NCBI GenBank assembly: GCA_003045865.1
Contig: PZPB01000021.1
Span: forward strand, 1 to 36,182
Length of the DNA stretch: 36,182 nt
Source: Bacteroidota bacterium
GTDB lineage: Bacteria; Bacteroidota; Bacteroidia; Flavobacteriales; Schleiferiaceae
Direction: 5' to 3'
Notes under the pieces: model-generated
Database searches by the model: none
What the model saw: the letters and a program-made list of their open reading frames with translations, nothing else
Told to the model about the DNA's origin: nothing
Made by a program: the position numbers and the translations under genes
In this document: positions 1 through 36,182 of the stretch, piece after piece
Position numbering within the stretch: position 1 is the first letter of the stretch
Layout: every line of letters begins with the position of its first letter

Positions 1-30
1 TATTTATCCTGAGTTCGACGTAAAATTATA

Positions 31-245
31 GTCTCAGATTTTCAAGAAAAGGAAAAGACCAATCTAGATCGGGCAGCTGTAGCGGGCTACAGCAAATGAA
101 CTAGATGCAAGGTTTTTATTTTTATTAAAAAAACACTGCTAAGCCACTTCCAAAAAACGTTTTTCTGTGCCTTAGCCCTTCGCAATAGCCCGCTATTGCT
201 TCAGCGCTTCGGCTTGAAGCCCACTATTTACAAGAGGTCTGAGGC
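31..245 (-). repeat. Dispersed intergenic repeat, copy 3 (inverted relative to copies 1 and 2)
   Basis: Read on the minus strand, this stretch is recognisably the same element as the two copies at 31836-32047 and 32099-32309. It begins with GCCTCAGACC, contains GAAGCAATAGCGGGCTATTG, then CATTTGCTGTAGC, and ends GAAAATCTGAGAC. The ends form a terminal inverted repeat (GCCTCAGA, with one mismatch at the other end). Two internal hairpins are perfect here: an 8-bp stem GCAATAGC/GCTATTGC at about 182-199, and GCTGTAGC/GCTACAGC at about 75-92. Both hairpins share the core AGCGGGCT or its complement. The central part differs most from the other copies. There is no coding capacity. It could be a non-autonomous mobile element (MITE-like) or a REP-like palindromic unit. 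The family relationship is seen directly; its mobility is inferred. Confidence 0.8.
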
Positions 246-287
246 CTAATTTCACGTTGAAATCACCTTTATTAAATGGAATAGGTT

Positions 288-330
288 GAAACAAAAAAAG
301 GCGACCCAATGGGTCGCCTTTTTTTGTTTC
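288..330. terminator. Bidirectional intrinsic terminator downstream of glmS
   Basis: A perfect 20-bp inverted repeat (arms 288-307 and 311-330) surrounds the 3-base loop AAT. The core GGCGACCC/GGGTCGCC is flanked by seven A on one side and seven T on the other, so it can act in both directions. It lies 12 bases past the glmS stop codon. Confidence 0.92.
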
Positions 331-342
331 AAAATTTGTTAT

Positions 343-2184
343 TTATTCTACGGTAACCGACTTGGCCAAGTTTCTGGGCTGGTCAACATTACAACCGCGC
401 ATAACTGCGATGTGGTAAGAAAGTAACTGTAAAGGAATTGTAGTTAGCAAAGGAGAGAATACCTCCATAGTATCTTCTACTTCAATAACGTAATCTGCCA
501 TTTGAGCGATTTCACTATCACCTTCACTTACGATGGCAATAACTTTACCTTCTCTGGCTTTAACTTCTTGAATATTAGAAACGATTTTCTCGTATTGTCC
601 ACTTTTAGGAGCAATAACTACTACCGGCATATTCTCATCGATAAGAGCGATGGGTCCGTGTTTCATTTCTGCTGCAGGGTATCCCTCAGCATGAATGTAG
701 CTGATCTCTTTTAATTTCAAAGCGCCTTCTAGGGCAACCGGGAAATTATAACCGCGGCCTAAATAAAGGAAGTTAGGGGCATCTTTAAAAGTTTCGGCAA
801 TAAACTTACTCTGAGAATCACTTTTAAGCATGCGCTCAATCTTATTAGGGATTTCGTGCAATTCACTTAATAAGCGGTGGTAGTAGCTCTCTTTCAATAG
901 GCCTTTCTTATGAGCAATTTTAATAGCCATTAAAGCTAATACTGCTACTTGAGAGGTGAAAGCCTTGGTAGAAGCTACACCAATTTCGGGTCCAGCATGG
1001 GTATAAGCACCAGCATGGGTTTCACGGGCAATAGATGATCCTACCACATTACAAACACCAAATATAGTAGCACCTCTTTCTTTAGCCAATTTAATAGCGG
1101 CTAAAGTATCAGCGGTTTCCCCCGATTGGCTAATCGCGATAACAACGTCTTTTTCAGTGATAATGGGATTGCGGTAGCGGAATTCTGAAGCATATTCTAC
1201 TTCAACTGGGATACGCGCTAAGTCTTCGAACATATACTCGGCTACTAAGCCTGCATGCCAGCTCGTTCCACAACCCAAAATAATAATGCGGTTAGCATTC
1301 ACTAATTTCTCTTGAAACTGATAAATGCCATCCATTTGGATTAAACCTTGCTCGGGCAATAATCTACCTCTAAGGGTATCGCCAATAGATTTCGGTTGCT
1401 CGTAAATTTCTTTTAGCATGAAATGCTCGTAGCCCCCTTTTTCAATGGAAGCTAGATCCATTTCTAACTGATGCACATAGTGATCAATAACTCTATTATC
1501 TGGAATGGATAGGACTTCAATGTCTTGTCCACGGTTAATAATCGCCATCTCATCATCCTCTAGGTAAACCGCCTTTTTGGTAAACTCTAAGAAGGGCGTA
1601 GCGTCACTGGCGATGAAATATTCACCTTCGCCAATTCCAACTACCAAGGGACTACCTTTTTTAGCCACAACGATTTGGTCGTTATTGCTAATATCAAATA
1701 CAGCAATGGCATAAGCTCCCACTACCTGGTTTAGGGCAATTTTAATGGCTTGGGCTAAGGTGGTTTTTTCAGAACTTTTTACGTCTTCAATAAGGTTAAC
1801 TAAAACCTCAGTATCGGTATCGCTATGAAATTCAAATCCACGGGATATTAAGGCCGATTTTAAGGAACCATAGTTTTCAATAATACCATTGTGAATTAAT
1901 ACAATTTCACCGTTATTAGAAAGGTGCGGGTGAGCATTAACATCATTAGGCTCGCCGTGCGTAGCCCAGCGCGTGTGGCCAATGCCAATGGTGGATTCTT
2001 CCACGGAGTCACCCATTTTCGCTTCTAAATCAGCTACTTTGCCTTTGCATTTTACTAATTTCAAATCACCGTTCATCACGGCAATACCGGCACTGTCATA
2101 GCCACGGTATTCTAATCTTCTCAGGCCGTTAATCACAACGGGCACTGCATTTTTATTTCCTATATAGCCTACGATTCCACACAT
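343..2184 (-). CDS. glmS: Glutamine--fructose-6-phosphate aminotransferase (isomerizing)
   Basis: This enzyme makes glucosamine-6-phosphate from fructose-6-phosphate and glutamine, the first committed step to UDP-GlcNAc for peptidoglycan and lipid A; it is cytoplasmic. The 613 residues match the family length. The N-terminus MCGIVGYIG gives the class II glutamine amidotransferase catalytic cysteine directly after the start Met, and the GHTRWATHG motif of that domain follows. Two SIS sugar-isomerase domains fill the C-terminal half (CGTSWHAG, SQSGETADT, and EGALKLKEISYIHAEGY). The C-terminus LAKSVTVE is typical. It is the last gene of a minus-strand run with a DUF4270 lipoprotein (15-bp gap) and a half glycogen synthase, and ends at a strong terminator. 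No sign of a glmS ribozyme was seen; the space upstream is only 15 bp. Confidence 0.97.
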   Translation of the reverse strand: MCGIVGYIGNKNAVPVVINGLRRLEYRGYDSAGIAVMNGDLKLVKCKGKVADLEAKMGDSVEESTIGIGHTRWATHGEPNDVNAHPHLSNNGEIVLIHNGIIENYGSLKSALISRGFEFHSDTDTEVLVNLIEDVKSSEKTTLAQAIKIALNQVVGAYAIAVFDISNNDQIVVAKKGSPLVVGIGEGEYFIASDATPFLEFTKKAVYLEDDEMAIINRGQDIEVLSIPDNRVIDHYVHQLEMDLASIEKGGYEHFMLKEIYEQPKSIGDTLRGRLLPEQGLIQMDGIYQFQEKLVNANRIIILGCGTSWHAGLVAEYMFEDLARIPVEVEYASEFRYRNPIITEKDVVIAISQSGETADTLAAIKLAKERGATIFGVCNVVGSSIARETHAGAYTHAGPEIGVASTKAFTSQVAVLALMAIKIAHKKGLLKESYYHRLLSELHEIPNKIERMLKSDSQSKFIAETFKDAPNFLYLGRGYNFPVALEGALKLKEISYIHAEGYPAAEMKHGPIALIDENMPVVVIAPKSGQYEKIVSNIQEVKAREGKVIAIVSEGDSEIAQMADYVIEVEDTMEVFSPLLTTIPLQLLSYHIAVMRGCNVDQPRNLAKSVTVE

Positions 2185-2199
2185 AATGAGAGATCTTTT

Positions 2200-3546
2200 T
2201 TAAGGTTTTGTGTAATAAATTATAACTTTCGCTTGTTCTTGCGGCTCTTTTCCTCCCCTTAAAATGGTTCTGTTTGCCGCCGTGGTACGCGTTAAAGGTG
2301 TGATAGCCATGCTATTGTTCACCCCGCTGTTGAGTACCGAAAAAAGTTGACGGCTCACATCAAAAATATAACGATTCTCTCTTAAGACGCCGCGTCTTAA
2401 GTTGCCATCGCCACCGCCATCTACTTGATAATCTAAAATGCGGTCTCCCAGCGCATTGCCATTAAAAAGACGGACCTCCATTCTAGGACTCGGTGCAACC
2501 GCAGTACCTAAACCTTGGGCGGTGTAAAATTCAATTAAAGCTCTGTTGATTATCAATCCTTCTTGACTAAGAGAATCGATTTTGTTTAAATCAAACTTAA
2601 AAGCGGTCACCACGCCACCCATGGCTTGTACATAAGTTAGGTCTTGGGCGGTGGTGCTATCAATGCTACTCAGGTCAATATCTGAGTTGCTATAGTCTTG
2701 ATTAAAAGTACTAAAGGTTATTGGCACTGTGCTTTTGTCTTGGTTGAAACTTAAGTCGGTAAAGGTAGTATCTAAATCATTATGATAATAGATACGAATT
2801 AGGCTATAATTACTGGCAAGGTTGGTGTATAAAACACAGCCTCCATTTTCGGATTTAACCTCAATTCCTTTAAAATATTCCACAAAATTGGTGAAACTCG
2901 CTAAGGAGTCAAATTCACCGTTGCCAACATCGGCAAATTTACTTTGGAAAAAAGCCAAATCTAGAGGAATGCGAATCGTAGCCGGCGCCAAAAGGTCTTC
3001 TACAAATACATTGGTTTTAGGCTGCGGCATATAATTGTCCAGACGCCCAATTTCTCTTCCCACCAAAGGGCTATAATTGCTATAAAAGCTCGAGTCTTTA
3101 CTAAAGTTCTGCTCTAATTCGCTTACGCTGATGTTCATAGCAATAGAAGTATCGCCATAAGCTTCCGTAATTCGCAGGTAAAGATTAACCGAGTCGATAA
3201 AGGGATTATCGCCAAAATCAGGATTTACCTGCTCAGGAAGCAATTGGGCTAAGAGCCGGGCTTCTTCGGTGCCAAAGTTGTTGCTAACCGTTCGTCCTAT
3301 TAGTCGGGTAGAGTTATAGCCACCGAAAAGTAGTTGTTGCTGATAAGGAAGCGCGACCAAGATCGAATCTACCGCAGTAGTATAACTTATGATGGGAATG
3401 TGAATGGTATCGGCCTCGATGGTTCCGCCAATAACTTGATCAAAACCCAATCCATCAGTAGGTTTTTCGCAGGCACTTAATAAAGCAAAAGAAGCCATTG
3501 TTAAGATGGCTCTTTTACTAAAATCTTGAATTTTTTTTAATATCAT
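2200..3546 (-). CDS. DUF4270 family lipoprotein
   Basis: A 448-residue exported lipoprotein of unknown function. The N-terminus carries basic residues, a hydrophobic stretch and the lipobox LSAC with the acylated cysteine at residue 26, so it should be anchored in the membrane facing the periplasm or cell surface. Most of the protein is beta-rich with regularly spaced segments such as DSVNLYLRI and GLIINRALIEFY, in keeping with the DUF4270 family of Bacteroidota. The gene lies 6 bp after the half glycogen synthase and 15 bp before glmS, so the three are almost certainly co-transcribed. As far as I recall the same trio recurs in Flavobacteriia, which suggests an envelope or polysaccharide role, but no activity can be assigned from sequence. 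Confidence 0.82.
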   Translation of the reverse strand: MILKKIQDFSKRAILTMASFALLSACEKPTDGLGFDQVIGGTIEADTIHIPIISYTTAVDSILVALPYQQQLLFGGYNSTRLIGRTVSNNFGTEEARLLAQLLPEQVNPDFGDNPFIDSVNLYLRITEAYGDTSIAMNISVSELEQNFSKDSSFYSNYSPLVGREIGRLDNYMPQPKTNVFVEDLLAPATIRIPLDLAFFQSKFADVGNGEFDSLASFTNFVEYFKGIEVKSENGGCVLYTNLASNYSLIRIYYHNDLDTTFTDLSFNQDKSTVPITFSTFNQDYSNSDIDLSSIDSTTAQDLTYVQAMGGVVTAFKFDLNKIDSLSQEGLIINRALIEFYTAQGLGTAVAPSPRMEVRLFNGNALGDRILDYQVDGGGDGNLRRGVLRENRYIFDVSRQLFSVLNSGVNNSMAITPLTRTTAANRTILRGGKEPQEQAKVIIYYTKP

Positions 3547-3552
3547 ATTTGC

Positions 3553-4371
3553 TTAGGCAATAGATTCCTCTACGGTAATTTCCTCGTAGAGTTTTCTGAT
3601 TTCCACATGAGGTTCGGTAGACTCGGTTACGTCAACAACGTGAGTAACGTTTGCTTTTGCATAATCTTTCATTTCATCGGCTAACCTTTTACCGCTTAAG
3701 GCAACACCGTCGCAATAAGCCATATTGGCCTGATAAACTTTAGAAATATTCGCATCTGCGAAAGCGTTGGCTTCCTCGTCGCTTAAGCCATCAAAGCTTA
3801 AATATTGAGGTAAGTCTTTGCTCATATTCTCTTCTGTAGCGCCATAAACAGAAAGAACTGTTTTGCTATGCGAGAACATGGGGTCATCATGGTGAAATTT
3901 CTTAATATATAGAGGCAGGAAACTGGCCATCCAACCGTGGCAATGAATAATGTCGGGGCTCCAGCCTAATTTTTTAACGGTTTCAATTACCCCACGGCAA
4001 AAGAATAAGGCGCGCTTATCATTGTCAGAGTGAAACTCGTCGTCTTCGGTATAGAATATGGATTTGCGCTTAAAGAATTCGTCATTATCAATAAAGTAAA
4101 CCTGCATTCTGGCTTGAGGCACAGAGGCTACTTTAATAATTAGGGGTTGGTCTTCATCGTTAATAATAATGTTAATCCCACTAAGGCGAATAACTTCATG
4201 TAATTGGTGGCGACGCTCGTTAATCAAGCCATAGCGCGGCATAAACACCCGTACTTGATTGGTGCCGTTATTCATTTTCTTGGGAATCTCCAAGGAAGGT
4301 TTAGATATTTCGTTTTCTGGCAGGTAGGGGTGGATCTCCTGACTCACATAAAGTATTCGCTTGCTTTCCAT
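3553..4371 (-). CDS. Glycogen/starch synthase-like protein, N-terminal GT5 domain only
   Basis: The 272 residues resemble only the N-terminal Rossmann domain of GT5 glycogen synthases: an opening ILYVSQEIHPY, the block VRVFMPRYGLINER, and the WSPDIIHCHGWMASFLPLY region that is highly characteristic of the family. A normal GlgA is about 480 residues and carries a second Rossmann domain that binds the nucleotide sugar; that half is absent. The usual KTGGL motif near the N-terminus, which contacts ADP-glucose, is replaced by PENEISKPSLEIP. Catalysis as a standard glycogen synthase is therefore doubtful. Such short forms are, as far as I know, common in Flavobacteriia beside DUF4270 and glmS, so this is probably a conserved protein and not a fresh truncation. 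It is the first gene of its operon, preceded by a clear promoter. Confidence 0.8.
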   Translation of the reverse strand: MESKRILYVSQEIHPYLPENEISKPSLEIPKKMNNGTNQVRVFMPRYGLINERRHQLHEVIRLSGINIIINDEDQPLIIKVASVPQARMQVYFIDNDEFFKRKSIFYTEDDEFHSDNDKRALFFCRGVIETVKKLGWSPDIIHCHGWMASFLPLYIKKFHHDDPMFSHSKTVLSVYGATEENMSKDLPQYLSFDGLSDEEANAFADANISKVYQANMAYCDGVALSGKRLADEMKDYAKANVTHVVDVTESTEPHVEIRKLYEEITVEESIA

Positions 4372-4406
4372 TATTCCTTGTTGATCTACATATTCTTTAA
4401 GGTTTG

Positions 4407-4437
4407 CAAAAATATAGCTTTTTTATGAATAACTCAA
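4407..4437 (-). promoter_or_regulatory. Bacteroidota-type promoter of the half-glycogen-synthase/DUF4270/glmS operon
   Basis: On the minus strand TTG (4437-4435) is followed after 20 bases by TATTTTTG (4414-4407), which matches the Bacteroidota TTTG-N19-21-TAnnTTTG consensus. The first start codon is 36 bases further on, leaving a short leader of about 30 nt. Confidence 0.75.
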
Positions 4438-4475
4438 TTTATAATTATAGCTTTACCCGCTTGAATAGCCCGTAA

Positions 4476-5318
4476 ATGCAAGTGTTTAAAAGCGCTCAGG
4501 AGCTGAGTAATTTTTATAATGGTGTTTCTAGCTTAGGGAAAAGCCTTGGTTTCGTAGCAACCATGGGCGCCTTGCATGAAGGTCATTTAGCCTTGGCCGA
4601 GCAATCGCAGAGCGAAAATGACTTTACTATCGTTAGTATTTTTGTTAATCCCACCCAATTTAATAATCCCGAAGATTTAGAGAAATACCCGCGCAAAGAC
4701 GAGCAAGATATTGCTATGCTAAGCGCCATAAAGGTCGATGCGGTTTTTTTGCCATCGGTAGAAGAAATGTACGGTAAGGAGGTGAGCTCGGAGAGTATTG
4801 ACTTAATAGGACTGGATAAAGGCATGGAAGGCGATTATCGTCCCGGTCATTTTCAAGGTGTTGCCACTGTAGTGCGACGTCTCCTGAAAATGATAAAACC
4901 TACCCGCGCTTACTTTGGTGAAAAGGATTATCAGCAATTACGCATCATAAAGCATGTAGCCGAAATTTTCAAGCTCAACTCTGAAATTATAGGGGTTGCA
5001 ACCCAGCGCTATCCTTCGGGTTTAGCCATGAGTAGCCGTAACTTTCGCTTATCTGCGCAAGCAATGGATGAGGCCAGAATTATTTACCAAAGCATGCAAT
5101 GGGCCAAGGATAATTACCTTAAATATCGCCCCCAAGCTTTAAAAGAAGCGATTATCAAACGCTTCGCCGAATCGTCGCTAGTATTGGAGTATGTTGATTT
5201 TGCCGATGATACGGACATGCAAAAAATTACCGATTGGCAAGAGGCGAAAAGTGTGCGAATCTATATTGCCGCTTTGTGCGAGGGAGTGCGACTAATCGAT
5301 AACTTAAGTATTCGATAA
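4476..5318 (+). CDS. panC: Pantothenate synthetase
   Basis: Condenses pantoate with beta-alanine using ATP to make pantothenate, the precursor of coenzyme A; cytoplasmic. The 280 residues match the family. The nucleotidyltransferase signature MGALHEGH places the catalytic histidines at residues 34 and 37. FVNPTQF, the GHFQGVATVV block, YFGEKDYQQL and MSSRN (the KMSKS-like loop) are all present in order. It is divergent from the half glycogen synthase, with 104 bp between start codons. It is followed by panD 51 bp downstream, which supplies the beta-alanine, so substrate and enzyme genes are linked. A weak -7-like element (TAGCTTTA, 4448-4455) lies upstream, but I would not rely on it. Confidence 0.97.
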   Translation: MQVFKSAQELSNFYNGVSSLGKSLGFVATMGALHEGHLALAEQSQSENDFTIVSIFVNPTQFNNPEDLEKYPRKDEQDIAMLSAIKVDAVFLPSVEEMYGKEVSSESIDLIGLDKGMEGDYRPGHFQGVATVVRRLLKMIKPTRAYFGEKDYQQLRIIKHVAEIFKLNSEIIGVATQRYPSGLAMSSRNFRLSAQAMDEARIIYQSMQWAKDNYLKYRPQALKEAIIKRFAESSLVLEYVDFADDTDMQKITDWQEAKSVRIYIAALCEGVRLIDNLSIR

Positions 5319-5357
5319 AGGCATTTTTTTGAGCGATGTTTTTTTAATCCTTTGAAC

Positions 5358-5365
5358 TACTTTTG
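5358..5365 (+). promoter_or_regulatory. Candidate -7 element directly before panD
   Basis: TACTTTTG fits TAnnTTTG and sits only 4 bases before the panD start codon. No properly spaced -33 element was found (the nearest TTTG is 26 bases upstream). If used, it would give a leaderless or nearly leaderless panD mRNA in addition to read-through from panC. Confidence 0.35.
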
Positions 5366-5369
5366 CCCC

Positions 5370-5720
5370 ATGTTAATAGAGGTATTAAAATCTAAAATCC
5401 ACCGCGTTAAGATTACCGGTGCTGATTTAAACTATATCGGGAGCATTACCATAGATGAGTCCTTATTGGAAGCGGCGAACCTTATTCCTGGTGAAAAGGT
5501 TTCTATCGTTAATGTTAATAATGGCGAACGTCTCGATACCTATGTGATCAAAGGTCAGCGGGGTTCGGGTGAAATAACCATGAATGGCCCCGCCGCTCGT
5601 AAAGTGCAAACAGGCGATATAATTATTATTATCGCTTATGCGCAGATGCCTTTTGAAGAGGCTAAGGTTTTTAAACCCACCATTATTTTCCCGAACGAGA
5701 ATAATAACAGCCTAAACTAA
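5370..5720 (+). CDS. panD: Aspartate 1-decarboxylase
   Basis: Pyruvoyl-dependent enzyme that converts aspartate to beta-alanine for pantothenate synthesis. I start it at the ATG at 5370 and not at the in-frame TTG at 5352. With the ATG the protein is 116 residues and the self-cleavage site Gly-Ser in YIGSITID falls at residues 24-25, the same numbering as in well-studied PanD proteins; the extra six residues from the TTG start have no counterpart. The downstream block [14 protein letters not shown], with the conserved asparagine region, is also intact. Processing at Gly24-Ser25 yields the beta chain and the pyruvoyl-bearing alpha chain. It lies 51 bp after panC and 6 bp before the next gene. 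Confidence 0.95.
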
Positions 5721-5726
5721 GTTCGC

Positions 5727-6728
5727 TTGAATAAAAGCCTGAAAAACATAATCAAATACCTTCTTTTCTCTAGTATTGGGGCACTTTTCCTTTACCTGGC
5801 TTTTAGGCAAACGGAGTGGTCGAAAATGATGGAAGATTTTCGTCAGGCCGACTACAAATACGTTATTATTTCCATGCTTATGGGTTACGCTGCTTTTATT
5901 AGTAGAGGCATGCGCTGGAATTTGCTGTTAGAACCGCTGGGTAAAAAAGCCAATACTTGGAATGCTATTCACGCAGTTTCAATTGGTTACTTCGCTAATG
6001 CTGCGGTACCGCGTGCCGGTGAGGTTATGCGATGCACTTCGCTACGTAGCACCGATGAAATTCCATTGGAGAGATTATTTGGTACCGTAGTACTAGAAAG
6101 AGTGATCGATGGTTTTATGCTGCTTAGCCTGATTGCACTCACCGTAATTTTACAGTTCAGCAATTTTGCTCATTTCTTTGAAGAGGCTTTTGCGCAAAGT
6201 CCCGGCGAAGAGAGCACCGGTATTTCTCCCAAATTTTTAATAATTGGCGGATTCTTACTATTACTTTTGATAGCGTATTTACTGCGACATAAAATTCAAT
6301 CTTTACTTTTCTTCGCAAAGATTAGAGAACTGTGGCTAGGCTTTAAAGAGGGTTTTGCTTCTTTGGCCAAAGTGGAAAATAAATGGGCCTTCGTAGGGCA
6401 TACTTTATTTATTTGGGCCAATTATTTTTTAATGATATATGTGGTTGTTTTTGCCCTTCCGGCTACAGCCGAGATAGGTTTGGCAAACGGCCTTTTTGTA
6501 ATGATAGCAGGCGGTATGGGAATGGTGCTTCCTTCGCCTGGTGGCATCGGTTCTTATCACTACTTAGTAATGCTAGCTCTATCGGTTTTGGGCGTGTCAC
6601 AAGTAGACGGACTAAGCTTTGCTACCCTGGTGCACGGCGGACAGTTTTTAATGACCATTATTGCAGGATTAATCGCGATGCCTTTTATTTATCGTGCTCG
6701 TAAAAAACTAAAAGCAAATTCGGAATGA
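5727..6728 (+). CDS. Flippase-like integral membrane protein (UPF0104 / lysylphosphatidylglycerol synthase TM-region family)
   Basis: A 333-residue polytopic inner-membrane protein. It opens with a transmembrane segment (IIKYLLFSSIGALFLYLAF) and has about eight in total. It contains the family hallmarks NAAVPRAGEVMR (about residues 91-102) and LPSPGGIGSYHY near the C-terminus. The family includes the membrane half of MprF and archaeal AglD-type proteins, and is thought to move lipids or lipid-linked molecules; substrate is not predictable here. The best start is a TTG at 5727, 6 bp after panD; the next ATG would remove the first membrane segment. It overlaps the following gene by four bases (ATGA), so the two are translationally coupled. 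Confidence 0.82.
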   Translation: MNKSLKNIIKYLLFSSIGALFLYLAFRQTEWSKMMEDFRQADYKYVIISMLMGYAAFISRGMRWNLLLEPLGKKANTWNAIHAVSIGYFANAAVPRAGEVMRCTSLRSTDEIPLERLFGTVVLERVIDGFMLLSLIALTVILQFSNFAHFFEEAFAQSPGEESTGISPKFLIIGGFLLLLLIAYLLRHKIQSLLFFAKIRELWLGFKEGFASLAKVENKWAFVGHTLFIWANYFLMIYVVVFALPATAEIGLANGLFVMIAGGMGMVLPSPGGIGSYHYLVMLALSVLGVSQVDGLSFATLVHGGQFLMTIIAGLIAMPFIYRARKKLKANSE

Positions 6729-7096
6729 CCTTAAGAGAAGCCTTACGCAATAAGAAAAAGTCGGTGATTGATATGAATCATCAAATAAGTGCTTGGGATA
6801 TTTACGGCGAAGCGAGCTTGGTTTTGATTTGTGCCCACTGGGAGCCCAATGCCGAAAATCTGCATAAGCTTCTCGATTATCTTTCTTTTGCCGATAAGCT
6901 GATTATCGCGCTTCCTGAGGAGACTAGCCCTAACCGTATTTTTGAAGTGGCCAACCTTGAAGTGGTGGATGGCATCCTAACTTACAGTGATGCGCAAGAA
7001 TTAATGAAACAAATTCCCTTGGCAAAATTTGCTGTCGATGGAATTACGCTTAGTGGCCTTTCGGCAGATCTGAAAGCAAGGATGGCCGGGCTATAA
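6725..7096 (+). CDS. Degenerate rfaE2/HldE-like nucleotidyltransferase domain protein
   Basis: A 123-residue cytoplasmic protein with no intact catalytic motif. Its layout follows the cytidylyltransferase-fold RfaE2 proteins: an N-terminal segment resembling the region before the GCFDILHxGH loop (SAWDIYGEASLVLICAHWEP), then FADKLIIALPEE where RfaE2 has GDxLIVGVNSD, then EVVDGILTYSDAQELMKQI where RfaE2 has VDYVVxFxEDTPxxLI. The nucleotide-binding HxGH motif is missing, the segment is shortened in the middle, and the C-terminal part is absent. It overlaps the flippase gene by four bases and radA by one, and the reading frame is open, so the protein is probably expressed but not an active transferase. 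Homology is inferred from pattern only. The function is unknown. Confidence 0.6.
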   Translation: MTLREALRNKKKSVIDMNHQISAWDIYGEASLVLICAHWEPNAENLHKLLDYLSFADKLIIALPEETSPNRIFEVANLEVVDGILTYSDAQELMKQIPLAKFAVDGITLSGLSADLKARMAGL

Positions 7097-8472
7097 TGGC
7101 GAAAAGCAAAACATCTCATATTTGTCAAAGTTGCGGCGCCGAACACAGCAAGTGGATGGGGCAATGTTCGCGCTGCGGTGAATGGAATACTATTGTAGAA
7201 GAGTTAATTCAGGCGCCTTCTAAAACCCCTGCTTGGCAAGCGGGCTCGAGCGCATCAACAGCGAGTACCAATGCCAAAATTAAGGTGCGCTCTATTCGCG
7301 ATACCGAAATTATTCAAAGACCACGACTAAGTACTAACGACGAAGAATTCGACCGTGTTTTAGGCGGCGGGATAGTAGCGGGTTCAGTGGTTTTAATTGG
7401 GGGAGAACCGGGAATCGGTAAGTCTACCCTAATGTTGCAAACGGCTCTTAATATTTCTAAAAAATGCCTCTACGTAAGTGGCGAGGAAAGTGAGGAGCAG
7501 GTGCAAATGCGCGCCCAACGAATCGGTATAAAAAATGAAGAGTGCTATCTCTTAACCGCTACCAATACCCAAGAAATATTTAAACAAATTAGTCTGAATC
7601 AACCGGAATTTATCGTTCTCGATTCCATCCAGACCTTACATTCTGAGGTGATTGATTCAGCGCCGGGTTCGGTTTCGCAAATTCGCCAGTGTTCGGCCGA
7701 ATTAATTCAATTTGCCAAAGAAACAGCGACTCCTATTTTTCTCATTGGACATATTACCAAGGATGGTCAACTAGCGGGACCAAAATTATTAGAGCATATG
7801 GTAGATACCGTTCTTCAGTTTGAAGGCGATCGTCACCATGTGTACCGCCTTTTACGTTCCCATAAAAATCGTTTCGGGGCCACGCATGAAATTGGTATTT
7901 ACGAGATGAATGGCGAAGGTATGCGGCCCGTGGCTAATCCTTCTGAAATTCTTATTTCCGAGCGCGATAGCGATTTAAGTGGTAATGCTATTGCCGCTAC
8001 GCTAGAAGGTATTCGTCCCATGCTCGTAGAAGTGCAAGCCCTTTGTAGCACGGCTGTTTATGGTACGCCTCAACGCAGCACCACTGGCTTCGATGCCCGC
8101 CGCTTAAATATGCTCTTGGCCGTTTTAGAAAAACGCAGCGGTTTTCGTTTGGGGACTAAAGATGTATTTTTAAATATCACCGGTGGTATTCGCGTAGACG
8201 ATCCCGCCATCGACTTAGCGGTAATTGCGGCAATTTTATCGAGTAATGAGGATATCGCGCTTTCGCCAAAACTTTGCTTTGCAGCCGAAGTGGGCCTTAG
8301 CGGCGAGTTGCGTCCCGTGGCGCGCGTAGAACAACGCATTAGCGAAGCACAAAAACTCGGATACGAAGAAATTGTAATTAGCAGTCACAGCAAATTGGGC
8401 AAAGAAAAGTTTGCCATAAAGCTAATTTCCTGCGGAAAAGTAGAAGAGGTTTTTCAACATCTTTTCGGTTAA
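7096..8472 (+). CDS. radA: DNA repair protein RadA
   Basis: RadA (Sms) is a RecA-like branch-migration ATPase that acts in recombinational repair. The 458 residues have the canonical order: a C4 zinc finger (cysteines 10, 13, 24 and 27), a Walker A motif GGEPGIGKST around residue 102, the Walker B-like FIVLDSIQT, the RadA-specific KNRFG motif followed by ATHEIGIYEM, and a C-terminal Lon-protease-like domain. All key motifs are intact. The start codon overlaps the stop of the previous gene by one base (TAATG), so it is the last gene of the panC-panD-flippase-rfaE2-like operon. A hairpin 30 bases downstream may end the transcript. Confidence 0.97.
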   Translation: MAKSKTSHICQSCGAEHSKWMGQCSRCGEWNTIVEELIQAPSKTPAWQAGSSASTASTNAKIKVRSIRDTEIIQRPRLSTNDEEFDRVLGGGIVAGSVVLIGGEPGIGKSTLMLQTALNISKKCLYVSGEESEEQVQMRAQRIGIKNEECYLLTATNTQEIFKQISLNQPEFIVLDSIQTLHSEVIDSAPGSVSQIRQCSAELIQFAKETATPIFLIGHITKDGQLAGPKLLEHMVDTVLQFEGDRHHVYRLLRSHKNRFGATHEIGIYEMNGEGMRPVANPSEILISERDSDLSGNAIAATLEGIRPMLVEVQALCSTAVYGTPQRSTTGFDARRLNMLLAVLEKRSGFRLGTKDVFLNITGGIRVDDPAIDLAVIAAILSSNEDIALSPKLCFAAEVGLSGELRPVARVEQRISEAQKLGYEEIVISSHSKLGKEKFAIKLISCGKVEEVFQHLFG

Positions 8473-8502
8473 ATATCTCCATATTATAGGGTGCCTTTAT
8501 CT

Positions 8503-8520
8503 CCGCTTAGTCTAAAGCGG
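8503..8520. terminator. Hairpin after radA, possible terminator
   Basis: CCGCTT (8503-8508) pairs with AAGCGG (8515-8520) around a 6-base loop, and the following bases ATAATCTTTCGTTT are only partly T-rich. It lies 30 bases past the radA stop. A weak terminator is the likeliest reading. Confidence 0.4.
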
Positions 8521-8550
8521 ATAATCTTTCGTTTACCTAAATTCTTACAC

Positions 8551-8558
8551 TATTTTTG
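8551..8558 (+). promoter_or_regulatory. -7 element of the mrp-nfu-kor operon promoter
   Basis: TATTTTTG is a perfect match to the Bacteroidota TAnnTTTG element. The -33 position 20 bases upstream reads TTTC (8527-8530), one base from TTTG. The start codon at 8577 is 18 bases downstream. Confidence 0.6.
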
Positions 8559-8576
8559 CATAAATCTTACAAGAGA

Positions 8577-9713
8577 ATGAGTTTAACTAAAAATGACGTT
8601 CTAGCGGTCCTAAAGGAGATACCTGCCACTAAAGGAGGTACCAATTTGGTGGATGCCAATCACGTAAAGAATGTTCTAATATTTGGCGATGAAGTAGTGG
8701 TGGAAGTGATTTCCGAATCGCCAGCCCTGCACGTAAAAAAGAAACTAGAAGTGGATATCTTAAAAGTGATCCACGAAAAAATAGATAAAAAATTAAAGGT
8801 CGAGGTAAAAATCGAAGTACCCAAAGCGGCCGAAGAGCGCGCCAATTTAATTAGAGGCGAGGCCTTACCGGGCGTAAAAAACATTGTTGCTATTGCCTCT
8901 GGAAAAGGAGGAGTAGGAAAATCTACCGTAGCCGCGAATCTTGCGATAAGCCTAAAAAGCATGGGTTTTTCCGTGGGTTTGGTGGATGCCGATATCTACG
9001 GCCCTTCTGTGCCTACCATGTTCGATATTGAAAATGCCCGTCCCGGTACCATTACCATAGATGGCAAAAGTAAAATGGACCCCGTAGAAAGCTATGGCAT
9101 AAAAATTCTGTCGATTGGCTTTTTCGCTAAGGCAGATCAGGCAGTAGTTTGGCGTGGGCCAATGGCCTCCAAGGCGCTAAATCAGCTATTGCGAGATGCG
9201 CATTGGGGCGAGCTCGATTTTATGATTATTGATCTTCCTCCTGGTACAGGCGATATTCATTTAAGTACCGTACAGGCGGTGCCAATTTCGGGAGCGGTAA
9301 TCGTTAGTACGCCGCAAAATGTGGCTTTAGCCGATGCGCGCAAAGGAGTGGCCATGTTTAAAGTAGAAAACATTAATGTTCCCATTTTAGGGATGATTGA
9401 AAACATGGCTTACTTTAGTCCTCCCGAGTTACCAGATAATAAGTATTACCTTTTCGGACAGGGTGGCGTACGTAACTTAGCGAACCAATTGCAAGTGCCC
9501 TTTTTAGGTGAATTACCCTTGGTGCAAAGTATCCGCGAATCGGGTGATGTTGGTCGCCCCGCGGCTTTACAAGAGGGTACCGCCGTACAAAAACAGTTTG
9601 AGGAAATAACCCGCAATATGGTTTCGGAATTAATGAAGCGTAACGAAGAGTTACCGCCCACCGAAGTTACTCGTATTACCACCATGGCTGGTTGCTCGGC
9701 CGTAAATAAATAA
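8577..9713 (+). CDS. Mrp/ApbC-family P-loop ATPase, iron-sulfur cluster carrier
   Basis: A 378-residue MinD-like ATPase of the Mrp/NBP35 group, which carries or transfers Fe-S clusters in the cytoplasm. An N-terminal DUF59 (MIP18-type) domain covers about residues 1-90. The deviant Walker A motif GKGGVGKST follows at about residue 109, then VDADIYGPSVP and DLPPGTGD. I chose the ATG at 8577; an in-frame TTG at 8556 lies inside the -7 promoter element and is not credible. The CPxC cluster-binding motif usual after ENMAYF is absent: the sequence there is ENMAYFSPPELPDNKYYLFG, with no cysteine. The only late cysteine is in AGCSAVNK at the very C-terminus. A Nfu gene follows after 3 bp, which supports a Fe-S role. 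Confidence 0.88.
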   Translation: MSLTKNDVLAVLKEIPATKGGTNLVDANHVKNVLIFGDEVVVEVISESPALHVKKKLEVDILKVIHEKIDKKLKVEVKIEVPKAAEERANLIRGEALPGVKNIVAIASGKGGVGKSTVAANLAISLKSMGFSVGLVDADIYGPSVPTMFDIENARPGTITIDGKSKMDPVESYGIKILSIGFFAKADQAVVWRGPMASKALNQLLRDAHWGELDFMIIDLPPGTGDIHLSTVQAVPISGAVIVSTPQNVALADARKGVAMFKVENINVPILGMIENMAYFSPPELPDNKYYLFGQGGVRNLANQLQVPFLGELPLVQSIRESGDVGRPAALQEGTAVQKQFEEITRNMVSELMKRNEELPPTEVTRITTMAGCSAVNK

Positions 9714-9716
9714 GCT

Positions 9717-9968
9717 ATGGAAAACAAAGAAGATGTTCTGAGACGCATAAATATAGCGCTTGATGAAATTCGTCCCTTTTTAAAATCGGACGGTGGTGAT
9801 ATAAGTTTAGTAGAGTTAGATGAGGAAGGAATCGTAATGGTGAAATTACACGGAGCCTGCATTGGCTGTAGTGTAAACCAAATGACTTTGAAAAGCGGAG
9901 TGGAAATGACCATAAAAAAGCATGCCCCCGAAGTTCTTAAAGTCAACGAAGTAAGTATGATGCCCTAA
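9717..9968 (+). CDS. NifU-like (Nfu) iron-sulfur scaffold domain protein
   Basis: An 83-residue protein consisting of a single NFU domain. The cluster-binding CxxC is at residues 48 and 51 in the block GACIGCSVNQMTLKSGVE, preceded by IRPFLKSDGGDISL, which is diagnostic of the family. Two monomers normally hold one 4Fe-4S cluster across their CxxC motifs and pass it to target enzymes. It starts 3 bp after the Mrp gene and its stop overlaps the start of the next gene by one base (TAATG). The next two genes encode an enzyme that needs a 4Fe-4S cluster, so a role in maturing that enzyme is a reasonable inference. Confidence 0.93.
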   Translation: MENKEDVLRRINIALDEIRPFLKSDGGDISLVELDEEGIVMVKLHGACIGCSVNQMTLKSGVEMTIKKHAPEVLKVNEVSMMP

Positions 9969-11797
9969 TGAACACCCAGTCTTTAAGTAAAGTAACTATT
10001 CATTTTGCAGGCGATTCAGGCGATGGAATTCAACTCGCGGGTTCGCAGTTTACCAATACTACCGCTTTGGCGGGAAACGATCTAAGTACTTTTCCCGATT
10101 TTCCCGCAGAGATTAGGGCTCCCATTGGCACGGTAGCGGGAGTTTCTGGTTTTCAGATAAATTTTGGAAGCGAGAAAATTCACACGCCCGGCGGTCGCCC
10201 CGATGTACTGGTGGCTATGAATGCTGCCGCTTTTAAAAAGAACTTCCCCAACCTGAAAAGTGGAGGAATTATAGTTTTAGATTCTGCTGGTTTCGATAAG
10301 AAGAACCTGCGTTTGGCGGCCTACGATGAAAGCAGTACGCCCATCGAAGATATTCCCAAGGACTATCAGGTTTACGCCGTAGATATTACCAAATTAAACC
10401 GCGAAGCACTTAAAGATTTAAGTCTCGGTAGTCGCGATAAAGATCGCTCACGCAATATGTTTGCCTTGGGCTTTATCTATTTCCTTTACAGTAGAAGCCT
10501 ACAAACAACCATTTCGTTTTTAGAGGCGAAGTTTAAGTCTAAGCCCGAAGTTTTAGAAGCCAACCTACGCGCCTTAAATGCGGGTTATAATTACGGCGAT
10601 ACCATAGAGGCCATTAGTCGTTTTAAAGTGGCACCCGCCCAAATGGAAAAGGGCGAATACCGCAATATTACCGGTAACCAAGCAACGGCTCTAGGCTTAA
10701 TTGCCGCCGCTGCTAAAAGTGGACTCGAGCTCTTTTATGGCTCTTATCCCATTACTCCGGCTTCTGATATTTTACATGAATTAGCGGCTCATAAAAACCG
10801 GGGTGTGAAAACCTTTCAGGCGGAAGATGAAATTGCCGCGGTAACTTCTGCCATTGGCGCTTCTTTTGGCGGGGCCTTGGCGGTAACGGGTACTTCAGGC
10901 CCAGGAATGGCTTTAAAAACCGAGGGTATTGGTTTGGCTTTTATGCTGGAAATACCCATGGTTATTGTTAATGTACAGCGTGGTGGCCCTAGTACAGGTT
11001 TGCCTACCAAAACGGAGCAAAGCGACTTATTACAAGCGCTTTACGGTAGAAATGGTGAAGCTCCTATTCCTGTAATTGCAGCCAATTCTCCTGCCGATTG
11101 TTTTAGCGCGGCCTTTGAAGCGGCGCGCATTGCCTTGGAACACATGACCCCCGTAATTTTATTAACGGACGGCTATATTGCCAATAGTTCGGAACCTTGG
11201 AAATTCCCTCAAGCGAGTTCCTTAGCGCCAATTAATCCGCCAATCGTAAAGGCAGATGCGCAATACCTTCCCTACAAAAGAGATGAACGGGAAGTGCGTT
11301 CTTGGGCTATTCCGGGAACACCGGGTTTAGAGCATCGCTTGGGCGGATTGGAGAAAGAGCTTGAAACGGGTAATGTTAGTTATGAGGCGGATAATCACCA
11401 AGCAATGGTGAAAGTGCGCGATCGTAAAGTGCGTTTAATTGCGAAAGGTTACCCTGCTCAGAAATTAATTCAAGGACCACCCAGCGGACCCTTATTGGTG
11501 CTGGGTTGGGGCAATACGCTCGGTGCCATTCAGGTGGCGGTAGAGCATGCTTTAGAGCAAGGCTTAGCGGTAGCACAATTGCATTTGAAATACATTAATC
11601 CCTTACCCGAAGATTTGGGAACGATCCTATCTGCCTACGAGCGGGTACTAATACCTGAGCTTAACAATGGACAATTGGCGCGGGTAATACGCGATCAATA
11701 TTTAGTGGATGTGGAAGTTTTGGATAAAATTAAGGGTCAGCCCTTTTTAGCGGAAGAGATTTTAGAGAAAATTAAAAGTTTAGTAGAAAATGACTGA
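9968..11797 (+). CDS. 2-oxoacid:ferredoxin oxidoreductase, fused gamma-alpha subunit (probably 2-oxoglutarate)
   Basis: A 609-residue subunit in which the gamma domain (about residues 1-200, starting HFAGDSGDGIQLAG and with PDVLVAMN) is fused to the alpha domain (from about residue 230, with NQATALGLIAAA, YPITPASDILHELA, FQAEDEIAAVTSAIGAS and TSGPGMALKTEGIG). With the beta subunit encoded next it would decarboxylate a 2-oxoacid to acyl-CoA and reduce ferredoxin, either in an anaplerotic or a TCA role. Two-subunit gamma-alpha/beta enzymes in Bacteroidota are usually annotated as 2-oxoglutarate oxidoreductase (KorAB); pyruvate cannot be excluded from sequence alone. It overlaps the beta gene by eight bases. 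Confidence 0.92.
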   Translation: MNTQSLSKVTIHFAGDSGDGIQLAGSQFTNTTALAGNDLSTFPDFPAEIRAPIGTVAGVSGFQINFGSEKIHTPGGRPDVLVAMNAAAFKKNFPNLKSGGIIVLDSAGFDKKNLRLAAYDESSTPIEDIPKDYQVYAVDITKLNREALKDLSLGSRDKDRSRNMFALGFIYFLYSRSLQTTISFLEAKFKSKPEVLEANLRALNAGYNYGDTIEAISRFKVAPAQMEKGEYRNITGNQATALGLIAAAAKSGLELFYGSYPITPASDILHELAAHKNRGVKTFQAEDEIAAVTSAIGASFGGALAVTGTSGPGMALKTEGIGLAFMLEIPMVIVNVQRGGPSTGLPTKTEQSDLLQALYGRNGEAPIPVIAANSPADCFSAAFEAARIALEHMTPVILLTDGYIANSSEPWKFPQASSLAPINPPIVKADAQYLPYKRDEREVRSWAIPGTPGLEHRLGGLEKELETGNVSYEADNHQAMVKVRDRKVRLIAKGYPAQKLIQGPPSGPLLVLGWGNTLGAIQVAVEHALEQGLAVAQLHLKYINPLPEDLGTILSAYERVLIPELNNGQLARVIRDQYLVDVEVLDKIKGQPFLAEEILEKIKSLVEND

Positions 11798-12800
11798 GCC
11801 CAATAGCGCCCTATTTACCGCTAAAGAAGCGGCCAGTGATCAAGAGGTAAGATGGTGCCCCGGTTGTGGCGATTACAGTATTTTAAAGCAAATGCAGTCC
11901 GTTATTCCTGGTTTAGGGATTAAGCGCGAGGATATTGTTTTCATTTCTGGCATTGGCTGTAGTTCGCGCTTTCCTTACTACATGAACACCTATGGAATGC
12001 ATAGCATTCACGGGAGAGCACCGGCCGTAGCCAGTGGTTTAAAAATGGCCAATCCCAACTTAAGTGTGTGGGTTATTACCGGCGATGGCGATGGTTTATC
12101 CATTGGTGGAAATCACCTGATACACCTCTTGCGTCGCAACGTCGACCTTAATGTACTCCTCTTTAACAACGAGATTTACGGACTAACAAAAGGGCAATAT
12201 TCACCTACTTCAGAAATGGGGAAACGCACCAAAAGTAGTCCCATGGGTAGCCTCGATCATCCTTTTAATCCCTTGGCTTTAGCGCTGGGCGCAGATGCGA
12301 CTTTTGTAGCACGCACCATAGACCGCGACCCTGTGCATTTAAGAGGCGTTTTAGAAACTTCCAATCTCCATAAGGGTACCAGCTTTATCGAAATTTATCA
12401 AAATTGTAACGTCTTTAATGATGGCGCCTTTCTTAGCTACAGCGATAAAAAGCAAAAAGGACAGCATATAATTTTATTAGAAGAAGGACAGCCTTTAGTT
12501 TTCGATGCGGGTAAAAAAGGTATTCGCTTAAATGGCTTAAAGCCCGAAATCGTTGACTTAGAAGAAGGCTTTTCGGCCAACGATCTTTGGATTCACGATA
12601 GTAGAGATGCTACCAAGGCCTATATTTTGAGTCGCTTTTTTGATGATAACTTTCCTCGTCCCTTTGGTGTTTTCTACCAAGAAGATCGCCCTTGCTACGA
12701 AGAACAACTTATTGCCCAAATTAATCACGCCAAGGAAATCCAAGGCGAGACGGATTTAGATGATTTATTGCGGGGTAAACGCAGTTGGACGGTAGATTAG
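11790..12800 (+). CDS. 2-oxoacid:ferredoxin oxidoreductase, beta subunit
   Basis: The 336-residue thiamine-diphosphate and Fe-S subunit that partners the preceding gene. The cysteines that ligate the 4Fe-4S cluster are visible as WCPGCGDYS (residues 23 and 26), GIGCSS and NCNVFND. The thiamine-diphosphate motif begins GDGDGLSIGG and continues to NNEIYGLTKGQYSPTSE. Its start codon lies inside the alpha gene (eight-base overlap), which indicates coupled translation. It is the last gene of the Mrp-Nfu-oxidoreductase operon. A GC-rich hairpin lies just downstream, shared with the converging gene at 12865. Confidence 0.92.
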   Translation: MTEPNSALFTAKEAASDQEVRWCPGCGDYSILKQMQSVIPGLGIKREDIVFISGIGCSSRFPYYMNTYGMHSIHGRAPAVASGLKMANPNLSVWVITGDGDGLSIGGNHLIHLLRRNVDLNVLLFNNEIYGLTKGQYSPTSEMGKRTKSSPMGSLDHPFNPLALALGADATFVARTIDRDPVHLRGVLETSNLHKGTSFIEIYQNCNVFNDGAFLSYSDKKQKGQHIILLEEGQPLVFDAGKKGIRLNGLKPEIVDLEEGFSANDLWIHDSRDATKAYILSRFFDDNFPRPFGVFYQEDRPCYEEQLIAQINHAKEIQGETDLDDLLRGKRSWTVD

Positions 12801-12847
12801 TCAAGTAATCATTCCTGCGCATCCCGCGAAAGCGGAAAAAGGGAAAA

Positions 12848-12864
12848 GGCCCCAGCTAGGGGCC
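12848..12864. terminator. Terminator between converging genes
   Basis: GGCCCC (12848-12853) pairs with GGGGCC (12859-12864) around AGCTA. On the minus strand it is followed by TTTTCCCTTTTTCC, so it best serves the large minus-strand gene that ends at 12865, but it may stop both transcripts. Confidence 0.6.
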
Positions 12865-15800
12865 CTATTCCTTTCTAATTTTTTCGTCAAATACTAAGTC
12901 GCCAATCTTTACTTTAAGGTGATAAATGCCAGCGGCAAAATGGTTTAAGGATATGCTTTCCAAAACTTCCTGCCCATTTAAATTTCGGCGTGAAGCATAA
13001 AGTAGAGCTCCACGAGCATCGTACAGGGAAATTTCCATCTCGGCTTGACCGGGGTTCATTAAGCTGATATGTAAAATGTCTCGACTAGGATTGGGATAAA
13101 CCTGCCACTGCCATTCGCTTTTAAGACTTTCGAGGCTTAGGTCAATAATGTCTACGGGATCTGATTCTAAACTGCAAATAGTATTGCTCAGTTCTAGGCT
13201 ATAGCTGCCATTGGTTTGCAGGTTATAGCTCTGTTGGTTGTTGGTTCCTGGGGCGGGACTTCCGTTCAGTAACCACAGGTAATTGGGGGCGGTTTGGTTA
13301 GCACTCAATACCAAGCCCGAGCGTGAAAAACTAGGACTAGGCAAAGCATCAACACTAACCTGGAAGCTGGCGTTTACCGGACAACTGGGCGCGCTAGAGT
13401 ATAAATAGCCGATGCTTAAATTGTGTGTTCCTGCTCCCGCAAGACTGGCGTAGAAGACCCCATTTTGCACGCCATTTCCCGACCAAGAAGTAAGCGTTCC
13501 GGGAATTCCATTCGTATTTACCGTGGCCGAAAGTACGAGGCTGTCGCCTAGGCAAAGAGGCGCGAAGGGTGGACTCATGGTGCTAATAACCGGCAGGGCA
13601 CGAATGTCCATGTTTAAAGTATTGGAAATCCCAGCGCTGCTGCTTGCGCAAGATCCGTTGCCAGTAACTTCCACCCAAACCTGATCGTTATTGGCCAAAG
13701 TAGAATTGGCATAGCTAGAACTGTTCGTTCCTACATTAGTACCATTGAGCTTCCACTGATAGCTGGGGCTTGATCCGCCATTCGTAACACTGGCGCTAAA
13801 ATTAGCATTGCTGCCCGCACAGAGCGTGGTATTGGCCGTACTGATGCTAACGCTTGGAATTGTTGGGGGATTAATAATAACACTAATACTCGCACTACTT
13901 GCCACAGGGTTGCTGGTACAAAGGCTATTGCTCGTCATTTCTACACTTACCGCATCGCCTTGGTTTAGGCTAGTGGAGCTGTAACTTGCACTATTCGTTC
14001 CCACATTTAGGCCATTTACCTTCCATTGGTAGCTTGGGTTGGAGCCTCCCGACGTTGGACTAGCCGTGAAAATTGCATTTTGTCCAGCGCACCAAGAACT
14101 GGCATTGGCACTGATACTTACCGAGGGATTTACATTCGCATCCACTTGAATAAAAGCGGTTTTAGTAGTGTTGGTGTTTCCAAAGCTATTGCTTGCATTG
14201 AGGCTAATCGTATAAGAACCAGCACTGTTAAATTGTACCTGCGGATTTTGCGAAGAACTATTGGTGCCGCCCGTGTAGGTATAGCCGGCAGGACTGATGG
14301 TCCAGGCCCAAGCACTAGGGTTATTGCTACTTAAATCGCTAAAGCTAACACTGCTGCCTGCGCAAATACTACTGTCGTTTGCCGAGAAATCGGCCTGAGG
14401 AACATTGGTATTGGATACGCCGCTAATATTAATATTGTCGAGGTAAAGATTATTGCCATAACCATTAATAGCCTCAAATTTTATCCGCACTTCCGACTGA
14501 CCCGCATAGCTATTGAGGTTAATGCTAGGGCAGTTGGTAATAATCGAATTTCCACACCAATCGCTTGCGCTAGATGGGCTAAAACTTGAGGTCTGGTCGG
14601 CTACCGTTGCAAAGTTCACGCTGGGGTCTGAACTATAACTTGCAATACGTTGGTAGGTCGTGCCACAGTCGGTACTTATGTAGATGGCCATACTATCGCG
14701 ATAGGTTGAACTATAACGGGCATAGGCATAATCAAAGTCGAGGGTGATGCTACTGAAATTACTAAAATTCAAGGGTGGACTAATAAGGCCATCGCGCTCT
14801 CCGGCACTACTGTAATTGAAGAAGTCGATACCTGCAGCGGTATTGCCCGGGCTGCTTCCGCCGATGGTGTTCAAGGCCCAAGTGACGCCATTATCAGGGT
14901 TTTCAACGGTAAATAAACTACTTGTGCCTTCGAAGTCTTCGATAAAAGGAAGACTTAAACCTCCGCTTTGTAAGAAATTGCTTTTGCTTAGGGTATCGCT
15001 ACCATTGGCATTAGAAACGATAAGACTTACAGAATAGGATCCTGTTGCGTTCAGTTGAATTTGCGGATGCTGACTGCTACTTGATGTGCCGCCTACAAAG
15101 GTGAAGGTAGTTGGACTAATGCTCCATTGCCAACTACTGGGATTGCCGGTAGAGGAGTCGCTTAGTTGAATATTTTGGTTAATACAAGCCGTAGCAGGGT
15201 TAGCGTAAAAATCTGCTACAGGCACTTGAGGAACACTGAAACCAGTACTGCTGAAAAGCCCTCGTCCGTGGGTAGCGGCAATAACCGTTTTATCGCTATC
15301 TCTAATTTGTAACATATCTACGCGAACGCGAGAAAGACCGCTGTTGCTGGCGGTCCAGCTAGGACTGCTACTATTGAAATTACTAGTAGACCAAACCCCA
15401 ACTTCGGTAGCAAGAATAACCTCGGCGCGATTGCTCGGGTTAAACAAAGCCCACCGAACCGGCATGTCAGGTAAATTACCTTCTTTACTTTGCCAACTTG
15501 TGCCGCCATTGGAGCTGTACCATACTGAGGTTACGCCATAATTAGAAAAAGTAACCAAAAGTTCATTTTCATTGGCCCCTAATTCTACGCAGGACACATG
15601 CCCGTTGGGAAAACTACTGCTGCCGATATTGGAAGAACTGGGTGTTGAATTAGCATTGGTAACCTTAAAAAGGTCACCTCCTTCAGTTCCCACAAAAAGG
15701 GTAGTGCTGGTAGTGGTGTAGGGTGAGACGCGCAGGTGTGAGGCCATGCTGCTCATGCCGCTAATGCTGATGCTTGAAATACTGGGTGAAGTTCGAATGC

Positions 15801-17622
15801 CGGTTACGCGGTTTACTGTTGTACTTGTGCGAGCGGAATATAAAATTCCCTGATTATCGTCGTATTCTGCGGGATTAATAAAGCGCCCAGTGGAATTGTC
15901 ATTTTGGAAACGTCCGCCCCAGCTTGAGCCAGCATTGGTACTGCGCCAGAAATTATTATAAACGTAGGAGGTAATTTGGTAATTGGCATTGGTCTGATCA
16001 ATAAAGCAATAAGCTCCATCGCCGCCAGTGGCTTGGCTGCTGCTACCAAAACCTGCGGTGGTAAATTTTTGGGTGCCATTATCTTGCGCCCCTGCAAGAG
16101 CGTAATTACTCCCAGCATTAGGATGTATCGCCGCTGCATAAAATTGGGTTACATTATAATCTTGATTTCGCGCGCTTATAACATTGGCAGTAGCGGCGGT
16201 AGCTAATGAAGTCGTGTAAAAAACACCACCATCGGTGCCGAAAAGCACCGTGCTTGAGCTGTTGGGTTTAAATACAATCTGATGTTGATCGGCATGCACA
16301 TAAGAGCAATTAAGTGCGGCTAAGTTGTTATTATTACTCCACTTTGAAATTTGACTCCAAGTACTAGCTCCGTCCGTAGAACGAAATAAATTAATGCCAC
16401 CCACAATGAGCGTATTGGCATTATTGGGGTCAACTGCCATAATTAGATCGTACCATGCCTGCCCACGAGTAAAGTCGGTATTGGGAATGCCATTGTCAAC
16501 ATCAGCGGGTTCATTTCGGGTAGTCCAAGTACTACCTTTATTGGTGCTACGGGCAATTTCTCCCGCTTGCCCGCCTATCTCCGTAAGGGCATAAACATAA
16601 CTAGAATTATTAGGAGCGCAGGCCAGCTCTACTCTCTCGCCATTGGTAATAGTGCGAGAAACTGTCCAGGTGGTACCGTTATCGCTGTAGAGAACTCTAC
16701 CGCCACCTTGGTCGCTTAGGCCAATAGAAGTTTCTTGCGTTCCAATCCAAATACGGTTATCGGCCGCAATTTCAATATCTGCGGCCGCGTAAGGCGAAGA
16801 ACTGCCCGGTATATTAGGTAGTACTTGCGACCAAGAACTGCCTCCGTTTATGCTGCGGTATAATCCATTTACTCCATGCCATTGGCCGCGGAAATAGTTT
16901 TCACGACAAGCGGCATAAACTACACTGCTGCCGTTTTCATTGCGAACGACCAAGTCGTTGATGTAGTGGTAATTGCTAGTAGAACTCAACTGCGTCCAAG
17001 ACGTGCCGCCATTAGTAGATTTCCAAATTCCAGCGCCACGTGAGGCTCCCGCTCCCCAGCCTTCGCCCGTGCCCACATAAAATATTTGACTGTTATTAGG
17101 ATCGTAGGCAATAGCGGTAATGGCTAAATTATCCCATTGATTGCTGACAGAAACCCAAGCGGAGGTGCTGGAAGTAATATTGTTATTATACCAAAGTCCA
17201 CCGGTAACACCACCAGCCCATACCTTATTGCCCGAACTCGCATTGGGGTCCCACATGATAGCGCGTGTTCTGCCGCCTACATTATCGGGGCCTCTTTCGG
17301 TCCAAGGACTAGCCGCTGAACCGGGAATACTGGGGCTAAGTTGATTAGTACTTTGATCTACAATTTGGTAAACTTGTTCTAGGCGTTCTACCGCGGGTCG
17401 ACCTAGAATAGGGTCCATGGTAGCGAGGTAGTTTTGCTCCCAGGCCAAATCGGGTCGATCTTGTGGTGGGTTATTTTTCCACTGGGCTTTGCTTAAACGA
17501 GGTCGGTTGTTAAAGGGGTGTTCGGCTAAAAAGCTCTTATAGCTTTCTCGGGCCGATTGAGGTTTTTCAATAATTTGGGAGGCAGTAAGCAAAAGCAAAC
17601 TGAGGAAAATAACTTTGCGCAT
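12865..17622 (-). CDS. T9SS-secreted multidomain protein with BNR/sortilin-like repeats, PKD and Ig-like domains
   Basis: A 1585-residue exported protein. Order of parts: a hydrophobic signal segment (residues 2-15), then a long beta-propeller region to about 795 with many Asp-box (BNR) motifs such as STNGGTSWT, SINGGSSWS and SSNGGTSWQ. Next come a PKD domain (about 800-885), a jelly-roll/MAM-like module (about 890-1070, with LPFIEDFEG and a closing LYLDNINISG), a second PKD domain similar to the first (about 1075-1160), and Ig-like repeats (about 1162-1425, each with SYQWK-type cores). The type A T9SS sorting domain ends the protein (from VYPNPSRDILHISL, about residue 1506). The propeller resembles VPS10/sortilin and exo-sialidase folds; no catalytic site can be assigned. 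It is probably a surface-attached adhesin or glycan-binding protein. It lies 107 bp downstream of the kinase gene on the same strand. Confidence 0.88.
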   Translation of the reverse strand: MRKVIFLSLLLLTASQIIEKPQSARESYKSFLAEHPFNNRPRLSKAQWKNNPPQDRPDLAWEQNYLATMDPILGRPAVERLEQVYQIVDQSTNQLSPSIPGSAASPWTERGPDNVGGRTRAIMWDPNASSGNKVWAGGVTGGLWYNNNITSSTSAWVSVSNQWDNLAITAIAYDPNNSQIFYVGTGEGWGAGASRGAGIWKSTNGGTSWTQLSSTSNYHYINDLVVRNENGSSVVYAACRENYFRGQWHGVNGLYRSINGGSSWSQVLPNIPGSSSPYAAADIEIAADNRIWIGTQETSIGLSDQGGGRVLYSDNGTTWTVSRTITNGERVELACAPNNSSYVYALTEIGGQAGEIARSTNKGSTWTTRNEPADVDNGIPNTDFTRGQAWYDLIMAVDPNNANTLIVGGINLFRSTDGASTWSQISKWSNNNNLAALNCSYVHADQHQIVFKPNSSSTVLFGTDGGVFYTTSLATAATANVISARNQDYNVTQFYAAAIHPNAGSNYALAGAQDNGTQKFTTAGFGSSSQATGGDGAYCFIDQTNANYQITSYVYNNFWRSTNAGSSWGGRFQNDNSTGRFINPAEYDDNQGILYSARTSTTVNRVTGIRTSPSISSISISGMSSMASHLRVSPYTTTSTTLFVGTEGGDLFKVTNANSTPSSSNIGSSSFPNGHVSCVELGANENELLVTFSNYGVTSVWYSSNGGTSWQSKEGNLPDMPVRWALFNPSNRAEVILATEVGVWSTSNFNSSSPSWTASNSGLSRVRVDMLQIRDSDKTVIAATHGRGLFSSTGFSVPQVPVADFYANPATACINQNIQLSDSSTGNPSSWQWSISPTTFTFVGGTSSSSQHPQIQLNATGSYSVSLIVSNANGSDTLSKSNFLQSGGLSLPFIEDFEGTSSLFTVENPDNGVTWALNTIGGSSPGNTAAGIDFFNYSSAGERDGLISPPLNFSNFSSITLDFDYAYARYSSTYRDSMAIYISTDCGTTYQRIASYSSDPSVNFATVADQTSSFSPSSASDWCGNSIITNCPSINLNSYAGQSEVRIKFEAINGYGNNLYLDNINISGVSNTNVPQADFSANDSSICAGSSVSFSDLSSNNPSAWAWTISPAGYTYTGGTNSSSQNPQVQFNSAGSYTISLNASNSFGNTNTTKTAFIQVDANVNPSVSISANASSWCAGQNAIFTASPTSGGSNPSYQWKVNGLNVGTNSASYSSTSLNQGDAVSVEMTSNSLCTSNPVASSASISVIINPPTIPSVSISTANTTLCAGSNANFSASVTNGGSSPSYQWKLNGTNVGTNSSSYANSTLANNDQVWVEVTGNGSCASSSAGISNTLNMDIRALPVISTMSPPFAPLCLGDSLVLSATVNTNGIPGTLTSWSGNGVQNGVFYASLAGAGTHNLSIGYLYSSAPSCPVNASFQVSVDALPSPSFSRSGLVLSANQTAPNYLWLLNGSPAPGTNNQQSYNLQTNGSYSLELSNTICSLESDPVDIIDLSLESLKSEWQWQVYPNPSRDILHISLMNPGQAEMEISLYDARGALLYASRRNLNGQEVLESISLNHFAAGIYHLKVKIGDLVFDEKIRKE

Positions 17623-17677
17623 AAGAGGGGCTTAAATCGGCTACTAAATTACTATTTCGTTTTTTAGCAGATTCTTT

Positions 17678-17692
17678 AGCTCAAATTGAGCT
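17678..17692. promoter_or_regulatory. Perfect 7-1-7 palindrome upstream of the large T9SS gene
   Basis: AGCTCAA, A, TTGAGCT forms a perfect inverted repeat 56 bp before the start codon of the 1585-residue protein and 38 bp after the kinase stop. There is no T-tract on either side, so an operator is likelier than a terminator. The binding protein is unknown. Confidence 0.35.
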
Positions 17693-17729
17693 TGTGGGCG
17701 ATTATATATTGAATATTTCGGGAATTGGA

Positions 17730-19088
17730 CTAATCTTTAAATTGAAGCAAGAAACTGCTTCCAACCCCTTCTTGGCTTTGGACCTTTAGATCGCCTCCAT
17801 GCATTTTCATGATGTTTTTAGAAAGACTGAGACCAATGCCTGATCCATTTTTACGGGTGCTAAAAAAGGGCACGAAGATTTGGTTAATTAAATCATCTTC
17901 AATGCCTTCGCCATTATCGCTTACGCGGATGACTACGCCATTTTCCGCTAGTTTAGCACTGAGCTCAATTTCTCCCGCGTGATTTGCGGGCATCGCCGCC
18001 AAGGCATTTTTAATTAGATTCACTAAAACCTGTTCGATCATTTTACGATCGGCATTAAGGGCGAGCCTTTGCTGGTCGAGCTTATAGCGGATTACATAAT
18101 TCTGTTTTTTCGCGCTGGCCTGTAAAAGGCTAAGACAATCTTCGAAAAGAGTTTTAATAGAAATGACCTCTTTAGCAGGAGCGGGCAGTTGGGTTAACTT
18201 GCGGTACTCGTCTACAAAGCTCAGCATTCCTTTACTGCGCCTTACGATGGTTTTGCAAGCCTCACGGATATCGTCTAAATCTTGTTCTTCTAAGTCAGTT
18301 ATATTTTTCTTTTTACCATCTTCCGTCACCAACATCGTACTTACAGTTTCAGAAAGGGAAACCACAGGGGTTACTGAGTTCATTACTTCATGCGCTAAAA
18401 TGCGGATGAGTTTATGCCAAGCGTCAATTTCCTTTTCTTCTACTTCTTGGTGGAGGTTGCTTAGGCTGATCAGGTGGAAGGTTTCATCCTTCAATTTAAT
18501 ATGCTGTAAATCGAGGTAGAGTTCGGTTTTTTTACCGTTGGTATTGTGTTCCCACAGTTTGCGACCGGTAAAATCGAAATTACCAATTAGGCTTTTTAGT
18601 TCGGGGATGCGTTCGCTAAGACGTTCCCACTTTTGAAAGGGCGGTATGTCTAAAATTTCTTGAGCTTTCTCATTAATCAGAAAAATCTCTTTATTTCCGT
18701 TTATACCTAAAATGCCAAGATTGATGTTTTTTAATATTTCACCTAGCAGCGCTTCTTGATTATCTTGGCTTGCCCGCGATGTTTTAAGTTGGGTGAGAAG
18801 AAGCATAAATTCCTCCTCTAAATCGGCAAAAACCCCACCTTTGGAAGCGAGTTCGAAACGGGTACTGTAGTCGCCAAAACGGGCGGATTCTAAAAATTTT
18901 TTGGTTTCGCGAATTAAAGAGGATTGGTAGCGCCAGAAATCCCATATCTGCACTAAAATAAGGAGCATTAGTACCAATAAGGTGAAAAAGAGATTAAACT
19001 TTTGGGCGAGGTATAGGCCAAGGGTAATACTTAAAATAATGCCTATCAGGCGTAAGCCAAACTGAAAAGGGTAGGATTTAAAGTTCAT
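17730..19088 (-). CDS. Sensor histidine kinase, intramembrane-sensing type (NtrY/AtoS-like)
   Basis: A 452-residue kinase. I start at the ATG at 19088, which overlaps the response-regulator stop by 11 bases; a TTG-type start 30 bases upstream is less likely. Two transmembrane segments (about 11-28 and 34-50) are joined by only about five residues, so there is no periplasmic sensor domain. A HAMP-like linker and a PAS domain (about 112-215) follow, then HisKA with the phosphorylated histidine at 233 (ILAHEVMNSVTP), and HATPase with the N box NLIKNALAAMP, the G boxes DNGEGI and GSGIGLSLS, and the F box FVPFFSTRK. It presumably phosphorylates the NtrC-type regulator encoded just upstream. The short membrane hairpin suggests sensing within the membrane or through a partner, perhaps the ABC permease encoded nearby. 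Confidence 0.92.
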   Translation of the reverse strand: MNFKSYPFQFGLRLIGIILSITLGLYLAQKFNLFFTLLVLMLLILVQIWDFWRYQSSLIRETKKFLESARFGDYSTRFELASKGGVFADLEEEFMLLLTQLKTSRASQDNQEALLGEILKNINLGILGINGNKEIFLINEKAQEILDIPPFQKWERLSERIPELKSLIGNFDFTGRKLWEHNTNGKKTELYLDLQHIKLKDETFHLISLSNLHQEVEEKEIDAWHKLIRILAHEVMNSVTPVVSLSETVSTMLVTEDGKKKNITDLEEQDLDDIREACKTIVRRSKGMLSFVDEYRKLTQLPAPAKEVISIKTLFEDCLSLLQASAKKQNYVIRYKLDQQRLALNADRKMIEQVLVNLIKNALAAMPANHAGEIELSAKLAENGVVIRVSDNGEGIEDDLINQIFVPFFSTRKNGSGIGLSLSKNIMKMHGGDLKVQSQEGVGSSFLLQFKD

Positions 19089-20442
19089 ATTTCTCCAATC
19101 TACGGTACAGTGCAGCACGGGTTAAACCTAGGTCTTTAGCGGCTTTAGAAATATTGCCAGCATTTTTGTCCATGGCTTTTTGCACTAAATGTTTTTCCAT
19201 TTCCTCCAAGTTTAAGCCAGGAGGCTCTTTGCCGTTTTGCCCAGCTTTCAGGCCTAAATCACTGGCCTGGACTTCTTTGTTAGAAGCTAAAATTACAGCG
19301 CGTTCTAAACAATGTTCTAACTCGCGAATATTGCCCGGCCAATGGTAATCGCACAGGGCATCAATGGCATTAAGGCTAAGACTAATTTCCTCTTTCAAAT
19401 ACTTCTTGCGAAAGCGATCGAAAAAACGACGCGCCAAAAAGGGTATATCTTCTTTGCGCTGCCGCAGAGGGGGTACCGTAATTTCTACGGTGTTAATACG
19501 ATAGAGTAAATCTTGACGAAAGCGTTGAGTATGCACCCAATCATGCAAAGGACTATTGGTGGCGCAAACCAAGCGAACATCTACTTTTTTGCTACTGTTT
19601 TCGCCCACTCTGCGCAGCTCTTTACTTTGTAAAACGTGCAATAATTTAGACTGTAAACTAAGATCGAGATTGCCAATTTCATCGAGGAAGAGCGTGCCTT
19701 TATCGGCCGTTTCGAAGCGGCCCGCTTTGTCATCTGAGGCATCGGTAAAGGAGCCTTTTTTATGACCAAAGAGTTCACTTTCAAAAAGATTGGGCGCCAC
19801 GGCACCGAGATCTACCGTTACAAAAGGGTTTTCATTGCGCTTGCTCATCCGGTGAATGGCGAGGGAGAGCACACTTTTCCCCGTACCATTTTCTCCTAAG
19901 AGTAAAATATTTGCATCGGTGCTAGCTACTTTTTTTAGGGTTTCTAAAACCGACTGCATTGCTGGCGATCGGCTAAGCAGCTCTTCTTGCGCTAGCCCCG
20001 CATTATTTTCCCACTGTTTATTGCTACTGCGGTAAACTTCCACTTTCGCCTTCTCTTGCGCTAAGCGTAAAGCGTTGCTTAAGGTGCTGAGTAGTTTTTC
20101 GTTGGTCCAAGGTTTTAATACAAAGTCGAAAGCTCCTTTTTTTATGGCCTGTACCGCTAGTTCCACCTCGCCGTAAGCAGTCATCATTACCACTTGGGTT
20201 TGCGGACTTATTTCTAAAATATGTTTAAGCCAATACAATCCTTCCGCGCCATCATTGCGGCCTTTACGAAAGTTCATGTCTAGTAAAACAAGGTCCACCT
20301 TACTTTTTGTAAGGAGCTGATTGAGACTGCTCGGATCTTCGTTGGTGCTAACCGTTTGAAAATGTTGCTTTAAAAAGAGGCGTGCACTTGTTAGTACATC
20401 GGCATCATCATCAACAATAACTATGTGGGCAGGGATTTTCAC
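19078..20442 (-). CDS. Sigma-54-dependent response regulator (NtrC family)
   Basis: A 454-residue enhancer-binding protein. The receiver domain (about 1-125) has the acidic pair at 11-13, the phosphorylated aspartate at 55 (LVLLDMNF) and the conserved threonine and lysine (MMTAYGE, VLKPW). The AAA+ domain has Walker A GENGTGKS, the sigma-54 contact loop ELFGHKKGSFTDA (GSFTDA replaces the classical GAFTGA), and Walker B GTLFLDEIG. The C-terminal Fis-type helix-turn-helix is NISKAAKDLGLTRAALYRRL. It starts at a GTG (20442); the protein opens directly with the beta-strand IVIVDDD. It drives transcription with sigma-54 and most likely acts at the paired palindromes and -24/-12 element just upstream. 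Confidence 0.94.
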   Translation of the reverse strand: MKIPAHIVIVDDDADVLTSARLFLKQHFQTVSTNEDPSSLNQLLTKSKVDLVLLDMNFRKGRNDGAEGLYWLKHILEISPQTQVVMMTAYGEVELAVQAIKKGAFDFVLKPWTNEKLLSTLSNALRLAQEKAKVEVYRSSNKQWENNAGLAQEELLSRSPAMQSVLETLKKVASTDANILLLGENGTGKSVLSLAIHRMSKRNENPFVTVDLGAVAPNLFESELFGHKKGSFTDASDDKAGRFETADKGTLFLDEIGNLDLSLQSKLLHVLQSKELRRVGENSSKKVDVRLVCATNSPLHDWVHTQRFRQDLLYRINTVEITVPPLRQRKEDIPFLARRFFDRFRKKYLKEEISLSLNAIDALCDYHWPGNIRELEHCLERAVILASNKEVQASDLGLKAGQNGKEPPGLNLEEMEKHLVQKAMDKNAGNISKAAKDLGLTRAALYRRLEKYEL

Positions 20443-20460
20443 TTAACGAAAGTACTTCTC

Positions 20461-20498
20461 TGTTCGAATACGAACAAGGGGTTGTTCATTTTCGAACA
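20461..20498. promoter_or_regulatory. Paired 16-bp palindromes, probable enhancer for the NtrC-type regulator
   Basis: TGTTCGAATACGAACA (20461-20476) is a perfect 6-4-6 palindrome. TGTTCATTTTCGAACA (20483-20498) matches it with one base breaking the symmetry. Their centres are 22 bp apart, about two helical turns, so two dimers would bind on the same face. They start 18 bp upstream of the regulator's own start codon and about 90-110 bp before the likely start site of the sigma-54 element at 20552, which is typical enhancer spacing. Confidence 0.75.
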
Positions 20499-20551
20499 GA
20501 TAAATAAAATGTCATTTAGTTATTTAAATGAAAATCAAATATTTAGACTTG

Positions 20552-20566
20552 TGGCATAGCCTTCGC
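20552..20566 (+). promoter_or_regulatory. Candidate sigma-54 promoter (-24/-12)
   Basis: TGGCAT-N5-TCGC keeps the essential GG and GC with correct spacing and differs by one base in each half from TGGCAC-N5-TTGC. Transcription would start near 20578, pointing towards the structured RNA and the ABC transporter. The paired palindromes upstream and the neighbouring NtrC-type gene support it. Confidence 0.6.
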
Positions 20567-20594
20567 CTATCAATAAGCTGAAAACTAAAACGTA

Positions 20595-20760
20595 AAAATT
20601 TTTAAAAACCTCGGGAGCTGCCTGCAGCAACGTTCTTTTCACCGGGCTTTAATTGCAAAATTTGAATTTGGTTGTTTAATTAGTTCAAGTAGCAGAATTT
20701 AGGGTTAAATCGGTTATCCTCCTTGCAATTAAAACTCAGCCCGAGGTTTTTAATTTTTTA
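20595..20760 (+). ncRNA. Structured RNA candidate (6S-like or leader attenuator)
   Basis: A perfect 14-bp closing stem, TTAAAAACCTCGGG (20602-20615) with CCCGAGGTTTTTAA (20740-20753), can be extended outward by A/T pairs. Inside it lie a small hairpin GCTGC/GCAGC (20617-20628) and an 11-bp upper stem TTTAATTGCAA (20648-20658) with TTGCAATTAAA (20723-20733). The closing stem is followed by AATTTTTTA, so the RNA would end like an intrinsic terminator near 20760, 86 bases before the ABC ATPase gene. A long closing stem, an asymmetric bubble and an upper stem in about 160-180 nt resembles 6S RNA, for which a distinct flavobacterial family exists in Rfam. Alternatively it is a regulated leader of the transporter mRNA. 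The strand is inferred from the T-tract. Confidence 0.55.
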
Positions 20761-20846
20761 CAAGCATCTCTTCTATAAACTCAGGTTATAAGGCTTTTAT
20801 CTTCAGATTTCTATTAATTTCACGCTTCTGTTTACAAACCTTTTTT

Positions 20847-21536
20847 ATGATTAAGCTTCATAATCTAACCAAGATATACCAGGCGCAAGGCGTTGAAACT
20901 CGCGCTCTTAGTGAAGTTGATTTAACGGTAAAAAAAGGCGAATTCGTTTCTATCATGGGCCCTTCGGGTTGTGGGAAAACCACGCTATTAAATATTATTG
21001 GTCTATTAGACTCTTATAATGAGGGTCTTTTTGTTTTTAATGATGCTAATGTTTCGGATCTCAATGAGCGTCAAAAACTCAAGTTGAGAAAAGAGAAAAT
21101 TGGCTTTGTCTTCCAAAATTTCAATCTGATCGACGATCTTACGGTAATTGAAAACATTGAGCTGCCTTTGCACTATTTGGGCTATTCAGCGCAAGATCGC
21201 CGGCAGCGCGTATTGGAGGTTTTAGAGATGGTAGGCATGGGGCATCGTCGCGATTTTTTCCCCTACCAATTAAGTGGGGGGCAACAACAGAAAGTAGCGG
21301 TAGGTCGCGCAATTATTGCCAAGCCCAGTTTAATTTTAGCAGATGAGCCCACGGGGAATCTCGACTCTACCCAAGGGAATGAAATAATGGAAATGTTGAG
21401 TCGCCTAAACGATCAAGGCACCACTTTAATAATGGTTACCCATAGCAGTCACGATGCGTCTTATTCTCAGCGTATTGTGCGAATAATGGATGGGCAGGTA
21501 GTGTCGGAAAAGAAGGTGCTGCATGCCCAGTTCTAA
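20847..21536 (+). CDS. ABC transporter ATP-binding protein (MacB/LolD type)
   Basis: A 229-residue cytoplasmic ATPase with all motifs intact: Walker [11 protein letters not shown]-loop [12 protein letters not shown], signature [14 protein letters not shown], Walker [13 protein letters not shown] and H-loop MVTHSSHDA. The sequence type (short, with an [17 protein letters not shown] block) places it with the LolD/MacB/FtsE group, which powers mechanotransmission by FtsX-like permeases rather than classical channel transport. It overlaps the permease gene by 14 bases. Upstream is a 404-bp region with regulator sites, a sigma-54 element and a structured RNA. The likely role is extrusion of a toxic compound, or an envelope-stress function, controlled by the divergent two-component system; the substrate is unknown. 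Confidence 0.95.
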
Positions 21537-23937
21537 GTTTAGATTTGCCCTGCGCAGCCTTTATCGGCAAAAGCTCTACACTATTTTAAATTTGGGCGGC
21601 TTAGCCATTGGCTTAGCGGTAGCCATTACCGTAAGCATCTATCTCAATGCCGAATTTAATTTCGATAAGCATTGGCCGAACTACGAAAAAATTTATCGGG
21701 TAAATTCATCCTTCCAACTTAATAGTACGGTAGAAGAATACGGCGGCTCCGGTCTAGGCTTAGCTGCGCTAATGAAAGACTATTATCCAGAAGTTGAAGA
21801 AGCCACGCATTTCTTTTCTTTCGAAAACTCCGTTTACTTCCGTAGCGATAGCGTGAAAGGTTATGAAAATGAATTGTTGGTTGCGGATGCTAATTTCTTT
21901 AAGGTTTTTAACTGTCATTTTATAGAGGGTGAAGCAGATGCTAGTTTGGATGCAGAACGAAGCATAGTAATCTCTGAATCTTTTGCCCGTAAGTATTTTG
22001 GGAGCAAACCCGCATTAGGACAAACCCTTAATACCAGTAATTTCGAATATCTCGTTAGAGGTGTTTTTGAGGATATCCCCGATAATACGCATCATAATTT
22101 TAATGCGGTTATTTCCGAACCAATTGCGGCCTTAGATACTATGTCTTTGGCGGTTTCCTTGTGGCAGGTTAGTCACTATACTTTTCTTAAAATCCCATCT
22201 GCCCTTGAGGCGCAAAATATTGAGGCTAATTTCCCAAACTTTTATGATCGTTACATGGCAGGATTGGCCGATGCTGTGCAGGCCGAGTATCGGATAAAAT
22301 TGCAGCAAATAAGCGATATCCATTTTAATACAAATCCTGGTTTCGACGCCATCGGGGGTAGTCTAATTTACGTGTACGGCTTTGCGGGAATCGGATTGTT
22401 AGTTTTGGTTTTAGCGATAATTAATTATGTAAATATGGCTACGGCCCGCAGTTTACGCCGCATTCGGGAGGCAGCCATGCGCAAGGTTTTGGGCGCAAGC
22501 GAAGGCGATATTCAGCTCATGATTTTGGTGGAGTCGGTTATTCTTACTTTGCTGGCCTTGCTTTTAGCTTTCGCCTTAGTAGAGATTGGCACCAAAGTTT
22601 TACCACTTACTAATGCCATTGATAAAGATCTGCAGCTAAATTTTAAACGCGATGCTTACCTATGGTGGCTGCCTTTAGTACTCTCCATTTTCGTGGGAAT
22701 AATTAGTGGATTATATCCAGCGCTCAGCCTCTCTAAAGTTTCCCCTCTCGATGCTTTTAGTAATAAAAAGGGCTTGCAAAGGCAAAATAATATTCCCCGT
22801 AAATTATTGGTGGGGTTTCAGGTGGCGGTTTCGGTAACGGTGGTTATTACCGCTTTTTTCATGTATCAGCAAATGGATTTTATTAAGAATCGCAATCTGG
22901 GTTTCAATCCCAACGATGTGATTTTAATAACGGCGCAAGACACCAATTCGGTGATGCACTTGCAGGAAATTCGCGATAATATTGCGCAAAGTGACTACGT
23001 AGAGTCGGTGGCGATGGGGGCCAGCGTTACCGGTAGAGGGGCTTATCGTGGTATTTTTGAAGCCGAAACAGAGGCCAATAAGGGCTTTCAAAGACATTCC
23101 CTCGATTTTTTACGAGTAAGCAGAGACTACCTTAAAACCATGCAAATTGATCTGCTGCAAGGGCGTTCTTTCCTTACGGAAGATGAGCAGGACTCAAGTT
23201 TCAACTATGCCATTGTTAATCAGTCTTTAGTAGAGTTTATGGGCTGGGAGCAACCCATCGGGAAAAAACTAAATACTAGTTTTAACGAAAGGGGAGAAGC
23301 CATGCTAAAGGCGCTGGTGGTTGGGGTGGCCGAAGATTTTAATGCCCATTCGCTTCACACGAAAGTGGCCCCATTGGTTTTACTTTTAAGTAAAGAAAGG
23401 TCACGGGTACTGCATGTAAAAGTCGATCCTAACAATATTTATGTGGCCTTAGACGATTTAGAGCGACGCTGGACCAGCATGGTTCCCAATGCTCCTTTTC
23501 AGTTTTCCTTTTTAAGCCGCGATCTCTTAGAACTATATACTGAAGAAATGCGACAGTCGCGCTTGATTCTTTACCTCACTATTATTGCCATCTTTATTAG
23601 TATTCTTGGCTTTGTGGGCTTGGCTTCTTTTACCACAGGTTTGCGTACGCGCGAAATTGGCATTCGCCGTTTACTAGGTGCGGGCCGACTGCAAATGGTA
23701 AATATTGTGTTTAAGGAATTACTATGGGTGATGCTTATTGGCGTGCTAATAGCAGTGCCATTGGCCCTATATATTACCCAATTGTGGTTGGCGAATTTTG
23801 CTTTTCATACCGAAATTAAGGCGCCAATAATTGTGGGTACCGCAGTAATTACCTTGCTTATCGGTTATGGTATTGTCGCCCTGCATTCTTTGGCTATCGC
23901 CAAAAAGAATAGCGTGGATTCGTGGCGCGGAGCTTAA
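21523..23937 (+). CDS. ABC transporter permease, double FtsX/MacB-like
   Basis: An 804-residue inner-membrane protein with two copies of the MacB periplasmic core plus FtsX unit. Predicted membrane segments: one near the N-terminus (ILNLGGLAIGLAVAITVSIYL), three in the middle (from YVYGFAGIGLLVLVLAIINY, then SVILTLLALLLAFALV and LPLVLSIFVGIISGLY), one opening the second half (LVGFQVAVSVTVVITAFFMY) and three at the end (from LYLTIIAIFISILGFVG onward). The coupling elements EAAMRKVLGAS and EIGIRRLLGAG, which contact the ATPase, occur once in each half, so one polypeptide can pair with an ATPase dimer. This is a common Bacteroidota arrangement. The gene overlaps the ATPase gene by 14 bases. No outer-membrane partner is encoded nearby. 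Confidence 0.93.
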   Translation: MPSSKFRFALRSLYRQKLYTILNLGGLAIGLAVAITVSIYLNAEFNFDKHWPNYEKIYRVNSSFQLNSTVEEYGGSGLGLAALMKDYYPEVEEATHFFSFENSVYFRSDSVKGYENELLVADANFFKVFNCHFIEGEADASLDAERSIVISESFARKYFGSKPALGQTLNTSNFEYLVRGVFEDIPDNTHHNFNAVISEPIAALDTMSLAVSLWQVSHYTFLKIPSALEAQNIEANFPNFYDRYMAGLADAVQAEYRIKLQQISDIHFNTNPGFDAIGGSLIYVYGFAGIGLLVLVLAIINYVNMATARSLRRIREAAMRKVLGASEGDIQLMILVESVILTLLALLLAFALVEIGTKVLPLTNAIDKDLQLNFKRDAYLWWLPLVLSIFVGIISGLYPALSLSKVSPLDAFSNKKGLQRQNNIPRKLLVGFQVAVSVTVVITAFFMYQQMDFIKNRNLGFNPNDVILITAQDTNSVMHLQEIRDNIAQSDYVESVAMGASVTGRGAYRGIFEAETEANKGFQRHSLDFLRVSRDYLKTMQIDLLQGRSFLTEDEQDSSFNYAIVNQSLVEFMGWEQPIGKKLNTSFNERGEAMLKALVVGVAEDFNAHSLHTKVAPLVLLLSKERSRVLHVKVDPNNIYVALDDLERRWTSMVPNAPFQFSFLSRDLLELYTEEMRQSRLILYLTIIAIFISILGFVGLASFTTGLRTREIGIRRLLGAGRLQMVNIVFKELLWVMLIGVLIAVPLALYITQLWLANFAFHTEIKAPIIVGTAVITLLIGYGIVALHSLAIAKKNSVDSWRGA

Positions 23938-23964
23938 TTCGAGGAAAATTAATTACTGGAAACC

Positions 23965-24933
23965 CTAGTTCTGCGCTTTCAGCTTTTCGATAGGGCGTTT
24001 CTTCACCATTCCACCTTTGGTATCAATAATACTGTTCATAATTACAAAAGCATTATCGTCTACTTTGTTAATTTCGGTTTTCAACTTACTCATTTCCAAT
24101 CGAGTAATAACGGTATAAATGATATCAATATTTTTTGAGCTTCCGCCGGAAGGCGTATAACCATTTTTACCTTGGTAAATAGTACAGCCGCGGCCGAGCT
24201 TATTGGTAATGGCCAGGCGAACTTCTTCGCTGTGGTTAGAAATAATGGTAACACCCAAATATTCTTCGATACCATCAATCACAAAATCGATGGTTTTAGA
24301 AGCAGCAAAGTAAGTGAGGATGGCATATAAAGCCGTTTCTACCGAAAGGAAATAAGCACCAGCGCCAAAAATTATGACATTAAATAAGAGGATGATGTTT
24401 CCCACGGAAAGACTGGATTTACGACTGATGTAAATGGCCAGAACTTCGGTACCGTCTAAAATACCCCCGCCACGCACCGCCATGCCTATTCCTAGTCCGA
24501 GGAAAAAACCACCGAAGGCGGCTACGAGAATACTGTCTTCCGCTACCACAGGGAAGGGAATAAACTGGATTACCAGCGCGAGTAGAAAAATACTACCAAT
24601 GCTTTTTAAGGCGAAGCGCGAGGAAATCGTGCGCCAGCCCATTATTAAAAAGGGCAAGTTTAATAGCACTAAAAGTAGTGGCACTGGAATTTCAGTAACC
24701 ACATTAGTTATTAAGGAAATGCCCGTTACGCCGCCGTCAATAAAGCCATTGGGAATAAGGAAGCTTTCTAAACCAAATGCAGCCGAGCCAACGCCCACGG
24801 CGAGGTAAAGCGCATCTTTAAGTTCGTCGCGAATTTCAATCGCGAAGGCTTTGAGATCTTTTTCGCTATCCCCTGTTTTATTAGGGAAAAAGGGTAGGAG
24901 AACTTTCGCAAGTAGGGTGAAAATGGCTGTCAT
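23965..24933 (-). CDS. YitT family membrane protein (DUF161 + DUF2179)
   Basis: A 322-residue inner-membrane protein. After a short cytoplasmic N-terminus there are about five transmembrane segments (for example LYLAVGVGSAAFGLESFLIP, the VPLLLVLLNLPFLIMGW region, and NIILLFNVIIFGAGAYFL), with the family signature IPNGFIDGGVTGISL and RGGGILDGTEVLAIY. The C-terminal soluble DUF2179 domain contains LGRGCTIYQGKNGYTPSG. The family is widespread and its transported substrate is not established. It converges with the ABC permease gene (27-bp gap with no obvious terminator) and diverges from the M61 peptidase. Confidence 0.92.
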   Translation of the reverse strand: MTAIFTLLAKVLLPFFPNKTGDSEKDLKAFAIEIRDELKDALYLAVGVGSAAFGLESFLIPNGFIDGGVTGISLITNVVTEIPVPLLLVLLNLPFLIMGWRTISSRFALKSIGSIFLLALVIQFIPFPVVAEDSILVAAFGGFFLGLGIGMAVRGGGILDGTEVLAIYISRKSSLSVGNIILLFNVIIFGAGAYFLSVETALYAILTYFAASKTIDFVIDGIEEYLGVTIISNHSEEVRLAITNKLGRGCTIYQGKNGYTPSGGSSKNIDIIYTVITRLEMSKLKTEINKVDDNAFVIMNSIIDTKGGMVKKRPIEKLKAQN

Positions 24934-25007
24934 TTTTCTTCAGGTTTTTATAGAGCTAGGTTCTTTTTAGCTTATTTACAAAAGTGGCGATTTTAGATTG
25001 AACACCC

Positions 25008-25040
25008 TTTGTTTATTCGCCGCATAAAACTGTATTTTCG
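25008..25040 (+). promoter_or_regulatory. Promoter of the M61 peptidase gene
   Basis: TTTG (25008-25011) and TATTTTCG (25033-25040) are separated by 21 bases, which is one mismatch from the Bacteroidota consensus. The leader to the ATG at 25067 would be about 20 nt. Confidence 0.6.
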
Positions 25041-25066
25041 TAAGCCTAAAAATTAGTTTGCCTATT

Positions 25067-26920
25067 ATGCGATATCTTGTTTTCCTGCTGTCTATTATGG
25101 TTTTCTCTACTAAGGCACAGTCCGATTTTAAGCCTTTTCAGGCTAGTGAAAGCTACACCGTTTTGCAAGACTTGGTCACTTTCGTAGATGATAAAATAAC
25201 TATTAGTATCATTCCTCCCTTACAAACCAGCGATACCGCCGAGTTTCACATGGCACGCATAGTTCCCGGTACTTATGATGTGCATAATTACGGCCAGTTC
25301 GTAAATAATTTCACTGCTTTAACGGCGCAAGGCGACACCTTAAAGGTGAAGCGTTTAGACCTTAACCGCTGGCAGATTATGGATGCCAAAGCACTCTATA
25401 AAATTACCTACCAAGTAGATGATAGTTACGATGCCAACTTGAAAAACGGGATTTTTGAGCCAGCAGGGTCTTCGAATGAAAAGGATGTTTTTCTCCTAAA
25501 TAATTTTGGTTACATCGGTTATATCAAGGGCTACCAAGATTTCCCCTACCAATTACAAGTGCGCAAGCCTGAGGGCTTTTATGGCGGAACCGCTTTAGAA
25601 GGCGAGCGCAGTGATAGCCTCGATGTTTTTCAAATTGCCAACTATTTCGAACTCCACGACAACCCCATTTTGTATTGTTTACCCGATACGGCTTCAGCGA
25701 TGGTGGGCAATTCTAAAATTGAAGTTAGCCTTTACAGCCCGCAGGGTTTGGTGAGTGCCCGCATGTGTTTAGAAAGTATTATAGACGTATTGCAAGGTTC
25801 GGCCGATTATTTAGGAGGCACTTTGCCGGTAGATAAATATGCGGTTTTAGTGTACTGTGTATCTTCCGAAAATATGGGAAATAGTTATGGTGCGCTTGAG
25901 CATCATCGCTCTACCGTTTTATACATGCCAGAAGTAGCCAACGATTTCTTTTACGAGGGTATTCGCGATATCACCGCCCACGAGTTTTTCCATATCGTTA
26001 CCCCACTAAGTATTCATTCGCAGTACATCCATAATTTCGATTTTATTGATCCCGAAATGTCAGAGCATATTTGGTTGTACGAAGGGGTTACTGAGTATAA
26101 TTCGCATCTAGTGCAGATGCGTAACAAGAATTATAACGAGCAGGAGTTTATTGAGGTGCTAAGAGATAAAATGTATGGCAGCGACGAGTATGATAGCCTT
26201 ATTCCACTCACCTTAGCTAGCAAATACACCCTCACTTACTTTAAAGATCAGTACCTTAATTTTTATCAAAAAGGGGCTTTGGCTGCTATGGCATTAGATT
26301 TGAAATTAATGACCCTATCGGAGGGGAAAATGCGTTTAATCGACTTATTAGGAACGCTAGGAAATATTTATTCAGCCGATACTTTCTTTCAAGATGATCA
26401 ATTGTTTGCCATTATTACAGAGCACAGTTTTCCAGAGGTGGAAGAGTTTCTTTTGCGTCATTTTGCCGCAGCAGAGCCTTTGCCATTTGCCGAATTATTG
26501 GAGCCCTTTGGTTTTGGTTACAGCCCCAAGGGAACTACTATAGGCTGGAGCTTGGGTTGCGATGAATTCAGCTACAGCTTCGAAACCTCGCGCATAATTA
26601 TAGCAAAAGAAGAAGGCCTTGATGACTTTGGTCGCGCTTTAGGTTTAAAACCGCTAGACGAATTGATTAGCATTAATGGCGATACTTTGGATATTACCAA
26701 TTTGGGACAAGTGTTAGATAATTATCAGACCAGTTTAAAGCCGGGCGACAAAGTAGAAATGCGTATTGCACGCCCTAAAAAGAAGGAAGGCGAGTTTAAA
26801 TTTAAAACGCTCAAGGCAGATGCGCAGCAAATCGAATTTGAGGAGTCCCACCAATTAAAACCGCTTGAAAATTTAAGTGCTGATCAGCTTAGAATGCGTA
26901 AAATTTGGTTGGGATATTAA
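25067..26920 (+). CDS. M61 family glycyl aminopeptidase-like metalloprotease with PDZ domain
   Basis: A 617-residue exported zinc peptidase. I start at the ATG at 25067, where a clean signal peptide begins (MRYLVFLLSIMVFSTKAQ); a TTG nine bases upstream is possible but not needed. The N-terminal M61 beta domain spans about 20-210. The catalytic HEFFH is at residues 305-309, and the third zinc ligand is expected in the following LYEGVTEY. A C-terminal PDZ domain covers about 490-585 (ALGLKPLDELISINGDTLD and LKPGDKVEMRI). The protein is probably periplasmic and cleaves N-terminal glycine or alanine from peptides; that activity is known for related enzymes and inferred here. It stands alone, divergent from yitT, with its own promoter. 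Confidence 0.92.
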   Translation: MRYLVFLLSIMVFSTKAQSDFKPFQASESYTVLQDLVTFVDDKITISIIPPLQTSDTAEFHMARIVPGTYDVHNYGQFVNNFTALTAQGDTLKVKRLDLNRWQIMDAKALYKITYQVDDSYDANLKNGIFEPAGSSNEKDVFLLNNFGYIGYIKGYQDFPYQLQVRKPEGFYGGTALEGERSDSLDVFQIANYFELHDNPILYCLPDTASAMVGNSKIEVSLYSPQGLVSARMCLESIIDVLQGSADYLGGTLPVDKYAVLVYCVSSENMGNSYGALEHHRSTVLYMPEVANDFFYEGIRDITAHEFFHIVTPLSIHSQYIHNFDFIDPEMSEHIWLYEGVTEYNSHLVQMRNKNYNEQEFIEVLRDKMYGSDEYDSLIPLTLASKYTLTYFKDQYLNFYQKGALAAMALDLKLMTLSEGKMRLIDLLGTLGNIYSADTFFQDDQLFAIITEHSFPEVEEFLLRHFAAAEPLPFAELLEPFGFGYSPKGTTIGWSLGCDEFSYSFETSRIIIAKEEGLDDFGRALGLKPLDELISINGDTLDITNLGQVLDNYQTSLKPGDKVEMRIARPKKKEGEFKFKTLKADAQQIEFEESHQLKPLENLSADQLRMRKIWLGY

Positions 26921-26946
26921 TGCAATTGAAGACAAAGGTTATTAAA

Positions 26947-26960
26947 GTGATAGCTATCAC
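26947..26960. promoter_or_regulatory. FNR/CRP-like operator upstream of the rhodanese-thioredoxin operon
   Basis: GTGATAGCTATCAC is a perfect 14-bp palindrome that satisfies both the FNR core TGAT-N4-ATCA and the CRP core GTGA-N6-TCAC. Its centre is about 43 bp before the start site expected from the -7 element at 26984, the usual place for a class II activator of this family. Confidence 0.6.
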
Positions 26961-26983
26961 CGAGGACTAAATTAGAAAGAGTC

Positions 26984-26991
26984 TATTTTTG
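26984..26991 (+). promoter_or_regulatory. -7 element of the rhodanese-thioredoxin operon
   Basis: TATTTTTG matches TAnnTTTG perfectly and lies 19 bases before the first start codon. No good -33 element is visible, which fits a promoter that relies on an activator. Confidence 0.6.
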
Positions 26992-27010
26992 CGGTTGTAA
27001 AACAAAAACT

Positions 27011-27283
27011 ATGGAAGAACTAATAAACAAAGCGGATACCTTTTTAGTAGATGTTCGCACTCCTGCCGAGGTGGCTGAAGTAGCGGTACCAGGGGCCGTA
27101 AATATCCCGCTCGATACTTTACCTGCTAATTTAGGTCGCTTTAAAGAAGCACAAGGTGCAGTGGTTGTATTTTGCCGTAGCGGTGCGCGCAGCGAAAGCG
27201 CGAAAAACTGGTTATTGCAAAATGGTGTTTCAGAAGTGTATAATGCCGGAGGATATCCCTCAGTATTGGCAATAAAAAATTAA
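27011..27283 (+). CDS. Single-domain rhodanese-like sulfurtransferase
   Basis: A 90-residue cytoplasmic rhodanese domain. It shows the CH2A-like start VDVRTPAEVAEVAVPGAVNIP and the active-site loop CRSGARS with the persulfide cysteine at residue 55, then NAGGYPSVLAIKN at the end. This size matches GlpE-like single-domain proteins that move sulfane sulfur to acceptors such as thioredoxin. The second rhodanese gene follows after 2 bp and a thioredoxin gene after that, so a sulfur relay between the three products is plausible. It is first in the operon, behind a promoter with an FNR/CRP-like site. Confidence 0.93.
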   Translation: MEELINKADTFLVDVRTPAEVAEVAVPGAVNIPLDTLPANLGRFKEAQGAVVVFCRSGARSESAKNWLLQNGVSEVYNAGGYPSVLAIKN

Positions 27284-27285
27284 GA

Positions 27286-27666
27286 ATGAGAAATTTACTT
27301 TTAATGGCCCTTTTAGTAACAGGTCTTTCGGCTTGTGCTCAAAGTGGTGGAAGCAATTTAGATGTTACGCAAGTATCGCAAATGATTGCGGACAATGAGG
27401 ATATCGTACTAATAGATGTGCGTACTCCCGAAGAGTTTATGCAGGGTCATTTAGATGGCGCGAAGCTGATCAACTTTTACGATGCTAATTTCCAAGAGGA
27501 AGTTAAGAAGCTCGATACCGCTAAAAAATACGTGGTGTATTGTCGCAGTGGTGGACGCAGTTCTAAAAGTGTAAACGCCATGAAAAAGCTTGGCTTTAGC
27601 GAAGTGTACAATATGAGCGGTGGCGTTTTAGCTTGGCAAGGTGCCCAGCAGAAATTAGTTAAATAA
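27286..27666 (+). CDS. Rhodanese-like lipoprotein
   Basis: A 126-residue exported rhodanese. The N-terminus MRNLLLMALLVTGLSACAQ is a lipoprotein signal with lipobox LSAC and the acylated cysteine at residue 17, so the domain faces the periplasm. The rhodanese domain shows IDVRTPEEFMQGHLDGAKLIN and the active-site loop CRSGGRSS with the catalytic cysteine at 86. It therefore complements the cytoplasmic rhodanese encoded 2 bp upstream with a periplasmic counterpart. The thioredoxin gene starts 9 bp downstream. Confidence 0.93.
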   Translation: MRNLLLMALLVTGLSACAQSGGSNLDVTQVSQMIADNEDIVLIDVRTPEEFMQGHLDGAKLINFYDANFQEEVKKLDTAKKYVVYCRSGGRSSKSVNAMKKLGFSEVYNMSGGVLAWQGAQQKLVK

Positions 27667-27675
27667 TTTAAGACA

Positions 27676-27975
27676 ATGGCGAGTTTTAAGGAATTGATAG
27701 CCGCCGATAAACCGGTGCTAATTGATTTTCACGCTACTTGGTGCCAACCTTGTAAGGTTCTTTCTCCCATTGTGGAGCAGGTTAAACAGCGCATGGGCGA
27801 CCGTATTCAAGTTTTGAAAATCGATGTGGACCGCAATCAGCCTTTAGCGCAAAAATTAGCTATTCAGGGGGTGCCTACTTTAGTGATCTACCGCAAGGGA
27901 GAACAAAAATGGCGTCAAAGCGGGGTTTTAAGTGCCGAAGCAATTATTGAGCAGTTAGAATATTTCGCTAACTAA
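27676..27975 (+). CDS. Thioredoxin
   Basis: A 99-residue thioredoxin fold protein without a signal peptide. The redox motif is WCQPC (cysteines 23 and 26), where the classical thioredoxin has WCGPC. The cis-proline region GVPTLVIY and the strand VLIDFHATWC are normal. It could serve as the electron donor that removes sulfur from the rhodaneses encoded before it. It is last in the operon, and the deacetylase gene on the other strand ends only 2 bp beyond its stop codon, with no hairpin between them. Confidence 0.93.
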   Translation: MASFKELIAADKPVLIDFHATWCQPCKVLSPIVEQVKQRMGDRIQVLKIDVDRNQPLAQKLAIQGVPTLVIYRKGEQKWRQSGVLSAEAIIEQLEYFAN

Positions 27976-27977
27976 GG

Positions 27978-28604
27978 TTAATTAAGCGCTTTAAAACTGT
28001 AGCCCAATTGGCTAAAGTGTTTTAGTACTTTAGGTAAGACATAACGTAGTTTTTCTTCGGCTTTTAAAGAGTCGTGAAAAACGATAATAGAGCCATCACG
28101 GCTGTGTTTTAGGCAGGCCTTTAAACAGTCTTCGGATGTGAGATTAGCGGACCAATCGCCCACAAGCACATCCCACATAATAATTTTATAATTAGCCCGA
28201 CTGAGAATCTCAGCTTGGGCTTTTTTTATGCGACCATAAGGCGGACGAAAGAGATTCGTTTGAAAGTAGTCTTCGCATTTGCGGGCGTTATCTACATAAG
28301 TGGAAGTGGCAGTTTCCCAGCCTTTTAAATGATTAAAGGTGTGATTGCCAATACTATGGCCATCTGCTTGCAAGCGCCTAAAAACCGCGGGATGTTTGCG
28401 CACATTATCGCCAATACAAAAGAAGGTGGCTTGCGCCTGATAGGCCGCTAATTGGTCTAAAACCCAAGGCGTAATTTCCGGAATGGGGCCATCATCAAAA
28501 GTTAGGTAAATGCTAGGCTTTCCCTTAACTATCGGCTGTCGCCAGATGTATTTAGGGAATAAGCTTCGCAACCAAAAAGGGCTTTTATGTAGGAAATAGC
28601 TCAT
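27978..28604 (-). CDS. Polysaccharide deacetylase (NodB homology domain)
   Basis: A 208-residue carbohydrate esterase family 4 protein. The catalytic motifs are TFDDGP (residues 35-40, metal-binding Asp), HSIGNHTFNH (the HxxxH metal ligands), RPPYGR and the late DGSIIVFHDS. It would remove N-acetyl groups from GlcNAc-containing glycans or peptidoglycan. I use the ATG at 28604; a GTG at 28622 lies inside a terminator hairpin. The N-terminus MSYFLHKSPFWLRSLFP is only weakly hydrophobic, so its location is uncertain. On the minus strand the start codon directly follows the T-tract of the terminator of the gene upstream, and a GGAGG 11 bases before the ATG is part of that hairpin. Confidence 0.9.
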   Translation of the reverse strand: MSYFLHKSPFWLRSLFPKYIWRQPIVKGKPSIYLTFDDGPIPEITPWVLDQLAAYQAQATFFCIGDNVRKHPAVFRRLQADGHSIGNHTFNHLKGWETATSTYVDNARKCEDYFQTNLFRPPYGRIKKAQAEILSRANYKIIMWDVLVGDWSANLTSEDCLKACLKHSRDGSIIVFHDSLKAEEKLRYVLPKVLKHFSQLGYSFKALN

Positions 28605-28636
28605 AAAAAAAATTGCCTCCACGAGGGAGGCAATTT
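28605..28636 (-). terminator. Intrinsic terminator of the DUF2723 gene, abutting the deacetylase start codon
   Basis: An 11-bp perfect stem (28610-28620 with 28626-28636, core GCCTCC/GGAGGC) with loop ACGAG is followed on the minus strand by eight T (28612-28605). The very next bases are the ATG of the deacetylase. Confidence 0.88.
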
Positions 28637-28656
28637 AAGTATTAACGAATTAAAAC

Positions 28657-31600
28657 TTAAGCGCGGCCGAAGGGCTGTAGGGCCTGAGCATAACGCTGGT
28701 AAATTTCATTGCTTTGCAAAGACTCTAAGTTTTGGCTATTGTTGTTTTCGTACTGATTAACGAGGCGCACGAGCATTTGGAAATAGCTAGAAGCGGCATT
28801 AATTTCATTCTGTACCATTTTGCGATCATTTCCTTTATACTGTCCGTAATAGGCTAGTTCTCCTTCTAAACGATCGGCGAAAGTGCTAATCATTGCTTGG
28901 GCTTTTTCTTTTGCGCCCGCTTGATAATAACCTTCGATAATGTTGAAGACGAAATAATCGTAAGCAAATTTAGTTTCTGGCATTTTCTCTTCCGCTAAAT
29001 CTAAAACCGCAATGGCCTTTTCATTTTTACCTTCTGAGGCGAGTTGCTTGCCTAAACGTCCGTAAATATTACGCAGGTTGAAGGTTACGCGACGGTTGGT
29101 TTCGTCTAGGTAAACATCATCCACTTCCATATTACCCCAGGCGAACTTATTCATTAGGTTATCGTACATAATGTCGCTGTTGATTTTGCCAAAATCAGGC
29201 TCATTATTAGCACGTGGTGCGTAAACGGGTACAAAGCGGTAGGCTAATCCTTCCAGTTGGAAATAATCATCTAACCAGAAAAAGGCCTGACTGCTGTTAC
29301 CCACGGTTACACTAAAGTAGATGGGTCTGGTCCAATCGTTATTGGCAATTAAATCAATTACCATTAAGTCGCGCTTAGAAAGGGCATTGGTTTTAAGATT
29401 CCAATCGATATAGTTTACAATTTTACCGGTATCGCTTGTAGCTACTACGTTATTGGCGAGTACCTGCTCTTTATTGATGTCGATACGCAATTTCTTAGTG
29501 GGGAAGTAAATCAACTCTTTTTCACCACCAAAAGCGGTAAATTTAGTTTTATCATTATCACTTTTTACCCAACGGATAAGGTCTTTAACATCCCAACGGT
29601 CTTTAACGCCACGATCTTGATAGTAAACCACATCACGCGTTCCTTGACGGTACTCTTCGTGTTCGAAAGAGAAAGGAACAGGCTGCGCATCATAAACCGC
29701 ACGCTTGGCTTGGTCAATATACCAATCGGTGTTTAATAAGCTGAGGTTAATAACGCGCACGTCGGTGCGGTAGCCTTCTACTTCTTGTGCATACCAAAGC
29801 GGGAATGTATCATTATCACCATTGGTGAATAAAATCGCATTGGGTTCACAAGAATCGAGATAAGCACGGGCAATATCGCGCGCTACATAACGATTGCTAC
29901 GATTGTGGTCATCCCAGTTTTCGGCTAGCATAATTCCCGGAACGGCAGCTAATAATACTACGCTTACCACGGCAGCCATAGCCTGAGTTTTCATTTTGCC
30001 TTTCAGCATTTCGAAGATGGCCATCACACCCAAACCTATCCAAATAGAGTAGGCATAGAAAGAACCTACATAGGCATAATCTCGCTCGCGCGGCTCAAAT
30101 GGCTTATGGTTTAGATAAACAGCAATGGCTATACCGGTAAAGAAGAAGAATAAACTCACTACCCAGGCATCTGGTCCTGCTTTACGATAATGGGCAATAC
30201 CACCAATTAATCCTAAAATAAAAGGCAACATATAGTACACATTGCGGGCAGGATTATTTTCGGCGTGGTAGTATAAATTATTTTGTGGTCCTAGGCGAGC
30301 TTCGTCTAAGAAAGGAATCCCGCTAATCCAGTTTCCTTTGGTGTATTCGTAGCGGTGTTGGTCGTCGTTTTGCCTTCCGGCGAAGTTCCACATAAAATAG
30401 CGCCACCACATGTGACCCATTTGGTAATTGAAAAACCAAGCTATGTTTTTACTGAGGGGAACGGGCCCTTCCATATCGGTTACTCCCGCGTATTGCTTAT
30501 AGTATTTCACCGCAGCGGGATCGTCGTTCCACATACGTGGAAAGAAGCCAATGTGGCTTTTAGAGAAATTTCTAATGCTTGCTTTACGATCGTCGCTCAC
30601 TACATATTTACCCGCTTCATCATCGCGACGGTAAACGGGGTTGCCGTCTAAGAATGGTTTTTGCGGATCTAAGGGAGCGTTGAAAGATTGTCCGTAAAAA
30701 ACAGGGAAATCGCCGTACTGCTCACGTTTGTAATAAGCAAGGAGCGACATCGCGTCTTCGGGATTATTTTCGTCAATAGGTGTGTCGGCATTAGAACGTA
30801 CCGCTAAGGTTACGAAGGTGGAATAACCTAATAGGATAAAAATTACCGATAAGATAAGGGTACTAGCAATAGGCGATTCTTTTTTGCGAGCGAATACTAA
30901 TCCGTAAGCCGCGGCTCCACCTATTAAAATGATGGTAAAAATAGTACCCGAGTTAAATGGCATCCCCATGGAGTTCACCATAAAAATCTCCAGTTTTCCA
31001 AACATGTTTAAGATGAAAGGAATAATAGCAGAGAAGATGGCTCCTAAAATTAGGATACCTACTAAGTTGTAGATGATAAACTTGTTGCGGCTAATTTTTT
31101 GGTCAGTTTTAAAGAAGTACACCATTACAATTGCAGGAATGGTAAGGAATACCAAGATGTGTACACCGATAGAAAGGCCAATCATATAAGCGATGAAAAT
31201 CAACCAACGGTGAGCACGGGTGCTGTGATCAATTTCGTTTTCCCATTTAAGAATGGCCCAGAATGCGATAGCGGTAAAAAGAGAAGACATGGCATAAACT
31301 TCACCTTCTACAGCGGAGAACCAGAAGCTATCGCTAAAAGTATAGGCTAAAGCACCTACCATGGCGCCACCAAAAAGGGCGGTTAAGCGGGCGTCATTTA
31401 GTTCTCCATATTTACTTAAGAATTTGCGGCCAAGGGCGGTAATGGTCCAAAATAAGAAGAGAATGGTGAAAGCGCTGCTCATAGCAGAGAGTAAGTTTAC
31501 CATTTTGGCTTGCTCCATAACGTCGCCAAAAGCGAATTGAGAGAAGAAGTTACCCATTAATTGGAAGAGGGGTGCACCGGGAGGGTGACCTACTTGTAGC

Positions 31601-31737
31601 TTAACGGAAGTAGAGATGTATTCTCCACAGTCCCAGAAGCTTACCGTGGGCTCGATGGTCAAGTAATAGGTAATCGCAGCGATGGCAAAAGCCAACCAGC
31701 CGAGGATGTTGTTTAGTTTCTTGTAGTTCGCAAGCAT
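28657..31737 (-). CDS. DUF2723 multi-spanning membrane protein, probable glycosyltransferase (TMEM260-like)
   Basis: A 1026-residue protein with about a dozen transmembrane segments in the first 600 residues. The N-terminal DUF2723 core contains EPTVSFWDCGEYISTS and VGHPPGAPLFQLMGNFF; the acidic residues in the first loop resemble the catalytic aspartate/glutamate of GT-C glycosyltransferases. A soluble C-terminal region carries GDNDTFPLWYAQEVEGYRTDV and ends in TPR-like helices (from about residue 880, for example KAIAVLDLAEEKMPE). The eukaryotic relative TMEM260 is a protein O-mannosyltransferase, so a role in protein O-glycosylation on the periplasmic side is plausible in Bacteroidota but not shown here. 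It is a single-gene unit that ends at a strong terminator; a short inverted repeat (TAGCGG/CCGCTA, 31758-31789) lies upstream. Confidence 0.88.
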   Translation of the reverse strand: MLANYKKLNNILGWLAFAIAAITYYLTIEPTVSFWDCGEYISTSVKLQVGHPPGAPLFQLMGNFFSQFAFGDVMEQAKMVNLLSAMSSAFTILFLFWTITALGRKFLSKYGELNDARLTALFGGAMVGALAYTFSDSFWFSAVEGEVYAMSSLFTAIAFWAILKWENEIDHSTRAHRWLIFIAYMIGLSIGVHILVFLTIPAIVMVYFFKTDQKISRNKFIIYNLVGILILGAIFSAIIPFILNMFGKLEIFMVNSMGMPFNSGTIFTIILIGGAAAYGLVFARKKESPIASTLILSVIFILLGYSTFVTLAVRSNADTPIDENNPEDAMSLLAYYKREQYGDFPVFYGQSFNAPLDPQKPFLDGNPVYRRDDEAGKYVVSDDRKASIRNFSKSHIGFFPRMWNDDPAAVKYYKQYAGVTDMEGPVPLSKNIAWFFNYQMGHMWWRYFMWNFAGRQNDDQHRYEYTKGNWISGIPFLDEARLGPQNNLYYHAENNPARNVYYMLPFILGLIGGIAHYRKAGPDAWVVSLFFFFTGIAIAVYLNHKPFEPRERDYAYVGSFYAYSIWIGLGVMAIFEMLKGKMKTQAMAAVVSVVLLAAVPGIMLAENWDDHNRSNRYVARDIARAYLDSCEPNAILFTNGDNDTFPLWYAQEVEGYRTDVRVINLSLLNTDWYIDQAKRAVYDAQPVPFSFEHEEYRQGTRDVVYYQDRGVKDRWDVKDLIRWVKSDNDKTKFTAFGGEKELIYFPTKKLRIDINKEQVLANNVVATSDTGKIVNYIDWNLKTNALSKRDLMVIDLIANNDWTRPIYFSVTVGNSSQAFFWLDDYFQLEGLAYRFVPVYAPRANNEPDFGKINSDIMYDNLMNKFAWGNMEVDDVYLDETNRRVTFNLRNIYGRLGKQLASEGKNEKAIAVLDLAEEKMPETKFAYDYFVFNIIEGYYQAGAKEKAQAMISTFADRLEGELAYYGQYKGNDRKMVQNEINAASSYFQMLVRLVNQYENNNSQNLESLQSNEIYQRYAQALQPFGRA

Positions 31738-31835
31738 GCTTGTGTCTATTATTAATGTAGCGGGGCGAATTTATAAAATAAAGCCGCTAAGAAGGTCTCA
31801 ATACTTTGTTAAAACCTGAGACGAAGCAAAATAAG

Positions 31836-32047
31836 GCCTCAGACCACTTATAAGTGGTGGAGTTCAAGCAGAACGACCGAAGCAATAGCGGGCTATTGCG
31901 AGGGAGTAAGGCGCGGAAATCCGCTATTTAAAAGGGGCGCTATATTTTAGCAATAAAGGCGAAAATCCCGCCTCTGTGCCATTTACTGTAGCCCGCTAGA
32001 GTGTCAAGCCGCAGACTAGTCTTTTTTATTTATTGAAAATCTGAGGC
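31836..32047 (+). repeat. Dispersed intergenic repeat, copy 1
   Basis: A 212-bp unit bounded by a perfect 8-bp terminal inverted repeat GCCTCAGA/TCTGAGGC, which extends outward imperfectly (AAAATAAG against ATTTT). It contains the palindrome GCAATAGCGGGCTATTGC at about 31881-31898 and CTGTAGCCCGCTAGAG nearer the right end. It is in direct tandem with copy 2 (period 263 bp) and both share the preceding CCTGAGACGAAGCAAAATAAG and the block CCGCCTCTGTGCCATTT. No open reading frame of note. Nothing else was seen between 31800 and the unit except a short inverted repeat GTCTCA/TGAGAC. Confidence 0.85.
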
Positions 32048-32098
32048 TCTAATTTTATCTTCGCGCTCTGGTTTAGACCTGAGACGAAGCAAAATAAG

Positions 32099-32309
32099 GC
32101 CTCAGACCATTGTTAAGTGGTGGAATTCAAGTAGAAAGGTGAAAGCCATAGCGAGCTTTTGCCAAAGGTTTAGGTGCGGAAAGTGGCTCTTTATAAGAGA
32201 GCTTACCCTTTCCAATGAAAACGAAAATACCGCCTCTGTGCCATTTGCTGTCGCCCGTTACAGCGGCATGCCGCAGATTAGTCTTTTCTATTTATTGAAA
32301 ATCTGAGGC
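32099..32309 (+). repeat. Dispersed intergenic repeat, copy 2
   Basis: A 211-bp unit with the same terminal inverted repeat GCCTCAGA/TCTGAGGC, the same left flank (CCTGAGACGAAGC) and the same right end (GAAAATCTGAGGC) as copy 1. Its internal hairpins are degraded (CCATAGCGAGCTTTTG in place of the perfect palindrome), so it looks older or less constrained. The stretch from here to the tRNA promoter at 32408 shows nothing recognisable. Confidence 0.85.
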
Positions 32310-32407
32310 TGAGAGCGTATTGGGAAGGAGTTAAAAGCGAGGCGGCTTAAGGTTAAAAGCGGCCTTAAGAGGTAATTTAAAAAATAGTGAGAAATCACGG
32401 AGAAAAA

Positions 32408-32439
32408 TTTGCTCAGATATTTTCACTTAGTTACTTTTG
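32408..32439 (+). promoter_or_regulatory. Promoter of tRNA-Gln
   Basis: TTTG (32408-32411) and TACTTTTG (32432-32439) with a 20-base spacer is an exact Bacteroidota promoter, 18 bases before the tRNA. Confidence 0.85.
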
Positions 32440-32457
32440 CCATCCATTTTTACAAGA

Positions 32458-32529
32458 TGCCCCATCGTCTAATTGGCAGGACAGCTGTTTTTGGTGCAGT
32501 CGGTCGAGGTTCGAGTCCTCGTGGGGCAA
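32458..32529 (+). tRNA. tRNA-Gln (anticodon TTG)
   Basis: A complete 72-nt cloverleaf: acceptor stem TGCCCCA/TGGGGCA with discriminator A, D stem GTCT/GGAC, anticodon stem GCTGT/GCAGT with loop TTTTGGT giving anticodon TTG, a 4-base variable loop, and T arm CGAGG-TTCGAGT-CCTCG. The CCA end is not encoded. It has its own promoter and terminator. Confidence 0.96.
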
Positions 32530-32542
32530 CTAATAAAGTTCT

Positions 32543-32581
32543 AAAACCCTTGTTAATCAGTAGATTAGTAAGGGTTTTTTT
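32543..32581 (+). terminator. Intrinsic terminator of tRNA-Gln
   Basis: AAAACCCTT pairs with AAGGGTTTT, continued by TTAATC/GATTA around AGTA, and is followed by a run of T. The remaining bases up to 32855 hold no gene or motif that I can support. Confidence 0.85.
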
Positions 32582-32855
32582 ATTAGGTGTATCTTATTTG
32601 TGTCAAAAAAGATCATGCGCAGAAAAACTGGCCATACATTCGTTAGCACTATAGAATTGTATGCGCAAAGCTTTACTTATGACCTAAAGCGTGATATGGT
32701 GTATTTTTAGAAGCTATAAGTAATGGATGTACTTAAGTAACACATAATAGTATTGTAAGCTTTAATTCCAACATTCAAGCTGAAATCATAGACCCATTTA
32801 GTCAATTGTTTGGGATTGAGCAGATATTCAATATTTAGTTCCTAATTTAGTCAAG

Positions 32856-34388
32856 ATGCACAAGCTGATGTTTAAAGTCTATCGTTATTTCTTTGGTATT
32901 TCACTACTGCTAGGCTTATCCTTAAATCTTGGAACACCCCTCTGTGCACAAACCTCTTATTTCAACATCATTCACCCTCCTGGTGATAATAATGCAGATG
33001 TAATCGAAACGGACTCTTCCTATGTGTTAATGCAGCAGGGTAATCCATTTTGGAATGACCTGCATTTGCATCATTTCGATAAAACTGGCATTCATTTAAA
33101 AACGGACTCCATTAGATTTAATGCTTTTTATGAAAGTAGCTTAGGGGGATTAGCGAATTTCAAAAAGGGATATCTAAAGCTTGGGACTTTATTTAGTGGG
33201 TCAGATACAGGAAGGGCACATTTAACTTATTTCAATGAAAAATTAGATACTGTTCGAACTTGGAATTATTCATATTTGAACCAGCAAAGTACAGAAGCCA
33301 TCAGCGTCCACTTTTATGAGCCAAATACAATACTTGTAACCGGCATGTATTTCATTAGGGCAGGAAACCGAAGACATGGTCTTGCAATTGCTTTGGACAC
33401 AAGTTTTAATGTCATCTGGGAAAAGACCTATTTTCCAACAAATCTCAATAATTTGGGCGGTTACTCTTTTACTGACGCGATATCGACTATTGATGGCGGT
33501 TATGTTTTTGGTGGTGAGAGAGTTTACTTCACTAATGATAGTAGCCAATTAGATAAAGGCTTAATTCTAAAGGTGGATAGCTTAGGTAATGAAGAGTGGA
33601 GAAGAGAAATCTCAGGACCAAAAGGGTCTAATAAGGTACTTGTCCAAGAGTTAAATGACACATGCTTCGCCTTTATCACAAGTCAAAAGATAAGGTATCT
33701 ACAGGACCACTTTTTTACTACAAGACTCAGATACGGTAAGATGAGTCTTAGTAATCAAGTTTATGTAGACACGGTATTTACTTACACCGGTGTTGATATC
33801 CACACCTACTTCTTCCATAAAGACAATAACGGTAACTTAATCACTGGTGGATATATACACAATCCCAATTGGGGAAGCTACGCTATGCAACTATCTAGTA
33901 ACGGAGATAGTCTTTGGTTTAAAGATTACTTTAATGGACCGGACCGGGTTTTAGAAATTGGTGTATTAGAATCCATGACCTTTACCCAAGATGGAGGGAT
34001 GCTGTTTGCCGGTTATTTTTTGGACCGAAACGGCAATGGAGCCAATATGTGGTTAGTGAAAACCGATAGTTTGGGTTGCGATACACTGGGCTGTCATAAC
34101 ATTGGTTTGGAAGAACTACCACGGCCTATGTTTGCCAATATTCATTTGTATCCTAATCCCGCTAAGGACCAAGTGCAGCTTTCGCTAAATAACGTGCTTA
34201 TTAAGGATTATCAAAAATTAACGGTAACAGTGTTAAACCCGCTGGGCCAATTACTAAGTTCTCAGAGCCTTTTACTAAACAAATCAGGAATAAAGCTGGA
34301 TATTTCCGGTCTACCCACTGGTACCTATTTGGTAGAAGTCTGGGCAGATGAAAGCTCCTTGGGGGTTGCAAGGCTGGTTGTTCAGTAA
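32856..34388 (+). CDS. T9SS-secreted beta-propeller-like protein, paralog A
   Basis: A 510-residue exported protein. A signal peptide covers about residues 1-31 (hydrophobic ISLLLGLSLNLG, ending at LCAQ). The mature part has repeated segments of the type DGGYVFGGE, KGLILKVDSLGNEEWRR and DGGMLFAGYFLDRNGNG-ANMWLVKTDSLG, which suggest a beta-propeller similar to proteins of the Bacteroidota delta-60/PQQ-like kind. A type A T9SS sorting domain starts at LYPNPAKDQ (about residue 430). No catalytic residues can be named. An in-frame ATG at 32868 is an alternative start. It has a tandem paralog 199 bp downstream, and between them is the remnant of another sorting domain. Base composition looks more AT-rich and codon choice less GCG-rich than in the housekeeping genes of the window; this is a visual impression only. 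Confidence 0.85.
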   Translation: MHKLMFKVYRYFFGISLLLGLSLNLGTPLCAQTSYFNIIHPPGDNNADVIETDSSYVLMQQGNPFWNDLHLHHFDKTGIHLKTDSIRFNAFYESSLGGLANFKKGYLKLGTLFSGSDTGRAHLTYFNEKLDTVRTWNYSYLNQQSTEAISVHFYEPNTILVTGMYFIRAGNRRHGLAIALDTSFNVIWEKTYFPTNLNNLGGYSFTDAISTIDGGYVFGGERVYFTNDSSQLDKGLILKVDSLGNEEWRREISGPKGSNKVLVQELNDTCFAFITSQKIRYLQDHFFTTRLRYGKMSLSNQVYVDTVFTYTGVDIHTYFFHKDNNGNLITGGYIHNPNWGSYAMQLSSNGDSLWFKDYFNGPDRVLEIGVLESMTFTQDGGMLFAGYFLDRNGNGANMWLVKTDSLGCDTLGCHNIGLEELPRPMFANIHLYPNPAKDQVQLSLNNVLIKDYQKLTVTVLNPLGQLLSSQSLLLNKSGIKLDISGLPTGTYLVEVWADESSLGVARLVVQ

Positions 34389-34409
34389 TTGAGTAAATAG
34401 CTTGGATAA

Positions 34410-34613
34410 GACTGGCTCAAATGCGGCATTGAAGGCCCCATAAGATTTATAATACTTAACTGATTAGGTCAAGGTCAAGAAGTAATTAATTTAGAGGACT
34501 ATAAGAGCAATAGTTGCCTGATGGATTTTTGTGGTTACCTCCCTGGACTATACCATTTGCAAATTGAAACTGATGGGAATATTTTGGATGTCAAATATCT
34601 GGTTAAAATTGAA
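34410..34613 (+). pseudogene. Remnant of a T9SS C-terminal sorting domain
   Basis: In the frame of codons beginning at multiples of three, the translation reads GPIRFIILN, a TGA stop at 34461-34463, then LGQGQEVINLEDYKSNS and, a little later, YLPGLYHLQIETDGN followed by YLVKIE. This is the layout of a type A T9SS sorting domain (I/V-I-x-N-x-LGQ ... LPxGLYxLxIxTxG ... KxLVK). The upstream part, including the YPNP motif, is missing or unrecognisable, and the stop codon falls where a small residue is expected. The fragment ends where the signal peptide of paralog B begins, and overlaps its first codons in another frame. It is best explained as the tail of a third family member left by deletion or recombination. 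Confidence 0.72.
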
Positions 34614-36087
34614 CCGTACACTATTCTTACTGGTTTGTGTATGGTCCACACAGGCTCAAACTAGCCATTTCAACATCATTCACCCACCCGGTGATAATAA
34701 TGCGGATGTTATCGAAACCGACTCATCCTATGTGATTATGCAGCAGGGTAACCCACCCTTTGAAGCTCTTCACCTACACCACTTTGACAAAAGTGGAGCA
34801 TATTCTAAGACTGATTCTTTTGACTTGGGAACTTTTTATGAAAGTGCATTTAATGGTATTTGCGACTTTAAGGATGGGTACTTAAAACTGAGTACCATGT
34901 ATTTTAATCAAGATACAATTTGGATTCACCTTACTCACTTTGATAGTAAATTAGACACTTTACAAACTCTGAAGTATTCGCACCTTAATCAGTTAAGTAC
35001 TCAAGCCATAAGTGTTCATTATTTTCCTCCGAACACCATTGTTATTTCTGGCATGTACGGAGTTCGTGCTGGGCTAAGAATGCATGGTTACCTATTAGCC
35101 TTAGACACTACCTTGCAGGTGAAGTGGGAACGAACATACATTCCCACAAACTTGAATGGTCAAGGTGGCTTTGTGTTTTATGACGTTGCTTCAGTATCTG
35201 ATGGCGGTTTTTTTATAGGTGGTGAACGTCTTTTCTTCGGGACAAATGGACTATCAAGACGAAAAGGGGTCTTGCTTAAAATTGATAGTTTAGGACAAGA
35301 GGTTTGGCGAGAAGAATTAGATGGTCCTGAAGGAAACCACAGGGTATTGGTAGAAGAAGTAGATGATAGTTCTGCTGCCTTTTTCACCACTCGCATTGAT
35401 ATCCCAGATTCCCAACCCTTCACTCAACTAAGGTTTGGTGTAGCGGATAATAATGGAATTCTACTTGACACCACTATGGGTGGGGTCGTCCGCAATATGA
35501 CTCCTGACTTTTTTGAATGGTCACCTAACATAGGTTTTGTGGGAGGTGGTTTCGCACAAGGTTTAGGTTTCAAAAGTTACGTGGCTAACATTGACCCAAT
35601 CGGCTCAATCAACTGGAAAAGAGAATACTTCAATGGTAATGATATCGGCACTGATTATGGTTTCTTAGAATCAATGACCTTCACCCAAGATGGAGGGATG
35701 CTATTTGCCGGTTATTTCTTGGACCGAAATGGTAACGGAGCTAATATGTGGTTAGTGAAAACCGATAGTTTGGGTTGCGATACACCAGGCTGTCATAACA
35801 TTGGTTTGGATGAGTTATTGCAACCACGTCTTTCAAACATCGAACTCTATCCTAATCCCGCTAAGGATGAAGTAAGCTTATCTTTCAATCCCTCTATTCC
35901 ATCAGAGTCTAAAGAAATTACGGTTCAAATACTCAACTTACAGGGGAAGCTTGTTCGGTCGCAAACTATTCAAATTGACCAATTAGACTTGAGTATTGAT
36001 GTCTCAGGATTGCCCAGTGGAGCCTATATTCTAGAGGCATTTTCGGACAAGGGAAAACTGGGTTATACAAAGCTGGTGATTGAATGA
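34588..36087 (+). CDS. T9SS-secreted beta-propeller-like protein, paralog B
   Basis: A 499-residue exported protein closely related to paralog A along its whole length (shared blocks FNIIHPPGDNNADVIETD, HLHHFDK and LESMTFTQDGGMLFAGY). I start at the ATG at 34588, giving signal peptide MSNIWLKLNRTLFLLVC and cleavage after AQ. A TTG at 34609 gives a more compact signal peptide and begins exactly where the preceding pseudogene ends, so it is a real alternative; the GTG at 34531 lies inside that pseudogene and is unlikely. The C-terminal T9SS sorting domain starts at LYPNPAKDEVSLSF. Function unknown. Beyond the stop codon the last 95 bases of the window show nothing. Confidence 0.83.
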   Translation: MSNIWLKLNRTLFLLVCVWSTQAQTSHFNIIHPPGDNNADVIETDSSYVIMQQGNPPFEALHLHHFDKSGAYSKTDSFDLGTFYESAFNGICDFKDGYLKLSTMYFNQDTIWIHLTHFDSKLDTLQTLKYSHLNQLSTQAISVHYFPPNTIVISGMYGVRAGLRMHGYLLALDTTLQVKWERTYIPTNLNGQGGFVFYDVASVSDGGFFIGGERLFFGTNGLSRRKGVLLKIDSLGQEVWREELDGPEGNHRVLVEEVDDSSAAFFTTRIDIPDSQPFTQLRFGVADNNGILLDTTMGGVVRNMTPDFFEWSPNIGFVGGGFAQGLGFKSYVANIDPIGSINWKREYFNGNDIGTDYGFLESMTFTQDGGMLFAGYFLDRNGNGANMWLVKTDSLGCDTPGCHNIGLDELLQPRLSNIELYPNPAKDEVSLSFNPSIPSESKEITVQILNLQGKLVRSQTIQIDQLDLSIDVSGLPSGAYILEAFSDKGKLGYTKLVIE

Positions 36088-36182
36088 TTATGCTCTAATT
36101 GTTATCCCTTATTAAGTCGGGAGAGTCGAAGTAAAGTTTAGTAAGAATAACCAAATACTACTAGAGTCAAGGTATACCTCAG

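Follow-up and report, generated by a model that had tools for sequence, protein, structure and literature searches.

The question raised by this locus is what a control region situated between the gene of an NtrC-type regulator and the genes of an ABC transporter switches on, and what would be transcribed from it first. The locus lies in a window of 36,182 nucleotides, the whole stretch of DNA that was analysed (contig PZPB01000021.1, assembly GCA_003045865.1), from a marine flavobacterium of the family Schleiferiaceae whose genome (G000) is a 3.05-Mb draft, about 90% complete. Open reading frames and Pfam matches place the genes in the order given by an earlier sequence-only reading: the regulator gene (19078-20442, minus strand, GTG start), the control region (20443-20846) and the ABC genes on the plus strand. 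The same reading took the regulator for an enhancer-binding protein, in agreement with its receiver-AAA+-HTH_8 architecture (Pfam receiver, Sigma54_activat and HTH_8) and with the presence of a sigma-54 gene in the same genome. The gene for a sensor histidine kinase (17730-19118, minus strand; HATPase_c, 83 bits in Pfam), the listed reading frame of which overlaps the regulator gene, is likely co-transcribed with it. On the other side follow a MacB/LolD/DarD-like ABC transporter ATPase (20847-21536, plus strand; Pfam ABC_tran, all NCBIfam matches shown being below cut-off) and an ABC permease with MacB_PCD and FtsX domains (21523-23937, plus strand; ADOP-like match below cut-off). Elsewhere the window encodes three Por_Secre_tail proteins (12865-17622, minus strand, with PKD domains; 32856-34388 and 34531-36087, plus strand) and a tRNA-Gln with anticodon TTG (32458-32530, plus strand).

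Homologues of the regulator were found in 99 of 99 genomes searched, and close orthologues in 20 genomes including that of the window (57-100% identity; 57-77% in the other 19, all Schleiferiaceae). The 20 orthologous loci (L018-L037) all have an ABC ATPase orthologue downstream, seen at L025 (genome G009) in a longer piece, L092.

The sequence-only reading had described two 16-bp palindromes with centres 22 bp apart; their position and spacing stand, whereas the second is imperfect by one pair. Both are proposed activator sites. The first, TGTTCGAATACGAACA (20461-20476), is a perfect TGTTCGN4CGAACA, and the second, TGTTCATTTTCGAACA (20483-20498), has five perfect outer pairs and a mismatched innermost pair, so that the tandem site as a whole (20461-20498) reads TGTTCN6GAACA-N6-TGTTCN6GAACA. 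The 36-kb window contains TGTTCN6GAACA twice, where shuffled sequence has it 0.04 times on average, and among 5000 dinucleotide shuffles of 20443-20846 at least one such site arose in one and two sites in none; a search of the own genome for further copies of the full exact pattern TGTTCGN4CGAACA showed that it occurs once. Conservation of the palindromes and of the promoter element in relatives was checked by comparing the 20 orthologous upstream regions, and it was found: the tandem site has 0, 1, 2 and 3 mismatches in 9, 5, 4 and 2 loci, respectively. Allowing up to three mismatches, the tandem pattern had matches in 13 of 35 genomes scanned. Those with zero to two mismatches are confined to the upstream regions of genes orthologous or homologous to the regulator gene, which fits a dedicated local activator with predicted binding at this site, and most matches with three mismatches lie elsewhere. 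Since 18 bp separate the GTG start codon of the regulator gene from the first palindrome, it is plausible from the sequence that the regulator also controls its own gene.

Promoters of the -24/-12 type have the consensus GG-N10-GC, with transcription starting about 12 nt after the GC. An element of this form, TGGCATAGCCTTCGCC (20552-20567, plus strand), lies 53 bp after the second palindrome, where the sequence-only reading had put it, and would set the start of transcription near 20578. The distance from the tandem site to the best match is 53 bp in 14 loci, 52 in two, 64 in one and 86 in three, and the 52-53 bp gap is accordingly kept in 16 of the 20. GG was found in 20 of 20 loci and GC in 15, in a scan that favoured GG and took the position as the best match among 55. 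The three loci with the 86-bp gap belong to one genus, g9, and have a poor -12 half; steps of 11 and 33 bp correspond to whole helical turns, and because of that poor half such a reading of the 86-bp gap is uncertain. At two homologues from another family (L038 and L039) the gap is 64-65 bp, and at L039 the next gene encodes an HlyD-type exporter protein. Shuffling 20443-20846 5000 times with dinucleotides preserved produced TGGCA-N8-GC in 55 cases; taken alone the promoter element is therefore weak, and the case for it rests on its conservation. A -24/-12 element, a nearby AAA+ activator together with a genomic sigma-54, and upstream sites at a fixed distance were thus all found, and the control region, as predicted from sequence, is confirmed as a conserved sigma-54 switch. 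The claim that this promoter activates the ABC genes is supported in part, by the type of regulator, by the sigma-54 gene and by the conserved site, spacing and promoter; it passed over an intervening RNA of about 155 nt, here called RNA1.

RNA1 (20600-20759, plus strand) is a structured RNA with a U-rich 3' end, preceded by a conserved leader, GAAAACTAAAACGTAAAAAT (20580-20599, plus strand), 19 of 20 bases of which are identical in six of six genomes of the window's genus, its own included. Folded, 20580-20775 forms a closed structure more stable than every one of 200 shuffles (z -3.57); a covariance model, R1, matches 20602-20756. The closing stem P1 is formed by a 5' arm at 20604-20615 and a 3' arm at 20740-20751, the latter followed by a U-run (20754-20759). 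Within the structure lies a core (20664-20719, plus strand) with the hairpin AGTTC-AAGTAGCA-GAATT at 20682-20699, and in the same six genomes 55 of the 56 bases of this core are identical. The promoter spacer, by comparison, has 9 identical bases out of 53, and the gap that separates RNA1 from the ABC gene 18 out of 87. These counts cover six of the seven genomes of the genus, G005 being left out because it carries the remnant of a lost small gene.

Both arms of P1 covary, five pairs being changed on both sides among 16 aligned copies (the three g9 copies and L034 omitted). Over the whole structure 95.4% of the cells pair, and neither this percentage nor the covariation score was reached in 500 shuffles; the number of doubly changed pairs was reached by 16 of them and the number of pair types by 374. 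Sliding the alignment by -1 also gives five doubly changed pairs, but only 70.6% of the cells then pair. Helix P4, which uses G-U pairs of the plus strand, and the hairpin are nearly invariant and therefore show no covariation. The P3 stem is variable, as seen in single folds, and was misplaced by MAFFT; RNAalifold recovered P1 and the hairpin, along with two short helices that were not used. Stem arms from the single folds are present in 18 loci (L023 and L027 omitted), counted for presence only and not as covariation, with the second arm misplaced at L035.

A search of Rfam 15 gave nothing above the gathering threshold in 20440-20860 and only a tRNA in the whole window. RNA1 was considered as a 6S RNA (6S-Flavo, RF01685) and rejected, as the sole match of that family in the own genome lies elsewhere; this 6S-Flavo-like RNA, at G000:C148:1066-1174 (L048), scores 50 bits, below the family cut-off of 85. 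A CCTCC in RNA1 was likewise considered as an anti-Shine-Dalgarno sequence and dropped, not being conserved across genera. RNA1 would be a conserved, folded, noncoding RNA without an Rfam match, and the first thing transcribed from the promoter.

The core motif GTTCAAGTAGCAG is present in 20 of 20 upstream regions of close regulator orthologues and absent at the next five regulator homologues, which belong to other families. By DNA comparison the RNA1 region was found in 15 of 59 genomes, the own one included, from six genera. Model R1 matched 17 of 88 genomes of the family, with one copy each, at the regulator locus; it did not pick up the three copies in g9, where the motif is exact, and the known total is 20 loci. 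In a sample of 296 genomes of the order, searched with strict filters, the model gave 12 matches, all in Schleiferiaceae, and the core pattern had 15 matches in a collection of 84,980 species, taken as loci already found. In the collections searched, RNA1 occurs once per genome, only in Schleiferiaceae and only at the regulator locus. Among the genomes that carry it are Phaeocystidibacter luteus and, under the names Owenweeksia or Cryomorphaceae, several MAGs.

Eight loci of sister genera (g4, g14, g19 and one g9 genome) have a gene for a small secreted protein between the promoter and RNA1. The protein, 117-121 aa in the aligned sequences, has no supported Pfam match and is encoded by the first gene after the sigma-54 promoter (L025-L027, L029-L031, L033 and L037), where it is preceded by a sequence like the leader. 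In the window's genus no small gene follows the promoter, G005 showing an apparent remnant, and the leader and RNA1 are kept, which speaks against RNA1 being a by-product of the small gene. This bears on a simpler explanation of the locus, namely that the exporter genes just have a sigma-54 promoter and a long untranslated leader, in which case the RNA structure would be incidental. The same site and promoter before the HlyD-type gene of another family would suit such an arrangement, as would a survey, in the portion of its text available, which predicts sigma-54 control of FtsX-type ABC permease genes, with Bacteroidia among the enriched classes (PMC12316311). Nevertheless, the structure of RNA1, its covariation, the very high conservation of the core and the retention of RNA1 where the adjacent small gene is gone make this explanation quite improbable. 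In five of the seven genomes of the genus (L019, L020, L022, L023 and L024; neither the window nor G005) we also observed an 18-codon hydrophobic reading frame, e.g. MIILVFLIFIGVLISKLF, between RNA1 and the ABC gene; it is possibly a leader peptide, and its 3' part looks, by eye, able to pair before the ABC start codon.

Of the 13 sister-genus loci, 12 (the exception being that of g17) have a second RNA, RNA2, after RNA1 and before the ABC gene. Its core, TTTTGTGTTAAACGT or a variant, is mostly inside a terminator-like stem. The exact 15-mer is absent from the window's genus (seven genomes) and occurs at 22 places in 9 of the 88 family genomes, nine at the regulator locus and 13 elsewhere, of which ten were read. 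Six of these ten (L082, L084, L086, L088, L089 and L091) are antisense copies that immediately precede the start codon of a SusC/RagA-type gene (both proteins tested score above the TIGR04057 cut-off), and the other four (L083, L085, L087 and L090) belong to a sibling RNA that carries a terminator-like hairpin of its own and, 47-59 bp before the core, a -24/-12-like GG-N10-G[CA] element. The complementarity of RNA2 to the SusC start region extends over 17, 17, 19, 19, 22 and 22 nt in six genomes, against 10 nt in G021, for which a later ATG was chosen by us as the start; the sibling RNA is complementary to the same region over 16, 18, 19 and 23 nt.

The complementarity is kept through changes on both sides. 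Two g9 genomes have CACGTTT in the target and AAACGTG in RNA2, where G009 and G024 have AACGTTT and AAACGTT. In G019 and G033 the RNA2 sequence AAACGTA is unpaired at that base, and the sibling RNA pairs there. G021 has AACTCAAA against TTTGAGTT, the other six AACACAAA against TTTGTGTT, and further pairing in G021 requires a bulged base. Conserved target complementarity with compensatory change, as expected of a base-pairing sRNA, was thus found, and the changes that keep the pairing are strong evidence that RNA2, which is not in the window, pairs with the SusC-type mRNA. The RNA2 of G030 reads ATTGAGTGTTAAACGTG; if the pairing is selected, its SusC start region should resemble CACGTTTAACACTCAAT. 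Mutual pairing of RNA1 and RNA2 was considered by eye and dropped, as the g9 sequences do not fit.

The core of RNA1 is AT-rich and lies upstream of the ABC genes, and the related core of RNA2 recurs elsewhere in both orientations, so one might take the conserved core for a DNA element, such as a second promoter or operator of the ABC genes, rather than for RNA. The covariation of P1 and the dependence of P4 on G-U pairs of one strand speak against this, as does the fact that every RNA2-core copy read was either an antisense site at a SusC start codon or an RNA with a terminator-like hairpin, and we regard a DNA element as very improbable indeed.

The main rival to a trans-acting RNA is a leader or attenuator acting in cis, in which P1 and the U-run would stop most transcripts and a signal or protein would permit read-through into the ABC genes. 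At each of the 20 loci RNA1 separates the promoter from the ABC orthologue, U follows P1 in 16 of 16 aligned copies, and the three g9 genomes in which RNA1 is without a U-run have a terminator-like end on RNA2, all of which favours an attenuator. A near-invariant core of 56 nt with its hairpin is, however, more than a terminator requires, and a standard terminator scan found none at RNA1, because the loop of P1 is long. No antiterminator was found by eye, and between RNA1 and the ABC start region (L025 omitted, the search region of L034 shifted by 9 nt) matches of 7-9 nt were seen in 4 of 19 loci, at differing places. The neighbouring RNA2 is, moreover, of the trans-pairing type, and its presence at the same locus in relatives was counted in favour of RNA1 acting in trans. 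We consider an attenuator rather unlikely as the explanation of RNA1; cis and trans roles could also both hold.

If RNA1 acts in trans, a candidate target is at hand in the window's genus. A SusC-type gene is present in six of its seven genomes at the cut-off used, without an RNA2 site, and with an upstream neighbour that appears similar by eye (L168 and L171 compared with L153 and L155). Two places in its start region match the RNA1 core in antiparallel order, GGATAACC (-22 to -15) and AACAACCAAA (+5 to +14). In the own genome the gene is on G000:C49, and the RNA1 segment TTTGGTTGTT (20667-20676, plus strand) is complementary to its codons 2-5, the segment GGTTATCC (20712-20719, plus strand) to the upstream place. 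The two-site match comprises 8 + 10 nt in five of the six genomes and 8 + 7 nt in G004, the RNA1 of which has a changed base without compensation.

The match was chosen post hoc. Its 18 paired bases were reached by 7 of 5000 shuffles of the own SusC start region and by none of 54 controls. A further 270 control start regions, drawn from 400 kb of G003, also stayed below 18, one of them scoring 17. A single 10-nt match was reached by 126 of 5000 shuffles and by one control in each set (1/54 and 1/270). Codons 2-5 of the SusC-type gene are identical in all six genomes, and over the part of the gene covered 93 of 520 codons for conserved residues are identical. Seven genomes from other genera, each compared with its own RNA1, do not show the two-site match, and the RNA1 core is not enriched for complementarity to the 270 sampled start regions relative to shuffled cores. 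Plain duplex energies did not discriminate targets. A pattern search for antisense partners of RNA1 in 36 genomes gave, besides RNA1 itself, only scattered matches with one mismatch, a second search in 30 genomes gave counts near those of the reversed-pattern control, and no recurring long partner was seen in these matches taken in aggregate. Pairing of RNA1 with the SusC-type mRNA of the window's genus is thus suggestive.

We consider it fairly probable, judging from the DNA, that the locus is an enhancer-binding protein/sigma-54 switch producing a trans-acting sRNA ahead of an exporter. The histidine kinase would phosphorylate the regulator, which would then bind the tandem site and open the sigma-54 promoter. 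The first product would be RNA1, a noncoding, folded transcript some 160-180 nt long that starts near 20578 and ends in its U-rich 3' end. Part of the transcription probably reads through into the ABC exporter genes at 20847, which is plausible because the ABC ATPase orthologue is found at all 20 loci and because a like site precedes the HlyD-type gene in another family. RNA1 would act in trans, as a base-pairing sRNA on mRNAs of envelope proteins, with the SusC-type gene as candidate target, and the signal would increase the exporter and decrease an import protein of the outer membrane. More tentatively, and with less than even confidence, a single two-component sigma-54 system may control the exporter together with RNA1, RNA2 and the RNA2 sibling that shut off the SusC-type protein (export on, import off); in the window's genus, which is without RNA2, an altered target start may have let RNA1 take over.

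Parts of this arrangement are known from other bacteria. The Pseudomonas RNA CrcZ is an Hfq decoy. CrcZ and NrsZ, which depend on CbrA/B or NtrB/C together with RpoN, are transcribed from an RpoN promoter beside the gene of their own NtrC-type regulator, according to the part of the source available (PMC8395346), and resemble the RNA1 locus in this intergenic position; they differ in phylum and in that RNA1 precedes an exporter operon, a relation in sequence being judged by the Rfam search alone. In E. coli the two-component sigma-54 activator QseEF drives the envelope-linked sRNA GlmY (PMC6075780), a combination like that proposed here, at least in the portion of the account at hand. Unlike what is proposed for RNA1, GlmY works through RapZ/GlmZ (PMC7073468, available in part), and sequence relation was again judged by Rfam alone. 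FopS and GibS of Bacteroides thetaiotaomicron are described in the accessible part of one paper as trans-acting RNAs that pair near susC-like start codons (PMC11697453). RNA2, and perhaps RNA1, would be similar by this description. SusC-directed sRNAs from another sigma factor are known (PMC11697453, PMC7366714, both available in part), but FopS is multicopy with sigma-ABfr promoters, and the same accessible text describes no link to a sigma-54 regulator or an exporter (PMC11697453). The survey of FtsX-type ABC genes likewise predicts a sigma-54 promoter, and the terms 'small RNA' and 'sRNA' are absent from the available portion of its text (PMC12316311). No description of such an RNA, or of this combination, was found among the literature matches listed, which cover few subscription journals.

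Because RNA2 has coevolved with its target, the base-pairing claim is directly testable. Proteobacteria have sRNAs that are transcribed with sigma-54 next to the activator gene, and Bacteroides has sRNAs directed at SusC that depend on a different sigma factor; the present locus would join both in one phylum.
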